NCBI RefSeq assembly: GCF_004339595.1
Contig: NZ_SMFU01000010.1
Coordinates: 124,001 to 188,000, forward strand
Direction of reading: 5' to 3'
DNA length: 64,000 nt
From: Marinobacterium mangrovicola
Lineage (GTDB): Bacteria; Pseudomonadota; Gammaproteobacteria; Pseudomonadales; Balneatricaceae
The notes under the pieces: generated by a model
Database searches by the model: none
Told to the model about the DNA's origin: nothing
Seen by the model: only the letters and a program-made list of their open reading frames with translations
Part shown: piece after piece, positions 1 through 64,000 of the stretch
How positions within the stretch are numbered: the stretch's first letter is position 1
How the letters are laid out: each line of letters starts with the position of its first letter
Made by a program: the position numbers and the translations under genes

Positions 1-369
1 TTCGTGCTCGTAGGCGACCAGGGTGTGGCCCTCGCCCGGAGTCTCGTAAACAAAGTCACCGGCGGTGGCGGTCCAGTCGTGCTCGAGGTAACCCCATTTG
101 CCGGAAATGGTGTAGGCAAACACCTCATGCGGGTGGTAATGACGATTGACCAGCCCGGCACTCTTGGCCATCAGAATGTCGCACCAGCGGTTCTCGGTGG
201 GCGAGATCCACAACGGGCGTGAGGAGACGGTTTCGGTAAACGGGACGTAGAGTTTTTCGTCTTCGGTGGGCGCATTGGAGATATACACCTCCGGCTTGGC
301 GTCCGGCTTGAAGCAGTTGGGGATGGCGGGGATATCTTTCCAGAATTCTGATTTGGCAAGCTCCGGCAT
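1..369 (-). CDS. 2,4'-dihydroxyacetophenone dioxygenase-like cupin (3' end outside window)
   Basis: The minus strand reads an uninterrupted 123 codons from an ATG at 369 to the window edge, so the C-terminus is missing. The product starts MPELAKSEFWKDIP and holds a cupin motif 1-like stretch NRHYHPHEVFAYTISG (about residues 72-87) with the metal-binding His-His-Glu pattern, followed by GxW and GDFVYETPGEGHTL, typical of small ChrR/DAD-type cupins. Family members include 2,4'-dihydroxyacetophenone dioxygenase, an Fe(II) enzyme cleaving an aromatic side chain, but many relatives have no known substrate. It diverges from an AraC regulator 238 bp away, which probably controls it. The cupin fold is well supported; the substrate is only a guess. 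Confidence 0.75.
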   Translation of the reverse strand, partial: MPELAKSEFWKDIPAIPNCFKPDAKPEVYISNAPTEDEKLYVPFTETVSSRPLWISPTENRWCDILMAKSAGLVNRHYHPHEVFAYTISGKWGYLEHDWTATAGDFVYETPGEGHTLVAYEHE

Positions 370-607
370 TTGGGCACCTTCAGCATTGTTGTTATAGGAA
401 GCGACAGTCTAGGCTGGAGGCAAACCCCGGTTTTGTGAAAACCGGACCGGATGTTTGTATTTTTCGGACATTCGGGGGCGGTGAGAACGCAGATTCTGCC
501 GCCAAAGATTGACCTGGATCAGGCTTTTTCGGTTAATTAGCACCAGACGTTCAGTGAGTTGAGACGTAGCGATGGCCGGCGGAGACTGGCTTCGGAGAAT
601 AACTATT

Positions 608-1588
608 ATGCAGCATCCAGCGACTCTCACCGTCCAGACAGCCTCTACCCGGAATGTAGCGCCGGAGCAGCGGTTTCAGTACTGGGACCAGTTCAACGCC
701 AGCCATTTTGTCGGTATCCGCTGCTCCTCCTACGTGCCGGAGGGGCTGGCCGCCACCCAGCACAGCCTCCACCTGGACGGCATGAAGCTGAACTGGATCG
801 AGGGCAATGGTCATGTGGTTGAACGTGATCTGACCCTGGTCCAGGCCGAGCCGAAAGAGTCGGTGCTGGTCTCTATTGGCATGGGCAAGAACGCCTTTTT
901 CCATCAGGGCAAAAGCTGTGAAATGCTCGAAGGTCAGTATGCGCTGCTGTATCGCACCGACCGGCCCTATCTCGTTGGCTTCACCGACCAGATGCACCAG
1001 CTCACCATCGATATCCCGCTGGAAAAATTCCATCAGCACTCACAGTACAGCTTCGACAGTCCGCTGCGCATCGACACCAATGATCGCCTGGTCAACTTGC
1101 TGATCCGCAGCCTCTACCGTCAGGTAAACCGTTTTATGCAGACGCCTGATGCTGGTGAGGCCGAAGCTTTTCAGCGTCAGGCCTGGCGCCTGATCGACGC
1201 CATGCTGGTGCGACAAAATTCGGCGGGCGATGCATCGTCCGTCGCCATGCATCACCGCCTGATGGCCAAACAGTATATGGATGAGAACCTCGGTAGAGCC
1301 GATCTCGGCGTTGAAGAGGTGGCCGCTGCGTTAGGAATCACCAGCCGTCATCTTAACCGGCTGTTCTCGGAAGAGGCGCTGACCCCGCGCCAGTATCTGC
1401 TGGATCAGCGTCTACAGCAGGCCTGGGCCCTGCTGACCGATCCCCGCCGCAATGGCTACGGTATCGCCGATGTGGCCTATCAGTGCGGCTTTTCCAGCCA
1501 GGCCTATTTTGCGCGGGTGTTCCGTCGCCAGTTTGGACTGACGCCGACCGATGCGCGACAGAAACATATCTCTGCGCCTCTCGGCTGA
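608..1588 (+). CDS. AraC-family transcriptional activator with N-terminal cupin-like sensor domain
   Basis: This gene encodes 326 residues. The N-terminal part (about 15-195) resembles the AraC_binding_2 sensor domain of FeaR/NitR-type regulators. The C-terminal part (about 215-320) is a double helix-turn-helix with the second-helix signature IADVAYQCGFSSQAYFARVF and the family ending RQFGLTP. The ATG at 608 is chosen because GGAGAA lies 8 nt before it; the reading frame stays open upstream to 572 but without a ribosome site. It is divergent from the cupin dioxygenase-like gene, so the likely role is ligand-responsive control of that gene and whatever follows it outside the window. The ligand is unknown, perhaps an aromatic ketone or amine if the neighbour's family is a guide. 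Confidence 0.85.
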   Translation: MQHPATLTVQTASTRNVAPEQRFQYWDQFNASHFVGIRCSSYVPEGLAATQHSLHLDGMKLNWIEGNGHVVERDLTLVQAEPKESVLVSIGMGKNAFFHQGKSCEMLEGQYALLYRTDRPYLVGFTDQMHQLTIDIPLEKFHQHSQYSFDSPLRIDTNDRLVNLLIRSLYRQVNRFMQTPDAGEAEAFQRQAWRLIDAMLVRQNSAGDASSVAMHHRLMAKQYMDENLGRADLGVEEVAAALGITSRHLNRLFSEEALTPRQYLLDQRLQQAWALLTDPRRNGYGIADVAYQCGFSSQAYFARVFRRQFGLTPTDARQKHISAPLG

Positions 1589-1634
1589 AGGGCGCAGTTG
1601 ATTAGTTCTGGCAGGTCTTCAATACGCAGGATAA

Positions 1635-1680
1635 GCGCCATAGAGGCGCCAAAAGAGAGGAAAGCGGTGCGCAAACCGCT
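1635..1680. terminator. Two small hairpins between convergent genes
   Basis: GCGCC-ATAGA-GGCGC (1635-1649) and AGCGGT-GCGCAA-ACCGCT (1663-1680) sit in the 110-bp gap between the convergent AraC and PilZ genes. Neither is followed by a clear T-run, so intrinsic termination is uncertain. Confidence 0.3.
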
Positions 1681-1698
1681 GGAGCTGATCCAGGTGGA

Positions 1699-2076
1699 TC
1701 AGTTATCCAGCATCGCTTCCAGTTCACGCTCCAGCAGCGCTTCATCACCCAGGTTCAGCTCTACCAGACGGCGCAGGTGGCTGACACTTTCGATCTCCAT
1801 ATCGCCGGCCACGAAACCGTACTGCTCACCTTCGATATGTTTCACCGTGCCGGGCATGCGGATCAGAATGTCGTTGGCCAGGTAGATATGCAGTTCGGCG
1901 GTCTCGCCGGGCTCCAGCTTCAGCGGCTGAGCTGACTCGATCAGGGCACCTCGAAGCGAGATATCCACCAGCTGTACCTCCGCAGGTCCCTTGGGAGTAT
2001 GGAGTTCACAGCCCGCATCAAACCGGATTCGGCTGAAACGACGGCGTTCGTTTTGGCTCTCGGTCACGCTAATCAC
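1699..2076 (-). CDS. Single-domain PilZ protein (c-di-GMP receptor)
   Basis: This 125-residue protein is almost entirely a PilZ domain. It has the arginine motif NERRRFSRIRF (residues 9-19) and, about 20 residues on, VDISLRGAL (D/N-x-S-x-x-G), the two elements that grip c-di-GMP. No other domain is present, so it probably works as an adaptor that binds c-di-GMP and a partner protein. It diverges from a GGDEF cyclase gene 115 bp away. The pair may form a local synthesis-and-response unit, which is an inference from position only. Confidence 0.88.
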   Translation of the reverse strand: MISVTESQNERRRFSRIRFDAGCELHTPKGPAEVQLVDISLRGALIESAQPLKLEPGETAELHIYLANDILIRMPGTVKHIEGEQYGFVAGDMEIESVSHLRRLVELNLGDEALLERELEAMLDN

Positions 2077-2191
2077 CCTGGCATTGCATTTGTGTTGAGC
2101 GCTGGGCTCGGAGTTGGCCTGGCGGTAAGGCCGAGCCTGTTCATGTTATTACACAGAGTGTTGTTTGTGAAAGTGATGACGCCAAGCAAGG

Positions 2192-3442
2192 ATGACCGAT
2201 TTCAAACAGAGTAGAGTCGGCGCTAGGATAGGGTTCTCTGTTTCCATGGATGGTCTGAGGCTGGGTTTGGTCAAAATGTTACTCGATATATTGGACGTAT
2301 TTTCGGTATCGCGGCACTCGCGATATTTCAATCAGACACGTGCGCATCATCTGTACAAGCGGGTACGCTTGATCGCGTTGCTGCTTGCGGTGCTGCAGAC
2401 TGCCTGGGTATTTGTCGATCAGTTGCTGCTGCCGGCATCGGTACAGAACAGCATAGCGATCGGGCGGGTGGTCAGTAGCGGGGCGTTGCTGCTGTTGCTG
2501 GCCTGGTACAAGCATCCCTATAGCCTGGGGTGCGCTTTGCTGCGCCTGGCACTGCTGATTCTGATCCTTTCAGGTTTTCAGACCTATTCAAACGCCGTGC
2601 TCTTCTCGGCGGGCTATGAACACTCGGTGGCTGGCTACCAGTTTTTCCCCTTCATGATCGTTGCGATGCAGGCGATCTTCCCGCTAACGGTGGTTGAGGT
2701 GATCGCTGTTACCGCTGCAGTTATGCTGATTGAGGTACTGACACAGACGCTGTCCGGACATTTCGGTGGCGTCTCCGAACTTAATGCGCTCTGGCTGCTG
2801 GGTGTGCTGGCGGTGATTGCCGGCTGGGCGTCGATCAATCAGCTGGGCATGCTGCTGGGGCTTTATCGCCAGGCGACCCGTGATGCACTCACAGGCCTGG
2901 CTAACCGGCGTCAGGTGATGGAACACCTGGAAGGCGATGTGCTGCTTTGCCAGGATGAAGGCCGGCCGATCTCGATCCTGATGATGGATCTGGATAAGTT
3001 CAAAAGCTTCAACGACAACCATGGCCATGCGGCCGGCGATATCGTCCTCAAGCAGTTTGCCAAGATTCTGCGCAAACAGGTGCAGCCGAAAGCACGGGAT
3101 CGTAAAGGCAATTTGGCGGGCAGATTCGGTGGCGAGGAGTTTCTGATTATTCTGCCGGGCCAGGGGGCCGAGCGGGCGGTGGAGGTCGCCGAGCAGATCT
3201 GCGCGGCCTGTCATCTTTCTCCGGTGCGCATTCCCAGTGGCGAGCAGGTAGGTTTCACCACCAGCATCGGTGTTGCCACACTGCTTCCGGATGAAACACC
3301 CTCGGATCTATTGCGGCGGGCTGATGAGGCGCTTTACGCGGCTAAATCCTCGGGTCGTGATCGGCATGTTCTATCCGGGGAGGAACGTGATAATGACGCT
3401 ACCGGTTATGAATATGAACCGGCTGAAAAGGTGCCAGTATAG
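2192..3442 (+). CDS. Membrane diguanylate cyclase (GGDEF)
   Basis: Up to 416 residues. The N-terminal half has about six hydrophobic segments (roughly residues 55-230). The C-terminal half (about 240-400) is a GGDEF domain with RDALTGLANRR at its start, DLDKFKSFND for metal binding and the active loop GGEEF, so cyclase activity is expected. The inhibitory site nine residues before GG reads RKGN rather than RxxD, so product feedback inhibition may be weak or lost. No EAL or HD-GYP domain follows. The start is uncertain: 2192 gives the longest frame, but ATGs at 2246 and 2276 are also possible and none has a convincing ribosome site. Confidence 0.88.
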   Translation: MTDFKQSRVGARIGFSVSMDGLRLGLVKMLLDILDVFSVSRHSRYFNQTRAHHLYKRVRLIALLLAVLQTAWVFVDQLLLPASVQNSIAIGRVVSSGALLLLLAWYKHPYSLGCALLRLALLILILSGFQTYSNAVLFSAGYEHSVAGYQFFPFMIVAMQAIFPLTVVEVIAVTAAVMLIEVLTQTLSGHFGGVSELNALWLLGVLAVIAGWASINQLGMLLGLYRQATRDALTGLANRRQVMEHLEGDVLLCQDEGRPISILMMDLDKFKSFNDNHGHAAGDIVLKQFAKILRKQVQPKARDRKGNLAGRFGGEEFLIILPGQGAERAVEVAEQICAACHLSPVRIPSGEQVGFTTSIGVATLLPDETPSDLLRRADEALYAAKSSGRDRHVLSGEERDNDATGYEYEPAEKVPV

Positions 3443-3474
3443 AAAATAACCCTTGGTCTAATGGTCTTGCTCAG

Positions 3475-3503
3475 AGCAGCGGATTATAACTAGATCCGCT
3501 GCT
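3475..3503 (+). terminator. Perfect 10-bp hairpin after the GGDEF gene
   Basis: AGCAGCGGAT (3475-3484) pairs fully with ATCCGCTGCT (3494-3503) around a 9-nt loop. It lies 33 nt after the stop codon of the cyclase gene and is followed by an AT-rich but T-poor stretch, so it may be a weak terminator or an mRNA end stabiliser. Confidence 0.5.
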
Positions 3504-3953
3504 TATTATATTACGAGCAGAACATGGAATAAGTGGATATACCACAGGGTGGTAAGGGTAAAAATAGTTAGCGGGACCTTTTGAAGATGCTCGTTGACGG
3601 TTGTTGGAAGCTTCGGCGCACCTTAAAGCCAGAGTGCTCTGCCTGGGCCGGGTCCCATGGAAACGGTCGCAGCAGTTAAAGTATGGGGATATCTTTTCTG
3701 TTGTTAAATATACACGCGAAAATGATGTGTGTTTTTGTTGATTCGTTTTATGCCGGCATTTCTCGTTTAATACTTATTCAATTTTCTTTTTAAAGCCTCG
3801 TTTTTTAAAACTCTGTTTTTCATTAAACAGTATTAAACGAGCCCGGTAGATAGAAAAAACACTGTTAGAATCCCGCGCTTGTTTCCCGGTTGGGCATATT
3901 CTTTTAACCGGGACTATCCTCTCAGTTACTCCTCACTTTATTTAAAGACCTAC
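3504..3953 (+). other. 450-bp leader region of the dehydrogenase operon, no gene found
   Basis: No plausible reading frame is present. The first part (about 3571-3660) is GC-rich and can fold: GGGACC (3573-3578) pairs with GGTCCC (3651-3656), enclosing smaller complementarities such as CAGAG/CTCTG. The second part (about 3690-3870) is strikingly AT-rich with several T-runs, suggesting a promoter region with upstream elements. No known riboswitch class was recognised. It could be a long structured 5' leader, a small RNA gene, or simply an old intergenic region. Confidence 0.35.
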
Positions 3954-4475
3954 ATGAATAGTAATCACTCCAAATCAGGTGTGACGCGCAGGGGGTTTCT
4001 CGCTGCCAGCCTTGCCGCCGGTAGTTTGACCCTGATCCCCCATGCGCTGGCCAGCACCACCCCTCAAAGCGTGGCGGATAGCGATGCTTACCGGGCGTTT
4101 ATCGCAGTGTCCCAGCAGATCACCGCCAATACCGCGCTGAAGCCCGCCATGGCGGAACGGCTTTACCTGGCCCTGGTGCGGCACGATGACTCCTTTGCTG
4201 AGCGGATCAAACAGCTGGATAGCTTTATCACTGCCGAAGCGATTGCGGTTTCTGAGTTGCAGGCGCGTGTTGAAGCAGAAGCGCCTGAGGTGAAAGATCT
4301 ACCGCCAGCTATCGCTACAGGCTGGTTTGAAGGTCTGGTCGGCAGTGGCAAGGATGTGGAGCTGATCGCCTTCAGTGAGGCGCTGATGTATGTCGCCGTT
4401 GCCGATGTGCTCAAGCCGCCCAGCTATTCCCTGGGTGAGTACGGTATCTGGCAGAACAAGCCGGCCAAGGCGTAG
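3954..4475 (+). CDS. Tat-exported small subunit of FAD-dependent sugar/polyol dehydrogenase
   Basis: This 173-residue protein has a twin-arginine signal, TRRGFLAASLAAG, near residues 12-24 and an ALA-S cleavage region, then an alpha-helical domain ending ALMYVAVADVLKPPSYSLG. That matches the FAD-SLDH / gluconate 2-dehydrogenase subunit 3 family, the chaperone-like gamma subunit that escorts the FAD subunit through the Tat system. The ATG at 3954 puts the signal peptide at the N-terminus; an upstream in-frame ATG at 3879 would bury it. The catalytic subunit starts 8 bp after its stop. Substrate (gluconate, glucose, sorbitol or another polyol) cannot be read from the sequence. Confidence 0.85.
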   Translation: MNSNHSKSGVTRRGFLAASLAAGSLTLIPHALASTTPQSVADSDAYRAFIAVSQQITANTALKPAMAERLYLALVRHDDSFAERIKQLDSFITAEAIAVSELQARVEAEAPEVKDLPPAIATGWFEGLVGSGKDVELIAFSEALMYVAVADVLKPPSYSLGEYGIWQNKPAKA

Positions 4476-4483
4476 GAGTTTTT

Positions 4484-6079
4484 ATGGCACAGCAAACTAC
4501 ATCCGCCGACGTTGTGATCGTCGGCTCAGGCGTTGTCGGCTCGCTGATGGCGGAAAAGCTCGCCCTGAGCGGTATCTCCGTGGTGATCCTGGAAGGCGGT
4601 CCGCGTATCGACCGCAACCACGTGGTGGCGCGTTTCCGTCATGAGGCCAACAAAAGCGATTTCATGGCGCCGTACCCGTATAACGATTGGGCACCGGAGC
4701 CGCGCAAGAACAACGATTATTTCCAGCAGGAAGGGCCTGTTCCCTATTCCGCTTCCTATATTCGTGGCGTCGGCGGCACCACCTGGCACTGGGCCGGCAT
4801 GGCCTGGCGCTATCTGCCGAACGATTTCCAGCTGCAGAGCAAGTACGGCGTGGGCCGCGACTGGCCGTTCAGCTATGACGATCTGGAGCCCTTCTACTAC
4901 GAAGCCGAAGTGAAGATGGGCGTCTCCGGCCCGCTGAACAATGGTTCTCCGCGTAACAAACCCTTCCCGATGGAGCCGATCGCCCGCTCCTGGGCGCATC
5001 AGCGTGTGCAGGAACGTCTGAGCCAGATCGGTTACGAGGTCACCACCAACACCGTGGCGCGTAACAGCCGCAACTACGATGGCCGTCCGGCCTGCTGCGG
5101 TAACAACAACTGCATGCCGATCTGCCCCATCGATGCCCAGTATCACGGCGGCATATCCGCCCAGGCGGCGGAACGTGCCGGTGCCAAAATCATCACCGAA
5201 GCGGTGGTTTACAAGATCGAGCACGGCGCCGACGACAAGATCCAGGCGGTGCACTACTACACGCCGGATAAAGAAAGCCACCGGGTGACCGGCAAGATCT
5301 TTGTGCTGGCGGCCAACGCCATCGAGACGCCGAAACTGATGCTGATGTCCACCAGCGACAAGTTCGCCAACGGCATAGGCAACAGTAACGATATGGTAGG
5401 TCGTCACCTCTGTGACCATCCGCGTACCAAGGTCAGCTTCGATGTGGATGAGGAGATCTGGCCGGGTCGCGGCCCTGTCAGCGAATACTCCATCCAGAGT
5501 GAGCGCGACGGCGACTGGCGTGGCGAAGAGGCGGCGTTCCGTATCGACTTCTCCAACTCCAACCCGGTGGCGGGAGTGACCTCCAAACTGATCAGCCAGG
5601 GGGTTTACGGCAAGGATCTGATTGCTGGTATCCGCCAGCAGTCCTCAGTGACTCTGGGGCTTAAGAATATCGTTGAGCAGCTTTCGGACCCGAATAACCG
5701 GGTGATGCTCGGTGATCGTCGCGACTCCCTCGGTATCCCCAATCCCAAGTTCTACTTCTCGGTGGATGATTACACCCGCCGCGGTAATGTCCGCGCCCGT
5801 CGGGTGTTCCAGGAGATCGCCGAAGGTCTGGGTGGCACCAATATCAAGTTTATGGACGAGAACAAGTTCAGCCTGGCCAACCACATCACCGGTACCCTGG
5901 GGATGGGCAACGACCGGGCGACCACGGTCTGTAACGGCGAAGGCCGTTCCCACGACCATGAGAACCTGTTCCTGGCCGGCACCGGCGTGCTGCCCACAGT
6001 AGCGACCGTCAACTCCACGCTGACCGCCGTGGCCGTAGGCCTGCGTACCGCGGAGTTCATCATGGAGGATCTGGCATGA
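4484..6079 (+). CDS. GMC-family FAD dehydrogenase, large catalytic subunit with [3Fe-4S] motif
   Basis: This is a 531-residue GMC oxidoreductase of the gluconate 2-dehydrogenase / FAD-glucose dehydrogenase type. The FAD site VVIVGSGVVGS is at residues 10-20, and GGTTWHWAG sits near 97-105. The cysteine cluster CCGNNNCMPICP near residue 204 is the iron-sulfur ligand motif of bacterial three-subunit FAD dehydrogenases such as the Burkholderia glucose dehydrogenase. The C-terminal NSTLTAVAVGLRTAEFI is the usual FAD-side ending with the catalytic His region HITGTLGMG upstream. It has no signal of its own, fitting piggy-back export with the Tat subunit. Electrons should pass via the Fe-S cluster to the tri-heme cytochrome encoded next, whose start overlaps its stop by 4 nt. 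Confidence 0.9.
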   Translation: MAQQTTSADVVIVGSGVVGSLMAEKLALSGISVVILEGGPRIDRNHVVARFRHEANKSDFMAPYPYNDWAPEPRKNNDYFQQEGPVPYSASYIRGVGGTTWHWAGMAWRYLPNDFQLQSKYGVGRDWPFSYDDLEPFYYEAEVKMGVSGPLNNGSPRNKPFPMEPIARSWAHQRVQERLSQIGYEVTTNTVARNSRNYDGRPACCGNNNCMPICPIDAQYHGGISAQAAERAGAKIITEAVVYKIEHGADDKIQAVHYYTPDKESHRVTGKIFVLAANAIETPKLMLMSTSDKFANGIGNSNDMVGRHLCDHPRTKVSFDVDEEIWPGRGPVSEYSIQSERDGDWRGEEAAFRIDFSNSNPVAGVTSKLISQGVYGKDLIAGIRQQSSVTLGLKNIVEQLSDPNNRVMLGDRRDSLGIPNPKFYFSVDDYTRRGNVRARRVFQEIAEGLGGTNIKFMDENKFSLANHITGTLGMGNDRATTVCNGEGRSHDHENLFLAGTGVLPTVATVNSTLTAVAVGLRTAEFIMEDLA

Positions 6080-7452
6080 AGCAGACGCTGATACTGAGCG
6101 CCGCGTTGGCGCTGGGTTCGCTGAGTAGCGCGGCGATTGCCGCCGAAAGCGATAACGCCCTGATCGAACGCGGCCACTACATATCCACCGCCAGCGACTG
6201 TGTCGCCTGTCATACCACCGAGGGCGGTGCCGAGTTTGCCGGCGGTAAGGCGATCGAAACGCCCCTGGGTGAGATCTTCGCGCCGAACATTACGCCGTCC
6301 AAAACCGGTATCGGTTCGTACACCTACGAGCAGTTCGATGCCGCCGTACGCGAGGGGATCCGTGCCGATGGTGCGCATCTCTATCCGGCGATGCCGTACA
6401 CCGCTTACGCCAAGATCACCGATGAGGATATGAAGGCGCTCTACGCCTACTTCATGCAGGGTGTGGAGCCGGTGGAGCAGGCGTCGCCCGAGAGTGAGCT
6501 GCCGTTTCCGTTCAACATCCGTCTGTCGATGCTGGGCTGGAACCTGCTGTTTCTCGACGGCAAGCCCTACCAGGCTGACAGCAGCAAGAGCGATCAGTGG
6601 AACCGCGGCGCCTACCTCGGTGAAGCGCTGGCGCACTGCTCAACCTGTCATACGCCGCGTAACCTGATGATGGCGGAAGATCGCAGTCAGCTGTTAGGCG
6701 GTGCGAGCCTCGGTACCTGGTATGCGCCCAATATCAGTTCGGATGTGAACAGCGGCATCGGCAACTGGTCTGAGGCGGAGATCGTCAGCTACCTGAAAAG
6801 CGGTCATGCCGATGGTAAGTCACAGGCAGCGGGTCCCATGGCCGAAGCGATCGCTCACTCTCTGCAGCATCTGGACGATGAGGATCTGCAGGCGCTGGCG
6901 GTGTGGCTGAAGTCGGTGCCGGCGGTCAGCGATGCGGCCGATACCCAGCCGGCGGACAGTCATGGTCAGGCGCTGGCCGATCCCGATGCGGTGCTGATGG
7001 AGCCCCTGCCGGAGGATATGGCGGATATGAGCGGCGCCCAGCTGTATGAAGCGGCCTGCTCCTCCTGTCACCAGGCGGATGGCACCGGGGCCGGCGGCCT
7101 GCCGTCACTGGTGAACAACACCGTGCTCGGGCGCAGTAACACCGATAACCTGGTGATGGCGATTCTCGATGGCGTGAAATATCGCAACGAGATCAAGACC
7201 AGTTACGGCGTCGATATGCTGGCGTTTCGCAACGAGCTGAGCGATGCGCAGATCGCCCAGGTGGCCAACTACACGCTGGAAAACTTTGGCCGTGCCGAAG
7301 TGGCTGATATCAGTGCCGATGAAGTGGCGGTGCTGCGCAACGGTGGTCCTGCCTCCAACCTGCTGCCGATGGCTCGTTGGGGTATGGGGCTGGGCGCTGT
7401 TGTAGTTGTGCTGTTGCTGCTGGTATGGGTTGTTCGCCGCCGGGCGAAGTAG
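6076..7452 (+). CDS. Tri-heme cytochrome c subunit of the dehydrogenase
   Basis: This 458-residue protein has a Sec signal ending AIAA-ES, three c-type heme motifs CVACH (residue 42), CSTCH (188) and CSSCH (328), and a C-terminal membrane anchor (about 433-455) ending in RRRAK. This is the architecture of the gluconate / alcohol dehydrogenase cytochrome subunit that passes electrons from the FAD subunit to ubiquinone at the outer face of the inner membrane. It overlaps the large subunit gene (ATGA), so the two are translationally coupled. A strong terminator follows, making this the last gene of a three-gene operon. Confidence 0.92.
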   Translation: MKQTLILSAALALGSLSSAAIAAESDNALIERGHYISTASDCVACHTTEGGAEFAGGKAIETPLGEIFAPNITPSKTGIGSYTYEQFDAAVREGIRADGAHLYPAMPYTAYAKITDEDMKALYAYFMQGVEPVEQASPESELPFPFNIRLSMLGWNLLFLDGKPYQADSSKSDQWNRGAYLGEALAHCSTCHTPRNLMMAEDRSQLLGGASLGTWYAPNISSDVNSGIGNWSEAEIVSYLKSGHADGKSQAAGPMAEAIAHSLQHLDDEDLQALAVWLKSVPAVSDAADTQPADSHGQALADPDAVLMEPLPEDMADMSGAQLYEAACSSCHQADGTGAGGLPSLVNNTVLGRSNTDNLVMAILDGVKYRNEIKTSYGVDMLAFRNELSDAQIAQVANYTLENFGRAEVADISADEVAVLRNGGPASNLLPMARWGMGLGAVVVVLLLLVWVVRRRAK

Positions 7453-7481
7453 AAACGATCCAGCCCTGACGGGCGGCCAGT

Positions 7482-7516
7482 AAAAAAGCCACCGGGTTTC
7501 CCTCGGTGGCTTTTTT
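7482..7516. terminator. Bidirectional intrinsic terminator between cytochrome gene and ettA
   Basis: AAAAAAGCCACCG (7482-7494) pairs with CGGTGGCTTTTTT (7504-7516) around a 9-nt loop, giving a GC stem with a T-run on either strand. It serves the two convergent genes that end at 7452 and 7532. Confidence 0.93.
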
Positions 7517-7531
7517 GTGTGCGTCAGATGA

Positions 7532-9190
<1,659 letters not shown>

Positions 9191-9318
9191 CCAGAAGAAC
9201 CTCTGGTTGAAAACAGTTAAAAAAGGATGGCGCCGATTTTACCTGCGGGTTGGGGCGAATACCAATCCGCCGCTAAGCGTCTAATCTTTACGACATGACC
9301 AGCGGTAAGAAAGCTCTA

Positions 9319-9347
9319 TTGGCATCGAAGGATGACTAAGATAGCAT
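9319..9347 (+). promoter_or_regulatory. Candidate sigma-70 promoter for the DUF4234 gene
   Basis: TTGGCA (9319-9324) and TAGCAT (9342-9347) are separated by 17 bp and lie about 95 bp before the ATG at 9444. The match is moderate and nothing else supports it. Confidence 0.3.
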
Positions 9348-9443
9348 TCCCCTCCGCTTGGAAGCTGGCCGGTGATGCCAGGGTATGCGTTGGGCTATAA
9401 GCGTTTACCCTGATCGTTGGATAAAAAAATTTAAGGAAGAAAC

Positions 9444-9959
9444 ATGACTCAGGTTGCTGAAAACCCTTACGCTGCCCCTGAAGCCGATCTCGAAGTCCAG
9501 CAAAACGCTGGCGATCTCTCCGTTTTCAACCGATTCAGTACCTGGTGGGTTTTTCTGCTGTCGATTGTGACTATCGGTATCTATCCGCTGTTCTGGATTC
9601 ACGGCCGTACCCGCAAGCTCAACTCTATCAGCGAGCATGAAAAGGTCCCCACCGGTCTGGTCACCACCTATATCGTGGTGAGCCTGGCCGCACTGATCCT
9701 GCCGACACTATTTGGATTTGTTCTGGCAAGCGGCGCTGGCAGCATGGGCGCCCTGACTGCGATCAACATCTTCGGCAACCTGCTGAGCCTGACCGGCTTT
9801 ATACTGCTTGAAGTTTGGGCGTTTAAATTCCGCGGTGTCCTCAACCGCGTGACGCAGAGCGAAGGCAAACGCACCTGGGCTGGTGGCGTGATGACCTTCT
9901 TCTTCACCATGCTCTACATGAACTACAAGATCAATCAGCATATCGACTCACGCCGCTAA
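9444..9959 (+). CDS. DUF4234-like inner membrane protein
   Basis: This 171-residue protein has a polar N-terminus (NPYAAPEADLE), then about four hydrophobic segments (residues 33-50, 72-95, 105-130, 147-162). The phrase TIGIYPLFWIHGRTRKLN after the first segment is typical of DUF4234 proteins, whose function is unknown. AAGGAAGAAAC precedes the ATG. It ends 4 bp before the first gene of the RDD-to-DUF58 operon and may be co-transcribed with it. Confidence 0.7.
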   Translation: MTQVAENPYAAPEADLEVQQNAGDLSVFNRFSTWWVFLLSIVTIGIYPLFWIHGRTRKLNSISEHEKVPTGLVTTYIVVSLAALILPTLFGFVLASGAGSMGALTAINIFGNLLSLTGFILLEVWAFKFRGVLNRVTQSEGKRTWAGGVMTFFFTMLYMNYKINQHIDSRR

Positions 9960-9963
9960 GCGG

Positions 9964-10671
9964 TTGTTTGTAGTGCCAGCTTCCAAGCTTATTGATAACC
10001 AGGTCCGCGTCGAAACGCCGGAGGGCATCGACTTTGTCCAGGCGGCGGCGGGGCCTGTGCCGCGTATTCTCGCCTACCTGATCGATTTCGGCTGGCGCTG
10101 TCTGGTGTATATGGTCATCGGCATTCTCAGCGCTTTTATTGGCGGTCTGGGTAGCGGTGTCTTTTTGATTCTTACCTTCCTGCTGGAGTGGTTCTATCCG
10201 GTCTTTTTCGAGGTACTGCGTAAAGGGCAGACACCGGGGAAAAAGGCGATGGGGTTGCGGGTGGTCAACACGGACTTCACACCCATCGGCTGGGGGGCTT
10301 CCATCGTCAGAAATCTGCTCCGCGCGGCGGACTTCTTCCCGGCTTTCTACGCCACCGGGATGATCTCCATGACCCTGACCGGGCGCTTTCAGCGCCTTGG
10401 TGACCTGGCGGCGGGCAGTCTGGTGATCTACCAGGAGGCCGAACGCCCACTGACGGTCGATCCAGAGATTAAACCGCTGATGCCGCCGGTGGCTCTGACG
10501 CGGGAGGAGCGTCAGGGTATTGTCGATCTCACACTCAGAAGCGGTTCCATCAGTGATTCCCGCCAGGAGGAGCTGGCTGATCTGCTTACGCCGGTGACGG
10601 GTGAGTCTGGCAGCGCCGGGCTGAGCCGCCTCAAGGGCATCGGCGTCTGGCTGCTGGGCGGTAAGAAATGA
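9964..10671 (+). CDS. RDD-family membrane protein
   Basis: Up to 235 residues. Residues 25-160 form an RDD domain: PRILAYLIDFGWRCLVYM carries the first conserved R and D, and RKGQTPGKKAMGLRVV the G-x-T-x-G-K motif. It has three or four membrane helices and a cytoplasmic tail of about 75 residues. RDD proteins are poorly understood; some act as Na+/H+ antiporters. There is no ATG at the front: the frame could start at TTG 9964 or GTG 9973, without an obvious ribosome site, which suggests translational coupling to the gene ending at 9959. It is the first gene of a conserved RDD / SpoIIM / DUF4129 / DUF4350 / MoxR / DUF58 set. Confidence 0.8.
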   Translation: MFVVPASKLIDNQVRVETPEGIDFVQAAAGPVPRILAYLIDFGWRCLVYMVIGILSAFIGGLGSGVFLILTFLLEWFYPVFFEVLRKGQTPGKKAMGLRVVNTDFTPIGWGASIVRNLLRAADFFPAFYATGMISMTLTGRFQRLGDLAAGSLVIYQEAERPLTVDPEIKPLMPPVALTREERQGIVDLTLRSGSISDSRQEELADLLTPVTGESGSAGLSRLKGIGVWLLGGKK

Positions 10672-10693
10672 TGCTGAAGGGACGGTAGAGCGC

Positions 10694-11665
10694 ATGAGAG
10701 AAAGGGATTTCGAGCAACGCTACGCCGAGTTCTGGAGGGAGTTTGAATCCGGCCTGGATACGGCAGGCAAGTCCGGACAAACCCCGGATAAAGGCTTTCC
10801 CGAAGCCTACCGCCAGCTGTGTAATCACCTGGCGATGGCTCGGCAGCGCGATTATTCCGAAGCGCTGGTGGCCTATCTTAACCGGCTGGTGATGGCCGGC
10901 CATCATCTGCTCTATCAGCCTGAATCCCGGGTGGGAATCAGTCGTCTGGCTGGCGCGCTGGCGCTTTTCGTAACCACGTTGAGGCGTAACCGGCGCTTCG
11001 TGATCTGCTCCGCCCTTCTGTTTTTGCTGCCGGCGCTGGTGATGGGAGTGGCTTGCTATAACGATGAGTCGATTACCTATAGCCTGATAGCACCATCCCA
11101 GGCCGCAGAGATGGAATCGATGTACGACCCCGCCAACGCCCGCATCGGCCCGGAACGGGATGCAGAGACCGATCTGGAGATGTTTGGCTACTACATTCAG
11201 CACAACATCAGCATCGCATTTCAGTCCTTCGCCGGCGGTATCTTTTTTGGCGTCGGCTCGGTGGTTGTGGTGCTTTATAACGGCCTGTTCCTCGGCGCGG
11301 TCGGCGGCCACCTGACCCAGGCCGGCTTCAGTGAGACTTTCTACCCCTTCGTGATCGGCCATGGTGCCTTCGAGCTGACGGCGATCGTAATCAGTGGTGC
11401 CGCGGGGATGATGCTTGGCTACGCGCTGATCAGTCCCGGTCGGCTGAAGCGTCTGGAGGCGCTGCGTGTGGCCGCAGCCGAGGCGGTCAAACTGATGTAT
11501 GGCGCCACCTTCATGCTGTTTATCGCGGCCTTTCTTGAGGCCTTCTGGTCTTCCAGCACCTCTCTGCCGGTGGCGTTGAAACTCTCTGTCGGCGCGCTGC
11601 TATGGATCTTTGTGCTCTGGTTCTGCTTCTTCTCATCCCTGGGAGAGCGCCGTGAACCTGAATGA
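10694..11665 (+). CDS. SpoIIM-like (DUF95) membrane protein
   Basis: This 323-residue protein has a soluble N-terminus of about 90 residues, then five or six membrane helices. The stretch FGYYIQHNISIAFQSFAGGI followed by GVGSVVVVLYNGLFLGAVGG matches the stage II sporulation protein M family, which is widespread in non-spore-formers. In Bacillus SpoIIM joins a peptidoglycan-remodelling complex; in Proteobacteria its role is unknown. Its end overlaps the next gene by 14 bp, and it belongs to the MoxR/DUF58 operon. Confidence 0.82.
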   Translation: MRERDFEQRYAEFWREFESGLDTAGKSGQTPDKGFPEAYRQLCNHLAMARQRDYSEALVAYLNRLVMAGHHLLYQPESRVGISRLAGALALFVTTLRRNRRFVICSALLFLLPALVMGVACYNDESITYSLIAPSQAAEMESMYDPANARIGPERDAETDLEMFGYYIQHNISIAFQSFAGGIFFGVGSVVVVLYNGLFLGAVGGHLTQAGFSETFYPFVIGHGAFELTAIVISGAAGMMLGYALISPGRLKRLEALRVAAAEAVKLMYGATFMLFIAAFLEAFWSSSTSLPVALKLSVGALLWIFVLWFCFFSSLGERREPE

Positions 11666-13211
11666 GCTGCAGCTGAAAACCCGGGTAAGAACGCCTTGGC
11701 AGGCGCTGGATGTTGGTGTGCTGATGGCGCGGCGCTGGTACCGGCCGATGCTGTTTGCCTGGATGCTGCCGGCGCTGCTGTTGTACGGACTGCTGAGCCT
11801 TGTGCTCTACGATAGCCCGGCCTGGGTGATGCTCGGTGTTTGGTGGTGCAAACCACTGCTCGACAGGTTGCCGCTGCTGATGCTGAGTCGTTATATCTTT
11901 AACGAACGACCCACCGGTGTGTTTAATGGCCGCAGCCTGCTGCGTCTGTATCGCTTCGATATGTTCTCAGCGCTGTTCTGGCGCCGGGCCGATCTGCGCC
12001 GCTCCTTTAACCTGGCGGTGACCGTACTGGAGCAGCAGAAAGGAGCCGCTCGGGCGCGGCGTGCTGCCGCGCTGACTCCGGGAAGCGGCAGTGCGGCATC
12101 CTGGTTGACGATGGTGATGCTGCATCTCGAGATACTGGTGCCTATGAGCATCGTACTGGCATTGGGTGCATTCGTCGGCAGCTATGTGGATGTCGACCCC
12201 GATATCTTCTTCACGTTCGACGCCGGCTTCTATGCGCATATTTCCAACCTCGCCCTGTTGCTGGGAATGAGTGTTATTGCGCCGCTCTACCTTGGTTGCG
12301 GCTTTTCGCTCTACCTGAATCGCCGTGTCGAACTGGAAGCCTGGGATCTGGAACTGCTGTTCCGGGAAAGTTACCGCCGCCGTACCGAGGCTGGGGCAAA
12401 AGCGGCGGTCACAAACAGTGCTAAACCGGCCGCTGCAGGCGCCGCCAATATTCTCGGCCTGGCGCTGGCGGCATCGATCGGGCTGGGGTTGCTATCGCCA
12501 CTCGCGGCAACGCCGGTGGAGGCCAGTGTTTACAGCGCTGAAGCGGCAGGTGCAGAGCAGGCCAGGGAAGAGATTCGCCAGATTCTGGAAACGCCTCCCT
12601 TTGTGATTGAACAGCAGGTGGAGGAGTGGCAGTGGAAAGATAAGCTCACCGAGGCTCCTGAACCTGAGTCGTTGGAGGGCTGGGAGTGGCTCGCCGATCT
12701 GGCGGGATGGATGGATCAGATGAACCTGGGCTGGCTGTTCCAGCTGGTCGAGGTGCTGCTCTGGGCCGGCGTCGGGTTGCTGCTGTTCCTGTTGACCCGG
12801 GCGCTGCTCAGGCATCTGCAGACCTATAACGGCCCCGAGTACACACCACCTCAGCAAACTACCGGGCCCCGTGTGATTATGGGGATGGAGATTTCGGCGG
12901 GCAGCCTGCCTGATGATATGGATGCCGCCGTAAGCCGGGCCTTTGAACAGGGCGATATGCGCTTAGCCCTGTCGCTGATCTATCGCCACATTCTGCATCT
13001 GCTGGTGGATGGTCGCCGGGTACCTCTGGAATCCTGGTACACCGAGCTGGAGTGTGCCGCTGCCGTGAGGGCGCAGCCAGAACTCAAGGTGGATAATCGC
13101 TTTGATGAACTGACCCGGCTCTGGCTGCGCCTGGCGTACGCGCATCAGCTGCCGGAGCGGCAGCAGGCCGAACGCCTTTACCGCGAGCTCAGGGAGGTGC
13201 TGGCCGTATGA
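11652..13211 (+). CDS. Multi-pass membrane protein with C-terminal DUF4129-like domain
   Basis: This 519-residue protein is read from a GTG at 11652, chosen because GGGAGAG lies 4-6 nt before it; the frame is open further upstream but inside the preceding gene. The N-terminal part has several helices (about 25-55, 155-215, 265-290) and another near 375-395. The cytoplasmic C-terminus, with LALSLIYRHILHLLVDGRRV and LTRLWLRLAYAHQLP, resembles DUF4129, which is usually tied to MoxR/DUF58 systems. Function is unknown; position suggests a membrane partner of the MoxR ATPase. Confidence 0.72.
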   Translation: MNLNELQLKTRVRTPWQALDVGVLMARRWYRPMLFAWMLPALLLYGLLSLVLYDSPAWVMLGVWWCKPLLDRLPLLMLSRYIFNERPTGVFNGRSLLRLYRFDMFSALFWRRADLRRSFNLAVTVLEQQKGAARARRAAALTPGSGSAASWLTMVMLHLEILVPMSIVLALGAFVGSYVDVDPDIFFTFDAGFYAHISNLALLLGMSVIAPLYLGCGFSLYLNRRVELEAWDLELLFRESYRRRTEAGAKAAVTNSAKPAAAGAANILGLALAASIGLGLLSPLAATPVEASVYSAEAAGAEQAREEIRQILETPPFVIEQQVEEWQWKDKLTEAPEPESLEGWEWLADLAGWMDQMNLGWLFQLVEVLLWAGVGLLLFLLTRALLRHLQTYNGPEYTPPQQTTGPRVIMGMEISAGSLPDDMDAAVSRAFEQGDMRLALSLIYRHILHLLVDGRRVPLESWYTELECAAAVRAQPELKVDNRFDELTRLWLRLAYAHQLPERQQAERLYRELREVLAV

Positions 13212-14514
13212 ATCGAATGTCGGTACGGATCGCGGTGGTTCTGTTGCTGGCGCTGTGCGCCTTGCTGCTGTTCAGCAAACTGCATCGGGTCGAACGACTG
13301 GTCAACCAGGGGCCTACGTCGGAGGTACGGCGCAACGCTTATTTTGCTGCGGGGCGCTTTATCGAAGAGCAGGGCATCAGTGTCGAGCACAAGGTGTATC
13401 CGGTCGAGGTGAGTGAGCTTGCTTCGGGTGATGTGTTGCTCCTGACCGATGCTTCCTATCTTGAAACCCGTCCAGATAAGGCGGACAGACTGCTCGACTG
13501 GGTCAGCAGTGGAGGTCATCTGATCTGGCAGTATTCGCCGTCGCTGGGGGATGGTCCGCTGGCGCAGCTGTTGGGTGTCGGTAGTGAGACGTTCGATATT
13601 CAGTACGATGAAGAGAGTGAAGCGGATGTGGCGGCAGAAGAGCCACAACCGGAGCCGCAGAGTGGAGTAGAACAGCTTAATGCTGCCCTGGAGCAGGCCG
13701 TCCAGGATCAGCTTGAGGAGAGTGCTGAGCGGGAGCTGACGCCCACCGAAGAGGTGCGTTACCTCCTCGATCAGCGGGAAGAACAGGCCGATGGACCCAA
13801 TATCAGCCGTCTGCAGATGCCCGGCAACGAGTCGCTTCAAAGCCTGGTCTACTCACACTATTCGTTGCTGCAGGATCCTGATTGGGCCACCGCTAACTAC
13901 CGGCTGGATCTTCGGACCGAGTCCCTGGCTGGTGAACGGGTGGACCTGATGAACTTCCACCTCGGCAGGGGGCAGGTCAGCGTCGTCAGCGATGCCAGCA
14001 TCTGGTCCAACGATGATATCGGCCTGTTTGACCATGCCGCGCTGCTGCGCTGGCTGGTGGCCGATGCTGATCATCTCTACATCCAGCGTTATACCCAATG
14101 GCCTTCACTGAACCAGCTGATCTGGCAGCAGGCTCGGGAACCCGCGCTGATTGTTCTAATGCTGTTACTGCTTTGGGCGCTGGGGCGGGCGCGGCGCTTC
14201 GGTCCGCTGCTGGCGACGCATAGTGGCGAACGACGCGCTCTGGGAGAGCATGTGGAGGCGGTGGCCCGTTTCCATCAGCAGCACCGCCAGTTTGATCATC
14301 TGCTCGGGCCGTTGCGCCGGCAGGTACTTAAGCGGGCCAGCCGTTATCACGCAGGCTTTGACCGGCTTAACGACACTGCCCAGTACGGGCTGATTGCCGA
14401 TCGCGCTGAGGTGACCAGCGACGAGGTGTCCCGCGTAATGACCGAAGCGGGGCAGTACACCCAGCAGGAGCTGGTCGAAACGGTGAAATTACTTATCAAA
14501 ATCAGGAATCAGTT

Positions 14515-14518
<4 letters not shown>
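13208..14518 (+). CDS. DUF4350-domain membrane protein
   Basis: This 436-residue protein has an N-terminal helix (residues 7-23), a periplasmic region of about 280 residues containing a DUF4350-like part (NAYFAAGRFIEEQG and SGGHLIWQYSP) and a Glu/Gln-rich insert around 135-190, then a second helix (about 310-330) and a cytoplasmic tail of about 105 residues. DUF4350 resembles the glutamine-amidotransferase-like fold of gliding protein GldG. The gene overlaps both neighbours by 4 nt (ATGA), a sign of tight coupling. Confidence 0.75.
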
Positions 14519-15533
<1,015 letters not shown>

Positions 15534-15537
<4 letters not shown>

Positions 15538-16880
15538 GATTCCTGGCTCTGAATCTGCTCCCCGACCGCGGGCTTTTCAAATACCTGCTGATTTTCCTCG
15601 GGCTGGGCCTGGGGCTGGCGCTGCTGCGGGTTTTATCCACAGTGGCGCCGTCCTGGCCAGCCTACCTTTGGTGGGGCTTGTTTTTGCTGGCAGCGGTTGC
15701 GGCGGCACTGGATGCGCTGGCGCTCTACACCGGCAGGATGCCCTACGCCGGGCGTCAGTTGCCGGGTAATCTTGCGCTGGGCAGCCCGGCGACGATTCGC
15801 CTGCGCTTTGAAAACCCGGGGCGACGTGGTTTGCGCCTGGAATATACCGATCACTATCCAGCCGCGCTGAGTTGTGAACAGCTGCCGGCACAGTTGGATC
15901 TGCCCGCCGATACCAGCCTGATTGTTGAATACCAGGTGCGACCGGTGCAGCGCGGCGATGCGCATTTCGGTGCCATCGAACTCCGGGTGCAGTCGCCGCT
16001 GGGGCTCTGGCGCCGGCAGCTGCATATCGAGGCGGAGCAGTCGGTAAAGGTCTACCCCAACTTCATGGCGCTTAGCGGCATGGACTTTCTCGATAATGAA
16101 CAGCGTGTCGCGCATCTGGGCGCGCATCTGACCCAGCGGCGCGGTTCCGGCCTGGAGTTCCGTCAGCTACGTGAGTACCAGCGCGGCGATGAGATCCGTC
16201 AGATCGACTGGAAAGCCACGGCGCGGCAGCAGAAACTGATCTCCCGCGAGTATCAGGATGAGCGTGACCAGGAGGTGCTGTTCATGCTCGATACCGGGCG
16301 CCGCATGCGCGCGCTCGATGGCGAGCTGAGCCATTTCGATCACTCTCTTAATGCGCTGCTGCTGACCGCTTATATGGCGCTGGGGATGGGCGATTCGGTG
16401 GGTGTGCTCGGCTTTGCCGGCAGCAATCGCTGGGTCAGCCCGGTGAAAGGGCGCCAGGGGATCAACCGGCTGCTGAACCAGCTTTACGATATCCAGAGCA
16501 GCACCGAGGCCAGCGATCTGAGCCAGGCCGCCGAGGCGTTGATGCTGAAGCAGCAGAAGCGCGCCCTGGTGGTGATCGTCTCCAACATGCGTGATGACGA
16601 CAGCGAAGAGCTGCAGCTGGCGGCGCGGATACTGGGCCGCAAGCACCTGGTGATGGTGGCCTGCCTACGCGAGAGTTTTCTCGATCGTGAGCTGGAAGAG
16701 GAGCCGGGCTATCAGGCGACGCTCAACCACTGTGCCCGCGAGCTCTACCGCGAACAGCGTGCCGATCTGATCGCCCAGCTCAAGGCACGGGGCGTGATGG
16801 TGGTCGACTCAGCGCCCCAGCAGATGCATGTTGCGCTGATTCAGGAATACCTCGCGCTGAAGCGTGCAGGAAGAATCTGA
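15534..16880 (+). CDS. DUF58 domain protein, MoxR partner
   Basis: This 448-residue protein has two N-terminal membrane helices (about 15-35 and 40-60), a beta-rich region, then the DUF58 signature GLEFRQLREYQRGDEIRQID with DWKATAR near residues 205-232. It continues into a von Willebrand A-like segment VLFMLDTGRRM whose DTGRR replaces the DxSxS metal site. Such proteins pair with MoxR ATPases; their substrate in Gammaproteobacteria is unknown. It is the last gene of the operon. No clear terminator follows before hsp20. Confidence 0.88.
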
Positions 16881-16952
16881 GCCCGTGTTGTCCCCGGTCA
16901 ATACCGGTATTTGAAGCAGCTCATTCCGCTTTCTATATTCAGATTGGAGATC

Positions 16953-17023
16953 GGGCGGTGGTTATTCTGTAATCGAATCCGCCGCCCCTTACCTGAGAAT
17001 AAAATGAATAAGGGGGTGATCTT
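16953..17023 (+). promoter_or_regulatory. Candidate RNA thermometer covering the hsp20 ribosome-binding site
   Basis: CCCCTTA (16985-16991) pairs fully with TAAGGGG (17009-17015), which is the Shine-Dalgarno sequence of hsp20, across a 17-nt loop. Just upstream GGGCGGTGG (16953-16961) pairs with CCGCCGCCC (16979-16987) with one G-U pair. The two stems share three C residues, so they may compete or stack. Such SD-masking hairpins before small heat shock genes are typical of ROSE or fourU thermometers, although the exact motif of those classes is not seen. Confidence 0.55.
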
Positions 17024-17446
17024 ATGAGCCGCAATCTGACCCGATTTAACAGCCTGTTTGACGATACTTTCCTCAACGATTTCTTCCGGCCGCTTAGCGT
17101 TCGCGAGAATGGTGAAAAGGTACCGGCTATCGATGTGCATGAAAGTGATGGTGCCTATACCGTCAATGTGGATCTGCCCGGCGTGAAAAAAGAAGATATC
17201 AGCGTCAGCCTGGAAAACGGTGTGCTCAGCGTACGCGGGGAAAGCCGTAAAGAGGACAAGGAAGAGAAAGACGGCAAACTGATCCGCCAGGAACGTCATG
17301 TCGGCCAGTTTATCCGTCAACTCAGTATTGGTTCCGATGTGGACCCGGCGGCGGTGAAAGCCAGCTTCAACGACGGCGTGCTGTCACTGACGCTGCCCAA
17401 GCGAGCGCCACAGGAAAAAGAGGGCGTGAATATCGCGGTTGAGTGA
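17024..17446 (+). CDS. Small heat shock protein, Hsp20/alpha-crystallin family
   Basis: This 140-residue protein has a short N-terminal arm, then an alpha-crystallin domain (about 38-135) with VNVDLPGVKKEDISVSLENG, the loop near GESRKEDKEEKDGK, and the FNDGVLSLTLPK strand (G-V-L-x-L-x-L-P family signature). It has a partial I-x-V-type C-terminal tail (NIAVE). It holds unfolding proteins during heat stress. AAGGGGGTGATCTT precedes the ATG, and that ribosome site can be masked by upstream pairing. A seven-codon frame starting at 17004 ends across the start codon (ATGA overlap). Confidence 0.93.
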   Translation: MSRNLTRFNSLFDDTFLNDFFRPLSVRENGEKVPAIDVHESDGAYTVNVDLPGVKKEDISVSLENGVLSVRGESRKEDKEEKDGKLIRQERHVGQFIRQLSIGSDVDPAAVKASFNDGVLSLTLPKRAPQEKEGVNIAVE

Positions 17447-17500
17447 ATCCCGTTTAAGACGGTGAATCGCTGCGAATAACAGGCATTCAGCATGTCCGGC

Positions 17501-17535
17501 GGCCCGCTTCCCGTTCGTTCGGGGCGGGCCGTTTT
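17501..17535 (+). terminator. Terminator after hsp20
   Basis: GGCCCGC (17501-17507) pairs with GCGGGCC (17524-17530), with inner CCCG/CGGG pairing, followed by GTTTTA. It sits 55 nt after the hsp20 stop. Confidence 0.7.
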
Positions 17536-17620
17536 AGCTTGTGGGTTGGCTGCACCGAATATGAAACCTGTTCCAGCCCGCCTGACGCTATTTCATGTGC
17601 CCAGCGAGTGCTTTTTCGAC

Positions 17621-17626
17621 TATAAT
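17621..17626 (+). promoter_or_regulatory. Probable -10 element of the glyA promoter
   Basis: A consensus TATAAT at 17621-17626 lies 90 bp before the glyA ATG and after the hsp20 terminator. The region at -35 (around 17598) is a poor match, so an activator may help. Confidence 0.45.
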
Positions 17627-17716
17627 GCTGGCCTTTTCACGGCAGTTGGCCCATCGGTTTTGCTTTTCGCCAATGACCCGTCGCTGCCGACGACGTTGCT
17701 CAATCAGGGGACAGTA

Positions 17717-18973
17717 ATGTTTAGCAAAGATATGTCTATCGCCAGCTTCGACAAGGATCTCTGGGACGCGATGCAGTCCGAGGTGACCCGCCAGGAGGAG
17801 CACATCGAGCTGATCGCTTCCGAAAACTACACCAGCCCGCGTGTAATGGAAGCTCAGGGTTCCGCGCTGACCAACAAATACGCGGAAGGCTATCCGGCCA
17901 AACGTTACTACGGTGGCTGCGAATACGTCGACATCGTTGAGAACCTGGCTATCGACCGTGCCTGCGAACTGTTCGGCGCTACCTTCGCCAACGTTCAGCC
18001 GCATTCCGGTTCCCAGGCTAACGCCGCTGTCTACATGGCGCTGTGCAAACCGGGCGATACCGTTCTCGGTATGAGCCTGGCTCACGGTGGTCACCTGACC
18101 CACGGCGCGTCCGTTTCCTTCTCTGGTCGTATCTACAACGCTGTACAGTACGGTCTGAACCCGGAAACCGGCGAAATCGATTACGCTGAAGTTGAGCGTC
18201 TGGCGCTGGAACACAAGCCGAAGATGATCGTAGCGGGCTTCTCTGCCTACTCCATGATCATCGACTGGGCCAAGTTCCGTGAGATCGCTGACAAAGTCGG
18301 TGCTTACCTGTTTGTCGATATGGCCCACGTTGCCGGTCTGGTCGCTGCCGGTCAGTACCCGTCTCCGATGCAGTACGCTGACGTCGTTACCACCACTACC
18401 CACAAAACCCTGGGTGGCCCGCGTGGTGGTCTGATCCTGTCTGCCCGTGCCGATGAAGAGCTGCAGAAGAAGCTGAATTTCGCTGTATTCCCTGAATCCC
18501 AGGGCGGCCCGCTGATGCACATCATCGCGGCGAAAGCGGTTTGCTTCAAAGAAGCGATGGAGCCGGAGTGGAAAGAGTACCAGGCTCAGGTCGTTAAAAA
18601 CGCCAAGGCGATGGTCAAGGTGTTCCTGGAGCGCGGTATCGATATCGTTTCCGGCGGTACCGAAGATCACCTGTTCCTGGTTGACCTGGTCAGTAAGGAC
18701 ATCACCGGTAAGGATGCTGACGCTGCCCTGGGTCGCGCCAACATCACCGTGAACAAGAACGCTGTACCGAACGATCCGCGTTCACCGTTCGTCACCTCCG
18801 GTCTGCGTATCGGTACTCCGGCGGTTACCCGTCGTGGCTTCAAGGAAGCTGAAGTGACCGAACTGACTGGCTGGATCTGTGACGTTCTGGAAGATATCAA
18901 CAACGAGGAAGTGATCGCTGCGGTCAAGGCCAAGGTTGTCGATATCTGCGCACGTTTCCCGGTTTACAAGTAA
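17717..18973 (+). CDS. glyA: Serine hydroxymethyltransferase
   Basis: This PLP enzyme of 418 residues interconverts serine plus tetrahydrofolate with glycine plus 5,10-methylene-THF. Visible are [20 protein letters not shown] at the N-terminus, [14 protein letters not shown], and [15 protein letters not shown] containing the PLP lysine. The ATG at 17717 is preceded by CAGGGG at a good distance and matches the usual length; the open frame continues 75 codons upstream through the promoter and is not coding. Codon use is smoother than in neighbours, as expected for a highly expressed gene. A strong terminator follows. Confidence 0.97.
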
Positions 18974-19051
18974 ATCGGAATATAAACGACGCACAGGGGT
19001 AAAACCCTGGTAGCGGAGGCTGGAAAATTGGTTCCTGCCTCCCTAGAATGG

Positions 19052-19084
19052 CGGGGCGACTCAACAGTCGCCCCGTTTGTTGTT
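19052..19084 (+). terminator. Intrinsic terminator of glyA
   Basis: CGGGGCGACT (19052-19061) pairs perfectly with AGTCGCCCCG (19066-19075) around CAAC, followed by TTTGTTGTTT. Confidence 0.93.
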
Positions 19085-19198
19085 TATAAAGTTGTTTGTA
19101 GAATCGTCGATGAAGCTGTGCAAAACGCTTTATTGGACGCTTAAAACGCTCTTTTCTTTCAGGTCTTCTGGACCGACGCTCTTTATTCGAGGCTGAGG

Positions 19199-19684
19199 AT
19201 GCATTGTCCCTTCTGTGGCGCAAGTGATACCAAGGTTGTCGACTCGCGACTGGTGTCCGAGGGACAGCAGGTGCGCAGACGGCGCGAATGCGTCAAATGC
19301 CATGAGCGCTTTACCACCTTCGAAGAAGCAGAACTCGTCATGCCCCGCGTCATTAAAGGTGACGGCACCCGGCAACCCTTCGACGAGGCCAAACTGCGTG
19401 GCGGCATTCAGCGAGCGCTGGAGAAACGCCCGGTTGGCATCGAGGCTGTAGAAGCCTGCATTACCCGAATCAAACTGAAACTGCGCGCCACCGGCGAGCG
19501 TGAACTACCCTCCCGTGAAGTGGGCGAGATCGTGATGGAAGAGCTGCGCAAGCTCGACCAGGTTGCCTATGTGCGCTTTGCGTCCGTTTACCGCAGTTTC
19601 CAGGATATCAACGAGTTCAAGGAAGAGATCGAACGTCTCTCCGCCAACGCGGAAGCGAATGGCAACGGGCAGGCGGAGTCTTAA
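19199..19684 (+). CDS. nrdR: Transcriptional repressor NrdR
   Basis: This 161-residue protein has an N-terminal zinc ribbon ([17 protein letters not shown] with a second pair CVKC) and an ATP-cone domain ([20 protein letters not shown], about 50-140). NrdR senses (d)ATP and represses ribonucleotide reductase genes through NrdR boxes. Here, as in many Gammaproteobacteria, it heads the riboflavin gene block and ends 5 bp before ribD. No nrd genes are in the window. Confidence 0.96.
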
Positions 19685-19689
19685 AGCCT

Positions 19690-20829
19690 ATGTCCGGTTT
19701 CTCCTCACTCGATCATCAGTTTATGGGCCGCGCCATCGCGCTGGCACGCCGAGGCCTGTTTACCACCGACCCGAATCCCCGCGTGGGCTGTGTGCTGGTG
19801 AAAGAGGGCGAGATTATCGGTGAGGGCTACCACGTCCGTGCCGGTGAGGGGCACGCCGAGGTCAACGCGCTGAAACAGGCCGGCGACCAAGTCCGTGGCG
19901 CTACCGCCTATGTCACGCTGGAACCCTGCAGCCATTACGGCCGTACCCCTCCCTGCGCCGAGGCGCTGGTTGAGGCGGGTATCTCCCGTATGGTCTGCGC
20001 CATGGTCGATTCCAACCCCGCCGTTGCTGGCCGCGGGTTGGAGCGTCTGCGTCAGGCGGGCGTTGAAGTCGCCAGCGGACTGATGGCAGCCGAAGCGAAA
20101 CAGCTGAACCCCGGCTTTATTCGACGCATGGAAACGGGGCTGCCCTATGTCCGTGCCAAGCTGGCGATGAGCGCCGATGGTCGCACCGCCATGGCCAGTG
20201 GCGAGTCCCAGTGGATCACCGGCAGCGCCGCCCGTGCCGATGTACAGCGCCTGCGCGCGCGCAGCTCGGCGATCCTGACCGGCATCGATTCCGTGCTGCT
20301 GGACGATTCTTCGCTGACGCTGAGGGAAAACGAACTCGGCGTGGAGAACGCCGCCGAGATCGTGAAACGCCAGCCGCTGCGCGTGGTGCTGGATACACAC
20401 CTGCGTCTGCCGCTGACAGCTAAGATTCTGCGTCAGCCCGGGCGTACGCTGGTGATGACCCTGAGTTCCGATGAGGCGAGAATCAACGCACTCAAGGAAG
20501 CGGGGGCGGAAGTTCAGGTGCGTGAAGACGGCGAGCGCCTGGATCTGGGCGCTATCCTTGAGTGGCTGGCGCAACAGGAACAGTGTAACGAGCTGCTGGT
20601 CGAGTGCGGCGCGACCCTGGCCGGTGCTTTTGTCGGCGCAGGTCTGGTGAACGAACTGGTGGTTTACATGGCGCCCAAGCTGCTCGGCAGCAGCGCCAGA
20701 CCTTTGCTGCAGCTGCCATTGGAACGTATGGATCAACAGATCCCGCTGGTGCTGGACGAGGTACGTCACCTGGGCCAGGATCTGCGACTGAACTGGAAAC
20801 TGGCCGGCGTCGAGGAGTCTGATAACTGA
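19690..20829 (+). CDS. ribD: Bifunctional riboflavin-specific deaminase/reductase
   Basis: This 379-residue protein carries out the second and third steps of riboflavin synthesis. The N-terminal deaminase (about 1-150) has the zinc motif GHAEVNAL and PCSHYGRTPPC. The C-terminal reductase (about 155-370) has YVRAKLAMSADGRTA and the pattern LLVECGATLAGAFV. It lies between nrdR and ribE; its stop overlaps the ribE ATG by one base. Confidence 0.96.
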   Translation: MSGFSSLDHQFMGRAIALARRGLFTTDPNPRVGCVLVKEGEIIGEGYHVRAGEGHAEVNALKQAGDQVRGATAYVTLEPCSHYGRTPPCAEALVEAGISRMVCAMVDSNPAVAGRGLERLRQAGVEVASGLMAAEAKQLNPGFIRRMETGLPYVRAKLAMSADGRTAMASGESQWITGSAARADVQRLRARSSAILTGIDSVLLDDSSLTLRENELGVENAAEIVKRQPLRVVLDTHLRLPLTAKILRQPGRTLVMTLSSDEARINALKEAGAEVQVREDGERLDLGAILEWLAQQEQCNELLVECGATLAGAFVGAGLVNELVVYMAPKLLGSSARPLLQLPLERMDQQIPLVLDEVRHLGQDLRLNWKLAGVEESDN

Positions 20830-21491
20830 TGTTTACCGGCATTATTGAAGCGATTGGTGAAATTGCCGATATCCGCATGGTCGATGGCGATATGCGCGTG
20901 CGTGTGCGCACCGGCGAGCTGGACCTCGGTGATGTAAAACTGGGTGACAGTATCGCCACCAACGGCATCTGCCTGACCGCCGTGGAACTGCCCGGTGATG
21001 GCTTTGTGGCCGATGTGTCCAAGGAAACCCTGGCGCACAGCCGCTTCCCGGATATGAAGGTGGGTGAGAAGGTCAACCTGGAAAAGGCGATGATGCCGGT
21101 AAGCCGTTTTGGCGGGCATATCGTCAGCGGTCACGTGGATGGCCTGGGCCAGATCGTGGATCGTCACGACGATGCCCGCTCCGTGCGGCTGACGATCCAG
21201 GCGCCGAAGTCGCTGCAGCGCTATATCGCCGCCAAGGGCTCGATCACCATCGATGGCGTGAGTCTTACCGTCAACAGTGTGAACGGCGCGGATTTCGGCC
21301 TTAATATCGTGCCGCATACGGCGCAGGAAACCATTATCGATAGCTATCGCCAGGGCCGCTGGGTCCACCTGGAAGTGGATCTCATTGCACGCTACCTGGA
21401 ACGCCTGATGGGCGCCTCCGACAGCGATGCTGAGCCGGGCGAAGGGCTGACAATGAACAAGCTGGCTGCGGCCGGATTCATGCGTCGCTAG
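20829..21491 (+). CDS. ribE: Riboflavin synthase alpha subunit
   Basis: This 220-residue protein consists of two lumazine-binding repeats, starting [12 protein letters not shown], the family's nearly invariant N-terminus, with [14 protein letters not shown] in the first repeat and [13 protein letters not shown] in the second. It dismutates two 6,7-dimethyl-8-ribityllumazine molecules into riboflavin and the pyrimidine returned to RibH. The name ribC is used for the same gene in some species. Confidence 0.96.
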
Positions 21492-21507
21492 GGCGCTGGA
21501 GATAAGT

Positions 21508-22629
21508 ATGCAACTGAACACCACTGAAGAGATTATCGAGGATATCCGTCAGGGCAAGATGGTTATCCTGATGGACGACGAAGACCGCGAGAACGAAGGT
21601 GACCTGATCATTGCCGCCGAGATGGTGCGTGCCGAAGATATCAACTTCTTCGCGACCCACGCCCGCGGCCTGATCTGCCTGACGCTGACCCGCGAGCGCT
21701 GCGAACAGCTCAAGCTGCCGCTGATGGTGCAGAGCAACGGTGCAGCCTTCTCCACCAACTTCACGCTGTCGATCGAAGCGGCCAATGGCGTAACCACCGG
21801 TATCTCCGCGGCGGACCGTGCGCACACCGTGCGTGTTGCCGTGCGTCATGACGCCAAGCCGGAAGATATCGTGCAGCCGGGTCACATCTTCCCGCTGATG
21901 GCACAGCCCGGCGGCGTGCTGAGCCGTGCCGGCCACACTGAAGCCGGTTGCGACCTGGCGCGCCTGGCAGGTCTGACGCCGGCCGCAGCGATCGTTGAGG
22001 TGATGAACGAAGACGGCAGCATGGCGCGTCGTCCGGACCTGGAAAAATTCGCTGCCAAGCACGGCCTGAAGATCGGTACCATCGCCGATTTGATCCACTA
22101 CCGTGCCATGAATGAGCATACCGTTGAGCGTGCCGACGAGGGCGTGCTGGAAACCGAGTACGGCGAGTTCAAATACGCGGTTTACCGTGATGAGATTCAG
22201 AACTGCAGCCACCTGGCGCTGTACCAGGGCGAGATCACCCCGGAAGAGCCGACGCTGGTGCGTGTGCATATCCGTGGCGAAGTGCTGCGTGACGTGGTCG
22301 GTGGCGTTGTCCCCGGCGAAGAGAAAAAATGGACCATGCGCCGTGCGCTTGAGCGTGTAGCTCAGGAAGGCAAGGGTGTGGTGATCCTGATCGACTCCGG
22401 TCAGCGGATCGATCTCGGTGACGCCCTTCAGGGTCTCACCACCAGCCCGAGAAAACACTCCAAGGTAACCGTCAGTTCGTCTGGCGCCTACCTGCAGGTG
22501 GGTACGGGCTCACAGATTCTGCGTGAACTGGGCGTGGGCAAAATGCGCCTGCTCAGCTCGCCGATGAAGTTCAATGCAATTTCGGGCTTCGATCTCGAAG
22601 TCGAAGAATATATCTCTTGCGAAGAGTAA
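21508..22629 (+). CDS. ribB: 3,4-dihydroxy-2-butanone 4-phosphate synthase with degenerate GTP cyclohydrolase II-like domain (RibBX type)
   Basis: This 373-residue protein begins with a full DHBP synthase domain (1-205): [16 protein letters not shown], the His/Glu active-site stretch [20 protein letters not shown]. The second half (about 207-370) aligns with GTP cyclohydrolase II by overall pattern, but where true RibA has ECLTGD and RCDCG zinc cysteines it reads [13 protein letters not shown], so that activity is very likely lost. A complete ribA lies separately at 25251. This is the RibBX arrangement known in Proteobacteria. A ribosome site (GGAGATAAG) precedes the ATG. Confidence 0.93.
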
Positions 22630-22669
22630 CCGGGCGGTCACTCTTCTTTGTCATTACAGGACAGATCCG

Positions 22670-23143
22670 ATGTCAGTAAAAGTTTATGAAGGCGACTTCG
22701 TCAGCGCCGACGGCAAATACGCGATCCTGGTTGGTCGCTTCAACTCTTTCGTTGTAGAAAGCCTGCTGGAAGGCGCCCTGGACGCACTGAAGCGTCACGG
22801 CGTCAGCGAAGACAACATCCGCATCATCCGTGTACCGGGCGCTTTCGAGATCCCGCTGGCGGCGCAGAAAGTCGCTGCCCAGAAAAAAGATGATGCCATC
22901 ATCGCCCTGGGTGCGGTGATCCGTGGCGGTACTCCGCACTTTGAATACGTCTCTGCCGAGAGCTCCAAGGGCTGTGCCCAGGTGTCTCTGGAGTACGGTG
23001 TGCCTGTTGCCAACGGTATCCTGACCGTCAACAGCATCGAGCAGGCGATCGAACGTTCCGGTACCAAGGCCGGTAACAAAGGCGCTGAAGCTGCCCTCTC
23101 CGCACTGGAGATGGTGAGCCTGCTGCGTCAGCTTGAGGCTTAA
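22670..23143 (+). CDS. ribH: 6,7-dimethyl-8-ribityllumazine synthase
   Basis: This 157-residue protein contains [31 protein letters not shown] and [14 protein letters not shown], the substrate-binding motifs of lumazine synthase. It condenses the RibD-derived pyrimidine with DHBP from RibB. The ATG at 22670 follows AGGACAGA; the frame extends upstream into ribB but those codons do not resemble the family. It ends 4 bp before nusB. Confidence 0.97.
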
Positions 23144-23147
23144 GAAC

Positions 23148-23657
23148 ATGAGCGACACCCCCAGCTCCAAAGACAGTTCCAACGGTAGCTCTAGCGAAAG
23201 CGCGCCGAAGAAGAATCGCAAGCCGTCTCTGACCGAACAGCGCCGTAACGCGCGCAAGCTCACTCTGCAGGCCCTGTACCAGTGGCAGGTGGGCGGTCAG
23301 CAGGCCAACGAGATCGAAGCCCAGTTCCGCATCAATCCTGAAATGAAGGAAGCCGATGTGCAGCTGTTCAGCCAGTTGCTGCGTGGTGTGATCAACGAGA
23401 AAGCCGAGCTGGATGTGATCTTCTCGCCGTTTCTCGATCGCAACATCGATGAGCTGGACCCGGTCGAGGTCAACGTGCTGCGTATCGGCAGCTTCGAACT
23501 GCTGCGCCGTATGGAGGTGCCTTACCGCGTGGCGATCAACGAAAGCGTTGAGCTGGCCAAGGTCTTCGGTGCCACCGACAGCCACCGTTATGTTAACGGT
23601 GTGCTCGACAAGGTTGCACAGAAGTCTCGCAGGGCGGAGATCGCCGCACGGCGCTAA
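23148..23657 (+). CDS. nusB: Transcription antitermination factor NusB
   Basis: The 169 residues include a Ser/Lys-rich N-terminal extension of about 28 residues that is not part of the usual fold, then the NusB domain: RRNARKLTLQALYQWQVG, DELDPVEVNVLRIGSFEL and VAINESVELAKVFGATDSHRYVNGVLD split across the C-terminal half. NusB with NusE binds boxA in rRNA leaders. It follows ribH, the classic ribH-nusB order. The low-complexity N-terminal tail is longer than in E. coli. Confidence 0.95.
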   Translation: MSDTPSSKDSSNGSSSESAPKKNRKPSLTEQRRNARKLTLQALYQWQVGGQQANEIEAQFRINPEMKEADVQLFSQLLRGVINEKAELDVIFSPFLDRNIDELDPVEVNVLRIGSFELLRRMEVPYRVAINESVELAKVFGATDSHRYVNGVLDKVAQKSRRAEIAARR

Positions 23658-23671
23658 GGTCTGGCACGGCA

Positions 23672-24658
23672 GTGGGCGAGTTTGAACTGATCAGCACCTA
23701 TTTTGCCCGGTCCGCCGCGCGGCGTGATGACGTGGCTCTGGGGATCGGTGACGACTGTGCTCTGCTGGTACCCCCGGCCGGCGCTCAGCTGGCGGTGTCC
23801 ATCGATACCCTGGTGGAAGGTGTCCACTTTCTGCCGGGGAGCGATCCTGCACTGATCGCCGAGCGCCTTTTGGGCGCGGCGGTCAGCGATCTGGCTGCTA
23901 TGGCGGCCGAGCCCGCCTGGTTTACCCTGGCCCTGACACTTCCCGTGGCTGATCCCGACTGGCTGGAGCCTTTTGCGGCTGCCTTGGCCCGGCGCGCGGC
24001 CGAGCTGAATATCGCTCTGGTGGGCGGTGATACCACCCGTGGTCCGCTGGCACTCAGTGTTCAGGTGCATGGCTGGGTGAAAGCCAATGAAGCCTTGACC
24101 CGATCCGGTGCCCGCGAGGGTGATTTGGTGCTTGTCAGTGGCACCCTGGGTGATAGCCGCGGTGGTTTGCAGGTTCAGCTGGATAGCGACCAATCCGCAT
24201 CGAGCGCTTATCTGCGACAGCGGTTTTTCCGCCCGGAGCCGCGTATCGCGCTGGCTCGAGGGCTGTGCCGCTATGCATCGGCTGCGATCGATCTGTCGGA
24301 CGGCCTGGTCTCCGATCTTGGCCATATCGCCCGGCAGAGTGGCCTGGCCGCCCGTATCGATCTGGAGCGACTGCCGCTATCCGCTGAGCTGGAAGCTTAT
24401 GCAGGGGCTGAAAAAGCGCGTCAGTGGGCGCTCAGCGGTGGTGAAGACTTCGAACTCTGTCTGACCATCGCGCCTGAGCAACTGGAAGCCTGTCTTTCAG
24501 TCGCTGAGTCGCTGCAACTGCCGCTGACCTGTGTCGGCCAGATGCATGCCGGCAACGGTGTCAGTGTGTTTTGCGATGGCCAGCCATGGAACAGTAGCGC
24601 GCAAGGCTATGATCATTTTGGCGTTCTTGATGGCGTTTTTGATGGAGAGCAACGATGA
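23672..24658 (+). CDS. thiL: Thiamine-monophosphate kinase
   Basis: This 328-residue kinase makes thiamine diphosphate from the monophosphate. It starts MGEFELISTYFA with a GTG codon at 23672, and shows GIGDDCALL, SIDTLVEGVHF, AVSDLAAMAAEP and GGDTTRGP, the ATP- and metal-binding motifs of the ThiL/PurM superfamily, and SGGEDFEL near the C-terminus. It lies 14 bp after nusB and overlaps pgpA by 4 nt, the usual nusB-thiL-pgpA order. Confidence 0.95.
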   Translation: MGEFELISTYFARSAARRDDVALGIGDDCALLVPPAGAQLAVSIDTLVEGVHFLPGSDPALIAERLLGAAVSDLAAMAAEPAWFTLALTLPVADPDWLEPFAAALARRAAELNIALVGGDTTRGPLALSVQVHGWVKANEALTRSGAREGDLVLVSGTLGDSRGGLQVQLDSDQSASSAYLRQRFFRPEPRIALARGLCRYASAAIDLSDGLVSDLGHIARQSGLAARIDLERLPLSAELEAYAGAEKARQWALSGGEDFELCLTIAPEQLEACLSVAESLQLPLTCVGQMHAGNGVSVFCDGQPWNSSAQGYDHFGVLDGVFDGEQR

Positions 24659-25131
24659 ACCGGGCACCGGCGTCAGTCTGGCGCAACCCGATCCACTTTC
24701 TGGCCTTTGGCCTGGGCAGCGGCGCATCGCCCTGGGCTCCGGGTACCGCGGGCACCCTGGCAGCGATACCGCTCTGGTACCTGTTGGCGCAACTGCCGCT
24801 GATCACCTACCTGTTGATCGTGCTGGCTGCCTTTGCGGTGGGGTGCTGGCTCTGTCAGCGCACCTCTGATGATCTTGGTGTGCACGATCATGGCGGCATC
24901 GTCTGGGATGAGTTTGTCGGTTACTGGATCACCATGATCGCGGTACCGGTGGCGCCGGTATGGGCGCTGCTGGGGTTCGTGCTGTTCCGGGTGTTCGATA
25001 TTCTCAAGCCCTGGCCAATCCGTTGGGCCGACCAGCGCGTACATGGTGGATTCGGCATTATGCTGGACGACCTGATCGCGGGGGTGTTTGCCGCGTTGGT
25101 TCTGCAAATCATAATCTACGTTATGGCATGA
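24655..25131 (+). CDS. pgpA: Phosphatidylglycerophosphatase A
   Basis: This 158-residue inner-membrane enzyme has FGLGSGASPWAPGTAGTL near the N-terminus and IVWDEFVGYWIT, with the catalytic acidic residues of the PgpA family, plus DDLIAGVFAALV. It removes phosphate from phosphatidylglycerol phosphate. Its ATG overlaps the thiL stop, so it should be translationally coupled. Confidence 0.95.
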   Translation: MNRAPASVWRNPIHFLAFGLGSGASPWAPGTAGTLAAIPLWYLLAQLPLITYLLIVLAAFAVGCWLCQRTSDDLGVHDHGGIVWDEFVGYWITMIAVPVAPVWALLGFVLFRVFDILKPWPIRWADQRVHGGFGIMLDDLIAGVFAALVLQIIIYVMA

Positions 25132-25163
25132 ACCTGCTGGTCGAGCTGCCAGCCGCTATGCTT

Positions 25164-25169
25164 TATAAT
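25164..25169 (+). promoter_or_regulatory. Probable -10 element of the ribA promoter
   Basis: A consensus TATAAT at 25164-25169 lies 82 bp before the ribA start; TCGAGC at 25141-25146 sits 17 bp upstream as a weak -35. No FMN riboswitch is evident in the leader. Confidence 0.5.
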
Positions 25170-25250
25170 ATCTGCCCCGCCAAGGGCGAGGTGGTCGCTA
25201 ACTAAGCTGTGTTAAAGCTCCCGCGGCTGCCCATATAGAGGTGTAATTTC

Positions 25251-25874
25251 GTGACTGTTCAGTATGTAGCCGACTCTAAACTGCCAACCCCCTGGGGTGT
25301 TTTCACCATGGTCGGTTTTGAGGACAAGACCAGCGGTAAAGAACATGTGGCGCTGGTATTCGGTGATGTGGATACCGATGAGCCGGTGCTGGGCCGTATC
25401 CATTCAGAGTGCCTGACCGGCGATGCCCTGTTCAGCCTGCGCTGCGACTGCGGTTTCCAGCTGCAGGAAGCGCTTAAGCGTATCGCCGAAGAGGGGCGGG
25501 GTGTGCTGCTGTATCTACGTCAGGAAGGTCGTGGCATCGGCCTGCTGAACAAGATCCGCGCCTATCATCTGCAGGATCAGGGCGCGGACACGGTGGAAGC
25601 CAACGAGAAGCTGGGTTTTGCTGCCGATATGCGTGATTACAGCATGTGCCTGCCGATGCTCAAGCACCTGGGCGTGCGCTCGCTGCGTCTGATGACCAAC
25701 AACCCACGAAAGGTTTCTGCGCTGGAGCAGTACGGTCTGACCGTGGCGAATCGTGAACCGTTACAGGTTGGCAAGAACAGCCACAACGAACATTATCTGG
25801 AAACGAAAATGGGCAAACTTGGCCACATGATGTCCGAAGTTCATTTTCAGAACACCGAAGAAAGCAGCTCCTGA
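25251..25874 (+). CDS. ribA: GTP cyclohydrolase II
   Basis: This 207-residue enzyme commits GTP to riboflavin synthesis. It keeps the zinc cysteines in [17 protein letters not shown] (residues about 52-68), then [15 protein letters not shown] and the C-terminal [16 protein letters not shown]. The start is a GTG at 25251 preceded by AGAGGTGT. Being separate from ribB, it supplies the activity that the C-terminal half of the ribB product appears to have lost. Confidence 0.96.
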
Positions 25875-25903
25875 ATTCGTTCTAAGCCGCTTTCTGTCCC
25901 CGC

Positions 25904-25927
25904 CGCCTGAGCTGATCAGCTCAGGCG
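25904..25927. repeat. Perfect 24-bp palindrome at the end of dxs
   Basis: CGCCTGAGCTGATCAGCTCAGGCG is its own reverse complement and contains the dxs stop codon. It lies 30 bp after the ribA stop, between two convergent genes. It may act as a bidirectional terminator hairpin, but no T-run follows on either strand. Confidence 0.6.
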
Positions 25928-27721
25928 CTGTTCCACCGCCGCTTTAATCCCTTCCGCATCCAGTCCACACTCCGCCAGCTGTGCGCCGCGTGAAGCGTGC
26001 TCAATCCAGTGATCGGGAATTCCCAACTGGAGTAGCTGCGTTTGTGTGCCACGGGACTGAAGATACTCACCGACCGCCGAACCTGCGCCACCTGCAATGG
26101 CGTGATCTTCCAGCGTTACCAGCAGCTCATGGCTCTGTGCCAGTTGGTCGATCAGCCCGGTATCCAGCGGCTTTACGAAGCGCATATCCACAAGCGTCAG
26201 GTCCAGCTGATCAGCAGCCTGTTGAGCGGCGGGCAGCAGCGGGCCGAAGTTAAGAATTGCCGCCTTGTTGCCGCTACGAATCACCCTGGCCTTGCCGGGC
26301 TCCAGAGCCGGCAGTGTCGGGTCGACCTGGATCTCGCTGCCGGACCCACGCGGATAACGCACCGCGGCGGGGCCCTGGAAGTCGTAGCCGGTTTTCAGCA
26401 GTTGATAGAGCTCCTGCTCGTCTGAGGGCGTCATCAACATAACGCCAGGCAGGCAGCGCAGGTAAGCGAGATCGAACAGCCCCGCATGGGTGGCGCCATC
26501 TTCGCCAACCAGACCCGCGCGGTCCACGGCCAGCAGCACATCCAGATCCTGAATGGCGATATCGTGGACGAACTGATCGTAGGCGCGCTGCAGGAAGGTG
26601 GAGTAGATCGCCAGCACCGGTTTCATCCCCTCGCAGGCAAATCCCGCGGCGAGAGTCGCCGCATGCTGCTCGGCAATAGCGACGTCAAAATAGCGTTCGG
26701 GGAACTGCTCGGAAAAGGCGATCAGGTCCGAGCCTTCGCGCATGGCCGGGGTGATCCCCACCAGGCGTTCATCCTGTTTTGCCGTGTCGCAGAGCCAGCC
26801 ACCGAAGATGTTGCAGAACTTCGGTTTCTTCGGCTTCACCGGCGCATCCAGTGGCTCGATCTTGGTGATGGAGTGATAACCCACCGGATCGGATTCGGCC
26901 GGCTCAAAGCCTTTGCCCTTGCGTGTCACCAGGTGCAGGAACTGCGGACCTTTGCTGTTAAGCGCCTGTTTCAGCGCCGGTAGCAGTTTGTCGAAGTCGT
27001 TGCCGTCCACCGGGCCCTGGTAGTCGAAGGTCAGCGCGCCGAACAGGGCGCCGGTGGCGCTGCCGTCCAGCTCCGGACCCTTATGCTGTCCCGACAGCTG
27101 GCCGGCCCGCAGGTGCTCTTCCAGGTAGGTAGCCAGACCGCCCTCGTTGGGTGAGATCGACATATCGTTATCGTTGAGGATAACCAGCATGTCGGCCTGG
27201 GTATGGGCCGCGTGGCTCAGCGCCTCAAACGCCATACCGGCAGTCATGGCGCCATCGCCGATCACGGCCACGGTTTTGCGCTGCTCGCCCTTCAGGCGGC
27301 TGGCCAGGGCCATGCCCAGGGCTGCGCTGATCGAGGTGCTGGAGTGACCGGTGCCAAAACTGTCATAGGGGCTTTCGGCGCGCTTGGGGAAGGGTGCCAG
27401 GCCAGCCGGCTGACGCATACTGAGCATCTGCTCACGCCGGCCGGTGAGAATCTTGTGTGGATAGGTCTGATGACCCACATCCCAGACCAGGTGATCCGCC
27501 GGTGTATCCAGCAGGTAGTGCAGGGCGATGGTCAGTTCAACGACACCGAGGCCAGCGCCAAAGTGGCCGCCGGTGACACCGACGCTGTAAAGCAACCAGT
27601 CGCGTAGCTCCTGCGCCAGTTGCGGCAGCTGGGAAGCAGCCAGCTGCGACAGCTCGGCGGGGGAGTTAACCGTGTCCAGCAGCGGTGTGGCCGGACGTTG
27701 TGTGGGTATCTGCGTGCGCAT
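25916..27721 (-). CDS. dxs: 1-deoxy-D-xylulose-5-phosphate synthase
   Basis: This 601-residue thiamine-diphosphate enzyme opens the MEP isoprenoid pathway from pyruvate and glyceraldehyde 3-phosphate. Motifs seen are LHYLLDTPADHLVWDVGHQ with the His for ThDP, VIGDGAMTAGMAFEAL (ThDP/Mg site), and the pyrimidine domain DVAIAEQHAATLAAGFA, then the C-terminal transketolase domain. It is slightly shorter than the E. coli enzyme (620), mainly at the N-terminus. Its ATG shares one base with the stop of ispA, so ispA-dxs are coupled. Confidence 0.97.
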   Translation of the reverse strand: MRTQIPTQRPATPLLDTVNSPAELSQLAASQLPQLAQELRDWLLYSVGVTGGHFGAGLGVVELTIALHYLLDTPADHLVWDVGHQTYPHKILTGRREQMLSMRQPAGLAPFPKRAESPYDSFGTGHSSTSISAALGMALASRLKGEQRKTVAVIGDGAMTAGMAFEALSHAAHTQADMLVILNDNDMSISPNEGGLATYLEEHLRAGQLSGQHKGPELDGSATGALFGALTFDYQGPVDGNDFDKLLPALKQALNSKGPQFLHLVTRKGKGFEPAESDPVGYHSITKIEPLDAPVKPKKPKFCNIFGGWLCDTAKQDERLVGITPAMREGSDLIAFSEQFPERYFDVAIAEQHAATLAAGFACEGMKPVLAIYSTFLQRAYDQFVHDIAIQDLDVLLAVDRAGLVGEDGATHAGLFDLAYLRCLPGVMLMTPSDEQELYQLLKTGYDFQGPAAVRYPRGSGSEIQVDPTLPALEPGKARVIRSGNKAAILNFGPLLPAAQQAADQLDLTLVDMRFVKPLDTGLIDQLAQSHELLVTLEDHAIAGGAGSAVGEYLQSRGTQTQLLQLGIPDHWIEHASRGAQLAECGLDAEGIKAAVEQRLS

Positions 27722-28608
27722 CAGTGGTCGCGGGTGACGATAAAGTTGGCCAGGTCGAGTAGCGGTGCGGCGCTGGAACCAAAGGGTGAAAGTGCCTCCA
27801 GCGCTTCGCGGTGCAACTGTTCCAATTTAGCACGGGCACCGGCGATGCCCAGCAGGGCCGGGTAAGTCGGCTTGTTCTGCGCCTGGTCCGAGCCCTGGGG
27901 TTTGCCCAGGGTTTCGGTGTCGCCCTCGATATCGAGCAGGTCATCCTGAACCTGAAACGCCAGGCCGATCATATCGCCATAGCGCTGCAGCCGCTCCAGT
28001 GTCTCCGGGTCTTCACAGCCGGCCGCGGCGGCACCTAGCTGCAGGGCGGCGGTGATCAGTCGGCCGGTTTTGAACGCGTGCATCGCCTGCAGTTGTTCCA
28101 GGGTCAGGCTGTCGCCCACATGGGCCAGGTCATAGGCCTGACCAGCCACCATGCCGCTGGCGCCACTGGCGCTGGACAGAATATTCAGCATCCGCATTTG
28201 ACGCTGGGGAAGCAGCTCCGCGTCGGGCGTGCTGAGAAGTTCGAAGGCAAAACACTGCAGGGCATCACCGGCCAGAATCGCGGTGGCTTCGTCAAAGGCG
28301 ATATGACAGGTGGGCTGGCCACGGCGCAGGTCGTCGTCGTCCATGGCGGGCAGGTCATCGTGCACCAGCGAGTAGCTGTGCACCGCCTCGATCGCCGCCG
28401 CTGCGCGGTCCGCGAGCTCCGGGGATCCGCCGCAGAAGTTGCAGCTCATGTAGACCAGTGCGGGGCGAATGCGTTTGCCGCCGTTCAACAGCGCATAGTG
28501 CATCGCCTCGATCAGACGTGGCTCCAGTGCGGAACAATCCTGCAGGTACAGGGGCAGGTTGGTCTCGACTCGTTCGGCCCAGACGGTTAACTGATCGCTA
28601 AGCTCCAC
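27721..28608 (-). CDS. ispA: Farnesyl diphosphate synthase (geranyltranstransferase)
   Basis: This 295-residue prenyltransferase has GGKRIRPALVYM, the first aspartate-rich motif DDLPAMDDDDLRRG, KTGRLI and the second motif FQVQDDLLDIEGD. It elongates DMAPP with IPP made through Dxs, encoded immediately downstream. xseB lies 2 bp upstream, the standard xseB-ispA-dxs operon. Confidence 0.96.
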   Translation of the reverse strand: MELSDQLTVWAERVETNLPLYLQDCSALEPRLIEAMHYALLNGGKRIRPALVYMSCNFCGGSPELADRAAAAIEAVHSYSLVHDDLPAMDDDDLRRGQPTCHIAFDEATAILAGDALQCFAFELLSTPDAELLPQRQMRMLNILSSASGASGMVAGQAYDLAHVGDSLTLEQLQAMHAFKTGRLITAALQLGAAAAGCEDPETLERLQRYGDMIGLAFQVQDDLLDIEGDTETLGKPQGSDQAQNKPTYPALLGIAGARAKLEQLHREALEALSPFGSSAAPLLDLANFIVTRDH

Positions 28609-28610
28609 GG

Positions 28611-28853
28611 TCAGTCGTCCTGCTCTTCCTGGAAGGGGCGGGTCTTCATCTCGCCCTGCTGTTCAACCAGCACCTGAACCTTCTGTTCGGTCTGCTGCAG
28701 GATATCCTGGCACTCGCGTGTGAGTTTGACGCCTTCCTCGAACGCCTTCAGGGCTTCTTCGATGGGCAGGTCGCCCTGCTCCATACGCTCAACGACGGCT
28801 TCGAGCTGCGTCAGGGATTGTTCAAAATCGGGTGCTTTGCGGGTGCGGGCCAT
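28611..28853 (-). CDS. xseB: Exodeoxyribonuclease VII small subunit
   Basis: This 80-residue protein has FEQSLTQLEAVVERMEQGDL followed by EEALKAFEEGVKL, the XseB family signature. Several copies bind along the XseA large subunit, which is not in the window. First gene of the xseB-ispA-dxs operon. Confidence 0.95.
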   Translation of the reverse strand: MARTRKAPDFEQSLTQLEAVVERMEQGDLPIEEALKAFEEGVKLTRECQDILQQTEQKVQVLVEQQGEMKTRPFQEEQDD

Positions 28854-28982
28854 AGTCTGATCAGGGTCGGGTAAAGAGTGGGGTAAACAAGGCAGTCAAC
28901 TTAACCAACTGCCCGCGCGGGGTCAATCGATAAGCGCCGGCCAGACGCCGGGTAGCGGCCCCGCAGCGCCTGAAAAACCAAC

Positions 28983-29001
28983 GTGTTCAGTACGTGAACA
29001 C
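28983..29001. promoter_or_regulatory. Inverted repeat upstream of pomA
   Basis: GTGTTCA (28983-28989) and TGAACAC (28995-29001) form a perfect 7-bp inverted repeat around GTACG, about 77 bp before the pomA ATG. A possible extended -10 (TGGTATCAT, ending 29021) lies just downstream. It looks like a repressor operator, but the binding protein is unknown. Confidence 0.35.
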
Positions 29002-29077
29002 CTGTATAAATCTGGTATCATTCAGAGCATCATCTCAAAAACTTGTGCCATCAGTCAGGCTATAGGAGTTTCAATCA

Positions 29078-29836
29078 ATGGATCTGGCGACACTTGTAGG
29101 ATTGATCGGCGCACTGGGCATCGTTGTCGCAGCGATGGTGCTTGGTGGCGATGTCGGCATCTTCGTAAACGTCCCCTCTATTTTGATTGTTATCGGCGGT
29201 AGTCTGCTGGTGGTGTTAACCAAGTTCACCCTCGGGCAGTTTCTCGGCGCCGGAAAAATTGCTGCCAAGGCGTTCATGTTCAAATCGGTGATGCCGGAAG
29301 AGATCATCGCCGAGACTGTGGATCTGGCCGATGCGGCGCGCAAGGGTGGCCTGCTTTCTCTGGAAGAAAAAGAGGTTTCCAGCCCTTTTATGCAGCGTGG
29401 TATTCAGCTGCTGGTGGATGGTCACGATCCGGAAGTAGTCAAGAACCTGCTGCTCAAGGAAGCCAGTCTCACCGATGAGCGCCATGATTTTGGTGCCAAA
29501 ATTTTCCGCGCTATCGGTGATGTGGGCCCGGCCATGGGCATGATCGGTACGCTGGTGGGTTTGGTACAGATGCTTTCCAACATGTCAGACCCCAAATCGA
29601 TCGGTCCCGCCATGGCGGTGGCGCTGCTCACCACACTTTACGGCGCCATGCTGGCTACCATTGTGGCGCTACCGATCGCCGACAAACTGGAAAACCGCAA
29701 GGATGAGGAAGCGCTTAATCAGTCACTGATTATCGATGGTCTGTTGGCGATCCAGGCGGGACAGAACCCGCGTGTGATTGAGCAGATGCTGCGCAACTAT
29801 CTGCCCGAGAAAAAACGTCAGCAGGCAGAAGCCTGA
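29078..29836 (+). CDS. pomA: Flagellar motor stator protein PomA (MotA family, Na+ type)
   Basis: This 252-residue protein has four membrane helices in the MotA layout: 1-23, 29-48, about 148-170 and 178-202. A large cytoplasmic loop carries the charged residues that touch FliG. FRAIGDVGPAMGMIGTLVGLVQML matches the PomA subgroup through short stretches such as GPAMGMIGTLVG and GPAMAVALLTTLYGA. The MDLATLVGLIG start is typical of sodium-driven PomA. It forms the stator with PomB, encoded 47 bp downstream. No other flagellar genes are nearby. Confidence 0.93.
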   Translation: MDLATLVGLIGALGIVVAAMVLGGDVGIFVNVPSILIVIGGSLLVVLTKFTLGQFLGAGKIAAKAFMFKSVMPEEIIAETVDLADAARKGGLLSLEEKEVSSPFMQRGIQLLVDGHDPEVVKNLLLKEASLTDERHDFGAKIFRAIGDVGPAMGMIGTLVGLVQMLSNMSDPKSIGPAMAVALLTTLYGAMLATIVALPIADKLENRKDEEALNQSLIIDGLLAIQAGQNPRVIEQMLRNYLPEKKRQQAEA

Positions 29837-29883
29837 GCCTTGAGCGAGCTTCGCTAGCCAAGCCAGAAAGCCAAGAGAATTAG

Positions 29884-30810
29884 ATGAGCGACGAGCAGAA
29901 AAAATGTAAGTGTCCGCCGCCGGGAGCGCCGGCATGGATGGCGACATTCTCTGATCTGATGTCGCTACTCATGTGTTTCTTCGTGCTGCTGCTGTCATTC
30001 TCCGAGATGGACGTGCTCAAGTTCAAACAGCTCGCTGGCTCCATGCGTGAAGCGTTTGGCGTGCAGGCGCAGATCAAGGTTGAGGATATTCCCAAGGGGA
30101 CCTCGATCATCGCTCAGGAGTTTAGCCCGGGCCGCCCGGAGCCGACGCCGCTGAACGAAGTCCGTCAGATGACGATCAACAACGATATGAACACCCTGGA
30201 TGTGCGCCCCGAGGTGGGTGAGTCTCAGGTGCTGGATCAGTTGCGTGGGCTGGAACAGCTGATCGAACAGCAGAAGCAGGAAGCGCAGCAGGACGCCATT
30301 GAGTTTGCCCAGGTGCTCTCCGAAGAGATTGGCGATGGTGCCGTTGAGGTGGAAACCGATGGCTCCAAGTTGATTATCCGCGTGAAGGAGCAGGGCTCTT
30401 TCGATTCCGGTTCTGCCGAACTCAAGTTTGACTACATTCCAGTGATCGCAAAAATCCGTGACGTGCTGCTTGATGTCACCGGTCGTATTTCAATCGAAGG
30501 CCATACAGACAACATTCCTTATTCGGGCTCCCGCTTCTCCTCTAACTGGGATCTATCGGCGGCGCGCGCCCTGGCTGTTGGGGAAGAGCTGTTTTCTGAC
30601 CCACGCATCGATCAGTCCCGTTTCCAGGTTTCCGGTTATGCCGACAGCAAACCGCTGGCGCCCAATAACTCGCCGGAAAACCGCGCCCGTAACCGTCGTG
30701 TAGAGATCGTGATCCAGAAGGGGAATGATCAGGAGATGCTGGAACGGCTGCAATCCCGGCCTGACGGTGATACCGAAGGCCAGTTACTGAATCCGGGGGA
30801 GATTTTCTGA
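29884..30810 (+). CDS. pomB: Flagellar motor stator protein PomB (MotB family)
   Basis: This 308-residue protein has a short cytoplasmic start rich in Cys and Pro (CKCPPPGAPAWMATFSDLM), whose ATFSDLMSLLMCFFVLL segment holds the ion-binding aspartate and the single membrane helix. A periplasmic linker follows, then an OmpA-like peptidoglycan-binding domain (about 175-290) with SIEGHTDNIPY and NWDLSAARAL. The PPP-x-APAW start and linker fit sodium-type PomB. A strong terminator closes the pomAB operon. Confidence 0.94.
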   Translation: MSDEQKKCKCPPPGAPAWMATFSDLMSLLMCFFVLLLSFSEMDVLKFKQLAGSMREAFGVQAQIKVEDIPKGTSIIAQEFSPGRPEPTPLNEVRQMTINNDMNTLDVRPEVGESQVLDQLRGLEQLIEQQKQEAQQDAIEFAQVLSEEIGDGAVEVETDGSKLIIRVKEQGSFDSGSAELKFDYIPVIAKIRDVLLDVTGRISIEGHTDNIPYSGSRFSSNWDLSAARALAVGEELFSDPRIDQSRFQVSGYADSKPLAPNNSPENRARNRRVEIVIQKGNDQEMLERLQSRPDGDTEGQLLNPGEIF

Positions 30811-30832
30811 TCTTCAAGGGATAGGCAGATAT

Positions 30833-30867
30833 AAAAAAACCGCCTTGGAATTCCGGGCGGTTTTTTT
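30833..30867. terminator. Bidirectional terminator between pomB and cytochrome c5 gene
   Basis: AAAAAAACCGCC (30833-30844) pairs with GGCGGTTTTTTT (30856-30867); the loop contains GGAATTCC, itself self-complementary. It serves both convergent genes. Confidence 0.93.
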
Positions 30868-30891
30868 ATTTGGTCAGACCTTGCTTATGCC

Positions 30892-31197
30892 TTACTTGGC
30901 AGCATCCAGCATGTACTGGATGGCAGCGGTCATTTCAGAGTCAGAGCAGTCAACGCAGGTGCCCATCGGCGGCATAGCGTTCAGACCGGACTTGGCAGTT
31001 GCCAGCAGCGCGTCCATACCTTTCTCGGCGCGCGGAGCCCAGGCTTCAGCATCACCGAACAGCGGAGCACCAGCGACACCAGAGGCGTGGCAAACGGAAC
31101 ACTTGGTGTTGTAAAGCTCTTCACCGGAACGTTCTGCCATTGCAGCGGCCGGGGTCAGCAGGGCAGCAGCGGCTGCCAGTACAAGCGCTTTTTTCAT
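30892..31197 (-). CDS. Cytochrome c5-family protein
   Basis: This 101-residue periplasmic cytochrome has a Sec signal (MKKALVLAAAAALLTPAAAMA-E), one heme site CSVCH (residue 33 region), a methionine ligand in NAMPPMGTCVDCSD, and the CxxC pair (CVDC) that forms the disulfide characteristic of cytochrome c5. It likely shuttles electrons to a terminal oxidase. The ATG at 31197 is chosen because the signal peptide begins there; GGAAACAACC precedes it. It stands alone after a shared terminator. Confidence 0.9.
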   Translation of the reverse strand: MKKALVLAAAAALLTPAAAMAERSGEELYNTKCSVCHASGVAGAPLFGDAEAWAPRAEKGMDALLATAKSGLNAMPPMGTCVDCSDSEMTAAIQYMLDAAK

Positions 31198-31381
31198 GGT
31201 TGTTTCCTTTGACAGTGCTATCAATCGGACCTACTCATTCAGACGTACGAATCCGGTTAAAAATAGATCAGGCCAAGTTTAGGAGGGGCCTTGGGAGTAG
31301 TAAATACCGCTTAGGTGGTTAATCTTGCCTGAATGGCCAAAGATTGATCTGTCTTGGATGGGAAACAGTGGGCAGCGCCGA

Positions 31382-31588
31382 CTAGCGACGCTGGAGACGC
31401 ATGGCATAGGTTGCCTGGCTGTGAAGGGCGCGGTCATGCTGACGCTGGCGGATTTCAGCCTGGTACTGGGACAGTGCTTTTTCCACCAGTTCGCGGGGAA
31501 AGCTCAGGTTGGTTGTCAGATCGTCAGCGGAGTAACCGCGACGCAGAAGCTGTTGCAGATCGTTAGTGATGTGATGATCGCTATGCAT
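31382..31588 (-). CDS. Small conserved-looking hypothetical protein (68 aa)
   Basis: This 68-residue protein, MHSDHHITNDLQQLLRRGYS..., is rich in Arg, Gln and His and predicted helical. AGAGGA lies about 9 nt before the ATG at 31588, which favours real expression. The order RGYSADDLTTNLSFPRELVEKAL could be a small helix-turn-helix, but no family was recognised. It is monocistronic between cytochrome c5 and potF. Function is not known. Confidence 0.5.
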   Translation of the reverse strand: MHSDHHITNDLQQLLRRGYSADDLTTNLSFPRELVEKALSQYQAEIRQRQHDRALHSQATYAMRLQRR

Positions 31589-31915
31589 ATTTATTTTCCT
31601 CTTTATATTCAGCGACGATTTAATCCTCAAGTTGTGACACTCAGGTTTCAGAATCTTTGGGGTCCTGTGACAATCTGTCGGGTGCTCGTTAAATAGAGAT
31701 CCCGGCCTGAGTGAGGCGGGCGGGGCAGATTGGCTGACAGGAGTTGACCAAATAGTCCGATTTTTCTTTGATCAACAAGAAAAAGCTTTAGTTCCCTTCG
31801 GCTTTTGTTCATATTCGAGATACACGACGGCCGTGCAGATAGACGTCTGTCGAACAAAGCCGGGCCATCGATAAGAGCCCGGTTACTCAGAGATCACCGC
31901 GGGAGATTGGATGCG
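31589..31915 (+). other. Intergenic leader upstream of potF-like gene
   Basis: No gene is visible in these 327 bp. The only structure noted is CCGGGC (31860-31865) pairing with GCCCGG (31877-31882), about 35 bp before the potF ATG, plus the short palindrome AGACGTCT near 31841. Promoters for both flanking genes should lie here. Confidence 0.35.
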
Positions 31916-33016
31916 ATGAAACCTGCTTTTTTACCTATTGCCTCTCTGTCACTGTCTGTATCGCTGGCCCTGGCTGGCGCTGCCCAGGCGGAAGAGCTGC
32001 ATATCTACAACTGGTCCGACTACATCGCCGAGGACACGGTCACTAACTTCGAAAAAGAGACCGGCATCGATGTAGTGTATGACGTCTACGATTCCAACGA
32101 GGTTGCCGAAGCCAAGTTGCTGGTGGGCAAGAGCGGTTACGACCTGCTGTTCCCCACAGCGCGTCCTTTTGCGGATCGCCATCTGAAGGCGGGGCTGTAC
32201 CAGAAGCTGGATAAATCCAAGCTGGGCAACTGGGATAACCTGGATCCGGTGATCATGGATTCCCTGACGGATATCGACCCGGGCAACAACTATTTGGTGC
32301 CCTACATGTGGGGTACCACCGGTATCGGTTATAACGTCGACAAGGTAAAGGCGATTCTCGGTGACGACATGCCTCTGGATACCTGGCGCCTGGTGTTTGA
32401 TCCGGAGATCGTAGCCAAGCTGTCATCCTGCGGCGTCACGCTGATGGACGATGCCACCGAGGTACTGACCGCGGCGCGGGTTTACCTGGGCGAGCCCACC
32501 GACGATTTCAGCCGTGAGGCGATCGACAAGGCCGCAGACGTGGTTGCGGCGGTGCGCCCTAACATCCGCTATTTCCACAGCTCCCAGTACATCAATGACC
32601 TGGCCAACGGCGATATCTGTGTGGCTCATGGCTACTCAGGCGACGTACTGCAGGCCCGTGACCGTGCAGCCGAAGCAGAGAACGGTGTTAACGTGGCCTA
32701 CGCTGTGCCTTCAGAGGGTGCGGTGGTCTGGACCGACGTGATGGTGATCCCCACCGATGCGCCGAACCCGGATGCGGCGCACAAATTCATCAACTACCTG
32801 CTCGATCCGGCAGTGATCGCACCGGTCACCGACTACGTGGCATATGCCAATGCGAACAAGGCGTCCGAAGAGCTGATCGATCCCGAGATCCGCAATGATC
32901 CGGGTATCTACCCGCCGCAGGAAACCCGCGAAAGTCTGGTGGTATTGAAGACCCCGGCCGAGCGTGAAATCCGCACCATGAACCGTGCCTGGACCCGTGT
33001 GAAAACCGGTCACTAA
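31916..33016 (+). CDS. PotF-like polyamine ABC transporter periplasmic binding protein (orphan)
   Basis: This 366-residue protein has a Sec signal ending AAQA-EE followed by LHIYNWSDYIAEDTVTNFEK, the hallmark of PotD/PotF/SpuD proteins. Further on come YMWGTTGIGYN and WTDVMVIPTDAPNP, which line the putrescine/spermidine pocket. No ATPase or permease genes are adjacent, so the rest of the transporter must lie elsewhere or the protein serves a shared one. The ATG at 31916 is preceded by GGGAGATTGG. A strong terminator follows. Confidence 0.9.
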   Translation: MKPAFLPIASLSLSVSLALAGAAQAEELHIYNWSDYIAEDTVTNFEKETGIDVVYDVYDSNEVAEAKLLVGKSGYDLLFPTARPFADRHLKAGLYQKLDKSKLGNWDNLDPVIMDSLTDIDPGNNYLVPYMWGTTGIGYNVDKVKAILGDDMPLDTWRLVFDPEIVAKLSSCGVTLMDDATEVLTAARVYLGEPTDDFSREAIDKAADVVAAVRPNIRYFHSSQYINDLANGDICVAHGYSGDVLQARDRAAEAENGVNVAYAVPSEGAVVWTDVMVIPTDAPNPDAAHKFINYLLDPAVIAPVTDYVAYANANKASEELIDPEIRNDPGIYPPQETRESLVVLKTPAEREIRTMNRAWTRVKTGH

Positions 33017-33046
33017 GACGGTTCTGTCGAAACGGCCATGCTACAA

Positions 33047-33086
33047 AAAACGCCCCACTTTCCCGGTTCGGAGAGTGGGGCGTTTT
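33047..33086. terminator. Intrinsic terminator after potF-like gene
   Basis: AAAACGCCCCACT (33047-33059) pairs with AGTGGGGCGTTTT (33074-33086) around a 14-nt loop. The A/T ends let it work on both strands, serving the convergent phosphatase gene as well. Confidence 0.92.
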
Positions 33087-33136
33087 GCTTTTTACGGTGC
33101 ATCTTACGGGGGGATCTGCCGCTTGCACTTATCCGC

Positions 33137-33898
33137 TCAGGCCGTCAGATAATGATCCGTGATATGAAACAGGTCGGTGACCTCGATGGCACTGATGCGG
33201 GGATGCGGACAGTTGCTGTCAGCGGTTTTGATATTCTGGCCAAACAGCGCAGCGCCGGTATCGATATAGATGCCGTTACCGCGTTTCTGTACCTGGGGCA
33301 GGATCACATGTCCGTGCACCGTCAGGTCGATGCCGCTGACTTGATGAATAAAGTCCGGGTCCTTCGCGGGACGATCCCAGATCAGCGCACTGCGCAGGGC
33401 TGGCTCATTAGGCAGGCGCAGCTTCAGGTCCAGCCAGTCATCCACAGGTACTGAGCTGTGGCTGATGCCGATCGTGCGGCCATCGGCCAGTGGCAGCTCG
33501 ATAACCCAAGGCATCTCCCTGGCCTGTTGCTCGGCGAAACGGCGAAACTCCGTATTCCGCATGAAAAAGTGATCGGGCCCGGGCCCGAGCCAGCTTTTGC
33601 CGCCAAAGCGCATCCAGTCCGCGGTATTAATGCTCGATTCCCCCTGCAACCAGTCGAACAGGATCTGTTCATGATTGCCGCGCACGGCAAAGAACCAGGG
33701 CTCTTTAACCAGCTCCAGACACTCCTGCGAATGAGGGCCGCGGTTGATCAGGTCTCCCACTGAAAACAGCCGATCCACCTCCTTGTTAAAGCAGACCGCA
33801 TCCAGCTCCGCGCGCAGCGGATCCAGCCAGCCGTGAATATCGCCAACCACGAAATCCCGTCCCCGGGTGTTCGCTTCAATGCATAAAACGGTGTTCAT
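33137..33898 (-). CDS. PPP-family metallophosphatase (PrpA / ApaH-like)
   Basis: This 253-residue protein has the metallophosphatase motifs in order: VVGDIHGW (residue 18 region), SVGDLINRGPHS (a variant of GDLVDRG), AVRGNHEQI, and TVHGHV. It resembles Ser/Thr protein phosphatases PrpA/PrpB and symmetrical Ap4A hydrolase ApaH; length suits the PrpA group. GDLINRG instead of GDLVDRG keeps the metal-binding Asp and Arg. It is convergent with potF. Whether the substrate is a phosphoprotein or a dinucleotide cannot be told. Confidence 0.83.
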   Translation of the reverse strand: MNTVLCIEANTRGRDFVVGDIHGWLDPLRAELDAVCFNKEVDRLFSVGDLINRGPHSQECLELVKEPWFFAVRGNHEQILFDWLQGESSINTADWMRFGGKSWLGPGPDHFFMRNTEFRRFAEQQAREMPWVIELPLADGRTIGISHSSVPVDDWLDLKLRLPNEPALRSALIWDRPAKDPDFIHQVSGIDLTVHGHVILPQVQKRGNGIYIDTGAALFGQNIKTADSNCPHPRISAIEVTDLFHITDHYLTA

Positions 33899-34044
33899 TT
33901 CCTGCGACTGTCTCCCTGCATCAGGCTATCTCCGAAAGCTTAGGCTAACATCATTACAGAAGCAGTGGTCTTTGCGGTTAACAGAGTTGTCCGCTTGGCC
34001 GATCTACGAACAACCGCCGGCGTTTCCCGAAGAAAGGAGAGAGA

Positions 34045-34782
34045 ATGGCCAAGGATAGATCCAGCCTCAGGTTGCTGCTGATGCAGATTCGGGACGGCGC
34101 TCAGGTACGACGGGAGGAGCTGGAGAGTTTCACCCGTTATTGCCGCCTGGAACCGGATCAGATCGACGTGCTGAATCTGTTCGATACGCCGGATTTCAGT
34201 ATCGATGCGGCCGACGGTTACGATGCTCTGCTGGTAGGCGGCGCCAGCGAAGCCAATGTGCTCGAGCCCGAGAAGTATCCCTTTGTGGAGCGCGCCCAGC
34301 AGCTGTTACTGAACAGCTTGGAGCGGGATCAACCGGTGTTCGCCTCCTGCTTCGGCTTTCAGCTGGCGGTACTGGCCCTCGGTGGGCGGATACGCCACAA
34401 GGACAAAGACTTCGAGATGGGGTGTTTGCCAATCTCCCTGACCCTTGCCGCTGGCAAGGATCCGCTGTTCTGGGATATGCCGGATCCGTTCATGGCGGTT
34501 TCGGTGCATCGTCAGTACGCCACCGAACTGCCACGGCGCTGCCAGGTACTGGCGCTGACCGATGCCTGTATCCATGCCTTCAAGGTAAAAGACCACCGCT
34601 TCTGGGCGTTCCAGTTCCACCCGGAGGTAGACAAGCGGATCCTGGTGGAGCGCCTCACTTACTACAAGGCGCACTACACCGACGGTGATGATCATCTTGA
34701 TCAGGTGCTGGCCAATGCCGTGGAAACCCCGGAATCCAATGCTCTGATGGGCGCCTTTGTGGACAGAGTGCTGTTGGAGTAG
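34045..34782 (+). CDS. Class I glutamine amidotransferase-like protein
   Basis: This 245-residue protein has an entire GATase1 domain: the nucleophile in FASCFGFQLAVLALGG (Cys near 102), and the His-Glu pair in FQFHPEVDK. GuaA-like stand-alone amidotransferases of this type hydrolyse glutamine or act on gamma-glutamyl compounds. AAAGGAGAGAG precedes the ATG. The last 16 codons (34735-34782) recur, diverged, as an orphan fragment at 48410-48457, on the other side of the amide/urea module. Substrate unknown. Confidence 0.82.
   Translation: MAKDRSSLRLLLMQIRDGAQVRREELESFTRYCRLEPDQIDVLNLFDTPDFSIDAADGYDALLVGGASEANVLEPEKYPFVERAQQLLLNSLERDQPVFASCFGFQLAVLALGGRIRHKDKDFEMGCLPISLTLAAGKDPLFWDMPDPFMAVSVHRQYATELPRRCQVLALTDACIHAFKVKDHRFWAFQFHPEVDKRILVERLTYYKAHYTDGDDHLDQVLANAVETPESNALMGAFVDRVLLE
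34735..34782 (+). repeat. GATase 3'-end direct repeat, copy 1 (in intact gene)
   Basis: These 48 bp encode SNALMGAFVDRVLLE-stop. A related copy in the same orientation is at 48410-48457 and encodes SNALMGLCVDRVLLE-stop; 13 of 15 residues agree and the last 15 bases before and including the stop are identical. The two copies enclose the amide/urea module. Confidence 0.75.
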
Positions 34783-34795
34783 CTGGCTGTCAGAT

Positions 34796-34824
34796 AAAAA
34801 ACTCCGGCCAAGGAAAGCCGGAGT
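34796..34824 (-). terminator. Terminator of the amide/urea operon
   Basis: Read on the minus strand, ACTCCGGC and GCCGGAGT (34801-34824) form an 8-bp stem followed by five T residues (34796-34800). It lies 58 bp after the fmdB stop. Confidence 0.85.
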
Positions 34825-34881
34825 AGGGAAAGCTGCACCGGCCATCTGAGAGCCGGCGCAGTCTTAACGGGTCAGAATGGA

Positions 34882-35268
34882 TCAGTGACTGATCATCCAG
34901 GGTCGCATGGAGGGAAACATTTTGCTGCCATCGGCGGTGTAGAACAGCTTGATCTTACGCTCGCTGCCGTTACTGCAGCCGCAGCTTGAGCTGTGACGAT
35001 GCCGGTGTGCGGCCCGTTCCTTCTTCTCCGCTTCCTGTTCCCGGTACTGGGCCGGTGTCAGAAACTGCGGCTCATGCTGAGCTTTCTCGTTGCGCTCCAT
35101 CGCCTCCTTCTTCTCTTTCAACATCGCCAGCATCTGTGGTGGCAGGGTAATTACCCGGGCGGACTGAGTGCCGCACTGCGGGCAGGCACAGGGTTTGTCG
35201 TGCTCCGCCATGGTTGCCAGCTCCTGGAACACACCATGGTCGGGACATTTGTATTCATATAACGGCAT
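34882..35268 (-). CDS. fmdB: FmdB-family zinc ribbon protein
   Basis: This 128-residue protein starts MPLYEYKCPDHG and has CACPQCG, the zinc ribbon of the FmdB family, then a charged helix with many Glu/Lys and a C-terminal tail with a second Cys/His-rich part (HRHRHSSSCGCSNG). FmdB was proposed as a regulator of formamidase expression in Methylophilus, but its action is unproven. Here it is the last gene of the urt-ami-fmd operon, 15 bp after fmdA. Confidence 0.85.
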   Translation of the reverse strand: MPLYEYKCPDHGVFQELATMAEHDKPCACPQCGTQSARVITLPPQMLAMLKEKKEAMERNEKAQHEPQFLTPAQYREQEAEKKERAAHRHRHSSSCGCSNGSERKIKLFYTADGSKMFPSMRPWMISH

Positions 35269-35283
35269 GTTGGTTCTCCCTTA

Positions 35284-36516
35284 TCAATCCAGATCCGGCG
35301 CCAGCGGGATATCGACGCTGCCATCAAGCTGCTTGGTCGGACCCTCGCTGTTGGGTTTGACATTGAAGTCGAAGATATCGGTGGGGAGCCACAGGGTTGC
35401 GCAGGAGTTGGGGATATCCACCACGCCGCTGATATGACCCTGAACTGGCGCACAACCGAGAATGGCGTAACCCTGAGCCGGTGAGTAACCGAATTTGCTA
35501 AGGTAATTGATAGCGTTCAGGCAGGCCTGCTTGTATGCCAGGCTGGTGTCGAGGTAGTGCTGTTTGCCCTCGTCATCCACCGAGATACCTTCGAAGATCA
35601 GGTAGTCGTCATATTTCGGTACCATTGGGCTCGGCTTGAAGATCGGGTTTTTGATGGCGTACTTCGACATGCCGTCCTTGATCAGGTTGACGCGCATATG
35701 GATCCAGCCCGCCATTTCGATGGCACCGCAGAAGGTGATTTCGCCATCGCCCTGGCTGAAGTGAAGGTCGCCCACGGAAAGGCCCGCGCCGTCTACGTAA
35801 ACGGGGAAGTAGACCTTGGCACCGCGGGTCAGGTCCTTGATATCGCAGTTACCGCCGTGTTCACGCGGCGGCACGGTGCGGGCGCCTTCGGCCGCTGCCG
35901 TATCGCGGTCATCACCTTTCATACGTCCCATATGTGCGGTACCTGCGAACGGCAGGCAGGCCAGCGCAGGCTCGCGTTCCGGGTTGGTGTCGAAGAGTTC
36001 TTTTTCACGGCTGTTCCACTTATCCAGCATATCGCGCGAAGGCAGGCAGCCGATCAGGCCTGGATGCAGGATGCCGGCGAACTCAACGCCCGGTACATGA
36101 CGGGATTTGGTGAACATGCCGTTGAAATCCCAGATCGACTTCTGTGCCTGCGGGAATTCGTCGGTGAGGAAACCGCCGCCGTTTTTCTTGGCGAAGAAGC
36201 CATTAAAGCCCCACTGCATTTCGTCGAAGGCGCCGATATCGAGAATATCCACCTCCAGCAGGTCACCCGGCTCCGCCCCTTCGACGGCAATAGGACCGGA
36301 CAGGAAGTGCACCTGGGTCAGGTCCACATCACGGATATCTTCGGCGCTGTCATCGTTTTTGATCTGGCCGCCGGTCCAGTCGAAGCACTCGACGATGAAG
36401 TCGTCACCTGGCTTGACCGTTGCCACCATCGGAATGTCCGGGTGCCAGCGGTTATGCACGTTGTCGTGCTCGTAGGCGGATTTGTTCAGATCGATCTTGA
36501 TGATGGTATCGGTCAT
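35284..36516 (-). CDS. fmdA: Formamidase (FmdA/AmdA acetamidase-formamidase family)
   Basis: This 410-residue protein fits the FmdA/AmdA family in length and motifs: HNRWHPDIPMVATVKPGD near the start, GPIAVEGAEPGDLLEVDI, PGLIGCLPS, TVPPREHGGNCDIKDLTRG and HFSQGDGEITFCGAIE. It hydrolyses formamide to formate and ammonia. The zinc-type active site is different from that of AmiE, so the operon holds two unrelated amidases. Its ATG overlaps the end of amiB by 4 nt. Confidence 0.94.
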   Translation of the reverse strand: MTDTIIKIDLNKSAYEHDNVHNRWHPDIPMVATVKPGDDFIVECFDWTGGQIKNDDSAEDIRDVDLTQVHFLSGPIAVEGAEPGDLLEVDILDIGAFDEMQWGFNGFFAKKNGGGFLTDEFPQAQKSIWDFNGMFTKSRHVPGVEFAGILHPGLIGCLPSRDMLDKWNSREKELFDTNPEREPALACLPFAGTAHMGRMKGDDRDTAAAEGARTVPPREHGGNCDIKDLTRGAKVYFPVYVDGAGLSVGDLHFSQGDGEITFCGAIEMAGWIHMRVNLIKDGMSKYAIKNPIFKPSPMVPKYDDYLIFEGISVDDEGKQHYLDTSLAYKQACLNAINYLSKFGYSPAQGYAILGCAPVQGHISGVVDIPNSCATLWLPTDIFDFNVKPNSEGPTKQLDGSVDIPLAPDLD

Positions 36517-37802
36517 GGTTTCATCTCCTGTCCTGCCCTCTCCGGGCTCGGCTCGGTTTGTGAAGGATTGTTTTCTGAAGAAAGGTTTTCTGACGAATGG
36601 TTTTGGGAAGAAACGTGGTGCGAAAAGTGCCGTTGTGAATGTTGCTCATCTGGCCTCTGCTCTGATCGCAGAGTTGCCGGGTCGTGCTGCTTCGGGGGTT
36701 GCTGTGGTTCCCGGCTGCTCGCGGAAACCGGACTGAAATGGATGAGATCGCCGCGGACCTGGCCGCGGAACAGGCTGGTTCTTGCTTGAGTGCCAGTGGC
36801 GGGTGGGTTGGCAAGCAAAGCACTGGCCAGTGGCAGAACCACCAGTTCACGAAAACTGCGCCGGATAGAACGCGCGCCAAACTCCGGATCGAATCCCTTG
36901 GCCCGCAGCAATGCCACCGCAGCGGGATCGAGCTGTGCTTCGACGCCCTTGCGTTTCAGCGTGCGGTTGGTGCGCTCCAGCTCCAGCGTGATGATGGTCT
37001 CGAGGTGTTCGGTGGTGAGCGGCTCAAACAGCTCGATACGGTCGATACGATTGAGAAACTCGGGATCGAAGCGTTCATGCAGCGCATCTTCGATCAGTGC
37101 TGCGCGTGAGTGATGCACCGGTTTCAGGTGGTTCTTCAATCGTTTGATCCAGGGGCCGCGGGCTTCCCGCTGAAGGTCGACCCAGGCACGGGAGCCCACG
37201 TTGCTGGTCATAAAGATCAGGCTGTTGCTGAAATCCAGTTCTCGATTGCCCGAGGCCAGTTTCAGCTTGCCGGCATCGAGAATGTTCATCAGCGCCCGCG
37301 CCACATCGTTGCTGGCCTTTTCGATCTCATCGAACAGAACTATCCCTGGGCGGCCATAACTGCCGGCGATCAAGTCCTCATTGAACAGAGTGACACCCTC
37401 CTTGCTGCCCACGTACCCCGGCGGTGCCCCGGTAATGGCCGCGCTGTAGTGGCTTTGCGAGAGGGTGTTCATATCGATGCGGCAGAAGCTGTCTGGCGAG
37501 CCGTGAATGGCGTTGGCCAGCAGGCGCACGATCTCGGTTTTACCGACGCCGGTATCGCCGATAAACAGCGTGACGTAGAGCGGCCGGCCCGGTTCGCAGA
37601 TATCCGCCTTGACCACCCGTAGCTGGGCGCCAAGCGCCTCGATCACCGGCCGCTGACCGGCGATCTTGCGCTTGAGCAGATCGACCACCGCGTCAGGGTT
37701 GAAGGTGAAGCGCGACTTGTAACCGCTGGCCGAGGCGGGCAGGGGCGAGCCCTGTTCCAAGCCACGCTGGTTCTGGTCGAGCCTGTCGTTGATAAACGGC
37801 AT
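36513..37802 (-). CDS. amiB: AmiB-like ClpA/B-type AAA+ ATPase
   Basis: This 429-residue protein has one AAA+ module of the ClpA/ClpB D2 type: Walker A FIGDTGVGKTEIV (about 79-91), Walker B GIVLFDEIEKA, the pore-loop-like region APPGYVGSKEG, and the arginine finger area RFDPEFLNRID, then the C-terminal small domain with GFDPEFGARSIRR. It lacks the Clp N-domain and the D1 ATPase. A hydrophilic tail of about 75 residues, rich in Ser, Gln, Glu, His and Pro with Ser-Ser-x-Asn repeats, follows. It sits directly after amiE, as AmiB does in the Pseudomonas amiEBCRS operon. Its job there is unclear; it may be a chaperone for the amidases or the transporter. Confidence 0.85.
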   Translation of the reverse strand: MPFINDRLDQNQRGLEQGSPLPASASGYKSRFTFNPDAVVDLLKRKIAGQRPVIEALGAQLRVVKADICEPGRPLYVTLFIGDTGVGKTEIVRLLANAIHGSPDSFCRIDMNTLSQSHYSAAITGAPPGYVGSKEGVTLFNEDLIAGSYGRPGIVLFDEIEKASNDVARALMNILDAGKLKLASGNRELDFSNSLIFMTSNVGSRAWVDLQREARGPWIKRLKNHLKPVHHSRAALIEDALHERFDPEFLNRIDRIELFEPLTTEHLETIITLELERTNRTLKRKGVEAQLDPAAVALLRAKGFDPEFGARSIRRSFRELVVLPLASALLANPPATGTQARTSLFRGQVRGDLIHFSPVSASSREPQQPPKQHDPATLRSEQRPDEQHSQRHFSHHVSSQNHSSENLSSENNPSQTEPSPERAGQEMKP

Positions 37803-37829
37803 AGGACGCTCCGTCTCCGGGAAACGGGC

Positions 37830-38873
37830 TTAGCCCGCTTCCTTCTCCTGCTCGGCCATCGGCAGACCGCCGACGGGACACTCCGCCACGCCGATGGTGT
37901 CGCGGGTCATCGCCTCGACCTCTGCCTGGGTTTTCTCCGCGTCCATGACCCAGGAGCGGTAGAACTCGAACGGGCAGTCCGCCACGCCCTTGTCGCCGTC
38001 GCCGGAGTTATAGACGCCGGTGTAGCCGCGATGCAGCAGCTTGAAGAGGTGGTTCTGGGACTGGTCGTTCTTGCGCGCGTCGCGGATCTCGGTGAGCGAG
38101 AGCTGGGCGTACTGGATTCCCATCTCTTCCTCGCCACACTCGCCGAGGGTGCGGCCGTCAAAGCCGACGATGGCGGAGTGACCGAAGTAGGAATACACGC
38201 CATCAAAGCCGGCGGCGTTGGCCACCGCCACGTAGGTGTTGTTGGCCCAGGCCATGGTCTTGGCCATCATCACCTGCTGCTCCTTGGCCGGGTACATATA
38301 GCCCTGGCAGCGTACGATCAGCTCGGCACCGCGCATGGCGCAGTCTCGCCAGATCTCCGGATAGTTACCGTCGTCGCAGATGATCAGGCTGAGTTTCAGT
38401 CCCTTTGGACCTTCGGAGACGTAGGTGCGATCACCGGGATACCAGCCCTCGATCGGGCACCAGGGCAGGCACTTGCGGTACTTCTGCACGATCTCACCCT
38501 GGTCATTGATCAGTATCAGGGTGTTATAGGGCGCCTTGTTGGGGTGTTCCTCATGCTGTTCGCCGGTGAGTGAGAATACGCCCCAGGTTTTTGCCTGGCG
38601 GCAGGCCTCGGAGAAGATTGCCGTTTCTTCGCCCGGAATCGTGGTGGCGGTGGCCATCATCTCGCCCTTGTCGTACATGATTCCCATGGTGCTGTACTCG
38701 GGGAACACGATCAGGTCCATGCCGGGCAGGCCCTGCTTGATGCCGGTGATCATGTCTGCAATCTGGCGGGCATTGGCCAGCACGTCGTCCTTGGTGTGCA
38801 GGCGCGGCATCTTGTAGTTGACCACCGCGACGCCGACGGTATCGGCACTGCTGGAAATATCACCGTGTCTCAT
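37830..38873 (-). CDS. amiE: Aliphatic amidase
   Basis: This 347-residue nitrilase-superfamily enzyme converts short aliphatic amides such as acetamide and propionamide to acid plus ammonia. It starts [21 protein letters not shown], nearly the same as Pseudomonas AmiE in sequence and length. The Glu-Lys-Cys triad is visible: Glu in VFPEYSTMG (near 59), Lys in KYRKCLPW (near 134), Cys in [10 protein letters not shown] (near 166). It is downstream of the urt-type ABC genes and 27 bp before amiB. Confidence 0.97.
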
Positions 38874-38898
38874 GGCGTGGACTCCTCGTTAAAGCGGG

Positions 38899-39588
38899 TT
38901 AAACGGACAGATAGCGGGTGATCGTGGCCTCGTCGGCTTCGGCCACCGGTACGTCGTGAACGATGTTGCCCTTCTCGATCACCAGGATGCGGTCGGCCAC
39001 ATCGAGGGCGAAGCTGAGCACCTGCTCGGAGACCAGAATCGCCAGGCCATGCTCGTCGCGGATTTTGCGCAGGGTGCGCGCCATCTCGCGGATGATGGAG
39101 GGCTGAATCCCCTCGGTGGGCTCGTCGAGCAGTAAGAGCTTGGGGTTGCTGGCCAGGGCGCGGGCGATGGCCAGCTGTTGCTGCTGACCGCCGGAGAGGT
39201 TGCCGCCACGGCGGTGTTTCATCTCCTTGAGCACCGGGAACAGGGTGTAGAGATGCTCAGGGATGGTGCTGCTGCCGGTGGTGGTGAGACCGGTGCGGAT
39301 GTTCTCCTCCACGGTCATGGTGGAGAAGATCATTCGCCCCTGGGGCACAAAGCCGACCCCGGCGGAGACGCGCTGATAGCTTTTCAGGCCGGCCAGTTCT
39401 GTTTCGTCTAGCCTGGCCGAACCGCCGCTGGAGGGGATCATACCGATCAGCGATTTCATCAGCGTGGTCTTGCCCATGCCGTTGCGGCCAAGGATGGCGA
39501 TGATCTCGTTCTTGCCCAACTCCAGGTTCATGCCGTTGATAACGCGGCTCTGGCCGTAGGCGACGTCGTAATTGGATACATTGAGCAT
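38899..39588 (-). CDS. urtE: Urea/short-chain amide ABC transporter ATPase 2 (UrtE type)
   Basis: This 229-residue ABC ATPase of the LivF/UrtE group has LGRNGMGKTTLMKSLIG as Walker A (near 34-50), the Q-loop AGVGFVPQGRMIFS, signature LSGGQQQQLAIARAL and Walker B LLLLDEPTEGIQPS. It pairs with UrtD to power the importer. GGAG-type ribosome sites precede each gene here. Because the downstream genes are amidases rather than urease, the natural substrate may be amides as in the FmdDEF system. Confidence 0.92.
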   Translation of the reverse strand: MLNVSNYDVAYGQSRVINGMNLELGKNEIIAILGRNGMGKTTLMKSLIGMIPSSGGSARLDETELAGLKSYQRVSAGVGFVPQGRMIFSTMTVEENIRTGLTTTGSSTIPEHLYTLFPVLKEMKHRRGGNLSGGQQQQLAIARALASNPKLLLLDEPTEGIQPSIIREMARTLRKIRDEHGLAILVSEQVLSFALDVADRILVIEKGNIVHDVPVAEADEATITRYLSV

Positions 39589-39613
39589 GTTGAGCTCCTG
39601 CCCTGTGGGCTGA

Positions 39614-40372
39614 TTAGTGACCGAGGTAGACTTCGACGACCTTCGGGTCGCTCTTCACGCGCTCCAGCGAGCCTTCGGACAGCAGCTGTCCCTGGTGCAG
39701 AACGGTGACTCGGTGAGCAATGTCCTCGACAAACTGCATGTCGTGCTCGATCACCAGCACCGAGCGGTCCTGGGTGATGCGGTTGAGCAGCTCGGCGGTT
39801 TTCTTGCGCTCTGCCACCGACATCCCCGCCACCGGTTCATCCAGCATCAGCAAGGCCGGGTCCTGGATCAGCAGCATGCCGATCTCCAGCCACTGCTTCT
39901 GGCCATGGCTGAGCAGGTCGGCGCGCTGGTGCAGAAGGTCCGAGAGGAAAATCATTTCGGCGATCTCGGTGACCTTGTCGATCACCTCCGCATTGCGGCG
40001 GAAGGTGAGGGCACCGAACACGCTGTGACCGCGGGGGAAGGAGAGCTCCAGGTTCTCGAATACCGTCAGGTCCTCGTAGATCGACGGGTTCTGAAACTTG
40101 CGGCCGACGCCGGCGTGGACGATCTGGTGCTCCTTCATCTTGGTCAGTTCCTGGTTACGGAACTTGATGGAGCCTTCGGTGGCCTTGGTGCGGCCGCAGA
40201 TCAGGTCGAGCACCGTGGTCTTGCCGGCCCCGTTGGGGCCGATGATGACGCGGATCTCACCTTCATCGACGTAGAACGACAGGTCGTTCACCGCCTTGAA
40301 GCCATCGAAAGAGACCGTCAGTCCTTCGACGGCGAGAACAAAATCCTGCGGGTTGTTGTGGGACAGGCTCAT
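39614..40372 (-). CDS. urtD: Urea/short-chain amide ABC transporter ATPase 1 (UrtD type)
   Basis: This 252-residue LivG/UrtD-type ATPase has Walker A GPNGAGKTTVLDLI, GRKFQNPSIYEDLTVFENL as the typical Q-loop to helical region, signature LLSHGQKQWLEIGM (SHGQ is usual for UrtD) and Walker B LLMLDEPVAGMS. The ATG at 40372 is preceded by AAGGAGACGATC; the frame stays open far upstream but inside urtC. The SHGQKQWLEI variant of the signature separates UrtD from LivG. Confidence 0.93.
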   Translation of the reverse strand: MSLSHNNPQDFVLAVEGLTVSFDGFKAVNDLSFYVDEGEIRVIIGPNGAGKTTVLDLICGRTKATEGSIKFRNQELTKMKEHQIVHAGVGRKFQNPSIYEDLTVFENLELSFPRGHSVFGALTFRRNAEVIDKVTEIAEMIFLSDLLHQRADLLSHGQKQWLEIGMLLIQDPALLMLDEPVAGMSVAERKKTAELLNRITQDRSVLVIEHDMQFVEDIAHRVTVLHQGQLLSEGSLERVKSDPKVVEVYLGH

Positions 40373-40382
40373 GATCGTCTCC

Positions 40383-41558
40383 TTAAGACTGGCTCGGTGC
40401 GGTAACGCCGCTGCTGGAATCGACCTGCTCTTTTTCTGCAGCCGGTGCAGAAGTGCGATTGGCAGGAGCAGAAGAGTGCGCGCGACGCTGTTTGAACTTA
40501 TCCACAAGCAGGGTGTAAAGACCGGCCAGACCGTTCGGGAAGGCCAGCACCACGCCGATGAACAGAGCACCCATGGCGAACAGCCAGAGTTCCGGGAAGG
40601 CTTCGGACATGGTGGTCTTGGCGGCGTTGACCAGCAGTGCGCCGTAAACCGCGCCGATGATCGACAGACGACCGCCGAGGGCACAGAAGATCACCATCTC
40701 GATGGAGGGCACGATGCCGACCAGGGTGGGCGACATGAAGCCCACCTGCAGCGTGAACATGGCGCCGCCGATGGCGGACAGCATGGCCGCGAAGCAGAAC
40801 ACGAAAATCTTGAAGTTGGAGACGTCGTAGCCGGAGAAGCGCACCCGGTCTTCACGGTCACGGATTGCGACCAGCAGGCGGCCCAGCTTGCTCTTCAGCA
40901 CCAGGTGAGCCATCAGCAGGCAGAGGAACAGCATGGCCACGCCGAAGAAGTAGAGCACGTACTTGGCGGAGTCGCTGCGGATATCCCAGCCCATCAGCGT
41001 GCGCAGGTCGGTGATGCCGTTAACGCCACCGGTGTAACCCTGCTGACCGATGATCAGGATGGTCAGGATCGCGGCGATCGCTTGGGTGATGATGGCGAAG
41101 TAGACCCCGCCCACCCGGCGCTTGAACATCGCCGTGGCGACCACGAAGGCGAACAGCGGCGCCACAAAAAGTATCGCCAGCACGGTGAAGCCCAGCGAGT
41201 TGAACGGCTCCCAGAACCAGGGCAGGGCGGTGAGCTGGTTCCAGTCCATAAAGTCGGGAATACCCGGGGTGGACTGGATAGCCGTTGCCTCGGGGGATGA
41301 GGCCTCCAGCTTCAGGAACATCGCCATGGCGTAGCCGCCGATACCGAAGAAGATACCCTGCCCCAGGCTCAGGATGCCGCCGTAACCCCAGCAGAGCACC
41401 AGGCCGATGGCGGCAAAGGCGTAAGAGAGATACTTACCCACCAGATTGAGGCGGAAAATATCAAGCGTCAGTGGCAGGACCACCAGCAACAGCAGTGCCA
41501 GCAGCCCGTAGTTGATCAGATCCTGACGTTTGAACAGATTACTTTTCATAACATTCAT
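40383..41558 (-). CDS. urtC: Urea/short-chain amide ABC transporter permease 2 (UrtC type)
   Basis: This 391-residue membrane protein of the LivM/UrtC family has about ten hydrophobic segments, with GLVLCWGYGGILSLGQGIFFGIGGYAM split across helices 2-3 and the EAA-like loop RDREDRVRFSGYDVSNFK. GGYAMAMFLKLE is typical for UrtC. A polar tail of about 30 residues (SSAPANRTSAPAAEKEQVD) ends the protein. GGAGGAAATCACG precedes the ATG. Confidence 0.92.
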   Translation of the reverse strand: MNVMKSNLFKRQDLINYGLLALLLLVVLPLTLDIFRLNLVGKYLSYAFAAIGLVLCWGYGGILSLGQGIFFGIGGYAMAMFLKLEASSPEATAIQSTPGIPDFMDWNQLTALPWFWEPFNSLGFTVLAILFVAPLFAFVVATAMFKRRVGGVYFAIITQAIAAILTILIIGQQGYTGGVNGITDLRTLMGWDIRSDSAKYVLYFFGVAMLFLCLLMAHLVLKSKLGRLLVAIRDREDRVRFSGYDVSNFKIFVFCFAAMLSAIGGAMFTLQVGFMSPTLVGIVPSIEMVIFCALGGRLSIIGAVYGALLVNAAKTTMSEAFPELWLFAMGALFIGVVLAFPNGLAGLYTLLVDKFKQRRAHSSAPANRTSAPAAEKEQVDSSSGVTAPSQS

Positions 41559-41581
41559 CGTGATTTCCTCCGTTCAGACCA

Positions 41582-42508
41582 TCAGCGTCGAATCTTCAGT
41601 GAGAACAGACCCTGGGGGCGCAGCATCAGGATGCCTACCACCACCAGCAGCGTGAGTACCTTGGCCATGGAACCGCTGAGGAAGAACTCCATCGTTGACT
41701 GGGCCTGGGAGATGGTGAACGCGGATGCAATGGTGCCGAGCAGACTGGCTGCGCCGCCGAAGACCACCACCAGGAAGGTATCGACGATATAAAGCTGGCC
41801 GGATGTAGGCCCGGTGGAGCCGATCATGGTGAAAGCGCTACCTGCGACGCCGGCGATACCGCAGCCCAGTGCAAAGGTGGCGCGGTCAACTCTCTCTGTA
41901 TTAATCCCGACGGCACCGGCCATGGGACGGTTCTGTACTACGGCACGTACCTGACCACCCCAGTTGGAGCGATACATCAGGTAGTAAACGCCAGCCGCAA
42001 TCAGCAGGGTCAGAATCATCACGAACAGGCCATTGATCGGAACTTCGATCATGTCGGTGATGGCGACGGAACCCATCAGCCAGTCGGGGAGGCTGACACC
42101 GACTTCACGAGCGCCGAAGATGGAGCGGTAGCACTGCTGCAGGATCAGGCTCAAACCCCAGGTGGCAAGCAGTGTGTCCAGCGGGCGGTGGTAGAGTCGC
42201 CTTATCAATGCCCATTCGACAAAGGCGCCCAGGGCTCCGGCGGCAAGAAAGGCGACCATCATCGCCACGATAAAGTAGGCCCCATAGAGTCCTGGCATCA
42301 GACTCTCGAAAACATGGGAGGTGAGATAGGTCATGTAGGCGCCGAGGATCATGAACTCCCCGTGTGCCATGTTGATAACGCCCATCTGGCCGAAAATGAT
42401 TGCCAGACCCAGCGCCATTAATACGAATATGGAGAACAGACTCAGGCCTGCGAAGCCTTGCATGGCGAAGATCGCCACGAGTTCAGAAGAGGAGTAATCA
42501 GCAAACAT
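41582..42508 (-). CDS. urtB: Urea/short-chain amide ABC transporter permease 1 (UrtB type)
   Basis: This 308-residue permease of the LivH/UrtB group has eight or nine hydrophobic segments, with MGVINMAHGEFMILGAYMTY and WGLSLILQQCYRSIFG, which are UrtB hallmarks. Many UrtB proteins carry a long periplasmic N-terminal extension (total over 500 residues); this one has only the core, closer to FmdE/LivH. It lies 24 bp before urtC and 87 bp after urtA. Confidence 0.92.
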   Translation of the reverse strand: MFADYSSSELVAIFAMQGFAGLSLFSIFVLMALGLAIIFGQMGVINMAHGEFMILGAYMTYLTSHVFESLMPGLYGAYFIVAMMVAFLAAGALGAFVEWALIRRLYHRPLDTLLATWGLSLILQQCYRSIFGAREVGVSLPDWLMGSVAITDMIEVPINGLFVMILTLLIAAGVYYLMYRSNWGGQVRAVVQNRPMAGAVGINTERVDRATFALGCGIAGVAGSAFTMIGSTGPTSGQLYIVDTFLVVVFGGAASLLGTIASAFTISQAQSTMEFFLSGSMAKVLTLLVVVGILMLRPQGLFSLKIRR

Positions 42509-42595
42509 GATGAAAGGCTCCGTAGCTCGGGATTTTCATAAACCGGGAAGCTGAGAGGGAGCCCATCTGTGGCGGGCTCCCAGTGGTGCGGTTGC

Positions 42596-43855
42596 TTACT
42601 GATAACCTTCCGGGAAGGGGTTCGGTTCGATCAGATCGGAGCTTTCGTAGACAACCTCGTACTGGCCGTCGGTATGCGCCTTGCCGATTCGGGTCTTGGA
42701 CCAGAGGTGATGGTTCTCATGGATACGCACATAACCTTCAGGCGCTGTGGTCAGCTCAATGCCCGGTGATGCCGCGCGCACTTTGTCGATATCGAAGGAG
42801 CCGGCTTTCTCGACAGCGGCTTTCCACAGCCAGGGGCCGAGGTAGGCGGCCTGGGTAACGTCACCGATAACGATGTCGTCGCCATACTTCTCTTTGAATG
42901 CTTTAACGAACGCCTGGTTGTTATCGTTCGGCAGGCTCTGGAAGTACTTCATGGAAGCGTAGATACCGTCGATGTTTTCACCGCCGATACCCAGGATTTC
43001 ATCCTCGGTGACGGAAATGGTCACGAACAGCGGCTTCTCCTGGGTCATGTCGATACCGGCAGCCTTGAGCTGCTTGTAGAAGGCCACGTTGGAGCCGCCC
43101 ACCACGGAGATGAACACAACATCAGGCTTACGCAGCTTGATCTTGTTGATGACAGAGTTGAACTGGGTGTGGCCCAGTGGGTAGTACTCTTCGCCCAGTA
43201 CTTTCGCGCCCAGCTTGTTTTCGATGTGCTTGCGCGCAATCTTGTTGGAGGTACGTGGCCAGATGTAGTCGGAGCCCAGCAGGTAGAAGGTTTTCGCGCC
43301 CTTCTCGCGGGATGCCCAGTCCAGGCCCTCAAGGATCTGCTGCGTGGCTTCCTGGCCGGTGTAGATCACGTTCGGAGACTCTTCGAGGCCCTCGTAGAAG
43401 GTCGGGTAGTAGAGCATGCCGTTGTACTGCTCAAACACCGGCAATACCGCTTTGCGTGAAGCAGAAGTCCAGCAACCGAACACGGCAGCAACCTTGTCGT
43501 TCACCAGCAGCTTGCGGGATTTTTCGGCGAAAGTCGGCCAGTCGCTGGCGCCGTCTTCCTGGATGTATTCGATCTGCCGACCGAGTACACCACCCATGGC
43601 GTTGATCTGGTCGATGGCCAGTTTCTCCGCCTGCACGGAACCGGTTTCACTGATCGCCATGGTGCCGGTGATCGAATGAAGGATGCCGACTTTGACCGTG
43701 TCTTCGGTGACTGCAAGACCGGTGGTATTCACCTCTTCAGCGCTGGCGATACTGGCATTGCCGAGTACAACGGCGGCCTGGAGCGCGAGGAATCCTTTCA
43801 ACAGCCGCCGGCGTAGCGGCGAGTGGGTAGTCGCTTTCTTATCACGCATTCGCAT
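42596..43855 (-). CDS. urtA: Urea/short-chain amide ABC transporter substrate-binding protein (UrtA type)
   Basis: This 419-residue binding protein has an Arg-rich signal (SPLRRRLLKGFLALQAAVVLG) that may use either Tat or Sec, with cleavage near ASA-EE. The mature part begins with DTVKVGILHSITGTMAISE, and has GCWTSASRKAVLPVFE and YYPTFYEGLEESPNVIYTG, the UrtA/FmdD-type pocket. The ATG at 43855 follows AGGAGAAACACC. First gene of the nine-gene operon; the 303-bp gap to the divergent sensor gene should hold the promoters of both. Confidence 0.93.
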   Translation of the reverse strand: MRMRDKKATTHSPLRRRLLKGFLALQAAVVLGNASIASAEEVNTTGLAVTEDTVKVGILHSITGTMAISETGSVQAEKLAIDQINAMGGVLGRQIEYIQEDGASDWPTFAEKSRKLLVNDKVAAVFGCWTSASRKAVLPVFEQYNGMLYYPTFYEGLEESPNVIYTGQEATQQILEGLDWASREKGAKTFYLLGSDYIWPRTSNKIARKHIENKLGAKVLGEEYYPLGHTQFNSVINKIKLRKPDVVFISVVGGSNVAFYKQLKAAGIDMTQEKPLFVTISVTEDEILGIGGENIDGIYASMKYFQSLPNDNNQAFVKAFKEKYGDDIVIGDVTQAAYLGPWLWKAAVEKAGSFDIDKVRAASPGIELTTAPEGYVRIHENHHLWSKTRIGKAHTDGQYEVVYESSDLIEPNPFPEGYQ

Positions 43856-44158
43856 GGTGTTTCTCCTGAGTTGTGGACCGGGCATTTCGGTGCTTCGTGT
43901 TGAAAGCCAGTATCGGGAACGACTCGGGAGAGGAACATTCGGCAAATGCTCCAAGCGGCATACGTCATTTACCCCATGGTTAAAAAACGTCGGGGAGGTG
44001 ACACTCGCGGGTACGTTAGTTGCACACGTTCCTAATCCCTGGAAACGGGGCCGTACGTCCATTGCACAGAGAGTGCACAGTGAGTGAATGTTCACCGGCG
44101 GGGCAGTAGTTGGACGGAAGGTGTGCCTTGTCGGTGCGAAAAGTGAGCGTGCATTGAA
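43856..44158. other. Divergent control region between urtA and the sensor kinase gene
   Basis: No gene is evident in these 303 bp. It contains the 15-bp inverted repeat at 44063-44077 and several TGCAC/GTGCA half-sites (44036, 44147). No clean sigma-54 -24/-12 pair or sigma-70 promoter was found. The response regulator of this locus is the most likely binder. Confidence 0.4.
44063..44077. promoter_or_regulatory. TGCAC-N5-GTGCA inverted repeat, candidate operator
   Basis: TGCAC (44063-44067), AGAGA, GTGCA (44073-44077) lies about 210 bp from the urtA start and 80 bp from the sensor start. NtrC sites have the same arms with a 7-bp centre, so the spacing here is two short; it may instead be the site of the LuxR-type regulator encoded at 47508. 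Confidence 0.35.
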
Positions 44159-47100
44159 ATGACGACACCGCAGCAACAGGTTTTCAGGGTCAGGCGCAAA
44201 TACAACCAGTGGGTGGCTAACCAGACGCTGGAGGATTATTCCCTGCGTTTTACCGCCAAGGCGGCGCGACGCTGGTCCCTCGGCAGGGTGGCCAATACCG
44301 CCCTGGGCGGTATCTCCTTCCTAGCGCTGGAGGCGATCGGCGGGGCTATTACGCTCAGTTACGGCTTCGAGCATACCTTGGCGGCAACCCTGCTGGTAAC
44401 ACTGGTGATTCTTCTCACTGCGATACCGATCACTTACTACGCGGCGCGCTACGGTGTGGATATCGATCTGCTGACCCGGGGGGCCGGTTTTGGTTATATC
44501 GGCTCTACCGTCACCTCGCTGATCTACGCCTCATTCACCTTTATCTTCCTGGCTCTGGAAGCGGCGATCATGGCTAAGGCACTGGAGTTGATGTTCTCGG
44601 TGCCTCTCTCCATTGGTTATTTCTTCAGCGCATTTATGGTGATTCCGGTAGTGATATACGGATTTACCTTTATCAGTCGGTTTCAGATGTTTAGCCAGCC
44701 GCTGTGGGTAGCATTGCAGATTCTGCCTTTGGCCTGCGTGCTGATCTATAGCGAGGGTTCCATCGATGGTTGGCTGGGCTATCAAGGCCACAAGGAACAG
44801 AGCGAAGAGTTCGATTTTCTGCTGATGGGCGCAGCGTCCACGGTGGTGATGTCACTGCTGGCTCAGATCGGTGAGCAGGTGGATTACCTGCGTTTTCTAC
44901 CGGAAAAAGGTTCCCATAACCGCTTCCGTTGGTGGAGTGCGCTGCTGCTGGCGGGGCCTGGCTGGATCATTATGGGCGCGATCAAGATCCTGATCGGCTC
45001 TTTTCTGGCGGTGCTGGTGCTGCAAACCGGGGGCTTGATCAGCGATGCGGCAGAACCGACGCAGATGTATATGACCGCCTTTGAACACGTGACAGCTTCG
45101 CCTGAACTGGCGCTGGCGCTGACCGGCCTGTTCGTGATTCTTTCCCAGGTGAAGATTAATGTGACCAACGCCTATGCGGGGTCACTGGCCTGGTCTAACT
45201 TTTTCTCCCGACTAACCCATATTCACCCCGGCCGCGTGGTCTGGTTGGTATTCAACGTGGTTATCGCCTGGCTGCTTATGGAGCTGGGGATTTACGAAGC
45301 GTTTGAGTCGATCCTGGGGATATTCTCCATTCTTGTGGTGGCCTGGGTCGGTTCTCTGGTGGCCGATCTGGTGATCAACAAGCCGCTGGGTATAAGTCCG
45401 AGGGGGATAGAATTCAAACGCGCTCACCTCTATGACATCAACCCGGTGGGCGTTGGCTCCATGGCGATCTCGTCACTGATAGGGGTTGTCTGCATGCTCG
45501 GTATCTGCGGTCCCGAGCTGAAGGCGTTCGCACCTTTCGTGGCCTTGGCCGCGACCTTTGTGCTGGTGCCGCTGATCGCTCTGGCCACCAGAAGCCGTTA
45601 CTACATCGCTCGCGAGCCGCTGCCCGCCTGCGGTACCCAATGTTCGATCTGCGAACATCATTTCGAGCCCGAGGATATGACCGTGTGCCCGCTCTACGGC
45701 GGTAATATCTGTTCGCTCTGTTGCTCTCTCGATGCGCGCTGCAATGACGCCTGCAAGCAGAACAGCACTTTTTCTCACCAGATCTCCTCGGTACTCAGGG
45801 CGATACTGCCGACGGCGCTGATGGGCAAGGTCAACTCCCGTTTGGGTCACTTTATCGGTCTGATGCTGGTGTTCGATACCATCGTGGGTGCTTTTCTCTC
45901 GTTGATCTATTTCCAGATGCAGGGGCCGTCTCCCGGGGAGACCGAGCTTGTCGGTCTGGTGCTCTGGAAGGTGTTCTTTCTGCTGCAGATTGTCATCGGT
46001 GTCGCGGCCTGGTTGTTTTTGCTGGCCCATGAGAGCCGCGTGCTGGCGCAGGATGAAAGCGCCCAGCAGACCGAGCGGCTGATGGCGGAGATCCGCGCCC
46101 ATGAGTTGACCGACCAGGAGTTGCAGGAAGCCAAGGAGATGGCGGAGGCCGCAAGCCTCGCCAAGAGTCGTTACCTCACCGGTATCAGCCATGAGCTGCG
46201 GACACCGCTGAATGCGGTGCTTGGATACGCGCAATTACTTGATGTGGCTACTGATATTCCTACCCACCGGCGTCCGGCTATAAATGTCATCAAGCGCAGT
46301 AGTGAACATCTGGCGAACCTGATTGAAGAGCTACTTGATATATCCCGCATTGAAGCTGGGCGTCTCGAACTTTATCGCAACGAGGTGGCGCTGATCAGCT
46401 TCATGGAGCAGATCGTCTATATGTTCCGGCTGCAGGCTGAGGCCAAGGGAATCAACTTCAGCTATACCCGGCAGCAGCGGGTGCCGGAGTTCGTCTCGAC
46501 CGACGAAAAAAGATTGCGGCAGATACTGATCAACCTACTCTCCAACGCGATCAAGTTTACCGATAAGGGCAGCGTATCGCTGACGCTGACCTACCGTAGC
46601 GAGGTGGCGGAGTTTGTCATCAGCGATACCGGAGTGGGCATTGCCGAAGAGGACATTGAGCGCATCTACAAACCGTTCGAGCGGCTGGAGGCCTCAGGAA
46701 CCCATCAGCCGGGTACGGGACTGGGGCTGACTATAACCAAGCTACTTACCGATATCATGGGCGGCGATCTGCAGGTGGAAAGCATACCCGGGCGCGGCAC
46801 CACATTCCGACTCACGTTGATGATGACCAGCCTGACCAAGCCGGTGCAGATACCGGTCAGCCAGATCTGGTTGGGTGGATATCTAGGGGAGCGGAAAAGC
46901 GTGATGATCGTGGATGACGATGCCACTCACCGCGATCTGATCCGCGATATTCTCCAGCCGGTGGGCTTCAACGTGATTACCGCCCAAGATGGGGATAACT
47001 GCATCGAACTCTGCGAACAGGATCTGCCGGACCTGTTCATCCTTGATGTTTCCATGCCTGGCATGAATGGCTGGGAGTTGCTGCATAAGCTGCGTGAGGG

Positions 47101-47539
47101 CGGTGCCGATGTGCCGGTGATTATGCTTTCGGCCGATGCCAGGGAGTGGGTACAGCTATCCGATGTACATCCGTTCGATGCCTATCTCGTCAAGCCGGTA
47201 CGGGTGGCCGAGTTGCTGGAGCAGATCGGCAAATTGCTGCACCTGGAGTGGGAAAAACAGGCGCAATGCCTAGAACGCGACGAGCAGGTGGGTAGTGAGC
47301 GCTTGCCGGTTGTGAATATCGGCCAGCTTAAGCGTTACGTCGAAATCGGATATCTCGAGGGTATTAAAAGCGAGGTGGAGCGCATCGCTCAGGAGGCCTC
47401 GCTCTCAAATCAGGAAACAGAGGCGCTGCGGGCGATGGTGAACTCCTTCAATTTTGCAGGAGTGATCGATCGGTTGATGACGCTCACCAGTCTTTATGGA
47501 CAGTGTAATGAATGCCAAAGCCAAAGTACTTGTAGTTGA
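44159..47539 (+). CDS. Hybrid sensor histidine kinase with NCS1 transporter-like input domain and Cys-rich segment
   Basis: This 1126-residue protein has, in order: an NCS1 (cytosine/purine permease-type) domain with about 12 helices (about 40-485); a segment with nine cysteines (about 491-530, CGTQCSIC, CPLYGGNICSLCC, RCNDAC); two more helices (about 555-635); a coiled coil; HisKA with GISHELRTPLN (His678); HATPase with NLLSNAIKF, DTGVGI and GTGLGL; a receiver with VDDDATHRD and phospho-acceptor Asp963 (LDVSMPGM); and a C-terminal region of about 85 residues ending in CNECQSQSTC. It is the NCS1 counterpart of the symporter-kinases CbrA and CrbS. Placed divergently from the amide/urea importer operon, it probably senses an amide, urea or nucleobase-like compound. 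Its stop overlaps the regulator gene. Confidence 0.88.
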   Translation: MTTPQQQVFRVRRKYNQWVANQTLEDYSLRFTAKAARRWSLGRVANTALGGISFLALEAIGGAITLSYGFEHTLAATLLVTLVILLTAIPITYYAARYGVDIDLLTRGAGFGYIGSTVTSLIYASFTFIFLALEAAIMAKALELMFSVPLSIGYFFSAFMVIPVVIYGFTFISRFQMFSQPLWVALQILPLACVLIYSEGSIDGWLGYQGHKEQSEEFDFLLMGAASTVVMSLLAQIGEQVDYLRFLPEKGSHNRFRWWSALLLAGPGWIIMGAIKILIGSFLAVLVLQTGGLISDAAEPTQMYMTAFEHVTASPELALALTGLFVILSQVKINVTNAYAGSLAWSNFFSRLTHIHPGRVVWLVFNVVIAWLLMELGIYEAFESILGIFSILVVAWVGSLVADLVINKPLGISPRGIEFKRAHLYDINPVGVGSMAISSLIGVVCMLGICGPELKAFAPFVALAATFVLVPLIALATRSRYYIAREPLPACGTQCSICEHHFEPEDMTVCPLYGGNICSLCCSLDARCNDACKQNSTFSHQISSVLRAILPTALMGKVNSRLGHFIGLMLVFDTIVGAFLSLIYFQMQGPSPGETELVGLVLWKVFFLLQIVIGVAAWLFLLAHESRVLAQDESAQQTERLMAEIRAHELTDQELQEAKEMAEAASLAKSRYLTGISHELRTPLNAVLGYAQLLDVATDIPTHRRPAINVIKRSSEHLANLIEELLDISRIEAGRLELYRNEVALISFMEQIVYMFRLQAEAKGINFSYTRQQRVPEFVSTDEKRLRQILINLLSNAIKFTDKGSVSLTLTYRSEVAEFVISDTGVGIAEEDIERIYKPFERLEASGTHQPGTGLGLTITKLLTDIMGGDLQVESIPGRGTTFRLTLMMTSLTKPVQIPVSQIWLGGYLGERKSVMIVDDDATHRDLIRDILQPVGFNVITAQDGDNCIELCEQDLPDLFILDVSMPGMNGWELLHKLREGGADVPVIMLSADAREWVQLSDVHPFDAYLVKPVRVAELLEQIGKLLHLEWEKQAQCLERDEQVGSERLPVVNIGQLKRYVEIGYLEGIKSEVERIAQEASLSNQETEALRAMVNSFNFAGVIDRLMTLTSLYGQCNECQSQSTCS

Positions 47540-48401
47540 TGACTCGCCAGAGGCGATCAGCATGCTCAATGAGTTGCTGTGCCAGCAGAACTTTCACGTC
47601 TTCGTGGCACTGAACGGTGAGCAGGCGATCGGTATTGCCGAGCAGATACAACCGGATGTGATCCTTCTCGATGCGATGATGCCGGGTATGTCCGGGTTCG
47701 ACGTGTGCAAGCGTTTGAAGTCTATGCCTGCCTTGATGCAGGTACCGGTGATCTTTATGACCGGGCTGAGCGAGACCGAAGATATCGTCAAGGCGTTTGA
47801 AGTGGGTGGAATCGATTACATAACCAAGCCGATCCGGCATGAGGAGCTGCTGGTGCGGATGAAGGCGCACCTGGATAACGCCAAACGTGCCGCCAGCGCC
47901 CATGAAGTGATGGATGGCCATGGGTTGATGACACTATGCCTGCGCAGCGATGGCCAGATTGAATGGGCCACGCCCCAGGTATATAAACTGTTCCCCGAGA
48001 CGGCGGCAGCGGCCATCGCAGAAGGGCTGCTGGAGTCTGTGGCGGATGCCCGTGTCGGTGGGCCGGCTTCGGTGGTTACCTTGGGTGATGACAGCGTCAC
48101 CTGTCACCTGATCGATGATGACGGGCTGGGACGTTACCTATTTAAGATCGACGATCCGCGTCAGCCCAACGATCAGGAAAAACTGGTGGAAAGGTTCCAA
48201 CTGACCGAACGCGAGGCCGAGGTGCTGATGTGGATCGTGCACGGCAAGACCAACAAGGAGATCGCCCTGATCCTGGATCTGAGCCCGCGAACCATCAACA
48301 AACACTTGGAACAGATCTTCCGCAAGCTGGGGGTAGAAAACCGTACCTCGGCAGCCTTCGCGGCACTGGAGTGCATACGTCAGCGCTGGGAGCTGTGTTG
48401 A
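47508..48401 (+). CDS. Response regulator with receiver and LuxR-type HTH
   Basis: This 297-residue regulator has a receiver domain (about 5-120) with VVDDSPEA, the phospho-acceptor in ILLDAMMPGM and the Lys in YITKPI. A middle region of about 95 residues resembles no known domain, and a LuxR HTH (about 225-290) holds LTEREAEVLMWIVHGKTNKEIA and LSPRTINKHLEQIFRKLGV. The ATG at 47508 is favoured by GGA 7 nt upstream; another in-frame ATG is at 47496. It overlaps the sensor kinase gene by 32 bp, so it is its cognate partner. Expected to control the divergent urtA operon. Confidence 0.9.
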   Translation: MNAKAKVLVVDDSPEAISMLNELLCQQNFHVFVALNGEQAIGIAEQIQPDVILLDAMMPGMSGFDVCKRLKSMPALMQVPVIFMTGLSETEDIVKAFEVGGIDYITKPIRHEELLVRMKAHLDNAKRAASAHEVMDGHGLMTLCLRSDGQIEWATPQVYKLFPETAAAAIAEGLLESVADARVGGPASVVTLGDDSVTCHLIDDDGLGRYLFKIDDPRQPNDQEKLVERFQLTEREAEVLMWIVHGKTNKEIALILDLSPRTINKHLEQIFRKLGVENRTSAAFAALECIRQRWELC

Positions 48402-48409
48402 GCGGATGC

Positions 48410-48457
48410 TCCAACGCCCTGATGGGCCTTTGTGTGGATCGGGTGCTGTTGGAGTAG
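48410..48457 (+). pseudogene. Orphan 3'-end remnant of a glutamine amidotransferase gene
   Basis: Right after the response regulator stop codon, 16 codons read SNALMGLCVDRVLLE-stop. This matches the last 16 codons of the intact GATase gene (34735-34782) at 13 of 15 residues, with the final 15 bases identical; two compensating 2-nt shifts explain the changed middle codons. Nothing of the remaining 229 residues is present. The frame is open upstream but as an out-of-frame shadow of the regulator gene. Confidence 0.75.
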
Positions 48458-48463
48458 CAGGTT

Positions 48464-49246
48464 TCAGTGGGCGCTGGCTTCGGCCTGAGTATCCGTTGTT
48501 GAGCAGTACAGCGAGTCGTCAAAGGCGGTGCGTATCAGGTGCTGCTCCTTCTCCTCGATCCTCCGCAGTGAATCGCTGACGTGACGCACATGGGCCATGG
48601 CGGCCTTGCGCGCCCAGTGGGCCTGGCGGCTGATCACGGCGTGATAGATCTGGCGGTGGTGCTTGTCGATCTGCTGCTTGAAGGCGCGGCGGTGGTTCAG
48701 GTTGGCCACCGAGGCCTGCACCGAATTCAGCATCAGTCCCTTGAGACTGTTCAGAACATGCACCAGCACAGGGTTATGTGAGGCCTCGACGATGGCGCGG
48801 TGAAAGGCGTGATCGAGTTCGGCGTTGGTCAGCGGGTCTGCTGCTTCCATCGCCTCGAACGCTTTGCGGATTTTGTACTGATCCTGCTCGGTGGCGCGCT
48901 CCGCGGCCAGTTCTGCTGCCTGCCCCTCCAGCTGCTCGCGGACTTCGAACAGGTCGTAGAGGGTGCGGGCGTTGCCGGAAAATGCCAGCATCAGCGGGCT
49001 GGCTTCATCCAGCGCAGGTACGGCGCAGGAGACAAACGAGCCCTTGCCGTGGCGGGTCTCGATCATGCCGCGCCCGTGCAGTTCATGCAGAGCCTCACGC
49101 ACGATGGTGCGTGAAACACCCAGCCGGGTGGCGAGCTGGCGTTCCGAGGGGATCTTCCGTTCCGGGGTAAGTGTGCCGTCCAGGATCATCTGCTCAAGAT
49201 GTGCAGCGATCGATTGAGCTGTAGAGATACTTTGCTGTTTTGTCAT
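48464..49246 (-). CDS. FadR-subfamily GntR regulator (GlcC-like)
   Basis: This 260-residue regulator has a winged HTH (about 10-75) with LATRLGVSRTIVREALHELHGRGMIETRHGKGSF broken into the usual GntR pattern (LGVSRTIVREAL, GRGMIETRHGKG), and an FCD ligand domain (about 95-230) with DLFEVREQLEG and the metal-binding DHAFHRAIVEAS and VRHVSD. The ATG at 49246 is used (GGAT upstream); GTG at 49255 is possible but lies inside an operator. It diverges from the TRAP/glc operon, and two palindromes fitting the FadR-type consensus sit between them. By context it should respond to glycolate or a related hydroxy acid. Confidence 0.9.
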   Translation of the reverse strand: MTKQQSISTAQSIAAHLEQMILDGTLTPERKIPSERQLATRLGVSRTIVREALHELHGRGMIETRHGKGSFVSCAVPALDEASPLMLAFSGNARTLYDLFEVREQLEGQAAELAAERATEQDQYKIRKAFEAMEAADPLTNAELDHAFHRAIVEASHNPVLVHVLNSLKGLMLNSVQASVANLNHRRAFKQQIDKHHRQIYHAVISRQAHWARKAAMAHVRHVSDSLRRIEEKEQHLIRTAFDDSLYCSTTDTQAEASAH

Positions 49247-49253
49247 TTTATCC

Positions 49254-49268
49254 ACTGGTTGTACCAGT
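49254..49268. promoter_or_regulatory. GntR operator 1
   Basis: ACTGGT-TGT-ACCAGT is a perfect inverted repeat with a 3-bp centre, matching the TGGTNNNACCA form used by FCD-type GntR proteins (PdhR, LldR, GlcC). It lies directly before the regulator's ATG, so autoregulation is likely. Confidence 0.7.
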
Positions 49269-49361
49269 TGTTCTTATTGTCGATGACTAAGCGTAGCTTA
49301 TTAGCGCCGTCTTAATAAATATCGATGATTCCCGACCAGGCGTCCACAGCGCTGGCTGAAA

Positions 49362-49378
49362 AACTGGTCCAACCAGTT
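49362..49378. promoter_or_regulatory. GntR operator 2
   Basis: AACTGGT-CCA-ACCAGTT is a perfect 17-bp palindrome with arms identical to operator 1, centred 109 bp away and about 158 bp before the dctP start. It probably covers or adjoins the promoter of the TRAP/glc operon. Confidence 0.75.
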
Positions 49379-49527
49379 GGCCTTTCGCTGGACCGCATCT
49401 CTTTTGTCGACAACTCTTCCTGCGCATTCCGCCGGACTCTCTGTGCTTGAGAGCGCGAAACCCGGCGGAGTGTGTCTCACAGCGTTCCCGTTCAGATCCA
49501 GAAAAATAAAAATTACGGAGAGTGAAT

Positions 49528-50652
49528 ATGAGCAACGATGACCTCTACAGCCCGACAGCCGGAAAGCGGCCACGGCGCGCATTTCTGAAGTCTGTCGCCC
49601 TGGCGGGTGCGGCAGTGGCAGGGACCTCAATGATGGCAGCTACACCGGCTCAGGCTGCCCAGACCTGGAAAATCCAGTCGGTCTGGGATGCGGGCACCGT
49701 GGGCTATCGCCTGTTCGAGGAGTGGTGTAACGAAATGGAGGAGAAGACCAACGGCGAGTTGATCTTCAAGCCCTTCCCGGCCAAATCGGTGGCCGCTGAT
49801 AACAACGCCCTGTTCGATGCGGTGCGCAACGGCGTACTCCAGGGCATGAACCCCTTCACGCTGTACTGGTCCGGCAAGATTCCGGCCTCGGTTTTCCTCT
49901 CATCCTACCCAGCGGGCCCCGACCAGCCACACCAGTGGGACACCATGTTCTACTCCATGGGGATGCTGGAAAAAACCCGCGAGATCTACAAGAAGTTTGG
50001 CCTGTTCTACGTCGGCCCGATTCAGCATGACGCCAATATCATCCACTCCAAGAAACCGGTGAACAGCCTTGATGATCTCGAGGGGATGAAGATCCGTGTA
50101 CCGGGTGGCATGGTGGCGGAGGTGTTCCAGCAGTTCGGTGTGTCCACCGTCAGCCTGCCCGGTTCCGATATCTTCCCGGCACTGGAGAAGGGCACCATCG
50201 ACGCGGCGGACTATGTAGGCCCCGCGGTGAACTGGGAACTGGGCTTCTCCCAGGTGACCGACTACATCCTGTTTGGGCCGCCAGGGGTGATGTCGATCTA
50301 CCAGCCGGTGGATCTGATGGACCTGACCGTCAACATGCGCGCCTGGAACAACCTGGACCCGAAACTGCAGAAAATCGTCGAGGAGCAGGTGCGTAACTAC
50401 TCCCAGCGGCACTACCTGACGATCCAGAAGCGCAACGTGGAGGCGATGGAGAAGTTCAAGGAAGCCGGCGATACGGTGTCACGCCTCAGTCAGGATGACC
50501 TGATGCGCTTCCGTAAGGCGGCGATCCCGATCTGGTACAAGTGGGCCAACAAAGATGAAGATGCCCGAGCCATCTTCGACATGCAGCTGGAATACATGAT
50601 GAACGACACCGTCGGTTACATCTCGGAAGAGGACATCGAAGGGATGGAATAG
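49528..50652 (+). CDS. dctP: TRAP transporter substrate-binding protein (TakP-like DctP family)
   Basis: This 374-residue protein has a Tat signal KRPRRAFLKSVALAG and a cleavage region AQA-AQ. The mature part shows WDAGTVGYRLFEEWCNEM, FPAKSVAADNNALFDAVRNG and PAGPDQPHQWDTMFY, features of the TakP-like group that binds 2-oxo acids and lactate. The RVPGGMVAEVFQQFGVSTVS segment holds the Arg that contacts the carboxylate. The ATG at 49528 has GGAG 7 nt upstream. Followed by the glc genes, it most likely delivers glycolate or a similar 2-hydroxy acid. Confidence 0.9.
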   Translation: MSNDDLYSPTAGKRPRRAFLKSVALAGAAVAGTSMMAATPAQAAQTWKIQSVWDAGTVGYRLFEEWCNEMEEKTNGELIFKPFPAKSVAADNNALFDAVRNGVLQGMNPFTLYWSGKIPASVFLSSYPAGPDQPHQWDTMFYSMGMLEKTREIYKKFGLFYVGPIQHDANIIHSKKPVNSLDDLEGMKIRVPGGMVAEVFQQFGVSTVSLPGSDIFPALEKGTIDAADYVGPAVNWELGFSQVTDYILFGPPGVMSIYQPVDLMDLTVNMRAWNNLDPKLQKIVEEQVRNYSQRHYLTIQKRNVEAMEKFKEAGDTVSRLSQDDLMRFRKAAIPIWYKWANKDEDARAIFDMQLEYMMNDTVGYISEEDIEGME

Positions 50653-50673
50653 CGCCCTGGATGTTTATCCACA

Positions 50674-50695
50674 GGGGGGAGCTTTGTCTCCCTCC
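50674..50695 (+). terminator. Intercistronic hairpin between dctP and dctQ
   Basis: GGGGGGAG (50674-50681) pairs with CTCCCTCC (50688-50695) with one G-U pair, around CTTTGT. With no T-run it is more likely an mRNA stabiliser or partial terminator that keeps the binding protein in excess. Confidence 0.4.
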
Positions 50696-50731
50696 GCAGT
50701 TGTGACCTGTCTCTTTACGAGGTAATCGATA

Positions 50732-51433
50732 ATGTCTGATCTTGAAGGCTTTGGCTTTGTGCTGCCGCACTGGCTCTACTGGGGCTGGCTGGCGGTAATG
50801 CCACTGATCATGATGGCGCTGAACCGGCGAGCGCTGAGCAAAAAGGCCGAGGTGGAAGAGTCGCACCCGATCATGGGTGAGGTTCAGGCGGATGAGGATC
50901 CGATCATCCACCAGCATTTCGAAGGTAACGCCTTCACTCGTGTGATCGACTGGATCAGCGAAAAGTCCGGGGTGTTTGTCGCCTTCTGGACCGTTAACGC
51001 GGTCTGCTTCTACTTCTATGAAGTGATCATGCGCTACTTCTTCAACATGCCCACCATCTGGGTGCATGAATCCAGCTTCCTGCTGCTGGGTATGCAGTAC
51101 CTGTTGGCGGGTGCTTACGCCATGCTGCACGGTGCTCATGTGCGTGTGGATGTGCTCTATAACCTGCTGCCGGAACGCGGCCGGGTGGGCATGGATATCT
51201 TCACCTCCATGTTTTTCTTTATCTTCACGCTGGCGCTGGCCGGCACCTCCTGGACCTTCTTCATCGACGCTTACAACATGGGTGAAACCACGGTGGAAAC
51301 CTGGGGCATTCAGTATTGGCCGGTGAAAGGCATGATGCTGCTGGGTGCGGTGCTGATCCTGCTCGCGGGTCTGTCCAAGTTGATCAAGGATATCGCGCTG
51401 TTCGTGCGTATGGGACGGGAGGGCGCGCAATGA
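50732..51433 (+). CDS. dctQ: TRAP transporter small permease (DctQ)
   Basis: This 233-residue protein has an extra N-terminal helix (about 12-32) and a hydrophilic link before the usual four DctQ helices (about 78-100, 112-135, 155-178, 200-222). FYFYEVIMRYFFNMPTIWVHE is the conserved DctQ region ending with the W-x-x-E pattern, followed by AMLHGAHVRVDVLY. It ends inside the dctM start (ATGA). Confidence 0.9.
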   Translation: MSDLEGFGFVLPHWLYWGWLAVMPLIMMALNRRALSKKAEVEESHPIMGEVQADEDPIIHQHFEGNAFTRVIDWISEKSGVFVAFWTVNAVCFYFYEVIMRYFFNMPTIWVHESSFLLLGMQYLLAGAYAMLHGAHVRVDVLYNLLPERGRVGMDIFTSMFFFIFTLALAGTSWTFFIDAYNMGETTVETWGIQYWPVKGMMLLGAVLILLAGLSKLIKDIALFVRMGREGAQ

Positions 51434-52977
51434 GCACTCAAACAACGAATGCGCCGATGGCGCACAGCCAGGGATCGCTGGTGGGCAAGCTGGGCACCTG
51501 GCTGATGATTATCGCCACGGTGGGCCTCGGCTTTGTCATTCTGGTCGAAACGATCAATACCGTGTTTTACGATCCCTACGGCGATGACTACTTTCTGTTC
51601 AGACTTGCGGGCTCGCTCTCCAGCGTATCCATAGGGCCGCTGACCTACCTGATGTTCGGCTCGCTGCTGGTGGCGCTGATGATGGGTCTGCCGCTGGCGT
51701 TCGTTACCGGTGGTCTGGGGGTGATGTTCATCTACCTGGTGGGTGATGGCCTGATGCTCAACATCATTCCGGGCCGTATCTTCCCGATGATGACCAACTC
51801 CGACCTGGCGGCGATTCCGCTGTTCATCTTCATGGCTTCGATGCTGGAACGAGCTGGCCTGATCGAAGAGATGTTCAACGTGGTCTACAAGTGGATGGGT
51901 GGCCTCAGTGGTGGCCTGGCTACGGCAACGATTATCGCCTCGACCATTCTGGCGGCGATGGTGGGTGTTATCGGCGCCGCGGTGGTGACCATGGGGATTA
52001 TCGCGCTGCCGGCGATGTTGAAGCGTAACTACGACCACCAGATCGCGCTCGGCTCGATCATGGCGGGCGGTACGCTCGGTATCCTTATTCCGCCGTCGAT
52101 CCTGGCGATCCTCTACGCGGTGGTGGCCCAGCAGTCGGTGGGTGAGCTCTACCTGGGTGCGGTTATTCCGGGGCTGCTGCTTTCCGGTATGTATATCGCG
52201 TATGTGCTGATCCGCACCATGTTGAATCCGAAACTGGGGCCGCCGGTACCGATGGAGGAGCGTATCTCCTTCGGCGAAAAACTGATGCTGCTGAAAGATC
52301 TGGTGGCGCCGATCATCCTGGTGATGCTGGTGCTCGGTCTGCTGTTCGGTGGCGTCGCGACGCCGGTAGAAGCGGCGGGTATAGGTTCTTTCGGCGCCAT
52401 CCTGGTGGCCTGGAAGCATGGTGCCTTCTCGGTACAGACCCTGCGTGAAGCCTCCATTACTACGGCCAAGGCCTCGGCCATGGTGCTGTGGATAATGTTT
52501 GGTGCCTCGGTCTTCGTGGGCTTCTACATCCTCCAGGGTGGTCAGAGCTTTATTACCGAAACCATTCTTGGTACCGGGCTGTCGGCCTACGGCATCCTGT
52601 TCCTGCTGATGGTGCTGCTGGTGATCCTGGGTATGTTCCTGGATTGGGTCGGCATCCTGCTGCTGGCGGTGCCGATCTTTATCCCCATCGTGCAGGCGCT
52701 GGAATTCGAAGGACTCTTCGGTCTGCCGCCGGTGGCCGGTGAGGATGTGGTGCTCTGGTTCGGGGTGCTTTATCTGGTGAACATGCAGATGTCCTTCCTC
52801 AGCCCGCCGTTTGGTTATGCCCTGTTCTACATCCGCGGTGTCTGCCCGCCGGAGATCTCCATGGGCACGATCTTCCGCTCCTCGCTGGTGTTCCTCGCCC
52901 TGCAGGCTACCGGACTGGTGCTCTGCATCCTGTTCCCGGCGCTGATCACCTGGCTGCCCAGCATGGTTTACGGCTGA
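51430..52977 (+). CDS. dctM: TRAP transporter large permease (DctM)
   Basis: This 515-residue membrane protein has about 13 helices. The ATG at 51430 overlaps the dctQ stop by 4 nt, which decides the start; the frame extends further upstream without support. Conserved DctM parts include LAAIPLFIFMASMLERAGL, GGTLGILIPPSILAILYAVV and ATPVEAAGIGSFGAI, which line the Na+ and substrate path. It is somewhat longer than SiaM-type proteins, as in the TakP group. Confidence 0.92.
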   Translation: MSTQTTNAPMAHSQGSLVGKLGTWLMIIATVGLGFVILVETINTVFYDPYGDDYFLFRLAGSLSSVSIGPLTYLMFGSLLVALMMGLPLAFVTGGLGVMFIYLVGDGLMLNIIPGRIFPMMTNSDLAAIPLFIFMASMLERAGLIEEMFNVVYKWMGGLSGGLATATIIASTILAAMVGVIGAAVVTMGIIALPAMLKRNYDHQIALGSIMAGGTLGILIPPSILAILYAVVAQQSVGELYLGAVIPGLLLSGMYIAYVLIRTMLNPKLGPPVPMEERISFGEKLMLLKDLVAPIILVMLVLGLLFGGVATPVEAAGIGSFGAILVAWKHGAFSVQTLREASITTAKASAMVLWIMFGASVFVGFYILQGGQSFITETILGTGLSAYGILFLLMVLLVILGMFLDWVGILLLAVPIFIPIVQALEFEGLFGLPPVAGEDVVLWFGVLYLVNMQMSFLSPPFGYALFYIRGVCPPEISMGTIFRSSLVFLALQATGLVLCILFPALITWLPSMVYG

Positions 52978-52993
52978 GGCCGGGGACTTTGAC

Positions 52994-53017
52994 GACGGGG
53001 CTGACGCAAGCCCCGTC
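52994..53017 (+). terminator. Hairpin between dctM and glcB
   Basis: GACGGGGCT (52994-53002) and AGCCCCGTC (53009-53017) form a perfect 9-bp stem with a GACGCA loop. No T-run follows, so it may attenuate or stabilise rather than end the transcript; glcB begins 40 bp later. Confidence 0.45.
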
Positions 53018-53056
53018 ACAATCCGATTCTGGTTATCGTAAAAGCGAGATCTGGTT

Positions 53057-55237
53057 ATGAGTAATCGAATTCAGGCAGGTAGCCTGCGGGTTGATGCCGC
53101 CCTTTATAAGCTGATTGAAGATGAAATCGCGCCCGGTACCGGCGTGGACCCGATAGCGTTCTGGCAGGCGTTTGAGGGGATCGTGAAGGATCTGGGTCCG
53201 GTAAATCGCGCCTTGCTGAAAAAACGTGATGATCTGCAGGCGCAGATCGACCAATGGCATCGTGCTCACAAGCATGAGCCGTTCGATGTTAACAGCTACA
53301 TGGGCTTCCTGAGTGAAATCGGCTACCTGGTCCCCGAGGGCGAGCCGTTCAACGTCACCACCACCCACGTGGATGTGGAGATCGCCCAGGTGGCCGGCCC
53401 GCAGCTGGTGGTTCCCTGCAGTAACGCCCGCTTCGCGCTCAACGCCGCCAATGCGCGCTGGGGCAGCTTGTATGACGCGCTCTACGGCACCGATGTGATC
53501 GATGAAAGCGATGGCTGTGAGAAGGGCTCTGGCTTCAATCCCGAGCGTGGCAAGAAGGTGATCGAATGGGCGGCGCGTTTCCTCGATAACGTGGCGCCGC
53601 TGAACGAGGGCTCCCATACACGCGTGGTCGAATACCGCCTGCACACCGAAAAGGGCCGCATGGTGCTGTCGATGGTGCTGGATAACGGCGAGGTCACAGG
53701 CCTGTCGGATCCCACCCGCTTTGCCGGTTACCACGAGGAGGGTGCTTCCTTCGGTGTGCTGCTGCGCCATAACGGCCTGCACGTCGAGCTGCAGATCGAC
53801 CCCAGCCACCCCATCGGCCAGCTCTCGCCCGCCTCGGTGAAGGATATCCTGATGGAGTCCGCCATGAGCACCATCATCGACTGCGAAGACTCGGTGGCGG
53901 CGGTGGATGCGGAAGACAAGGTGGCGGTCTACCGCAACTGGCTGGGCCTGATGATGGGCACGCTTGAGGATACCTTTGAAAAGGGCGGCAAGCAGATGAC
54001 ACGCCGTCTGCACGCGGACCGCACCTATTCGGCCCCGGATGGCGGTGCGCTGACGCTGCACGGCCGCAGCCTGCTGCTGGTGCGTAACGTGGGCCACCTG
54101 ATGACCAACGACGCGGTGCTCGACGCTGATGGCAATGAGGTGCCCGAGGGCTTCCTCGATGCCATGGTCACCAGCCTCTGTGCCATCCATGACCTGAAAG
54201 GGCAGGGGCGTTACCGCAACAGCCGTCGCGGCAGCATCTACATCGTTAAACCGAAGATGCATGGCCCGGAAGAGGCGGCGCTGACCAACGAGCTGTTCGG
54301 CCGCGTCGAGCAGGCGCTGTCGCTGCCCGCCAATACGCTGAAGGTGGGCGTCATGGACGAGGAGCGCCGCACCTCCGCCAATCTGAAAGAGACCATGCGC
54401 GCCGTCAGCGAGCGGCTCTTCTTTATCAACACCGGCTTCCTCGATCGCACCGGCGATGAGATCCACACCTGCATGGAGGGCGGCCCGGTGCTGCCCAAGG
54501 ATGCGATCAAGTCCGAGCCCTGGATTCTCGCCTATGAGGACCGCAACGTGGATGCGGGCCTGGCCTGCGGCCTGGAGGGAGTGGCCCAGATCGGCAAGGG
54601 GATGTGGGCGATGCCGGACGAGATGGCGCGGATGATGGGCGCCAAGCTGGCGCATCCCCAGGCCGGTGCCAACTGTGCCTGGGTGCCTTCACCCACGGCC
54701 GCCACGCTGCACGCCACTCACTATCACCAGATCGATGTGCACCAGCGTCAGCATGAGCTGAGTGGCCGGCAGGAAGCCCCCATAGAACAGCTGCTGACAC
54801 CGCCGTTGCTGGGCGATACACAACTCACGCCGGAGCAGATCCAGAACGAGCTGGATAACAACGTGCAGGGGATTCTTGGCTACGTGGTGCGCTGGGTCGG
54901 CCAGGGGATCGGTTGCTCCAAGGTGCCGGATATCCACAACGTGGGGCTGATGGAGGACCGGGCCACCCTGAGGATCTCCAGCCAGCATCTGGCCAACTGG
55001 CTGCTGCATGGCATCTGCACCGACGACCAGGTCAGCGACACGCTGAAACGAATGGCCCAGGTTGTGGATAAGCAGAATTCCGGTGATCCGGCCTACCAGC
55101 CGATGGCGGCGGACCTGGAGAACAGCATTCCGTTCCAGGCCGCCTGCGATCTGATCTTCAAGGGCTGCGACCAGCCCAACGGCTATACCGAACCGCTGCT
55201 GCACGCCCATCGTCGGGCGCAGAAAGCCAAACACTAA
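53057..55237 (+). CDS. glcB: Malate synthase G
   Basis: This 726-residue enzyme condenses glyoxylate with acetyl-CoA to malate. Length and single-chain form identify isoform G. Seen are [15 protein letters not shown] (Mg-binding Glu/Asp), [34 protein letters not shown] split over the active site, and the catalytic-base region [20 protein letters not shown] near residue 630. It uses the glyoxylate produced by GlcDEF encoded downstream. Confidence 0.97.
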
Positions 55238-55256
55238 TCGGGAAACAGGTATCAAC

Positions 55257-55688
55257 ATGCTGACAATAAAAAGACTGGACCTGCAGGATGCGCGGCTGCT
55301 CATGGAGGGCGCCTGCGCCAAGGCGCGGGAGATCGGTGTGCCCATGTGCATCGCCGTGGTCGATGAATCCGGCAACCTGGTGGCGTTTGAGCGCATGAAC
55401 GGCGGCAAGATCACCAGCGTCACCATCGCCCAGGACAAGGCCTATACGGCTGCAGCCGCGAAAAAAGCGACCCACGAATATAACGAGAAGTGCGTGCCGG
55501 GCAGCCTGGTATTCGGTATCCACACCTCCATGGGCGGGCGCCTGTGCGTGGTTGGCGGTGGTCTGCCGGTCACCGTGGATGATCAGGTGGTGGGTGGGAT
55601 CGGCCTGAGCTCCGGCACACCGCAGCAGGATATGGAGTGCGCCCAGGCCGGTATCGATCACTTTCTTAGAACCCGAGCCGGGGTCTGA
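55257..55688 (+). CDS. glcG: GlcG/HbpS-family protein
   Basis: This 143-residue protein matches the GlcG/HbpS (DUF336) family: PMCIAVVDESGNLVAFERM near residue 30, a central helix DKAYTAAAAKKATHEY, and GGLPVTVDDQVVGGIGLSSG. HbpS binds heme in Streptomyces; GlcG in glycolate operons has no established activity. It sits between glcB and glcD, 19 bp after glcB. Confidence 0.93.
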   Translation: MLTIKRLDLQDARLLMEGACAKAREIGVPMCIAVVDESGNLVAFERMNGGKITSVTIAQDKAYTAAAAKKATHEYNEKCVPGSLVFGIHTSMGGRLCVVGGGLPVTVDDQVVGGIGLSSGTPQQDMECAQAGIDHFLRTRAGV

Positions 55689-55732
55689 GCAGAGAGTTGG
55701 CAGAAAGCCTGAGGTAAGTGAGGTGAAAGCCG

Positions 55733-57238
55733 ATGAGTAACGCGGGAAAACGGGTCGATCGCGAGGTGCTGGCGCAGCGGTTTCGCCAGTTTATCGACCC
55801 GGAATATGTGATCAGCGATGACGAGACGCTCAAGCCCTATGAGTGCGACGGTCTCTCGGTCTACTGCGAGCAGCCGATGCTGGTGGTGCTGCCGGAAACC
55901 GTAGAGCAGGCGCAGCAGGTGCTGCGCATCTGCCACCAGGAGGGCGTTCCGGTGGTGGCCCGGGGCGCCGGCACCGGGCTCTGCGCTGGCGCCATGCCAC
56001 ACCCCGAGGGAGTGGTGCTATCGATGGCCAAGTTCGACCGGATTCTGGAGATCGATACCCTGGCCCGGGCGGCGCGGGTGCAGCCCGGCGTACGGAACCT
56101 GGCGATCAGCGAAGTGGCCGGTAAGAACGGCCTTTACTACGGCCCCGATCCCTCGTCGCAGATCGCCTGCACCATTGGCGGCAACGTGGCGGAAAACTCC
56201 GGCGGCGTGCACTGTCTGAAATATGGCCTAACCGTGCATAACCTGCTCAGCGTCGACCTGCTCACCGTGGAGGGCGAACGCCTCACCCTGGGCAGCGAGG
56301 GGCTGGACTGTTACGGCATGGACCTGATGGCGCTGATGACCGGCTCCGAAGGGCTGCTTGGCATCGTCACCGAGGTGCGCGTCAAACTGCTGCCCAAGCC
56401 TGAAGTGGCGCAGGTGGTGATGGCCGGGTTCGATTCGGTACAGACCGCCGGCGATGCGGTGGGAGCGATCATCGCCGAGGGGATTATCCCCGGCGGCCTG
56501 GAGATGATGGATGGTCACGCCATCGTGGCCGCCGAGGCCTTTGCCAAGGCAGGTTATCCCACCGAAGCCCAGGCGCTGCTGCTGTGTGAAGTGGATGGCA
56601 CTTCAGAAGAGGTTCATGAGCATATCGATGCGGTGGAGAGCCTGTTCAAACGTCTTGGTGCCACCTCGGTACGTACATCCCACAACGAGGAGGAGCGTGC
56701 GCGGCTCTGGCAGGGGCGCAAGTCGGCGTTCCCGGCGGTGGGGCGTATCTCACCGGACTACTATTGCATGGATGGCACTATTCCCCGCGGGCAGCTGGCG
56801 CATGTACTCACCGAGATGGACCGCAAATCCCAGGAGTGCGGCCTGCGTGTGGCCAACGTATTCCACGCCGGTGATGGCAACCTGCATCCGCTGATCCTGT
56901 TCGATGCCAACGTACCCGGTGAGCTGGAAAAGACCGAGGCCTTCGGCGCCTGGATTCTGGAACTCTGCGTCGAAGTGGGCGGCTGTATTACCGGCGAACA
57001 CGGCGTCGGTGTGGAGAAGATCCGCCAGATGCCGGCCCAGTTCAATGACTCTGAGATCGAGCAGTTCCACCGTATCAAGGCCGCCTTCGATCCGGCGGGC
57101 ACGCTAAACCCTGGCAAGGGAATACCCACCCTGAGGCAGTGCCAGGAGTACCGTTCGCTGGATAAGGATATAGAGCCCAACGCGGGTGCAGCCGCTCAGC
57201 TTCATGATCACGGACAGGGAGGGCATCACCATGGCTGA
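55733..57238 (+). CDS. glcD: Glycolate oxidase subunit GlcD
   Basis: This 501-residue FAD enzyme is the catalytic subunit of glycolate dehydrogenase. The FAD_binding_4 domain (about 50-190) has VPVVARGAGTGLCAGAMP and DPSSQIACTIGGNVAENSGG. The FAD-oxidase C domain (about 275-465) has FHAGDGNLHPLILFD and ITGEHGVGVEKI. It oxidises glycolate to glyoxylate with electrons passed on via GlcE/GlcF. The last 8 bp overlap glcE. Confidence 0.96.
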   Translation: MSNAGKRVDREVLAQRFRQFIDPEYVISDDETLKPYECDGLSVYCEQPMLVVLPETVEQAQQVLRICHQEGVPVVARGAGTGLCAGAMPHPEGVVLSMAKFDRILEIDTLARAARVQPGVRNLAISEVAGKNGLYYGPDPSSQIACTIGGNVAENSGGVHCLKYGLTVHNLLSVDLLTVEGERLTLGSEGLDCYGMDLMALMTGSEGLLGIVTEVRVKLLPKPEVAQVVMAGFDSVQTAGDAVGAIIAEGIIPGGLEMMDGHAIVAAEAFAKAGYPTEAQALLLCEVDGTSEEVHEHIDAVESLFKRLGATSVRTSHNEEERARLWQGRKSAFPAVGRISPDYYCMDGTIPRGQLAHVLTEMDRKSQECGLRVANVFHAGDGNLHPLILFDANVPGELEKTEAFGAWILELCVEVGGCITGEHGVGVEKIRQMPAQFNDSEIEQFHRIKAAFDPAGTLNPGKGIPTLRQCQEYRSLDKDIEPNAGAAAQLHDHGQGGHHHG

Positions 57239-58295
57239 TATGGCAAATCTATTGGTCGAGCAGGTGCTCGCCGCCCGCGAACAGAAGCAGCCTTTGCGAA
57301 TCGTCGGCGGTGGCAGCAAGAACTTTATGGGCCGGGCTGTGGATATGTCTCTGTCCGAGCTGAGCCTGGCAGAGCACAGCGGCATCGTCAGTTACCACCC
57401 GGTGGAGCTGGTGCTCACCGCCCGCGCCGGCACGCCGTTGATTGAACTTGAAGCGGCGCTGGCGGAGCACAACCAGATGCTGTCGTTTGAACCTCCACGG
57501 TTTGGCGAAGGCTCCACGCTGGGCGGCACTCTTGCTACAAACATGTCCGGCCCGGGTCGCCCCTGGTGGAGCTCGGTGCGCGACCAGGTGCTTGGTATCC
57601 GCCTGATCAATGGCTATGGCGAGCATCTGCGTTTTGGCGGTCAGGTGATGAAAAACGTGGCCGGATACGATGTGTCGCGGCTGCAGGCGGGTGCCCTGGG
57701 TACCCTGGGCGCGATTACCGAAGTGAGCCTTAAGGTACTGCCTAAACCTGGCTCTACCCGCACCCTGGTCAGCGATTGCGAGCTGGGTGAGGCGGTCTCG
57801 ATCATGAACCAGAGAGCGGCACAGCCCAAGCCGATTACCGCGGCCTGCTGGCTCGACAACAGGCTCTACATCCGTTTATCCGGAGCTCACTCAGCGGTGG
57901 ATGCTACCGCCGCTCAGTGGGGCGGTGAGGAGCTCGAAGACGCCGATGCTTTCTGGCAGCAGCTGCGCGATCAGCAGCTGGATTTCTTCAGCACCGAGCA
58001 GCCGCTCTGGCGTTTCTCCGTCAATCCCACCGCGAGGATGCCACAGCTCTCTGGCGGATGGCTGGTGGATTGGGGCGGTGCCCAGCGCTGGTATAGCGGC
58101 GCAGCCGACTTTGCCGAGATGGAGCAGATCGCAAAAGCGGCGGGCGGACAGGTCAGCCTGTTCCGCGGCGGCGATCGCAGTGGCGAAGTGATGCACAGTC
58201 CTTCTCCTGCCGTGCAGGTGCTGCAACAGCGGTTGAAACAGGCATTCGATCCGGACGGGCTGTTCAACCCCGGCCGGCTCTATAGCTGGATGTAG
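57231..58295 (+). CDS. glcE: Glycolate oxidase subunit GlcE
   Basis: This 354-residue FAD-binding subunit resembles the first half of GlcD: LRIVGGGSKNFMGR, ARAGTPLIELEAAL, GEGSTLGGTLATNMSGPGRP and KNVAGYDVSRLQAGALGTLG. The C-terminal part ends DPDGLFNPGRLYSWM, as is usual for GlcE. The ATG at 57231 has a ribosome site GGGAGGGCATCACC upstream and overlaps the glcD stop. Confidence 0.95.
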   Translation: MADMANLLVEQVLAAREQKQPLRIVGGGSKNFMGRAVDMSLSELSLAEHSGIVSYHPVELVLTARAGTPLIELEAALAEHNQMLSFEPPRFGEGSTLGGTLATNMSGPGRPWWSSVRDQVLGIRLINGYGEHLRFGGQVMKNVAGYDVSRLQAGALGTLGAITEVSLKVLPKPGSTRTLVSDCELGEAVSIMNQRAAQPKPITAACWLDNRLYIRLSGAHSAVDATAAQWGGEELEDADAFWQQLRDQQLDFFSTEQPLWRFSVNPTARMPQLSGGWLVDWGGAQRWYSGAADFAEMEQIAKAAGGQVSLFRGGDRSGEVMHSPSPAVQVLQQRLKQAFDPDGLFNPGRLYSWM

Positions 58296-58301
58296 GTCGA
58301 T

Positions 58302-59510
58302 ATGAAAACCCAGATTCTGCAAATCTATCAGGCCAGCCCCGAAGGTCCGGAGGCGGAAGAGATTCTGCGCAGCTGCGTGCACTGCGGCTTCTGCACCGCC
58401 ACCTGCCCCACCTATCAGGAGCTGAATGACGAACGCGACGGCCCGCGTGGCCGTATCTATCTGATCAAACAGTTGCTGGAGACCGGCCAGGTCAGTGAAA
58501 AGACCCGTACTCATCTGGATCGCTGTTTGACCTGTCGCAGCTGTGAAACCACCTGCCCCTCCGGTGTGAAGTATGGTCGCCTGGTGGATATCGGCCGTGG
58601 CCTGGTGGAGGAGAAGCTGGAGCGGCCCACCAAAGAGAAACTTATGCGCTGGGGGCTGCGCAAGGTGCTGCCCTATCCGGGACGCTTTGGCCCCTTGATG
58701 AAGCTGGGCCAGCTGGCGCGCCCGCTGTTGCCGGCGCAGCTGAAAACCAAGGTGCCGCCGAAACGCAGTGCCTCGCCCTGGCCGGCGCAACGTCATGAGC
58801 GGGTGATGCTGGCGCTGGCGGGCTGTGCCCAGTCTTCGGCGGCGCCCAACACCAATGCTGCTGCGGCGCGGGTGCTAAACCGATTGGGGATTACCCTGGT
58901 GGAAGCGCCGAAGGCGAGTTGCTGTGGTGCCGTCAGTTACCATCTGTCTGCCCATGATGAGGGGCTGGATTTTATGCGCCGTAATATCGATGCCTGGTGG
59001 CCGGCGATTGAAGCCGGCTGCGAGGCGATCGTGATGACTGCGTCGGGCTGCGGTGCCATGGTGCAGGAGTATGGTCATCTGCTGCGCAACGATCCCGATT
59101 ATGCGGAGAAAGCGAAGCGGGTGAGCGAGCTGACCAAAGACCTGTCAGAAGTGCTGCTTGGTGAGGATCTGAGCGTGCTGAAGGCGCAGCGGGGCGACGG
59201 CAAGGTGGCCGTGCACTGCCCCTGTACCCTGCAACATGCGATGAAGCAGGGCGGCAGTGTGGATAAGGTGCTGCAGGCGGTGGGCTTTACGCTGGCGCAA
59301 ACCGAGGAGAAACACCTCTGTTGTGGTTCTGCCGGCACCTATTCGGTGTTACAGCCGAAGATGAGCAAGCGTCTGCTGGACAACAAGATCCGCGCGCTCA
59401 CCGGCGATGGGCCGGAGAAGATCGTCACCGCCAATATCGGCTGTCAGCTGCATATCGAGACCCGATCCCCGGTGCCGGTACAGCACTGGATCGAGCTGCT
59501 CGACACCTGA
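58302..59510 (+). CDS. glcF: Glycolate oxidase iron-sulfur subunit GlcF
   Basis: This 402-residue protein has two [4Fe-4S] motifs, CVHCGFCTATCPTY (near residue 25) and CLTCRSCETTCPSG (near 76), followed by two CCG domains with KASCCGAVSYHL and HLCCGSAGTYSVL. It carries electrons from GlcD/GlcE to the quinone pool at the membrane. It starts 6 bp after glcE and ends the operon. Confidence 0.96.
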   Translation: MKTQILQIYQASPEGPEAEEILRSCVHCGFCTATCPTYQELNDERDGPRGRIYLIKQLLETGQVSEKTRTHLDRCLTCRSCETTCPSGVKYGRLVDIGRGLVEEKLERPTKEKLMRWGLRKVLPYPGRFGPLMKLGQLARPLLPAQLKTKVPPKRSASPWPAQRHERVMLALAGCAQSSAAPNTNAAAARVLNRLGITLVEAPKASCCGAVSYHLSAHDEGLDFMRRNIDAWWPAIEAGCEAIVMTASGCGAMVQEYGHLLRNDPDYAEKAKRVSELTKDLSEVLLGEDLSVLKAQRGDGKVAVHCPCTLQHAMKQGGSVDKVLQAVGFTLAQTEEKHLCCGSAGTYSVLQPKMSKRLLDNKIRALTGDGPEKIVTANIGCQLHIETRSPVPVQHWIELLDT

Positions 59511-59540
59511 TCCAGGCCGTTAGGCTTTAGGATTAACTCA

Positions 59541-60341
59541 TCAAGCGTGCGTGGACTCGAAAATCTTATCCGCATTACCCTCGATAAAGCCCTGGAAGAG
59601 CTTGCCCGGTGACTCCTCGTAGCGCCGGGCGAACTCATAAAAACAGCTCGGCACCCGGTGGGTATCGCCGCCGGGGAAAGTCACGGCGATCCTATCGGCG
59701 AGGGTCGATGATTGTTCCAGCAGCACCGCGGCTGAGCCTTTGATCTCCCCGCCCACATCGTTCAGCCCATAGCCCTTGGCTTTCAGCAGGTGGTTGACCG
59801 CCTCCAGCGTCTGCATCGTCTCCAGGTGATTGATGCTGACGGTGAAGTGGTTTGCCCTCAGGCCCAGCACCGATAGCCAGGCGGCATATTCGCTTTCATC
59901 CCTGAGTGCAGAGTAGGCATCGTAGCTCGGCATCGCCCAGAGGCGGCCATGCCAGAACAGGTCTGGATCCTCCACCGCATCTTTCGGTATCTGGGCGATC
60001 AGGGTGTGGATAATCGCCTGGGCGCGCTCGGAGAGATGTTCAAACTCCAGCTCGCTGAGGAATATCTTCGGCGCCAGCTCGTCCATTTCGTGACGATAGG
60101 CGCGGGCGCGCAGTTTCTTGGTATCGAACTTGTACTGGCCGAAAGCGTGGTAACCGAGCTGCTCGAGCAGGGGCTCCAGCCGTTCCAGCTCAATCGGGCT
60201 GCGGGCAAAGGTGCGAAACGCCACGTGGTCGTTGACGATGGTTTCGCCACGCTCGATAAACAGCTGCTGAATCGCTTCGGCCTGGGGCGCGATATCGACA
60301 TAATCGCGCCATAAATGCTGGAAGAACTGATGATGGTTCAC
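59541..60341 (-). CDS. Short DUF1338 protein (2-oxoadipate dioxygenase/decarboxylase fold)
   Basis: This 266-residue protein has the DUF1338 pattern NDHVAFRTFARSPIELERLE near the N-terminus, ANHFTVSINHLE in the middle and CFYEFARR near the C-terminus. The family member HglS (YdcJ, about 465 residues) is an Fe(II) enzyme converting 2-oxoadipate to D-2-hydroxyglutarate in lysine catabolism, using two His and one Glu. H39, H165 and E236 are the likely equivalents. This protein is much shorter than HglS, so its substrate is open. It is convergent with glcF. Confidence 0.8.
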   Translation of the reverse strand: MNHHQFFQHLWRDYVDIAPQAEAIQQLFIERGETIVNDHVAFRTFARSPIELERLEPLLEQLGYHAFGQYKFDTKKLRARAYRHEMDELAPKIFLSELEFEHLSERAQAIIHTLIAQIPKDAVEDPDLFWHGRLWAMPSYDAYSALRDESEYAAWLSVLGLRANHFTVSINHLETMQTLEAVNHLLKAKGYGLNDVGGEIKGSAAVLLEQSSTLADRIAVTFPGGDTHRVPSCFYEFARRYEESPGKLFQGFIEGNADKIFESTHA

Positions 60342-60434
60342 AGCACACCTCCCTCCGGTCTGACCGGCTTTGAGGTTCTCCCGTACCCTGAAAGGTAGTG
60401 GGTCGCTGTCTATCTGTCGAAAACCGAAGCTGCA

Positions 60435-60995
60435 TCAGCGGATGCCAAGTACCTCGAAGCGCCCCTGTACCTGGAGGTTGATGGTGATGGCGCGATCGCT
60501 GTCATTACGCCAGTACCAGCCGTGAGACCCATCGAAGGGTGCGGTCAGGGTACCTTCAAGCCCGGTAACCTCGCCCAGGGAGTAACTCTCAAAGTAACCC
60601 GTGGTGTCGCCCGCCGGCTCACCGTGAAAGTCCACATGTACGACATGTTCGCTGCTGCTCCACTGGTAGGCGAACTTGTCGCCCTGGCCTAGCTGAAACT
60701 TGTACTCCAGATCCTCTCCCGCGGGCAGAGAGAGCTGAATCTCGTGACGGGAATAGCTGCCCGTATTCGCTCGGCTACCTGGCTCTTCCGGCGCTGTTCC
60801 TGCGTCAGCTGTCCCGGGCTGAGACAACGCGATAAGACCGCTGAACTGGCCAAAACCGGTCGGGTCGATACCGAACTCCGCCGGCAGAATGACACAGGTA
60901 TAGACCAGCGCGGCCACGCTACTGGCGAGGCCACAAAGCTTGGTCAGCGATGTGGCTGAGCGGGTGTGTGGCGTTGAGGAAGAGAGATCAGACAT
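60435..60995 (-). CDS. Membrane-anchored periplasmic protein paired with HupE/UreJ-like gene
   Basis: This 186-residue protein has one membrane segment (about 20-38), then an acidic linker and a beta-rich outer domain with DLEYKFQLGQGDKFAYQWSS and GSHGWYWRNDSDRAI. The aromatic-rich end is reminiscent of small binding folds, but no named family was recognised. Its start is 7 bp after the HupE/UreJ-like gene, so the two form an operon. A link to metal handling is inferred from the partner only. Confidence 0.7.
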   Translation of the reverse strand: MSDLSSSTPHTRSATSLTKLCGLASSVAALVYTCVILPAEFGIDPTGFGQFSGLIALSQPGTADAGTAPEEPGSRANTGSYSRHEIQLSLPAGEDLEYKFQLGQGDKFAYQWSSSEHVVHVDFHGEPAGDTTGYFESYSLGEVTGLEGTLTAPFDGSHGWYWRNDSDRAITINLQVQGRFEVLGIR

Positions 60996-61002
60996 AGATA
61001 CC

Positions 61003-61755
61003 TCAGGAAAGGTAGTAACCGGTGAGCTGGTAGCCGGTGAGCATCAGCCCCAGGCTGATCAGCGCGGTATTGGCGGTCAGGGCAAAGCGGGGAAAACCGG
61101 GCAGTCGCCGCCATTGCGTCACCAGCGTCAGGATCAGGAAAAGCGCAGCCAGCTGGCCCAGTTCGACGCCCAGGTTAAACGCCATCAGGTTAGCCAGCGT
61201 ACCTTCGTCGCGGTTGATCAGTTGCTGCAGTTTGGTGGCCAGGCCGAAACCGTGGAACAGGCCGAAGATCAGCACGGCGATACGGGTATCCGGCTGATTG
61301 CCGAGCAGGCGTTTGAAACCGCCGAGGTTATCAAAGCCCTTATAGACCACTGAAAGGCCGATGATGGCATCGATCAGCCAGGGATTCAGGTTGATCTCAT
61401 ACAGGGTCCCATAGATCAGCGTGAGGCTGTGGCCAAGGGTAAACAGACTGACGTAAAGCAGAATCTCGCGGGGGCGGAACAGAAAGAAGATCACGCCGGT
61501 CAGGAACAGAAGGTGATCGTACCCGGTGATCATATGTTTGGCGCCGATATAGATAAATGGCAGGATCGCTTGGCCCGTCTGATCGCTGAGAAAGGCTTTG
61601 GAGCTCTCATCCACGCCGTGGGCGTAAATGCCTGTGCTTACCGCTGTCAAAACCAGCAATGTCGCCCACGCAAATACTCGGCTTGATATCAGCCTTGGTG
61701 CGGGATGGGGTGTGCACCCTGCGGCAGGTTTTGGATGGAGAAGAGAATCGAGCAT
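61003..61755 (-). CDS. HupE/UreJ-family membrane protein
   Basis: This 250-residue protein has a signal-like first helix (about 26-45), then about six helices. YIGAKHMITGYDHLLFLTGVIF with its His-x6-Asp-His pattern, and LFTLGHSLTLIYGTL and FGLFHGFGLA, are hallmarks of the HupE/UreJ_2 family. Some members import nickel for hydrogenase or urease, but no such enzyme is encoded in this window, so the transported ion is unknown. It is the first gene of a two-gene operon. Confidence 0.82.
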   Translation of the reverse strand: MLDSLLHPKPAAGCTPHPAPRLISSRVFAWATLLVLTAVSTGIYAHGVDESSKAFLSDQTGQAILPFIYIGAKHMITGYDHLLFLTGVIFFLFRPREILLYVSLFTLGHSLTLIYGTLYEINLNPWLIDAIIGLSVVYKGFDNLGGFKRLLGNQPDTRIAVLIFGLFHGFGLATKLQQLINRDEGTLANLMAFNLGVELGQLAALFLILTLVTQWRRLPGFPRFALTANTALISLGLMLTGYQLTGYYLS

Positions 61756-62140
61756 GTTAAAACCAGGCTAGATTTAACGGATTGTAACTTGGCGTCGGAC
61801 AGCTTAAGCCTAGTGGGGACTCTTTTTATGCGGAATAGGATTTTGGCGTTGTATGGCGGGTACTTTGGTATCGGTCAGGTTCATGCACGTTGGCGGCCGA
61901 AAAGGAATCACCGCTTTTCTGGTGTACCGCTCAATGCAGCACTCATTCACCGTAGCACGGTTGTTTGCCAAAATTTTTACTCCCAACCTGTTAATTCCCT
62001 TCATACTGTCAGGGAGCTGTTTACTGATCGCGACTAAACAGGCCAGATAAAAACGCCGTTCGCGTTACTACCTTTATCGACTCGCAAAGCGGCTGGATCT
62101 GAGTGAACAAACCTTCGCAGCCTGAATGGATGATGCGCAT
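61756..62140 (+). other. 385-bp intergenic region, no gene supported
   Basis: Short open frames exist on both strands but none has a ribosome site or a recognisable sequence. It should contain the divergent promoters for the HupE/UreJ-like operon and the Na/Pi-cotransporter gene; no strong -10/-35 pair or hairpin stood out. Confidence 0.4.
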
Positions 62141-63787
62141 ATGGATATTTTCGCCATGTTTTTCGCGGGACTCGGGCTGTTCTTTATCGGATTGCGGAGC
62201 TTTGCCAGCAGTTTCAAAAGCAGTAACAGCCGCCTGTTTCATAGCCTGGTTAAACTGGCGGGGAAGCGTCGCGAGCTCACTGTGCTGATCGGCACCTTTG
62301 CCGGGGCGATTACCCAGAGCGGTGTCGCCGTTGCCTTCATGATTATTTCGCTGGGTGCTGCCGGTGCGATCAACGTGCGTCGCGCCGTGCCGCTGATCGG
62401 CTGGGCCAATGTCGGCACCACCGGGCTGGTGCTGCTGGCGGCCTTCGATATCTATCTGATGATCTACCTGATGCTCGGCATCGTTGGTGTCGGCTATTAC
62501 CTGAAACTCTATGACAATGAGCGCTTTCGCTTTCCACTGGGGGCACTGTTGGGGCTGGCGCTGCTGTTGCTCGGGCTGGCAACGCTGAAAAGCGGCGCTT
62601 CCCATCTCAACGAGGTGGCCTGGGTCAATGAGATGCTCTCCACCTCGCCGCCTTCGCTGGTACTGCTGTTTGCGGCAGCGGTGCTCTTCGGCACTATTGC
62701 CCAGTCATCGGCTACCGCCGCGGCTATATCCGTGACCCTGATTCTGGCGGGGCTGTTCAATATGGATCAGGCGCTGGTGGTGCTGTTTGGCGCCAACCTG
62801 GGGTCGGCGATCTGTGTTTATCTTCTGGGGCGGGGCATGACCGGTGTCGGCATGCAACTGGTGCTGATGCAGGTCTGGTCGAAGGCGCTCTCTGTGATGG
62901 TGCTGCTGCCAGTGCTGATCTTCGAACTCAACAGCGATTATCCTGGGCTGGAAACGCTGGCCGCGATGCTGACCGAGGATGCCGGTCTTCAGCTGACACT
63001 GGTCTCCCTGATTATTCAGCTGGTTGGTGCGTTGATGTTGAGTTACCTGGGGGATAGCTTGATGGATATCGCAGAGAACGTGGCGCCAGAGGGGCGGGCG
63101 GAAACCATGGGCCGGCCCAAGTATCTGTTTGATCAGGCGTTGGACGATCCTGAGTCAGCTATGGATCTGTTAGGCAGGGAACAGGCCCGGCTGGTGGCGT
63201 ACTTGCCACATTATCTGGATTCACTGCGCAGTGAAGCCCAGCCCGGAGGTCTGCCAGTGCCGCAGCTGCACAGCGCCAGCTTAAGTCTGGCCGGGCATTG
63301 CCGGCGGTTTATCTCCGAGCTGACCGTGCGCACCCGCTCAGCGCCTTCGCTGGAACGCATCGCAGGCATGCAGTCCCGCAACGAAACGCTGGTGCATATG
63401 CTGGAGGGATGCCAGCAGTTGTATGCCAGTCTTGATCACCCCTTCGGTGAGCCAATGGCACAGCGGATGCGGAACAGCATCATCGAAGGGCTGCATGCAC
63501 TGTTACTGACGCTGGAGGACAGCCTTAACGATCCCGAGGATGACTGTGAAATCCTGCTGCTGATGAGCAGCGACCGCTCGGGCCTGATGGAGCAGTTTCG
63601 CAGCGATCTGCTGGATAGCGAGGCGTCACTGAGCATGGAAAGCAGGCGTGCCCTGTTTACCGCTACCACGCTGTTTGAGCGACTGGTGTGGCAGATCCAT
63701 AACTTTGCCCAGGTGCTGGTTCGTTCGGATCGACAGTTGGTGTTGGGCAGCGGGAGTGATCAGGCCTCGTTGGAGTCCACCATCTGA
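62141..63787 (+). CDS. Na/Pi-cotransporter family protein with PhoU-like C-terminus
   Basis: This 548-residue protein has a membrane part of about 330 residues with two inverted Na_Pi_cotrans repeats, FAGAITQSGVAVAFMIISLG and GTIAQSSATAAAISVTLILA (the Q-S-x/T-S-x-A/T signatures), then a helical cytoplasmic part of about 200 residues resembling PhoU. Relatives include E. coli YjbB, a phosphate exporter. The ATG at 62141 has GGATGA 7 nt upstream; an in-frame ATG at 62126 has none. In the first repeat TQSGVA departs from the usual QSSSA, so ion coupling may differ. Confidence 0.85.
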   Translation: MDIFAMFFAGLGLFFIGLRSFASSFKSSNSRLFHSLVKLAGKRRELTVLIGTFAGAITQSGVAVAFMIISLGAAGAINVRRAVPLIGWANVGTTGLVLLAAFDIYLMIYLMLGIVGVGYYLKLYDNERFRFPLGALLGLALLLLGLATLKSGASHLNEVAWVNEMLSTSPPSLVLLFAAAVLFGTIAQSSATAAAISVTLILAGLFNMDQALVVLFGANLGSAICVYLLGRGMTGVGMQLVLMQVWSKALSVMVLLPVLIFELNSDYPGLETLAAMLTEDAGLQLTLVSLIIQLVGALMLSYLGDSLMDIAENVAPEGRAETMGRPKYLFDQALDDPESAMDLLGREQARLVAYLPHYLDSLRSEAQPGGLPVPQLHSASLSLAGHCRRFISELTVRTRSAPSLERIAGMQSRNETLVHMLEGCQQLYASLDHPFGEPMAQRMRNSIIEGLHALLLTLEDSLNDPEDDCEILLLMSSDRSGLMEQFRSDLLDSEASLSMESRRALFTATTLFERLVWQIHNFAQVLVRSDRQLVLGSGSDQASLESTI

Positions 63788-63819
63788 GAACGGCTAATTG
63801 AGCCGCTTGGATGAGCCGC

Positions 63820-64000
63820 TTAATTGAGACAGGTAAGCAGGTAGACGATCACCGCCGCCAGCAGTGCGCTGACGCCCTGCCAGAACTGCACCGGGTTGCG
63901 CTCGATCAGCGGTGGACGGGTGCGGTTGAGAAACGCCTGACCGGGTTTACGCAGGTCGTGGATAAACTCTGAAATCTCGTCATAGCGTTTGGCTGGATCG
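63820..64000 (-). CDS. C-terminus of a membrane-anchored Ser/Thr protein kinase (partial)
   Basis: The minus strand reads 59 codons plus stop from the window edge. The sequence DPAKRYDEISEFIHDLRKP is the end of a Ser/Thr kinase domain (subdomain XI style D-P-x-x-R-Y), followed by PLIERNPVQFWQGVSALLAA and a C-terminal membrane helix. This is typical of the bifunctional PP2C-phosphatase/Ser-Thr kinase found in Pseudomonas and Oceanospirillales, often near nitrate assimilation genes. The rest lies outside the window. Confidence 0.7.
   Translation of the reverse strand, partial: DPAKRYDEISEFIHDLRKPGQAFLNRTRPPLIERNPVQFWQGVSALLAAVIVYLLTCLN

Follow-up and report, generated by a model that had tools for sequence, protein, structure and literature searches.

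A putative transporter-fused sensor kinase with a distantly NCS1-related input domain at amide and urea loci

In the SLC5/STAC kinases CbrA, CrbS and RpuS, a linking domain connects a carrier domain with a histidine kinase, and genes for nutrient uptake are the output; for CbrA, this linker is described as the STAC four-helix bundle (PMC13022988). A membrane carrier domain is also described as kinase input in the Amt-type ammonium sensor kinase of Kuenenia (PMC5764959). Here we describe a kinase from Marinobacterium mangrovicola that resembles CbrA, CrbS and RpuS in its fusion of carrier, linker and kinase and in having nutrient-uptake genes as its predicted output, and the Kuenenia protein in using a carrier domain as input in connection with a nitrogen source. 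It differs from the former in that its carrier matches NCS1 and not SSF and that its outputs would be urea/amide genes, and its linker is not a four-helix bundle as in CbrA but a module of eight cysteines (Cys8) with a hairpin; the Kuenenia carrier belongs to an unrelated family, set apart here by name alone. We consider it likely that this protein is a transceptor, that is, a transporter-fused sensor kinase that detects urea or a small amide through its NCS1-type membrane domain. This reading is supported by the remote kinship of that domain to NCS1, the invariance of Cys8, the pairing of kinase and regulator, the operator and the surrounding genes.

The window, which is the whole analysed stretch of 64,000 nucleotides, contains the kinase and regulator genes with the following features:

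44159..47539, + strand, hybrid sensor kinase gene (ORF of 1126 aa)
44276..45613, + strand, distant NCS1-type 12-helix domain (residues 40-485, hhalign)
45629..45757, + strand, Cys8 module (residues 491-533)
45851..46027, + strand, extra membrane hairpin (residues 565-623, hydropathy)
46160..46360, + strand, HisKA with His678 (residues 668-734, Pfam)
46499..46822, + strand, HATPase_c (residues 781-888, Pfam)
46901..47227, + strand, receiver (Response_reg) with Asp963 (residues 915-1023, Pfam)
47496..48401, + strand, response regulator of 301 aa, REC (Asp59) plus LuxR-type HTH (Pfam)

The kinase thus runs from the NCS1-like domain through the Cys8 module and the two-helix hairpin to HisKA, HATPase and receiver. 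Hydropathy predicts 12 helices across residues 48-475 and two more at 565-583 and 605-623, and places the cysteines in the loop 476-564. The phospho-sites His678 and Asp963 of the kinase and Asp59 of the regulator are found at the expected places, so that the protein has all parts of a hybrid histidine kinase (HisKA, HATPase_c, receiver, acceptor His and Asp), and the regulator, with matches to Response_reg (11-121) and GerE (235-288), combines REC and LuxR-type HTH as NarL/FixJ-type regulators do. The two genes overlap by 44 nt. Pfam and hydropathy therefore bear out what a first-pass annotation had proposed from the sequence alone, namely a domain of about 12 helices, two further helices, HisKA (His678), HATPase, a receiver (Asp963) and the overlap with a receiver-LuxR gene.

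The NCS1 assignment of the input domain, proposed in the same annotation, stands as a distant relation and not as membership of the Pfam family. Residues 1-660 gave no Pfam match even at E<=10, PF02133 (Transp_cyt_pur) matched 0 of 49 family members at E<=1 and missed the kinase gene when searched against its own genome, and the kinase gene has no PF00474 (SSF) match. The 25 best of 156 NCBIfam matches all fall in the kinase part and none in the input half. Since Pfam finds nothing in residues 1-660, the term NCS1-like can be demonstrated only via intermediates and profile comparison: intermediate sequences match PF02133 or TIGR00800, and hhalign of the family profile against NCS1 gave 96.5% (E 8e-10) over 412 columns across the whole domain, versus 0.1% for each of the controls SSF (three SSF proteins of the same genome), NCS2 and reversed. 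A distant relationship to NCS1 is supported by these comparisons. Neither the domain itself nor the profiles of the family and of the cysteines found anything convincing among PDB sequences.

Like Mhp1 and other NCS1 carriers, the input domain shows the overall fold by profile, has twelve helices (by hydropathy only) and keeps the Asn318 column of Mhp1, as N337. It differs from them in its fusion to a kinase and in the columns of Gln121 (Glu), Trp117 (Phe), Ser312 (Lys) and Thr313 (Ile), the last two of which are sodium-site positions. The full Mhp1-type set of sodium and substrate residues is therefore absent, as it is from some NCS1 carriers. With a basic residue in a sodium-site column, the domain is probably not coupled to sodium and may have lost active transport. 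The predicted pocket residues E134, K332 and N337 are invariant in 125/125 kinases, and no alignment column separates all seven urea groups from the amide loci. The same pocket at both types of locus would likewise be expected if all these kinases shared a single ligand, or if the domain were conserved on other grounds.

Of the nine cysteines, which span residues 491-532, eight are invariant in 33/33 aligned kinases and in 49/49 of a second alignment (495, 498, 510, 518, 521, 522, 528 and 532; C-x2-C-x11-C-x7-C-x2-C-C-x5-C-x3-C), and C491 varies among the 33. These two alignments are the independent tests, as the set of 125 kinases was picked by its Cys pattern, making Cys invariance in that set circular. 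Strong matches to the module were confined to these kinases when 398 genomes were searched. Comparison of the module with Pfam and PDB sequences gave no significant match, the best being Prok-RING_1-like (E 0.36, 1/12) and F-box (0.012, 1/12). Most likely, Cys8 is a cytosolic, structural zinc-binding coupling domain.

Divergently from the kinase gene runs an operon urtABCDE-amiE-ClpB-like-fmdA-fmdB, whose gene names rest on curated NCBIfam cut-offs:

42596..43855, - strand, urtA (TIGR03407, 551.9 bits, cut-off 492.75; start placed at 43855, behind AGGAG)
41582..42508, - strand, urtB (TIGR03409, 405.2 bits, cut-off 250.3)
40383..41558, - strand, urtC (TIGR03408, 432.6 bits, cut-off 296.2)
39614..40684, - strand, ORF holding urtD (TIGR03411, 376.6 bits, cut-off 304.1; match from ORF residue 116)
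38899..39588, - strand, urtE (TIGR03410, 321 bits, cut-off 285.8)
37830..38873, - strand, amiE, aliphatic amidase (NF009802, 712.4 bits, cut-off 427)
36513..37802, - strand, ClpB-like AAA protein (best match ClpB, 1.6e-64, under cut-off)
35284..36516, - strand, fmdA, formamidase (NF045496, 762.5 bits, cut-off 500)
34882..35268, - strand, fmdB-type zinc ribbon protein (NF053663 and TIGR02605 exceed cut-off)

The first reading as urt-amiE-amiB-fmdA holds for urtA-E, amiE and fmdA; the supposed amiB is the ClpB-like AAA protein.

To follow the family we used 133 loci (the window, L025-L056, L065-L144 and L185-L204), of which 125 yielded a kinase that could be placed in the tree; L185, L192, L193 and L194 have no such kinase, and L066, L126, L135 and L136 are incomplete or contain a stop. 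The pairs L026/L065, L027/L071 and L037/L144 are the same genome from two collections. Amide (81) or urea (36) genes accompany the kinase at 117/125 loci, where 8/81 amide labels rest on urtA similarity alone and 8/36 urea labels on our own assignment alone. This link of the family to amide/urea genes is strongly supported by gene context, and fmdA remains adjacent where the kinase half is replaced. Urease is not generally adjacent: a motif search detected ureC at just 9/131 loci. Of 398 genomes sampled evenly across the phylum, 52 have the kinase at E<1e-100, a threshold by which G377, G264, G283 and G325 count as negative; G235 looks like a duplicate of G487. The input domain also occurs in 533 plasmid records, its copies being called ‘ATP-binding protein’ or ‘hybrid sensor histidine kinase’ where annotated.

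A conserved operator, TACGTCA-NN-TGACGTA, precedes urtA, often fmdA and once amiE. With up to two mismatches it is present in 32/79 upstream regions versus 1/790 resampled ones, and the 133 loci contain 84 sites versus 4 for the reversed pattern. Exact sites were found in 22/33 relatives with the kinase and in 1/63 without it; the 22 in kinase-positive relatives all lie at urtA, 8 of them on another contig or more than 9 kb from the kinase. At one mismatch or fewer the site also appears in 11/63 kinase-negative relatives and the reversed pattern in 40/96 genomes (11/33 positive, 29/63 negative), so that a site is informative only if it is exact or in place. One off-locus one-mismatch site (L219) lies before an aliphatic amidase gene, and another off-locus site, of Methylomicrobium (L220), lies at no recognised urea/amide gene. 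Off-locus one-mismatch sites also occur in kinase-positive relatives, e.g. in G021, G033, G057, G044, G007, G001 and G022. Exact sites in the kinase-negative G075, G329 and G430, away from urt/fmd genes, were regarded as chance occurrences. Upstream of the kinases, 2/79 regions contain a strict sigma-54 promoter pattern. In the window, no site with three or fewer mismatches lies near urtA or fmdA, and the candidate elements are:

43961..43976, unstranded, half-degenerate operator TACGTCATTTACCCCA at the orthologous position (4 mismatches to TACGTCANNTGACGTA; not significant alone, as 47/790 control regions reach four or fewer)
43909..43914, - strand, putative -10 element GATACT of urtA (spacing as in relatives)

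The recognition helix of the window regulator reads RTINKH. Among 83 loci with Asn-type regulators, 58 have the main operator, one has both types and 24 neither; 16 of 21 Asp-type loci have the variant operator and five neither, and the single Thr-type regulator goes with a variant. The Bradyrhizobium-type operator site is TACGCAAGATYGCGTA. Judged from these sequences, operator type and recognition helix of the regulator covary, a pattern based on one clade and one separate lineage.

From these data we propose that a ligand bound in the NCS1 pocket (E134, N337) would shift the helix arrangement, and that the Cys8 module and the extra hairpin would relay this change to the kinase. His678 would then hand its phosphate on to Asp963 and/or to Asp59 of the regulator, a LuxR-type protein that would bind TACGTCA-NN-TGACGTA and a proximal degenerate box overlapping the -35 region and activate urtA and often fmdA. 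The output would be amide uptake and hydrolysis in the branch of the window, and urea uptake and urease in its sister branch. Very probably the sensor switches on genes for the uptake and breakdown of urea and small amides.

The tight linkage of kinase and ABC transporter, together with the Lys in the sodium-site column, could also mean that the NCS1 domain binds no solute, and instead senses the activity of the Urt transporter or its loaded binding protein, or merely anchors a kinase whose signal enters elsewhere. We regard this as unlikely, given the invariant predicted pocket; moreover, several genomes have their urt operon and kinase on different contigs, and at beta-proteobacterial loci (e.g. 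L188-L190, L195 and L196) urease adjoins and urtA was not found in the stretch examined. Alternatively, Cys8, with its eight invariant, fixedly spaced cysteines, could be the true sensor of a metal, redox state or nitric oxide, with the NCS1 domain a passive anchor and the urea/amide genes its mere output. Two Cys quartets suit a structural zinc fold just as well, however, the pocket residues are as invariant as the cysteines, and the outputs are nitrogen-substrate genes and not metal or redox genes, which makes this idea rather improbable.

The family fold itself would suggest hydantoins, allantoin or nucleobases as signal, as for typical NCS1 carriers, and some stand-alone relatives do lie beside hydantoinase/oxoprolinase genes (L057). 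For the kinases this seems very improbable: the nameable recurring neighbours among the clusters listed, which are partly annotated, are kinase, regulator, urt, fmdA, fmdB and amiE. The suggested link to urea and amides is supported by context (117/125 loci) and shared operator, and allantoin, hydantoin and nucleobases as signal find no support in the kinases' gene context. A wider proposal can tentatively be made, which we hold as possible but would not yet favor: a further class of carrier-derived kinases, with the sodium site replaced by an invariant Lys, a single invariant pocket for the N-C=O group of urea and primary amides, and a Cys8 (two-metal) module of a kind not described before as the coupling element. 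In this proposal, amide and urea operons across Pseudomonadota and on conjugative plasmids would have come repeatedly, by switches, under a single type of regulator-operator pair.

The kinase occurs widely among bacteria and plasmids, yet its input half fits no Pfam family. For the plasmid-borne urea transporter ‘UTS’ (UrtABC/AmiF) described for Klebsiella CG307, the source names transporter and formamidase, and its text does not contain the term ‘histidine kinase’ (PMC13060141). An E. coli plasmid carries a urt-formamidase set of the same kind, going by that description, beside a member of the kinase family annotated as ‘ATP-binding protein’, and this kinase segment is 99.9% identical to a K. 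grimontii copy. If our reading is true, the plasmid-borne cluster for urea uptake in Klebsiella would gain a candidate regulator; the family would also offer a two-component system that responds to urea/amides, with a 16-bp operator from which its regulon can readily be predicted, and, next to CbrA, another natural example for studying how kinases are driven by a carrier fold.

The hybrid sensor kinase and its partner regulator overlap by 44 nt in the window:

44159-47539, + strand: hybrid sensor kinase ORF, 1126 aa
47496-48401, + strand: REC-LuxR partner regulator gene, 301 aa

Pfam placed HisKA, HATPase_c and Response_reg where the first-pass annotation had positioned them and the acceptors His678 and Asp963 are as expected; its observation of a sensor kinase proved real and conserved, and the reading holds. 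Hydropathy gives 12 helices within residues 48-475, followed by a further pair (565-583, 605-623), and as the N-terminus is rich in Lys and Arg the Cys loop 476-564 should face the cytosol. The divergent operon encodes urtA, urtB, C, D and E, an aliphatic amidase (amiE), formamidase FmdA and an FmdB-type zinc ribbon, with the urtA start best placed at 43855, preceded by AGGAG. Between amiE and fmdA it also encodes a ClpB-like AAA protein (36513-37802, - strand), which adjoins amiE again in several relatives. About 13 kb from the regulator a HupE/UreJ family protein (PF13795; 61003-61755, - strand) is encoded, which is possibly involved in metal transport.

The input domain had been described as NCS1-type, and this stands for a distant relationship but not for a direct match, since none of 49 kinase-family members matched PF02133 at E<=1 in single-protein Pfam scans. 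An NCS1 search of the window's own genome matched four other places and missed the kinase gene. Among stand-alone homologues (440-500 aa), 3/6 tested matched PF02133, one above the cut-off, and the stand-alone relative L185 matches TIGR00800 at 2.5e-16, which is below the cut-off of that model. In profile-profile comparisons the kinase input domain reached 96.5% (E 8e-10, 412 columns) against the four own-genome NCS1 proteins and 99.5% against the stand-alone set, with SSF, NCS2 and reversed controls at 0.1-0.2%. Because intermediates bridge the gap and the profile-profile match has clean controls, we assign the domain, at the sequence level, as a distant NCS1 relative. A combined alignment places E134, F130, N337, K332 and I333 of the kinase at Gln121, Trp117, Asn318, Ser312 and Thr313 of Mhp1, which belong to its substrate and sodium sites; the 11 stand-alone relatives in this alignment carry Glu at the E134 column and either Lys or Arg where the kinase has K332, and E134, K332 and N337 are invariant in 125/125 kinases.

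Known carrier-fused kinases include CbrA (PMC13022988), CrbS and RpuS, all SLC5-STAC, and an Amt-kinase (PMC5764959). The window kinase would resemble the CbrA-type transceptors in its way of working, but it falls outside their family because the SLC5 test failed. Elsewhere in the same genome a weak SSF match (G000:C2:213660-214883, - strand) lies within a 1342-aa open frame, possibly an SLC5-type sensor kinase. In the available portions of the open-licence PMC literature we found neither an NCS1-fused kinase nor a regulator studied at urt-fmd loci. As excerpted, a genome paper (PMC13296017) mentions a hybrid kinase and LuxR regulator next to urtABCDE but does not study them further, PMC8467165 reports induction of urea genes during nitrogen fixation in Azoarcus, PMC13060141 describes the plasmid cluster for urea transport with no mention of a kinase, and PMC12918730 and PMC8399564 have other subjects than this protein.

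Of the nine clustered cysteines eight are invariant in 33/33 kinases, and the ninth (C491) is not conserved; the eight are also invariant in all 49 members of the family alignment, which was assembled without a Cys criterion. Their spacing, C-x2-C-x11-C-x7-C-x2-C-C-x5-C-x3-C, is kept in the 110 proteins matching a looser pattern. A profile of the Cys module only, run over 398 genomes, matched 58 places strongly (E<=1e-18), each within an open frame also matched by the NCS1 profile, while the remaining 7 matches, located in short frames, were weak (E 0.002-0.01). Searches of Pfam and PDB returned no convincing relation to the module, which we infer to be a structural zinc fold. One kinase-like protein (genome G377) weakly matches the module-plus-hairpin part of the profile, keeps the Cys pattern only in part and lacks an NCS1 match. 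Locus L192 (6857-8713, + strand) encodes a kinase-like protein of 618 aa that retains the hairpin and some of the Cys pattern, has no NCS1 match and adjoins a regulator of the same family as the partner regulators.

Sampled within one phylum, the kinase profile matched 38/96 relatives' genomes (33 at E<1e-100, here called kinase-positive) and 56/398 genomes of the phylum sample (52 at E<1e-100). A profile search of genome contigs yielded at least 577 relatives, the best 80 of which include Bradyrhizobium, Rhizobium, Pseudomonas, Alcanivorax, Vibrio and Klebsiella. The input domain also occurs in 533 plasmid records, 342 of them from Klebsiella; 352 records hold a copy >=99% identical to that of K. 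grimontii, and 285 of these are predicted conjugative. On an E. coli plasmid the kinase, annotated as 'ATP-binding protein', adjoins urtABCDE and formamidase, and it is placed likewise on a Chelatococcus plasmid.

A palindrome search that presupposed no sequence, run on 79 non-redundant upstream regions, returned TACGTCA-NN-TGACGTA, present at <=2 mismatches in 32/79 regions against 1/790 resampled ones. Across the 133 whole loci (2.43 Mb) the operator occurs 84 times at this threshold and the reversed pattern 4 times; most of the operators precede urtA, in the sister group even with the kinase some kb off, and in 13 loci the operator stands before fmdA. Fifteen chosen whole genomes gave a <=1-mismatch operator in 14, with 1-2 sites each (reversed pattern, 2/15). 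The exact operator occurs in 22/33 kinase-positive versus 1/63 kinase-negative relatives (p=1.4e-12) and the <=1-mismatch form in 29/33 versus 11/63, while the reversed pattern at <=1 mismatch (40/96 genomes) is unlinked to the kinase (11/33 versus 29/63). In the phylum sample 10/398 genomes have the exact operator, including 8 of the 52 kinase-positive ones (p=1.9e-6; reversed pattern 1/398), and thus most kinase-positive genomes of the wider phylum lack an exact site. All 22 exact operators in kinase-positive relatives lie upstream of urtA, eight of them on another contig or >9 kb from the kinase (G001, G022, G026, G030, G038, G045, G085, G089); seven of these lie 100-167 bp from the start of the urtA ORF, and in G026 that start is unsure. 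Exact sites in the kinase-negative genomes G075, G329 and G430 are not at urt/fmd-type genes. Methyloversatilis has a one-mismatch operator far from the kinase, some 70 bp upstream of a gene for an aliphatic amidase, and in Methylomicrobium such an off-kinase site is at no recognised gene.

The recognition helix of the partner regulators reads RT-x-N-KH in most and RTVDKH in Bradyrhizobium and kin. The main operator (<=2 mismatches) is present alone in 58 of 83 Asn-helix loci, both operators in 1 and neither in 24, whereas of 21 Asp-helix loci 16 carry the variant operator TACGCAANATNGCGTA (<=1 mismatch), the other 5 are 2-3 mismatches from it and none has the main operator; this covariation comes mainly from one clade plus one separate lineage and so from few independent events. 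In Methylorubrum L140, the sole Thr-helix case, a variant site precedes the kinase. On the urtA side of the palindrome, a second degenerate box (C +18 94%, A +21 85%, T +22 88%) is common to 35 distinct sequences, as is an AATAAT/GATACT-like element near +46 (A 82%; T 80% at +50), a layout that would fit an activator overlapping the -35 region. The regulators of Pseudomonas/Stutzerimonas (L125, L127, L129, L130, L132, L133) have 219-235 aa and lack the receiver-HTH middle segment of the window's 301-aa protein.

The window urtA promoter follows the layout of its relatives, one base longer, with a degenerate site:

43961-43976: half-lost distal palindrome TACGTCATTTACCCCA, 4 mismatches to the operator

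It lies 272 bp from the conserved urtA codon, a distance of 263-272 in L025, L026/L065, L028, L072, L074 and L099, 278 in L095 and 299 in L083. The match is insignificant by itself (47/790 control regions reach <=4 mismatches), and no site with <=3 mismatches was found near urtA or fmdA in the window. The same genome encodes a second family kinase on contig C6 (L040 7674-11063, - strand) beside a urea urtABCDE operon, preceded by a perfect operator (L240, 15951), the only <=1-mismatch site in this genome. Two paralogous systems are predicted in one cell, amide-type in the window and urea-type on C6, and given the perfect C6 site versus the half-lost window site, operator control appears better supported for the C6 paralogue.

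The proposed amide/urea link was borne out by such genes at 117/125 kinase loci: 81 are amide-type (fmdA, amiE or close urtA), 36 urea-type (more distant urtA, or urease) and 8 unassigned. Of the latter L033 and L044 do contain urtA and a perfect operator, at the very border of the stretch, L075, L103, L112 and L115 sit close to the end of a contig, and L110 and L120 have no amide/urea-type gene within about 20 kb. In L186 (7499-10156, - strand) and L187 (6663-9347, - strand) the NCS1-Cys8 input is joined to a different, receiverless kinase half followed by a separate REC-kinase, with fmdA/fmdB still close; the output half seems to have been swapped and the amide link retained. In L185 (8949-13984, + strand) the stand-alone NCS1-domain relative, a possible amide permease, adjoins a carbon-nitrogen hydrolase as well as UrtA-like and AmiR/ANTAR proteins. 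Those of L057, L059 and L060 adjoin hydantoinase/oxoprolinase, biotin-carboxylase/carboxyltransferase and cyclase genes; neighbours of the others were judged by eye.

From its sequence, the window system is best described as a sensor kinase with a distant-NCS1 domain and a Cys8 linking module, together with a defined, predicted operator on urea/amide genes. On the kinase tree, a quick one with midpoint root, the amide/urea label needs 10 changes, of which well-supported branches force 6 to 8, and the kinase system therefore appears to have shifted repeatedly between amide and urea genes with its predicted pocket unchanged.
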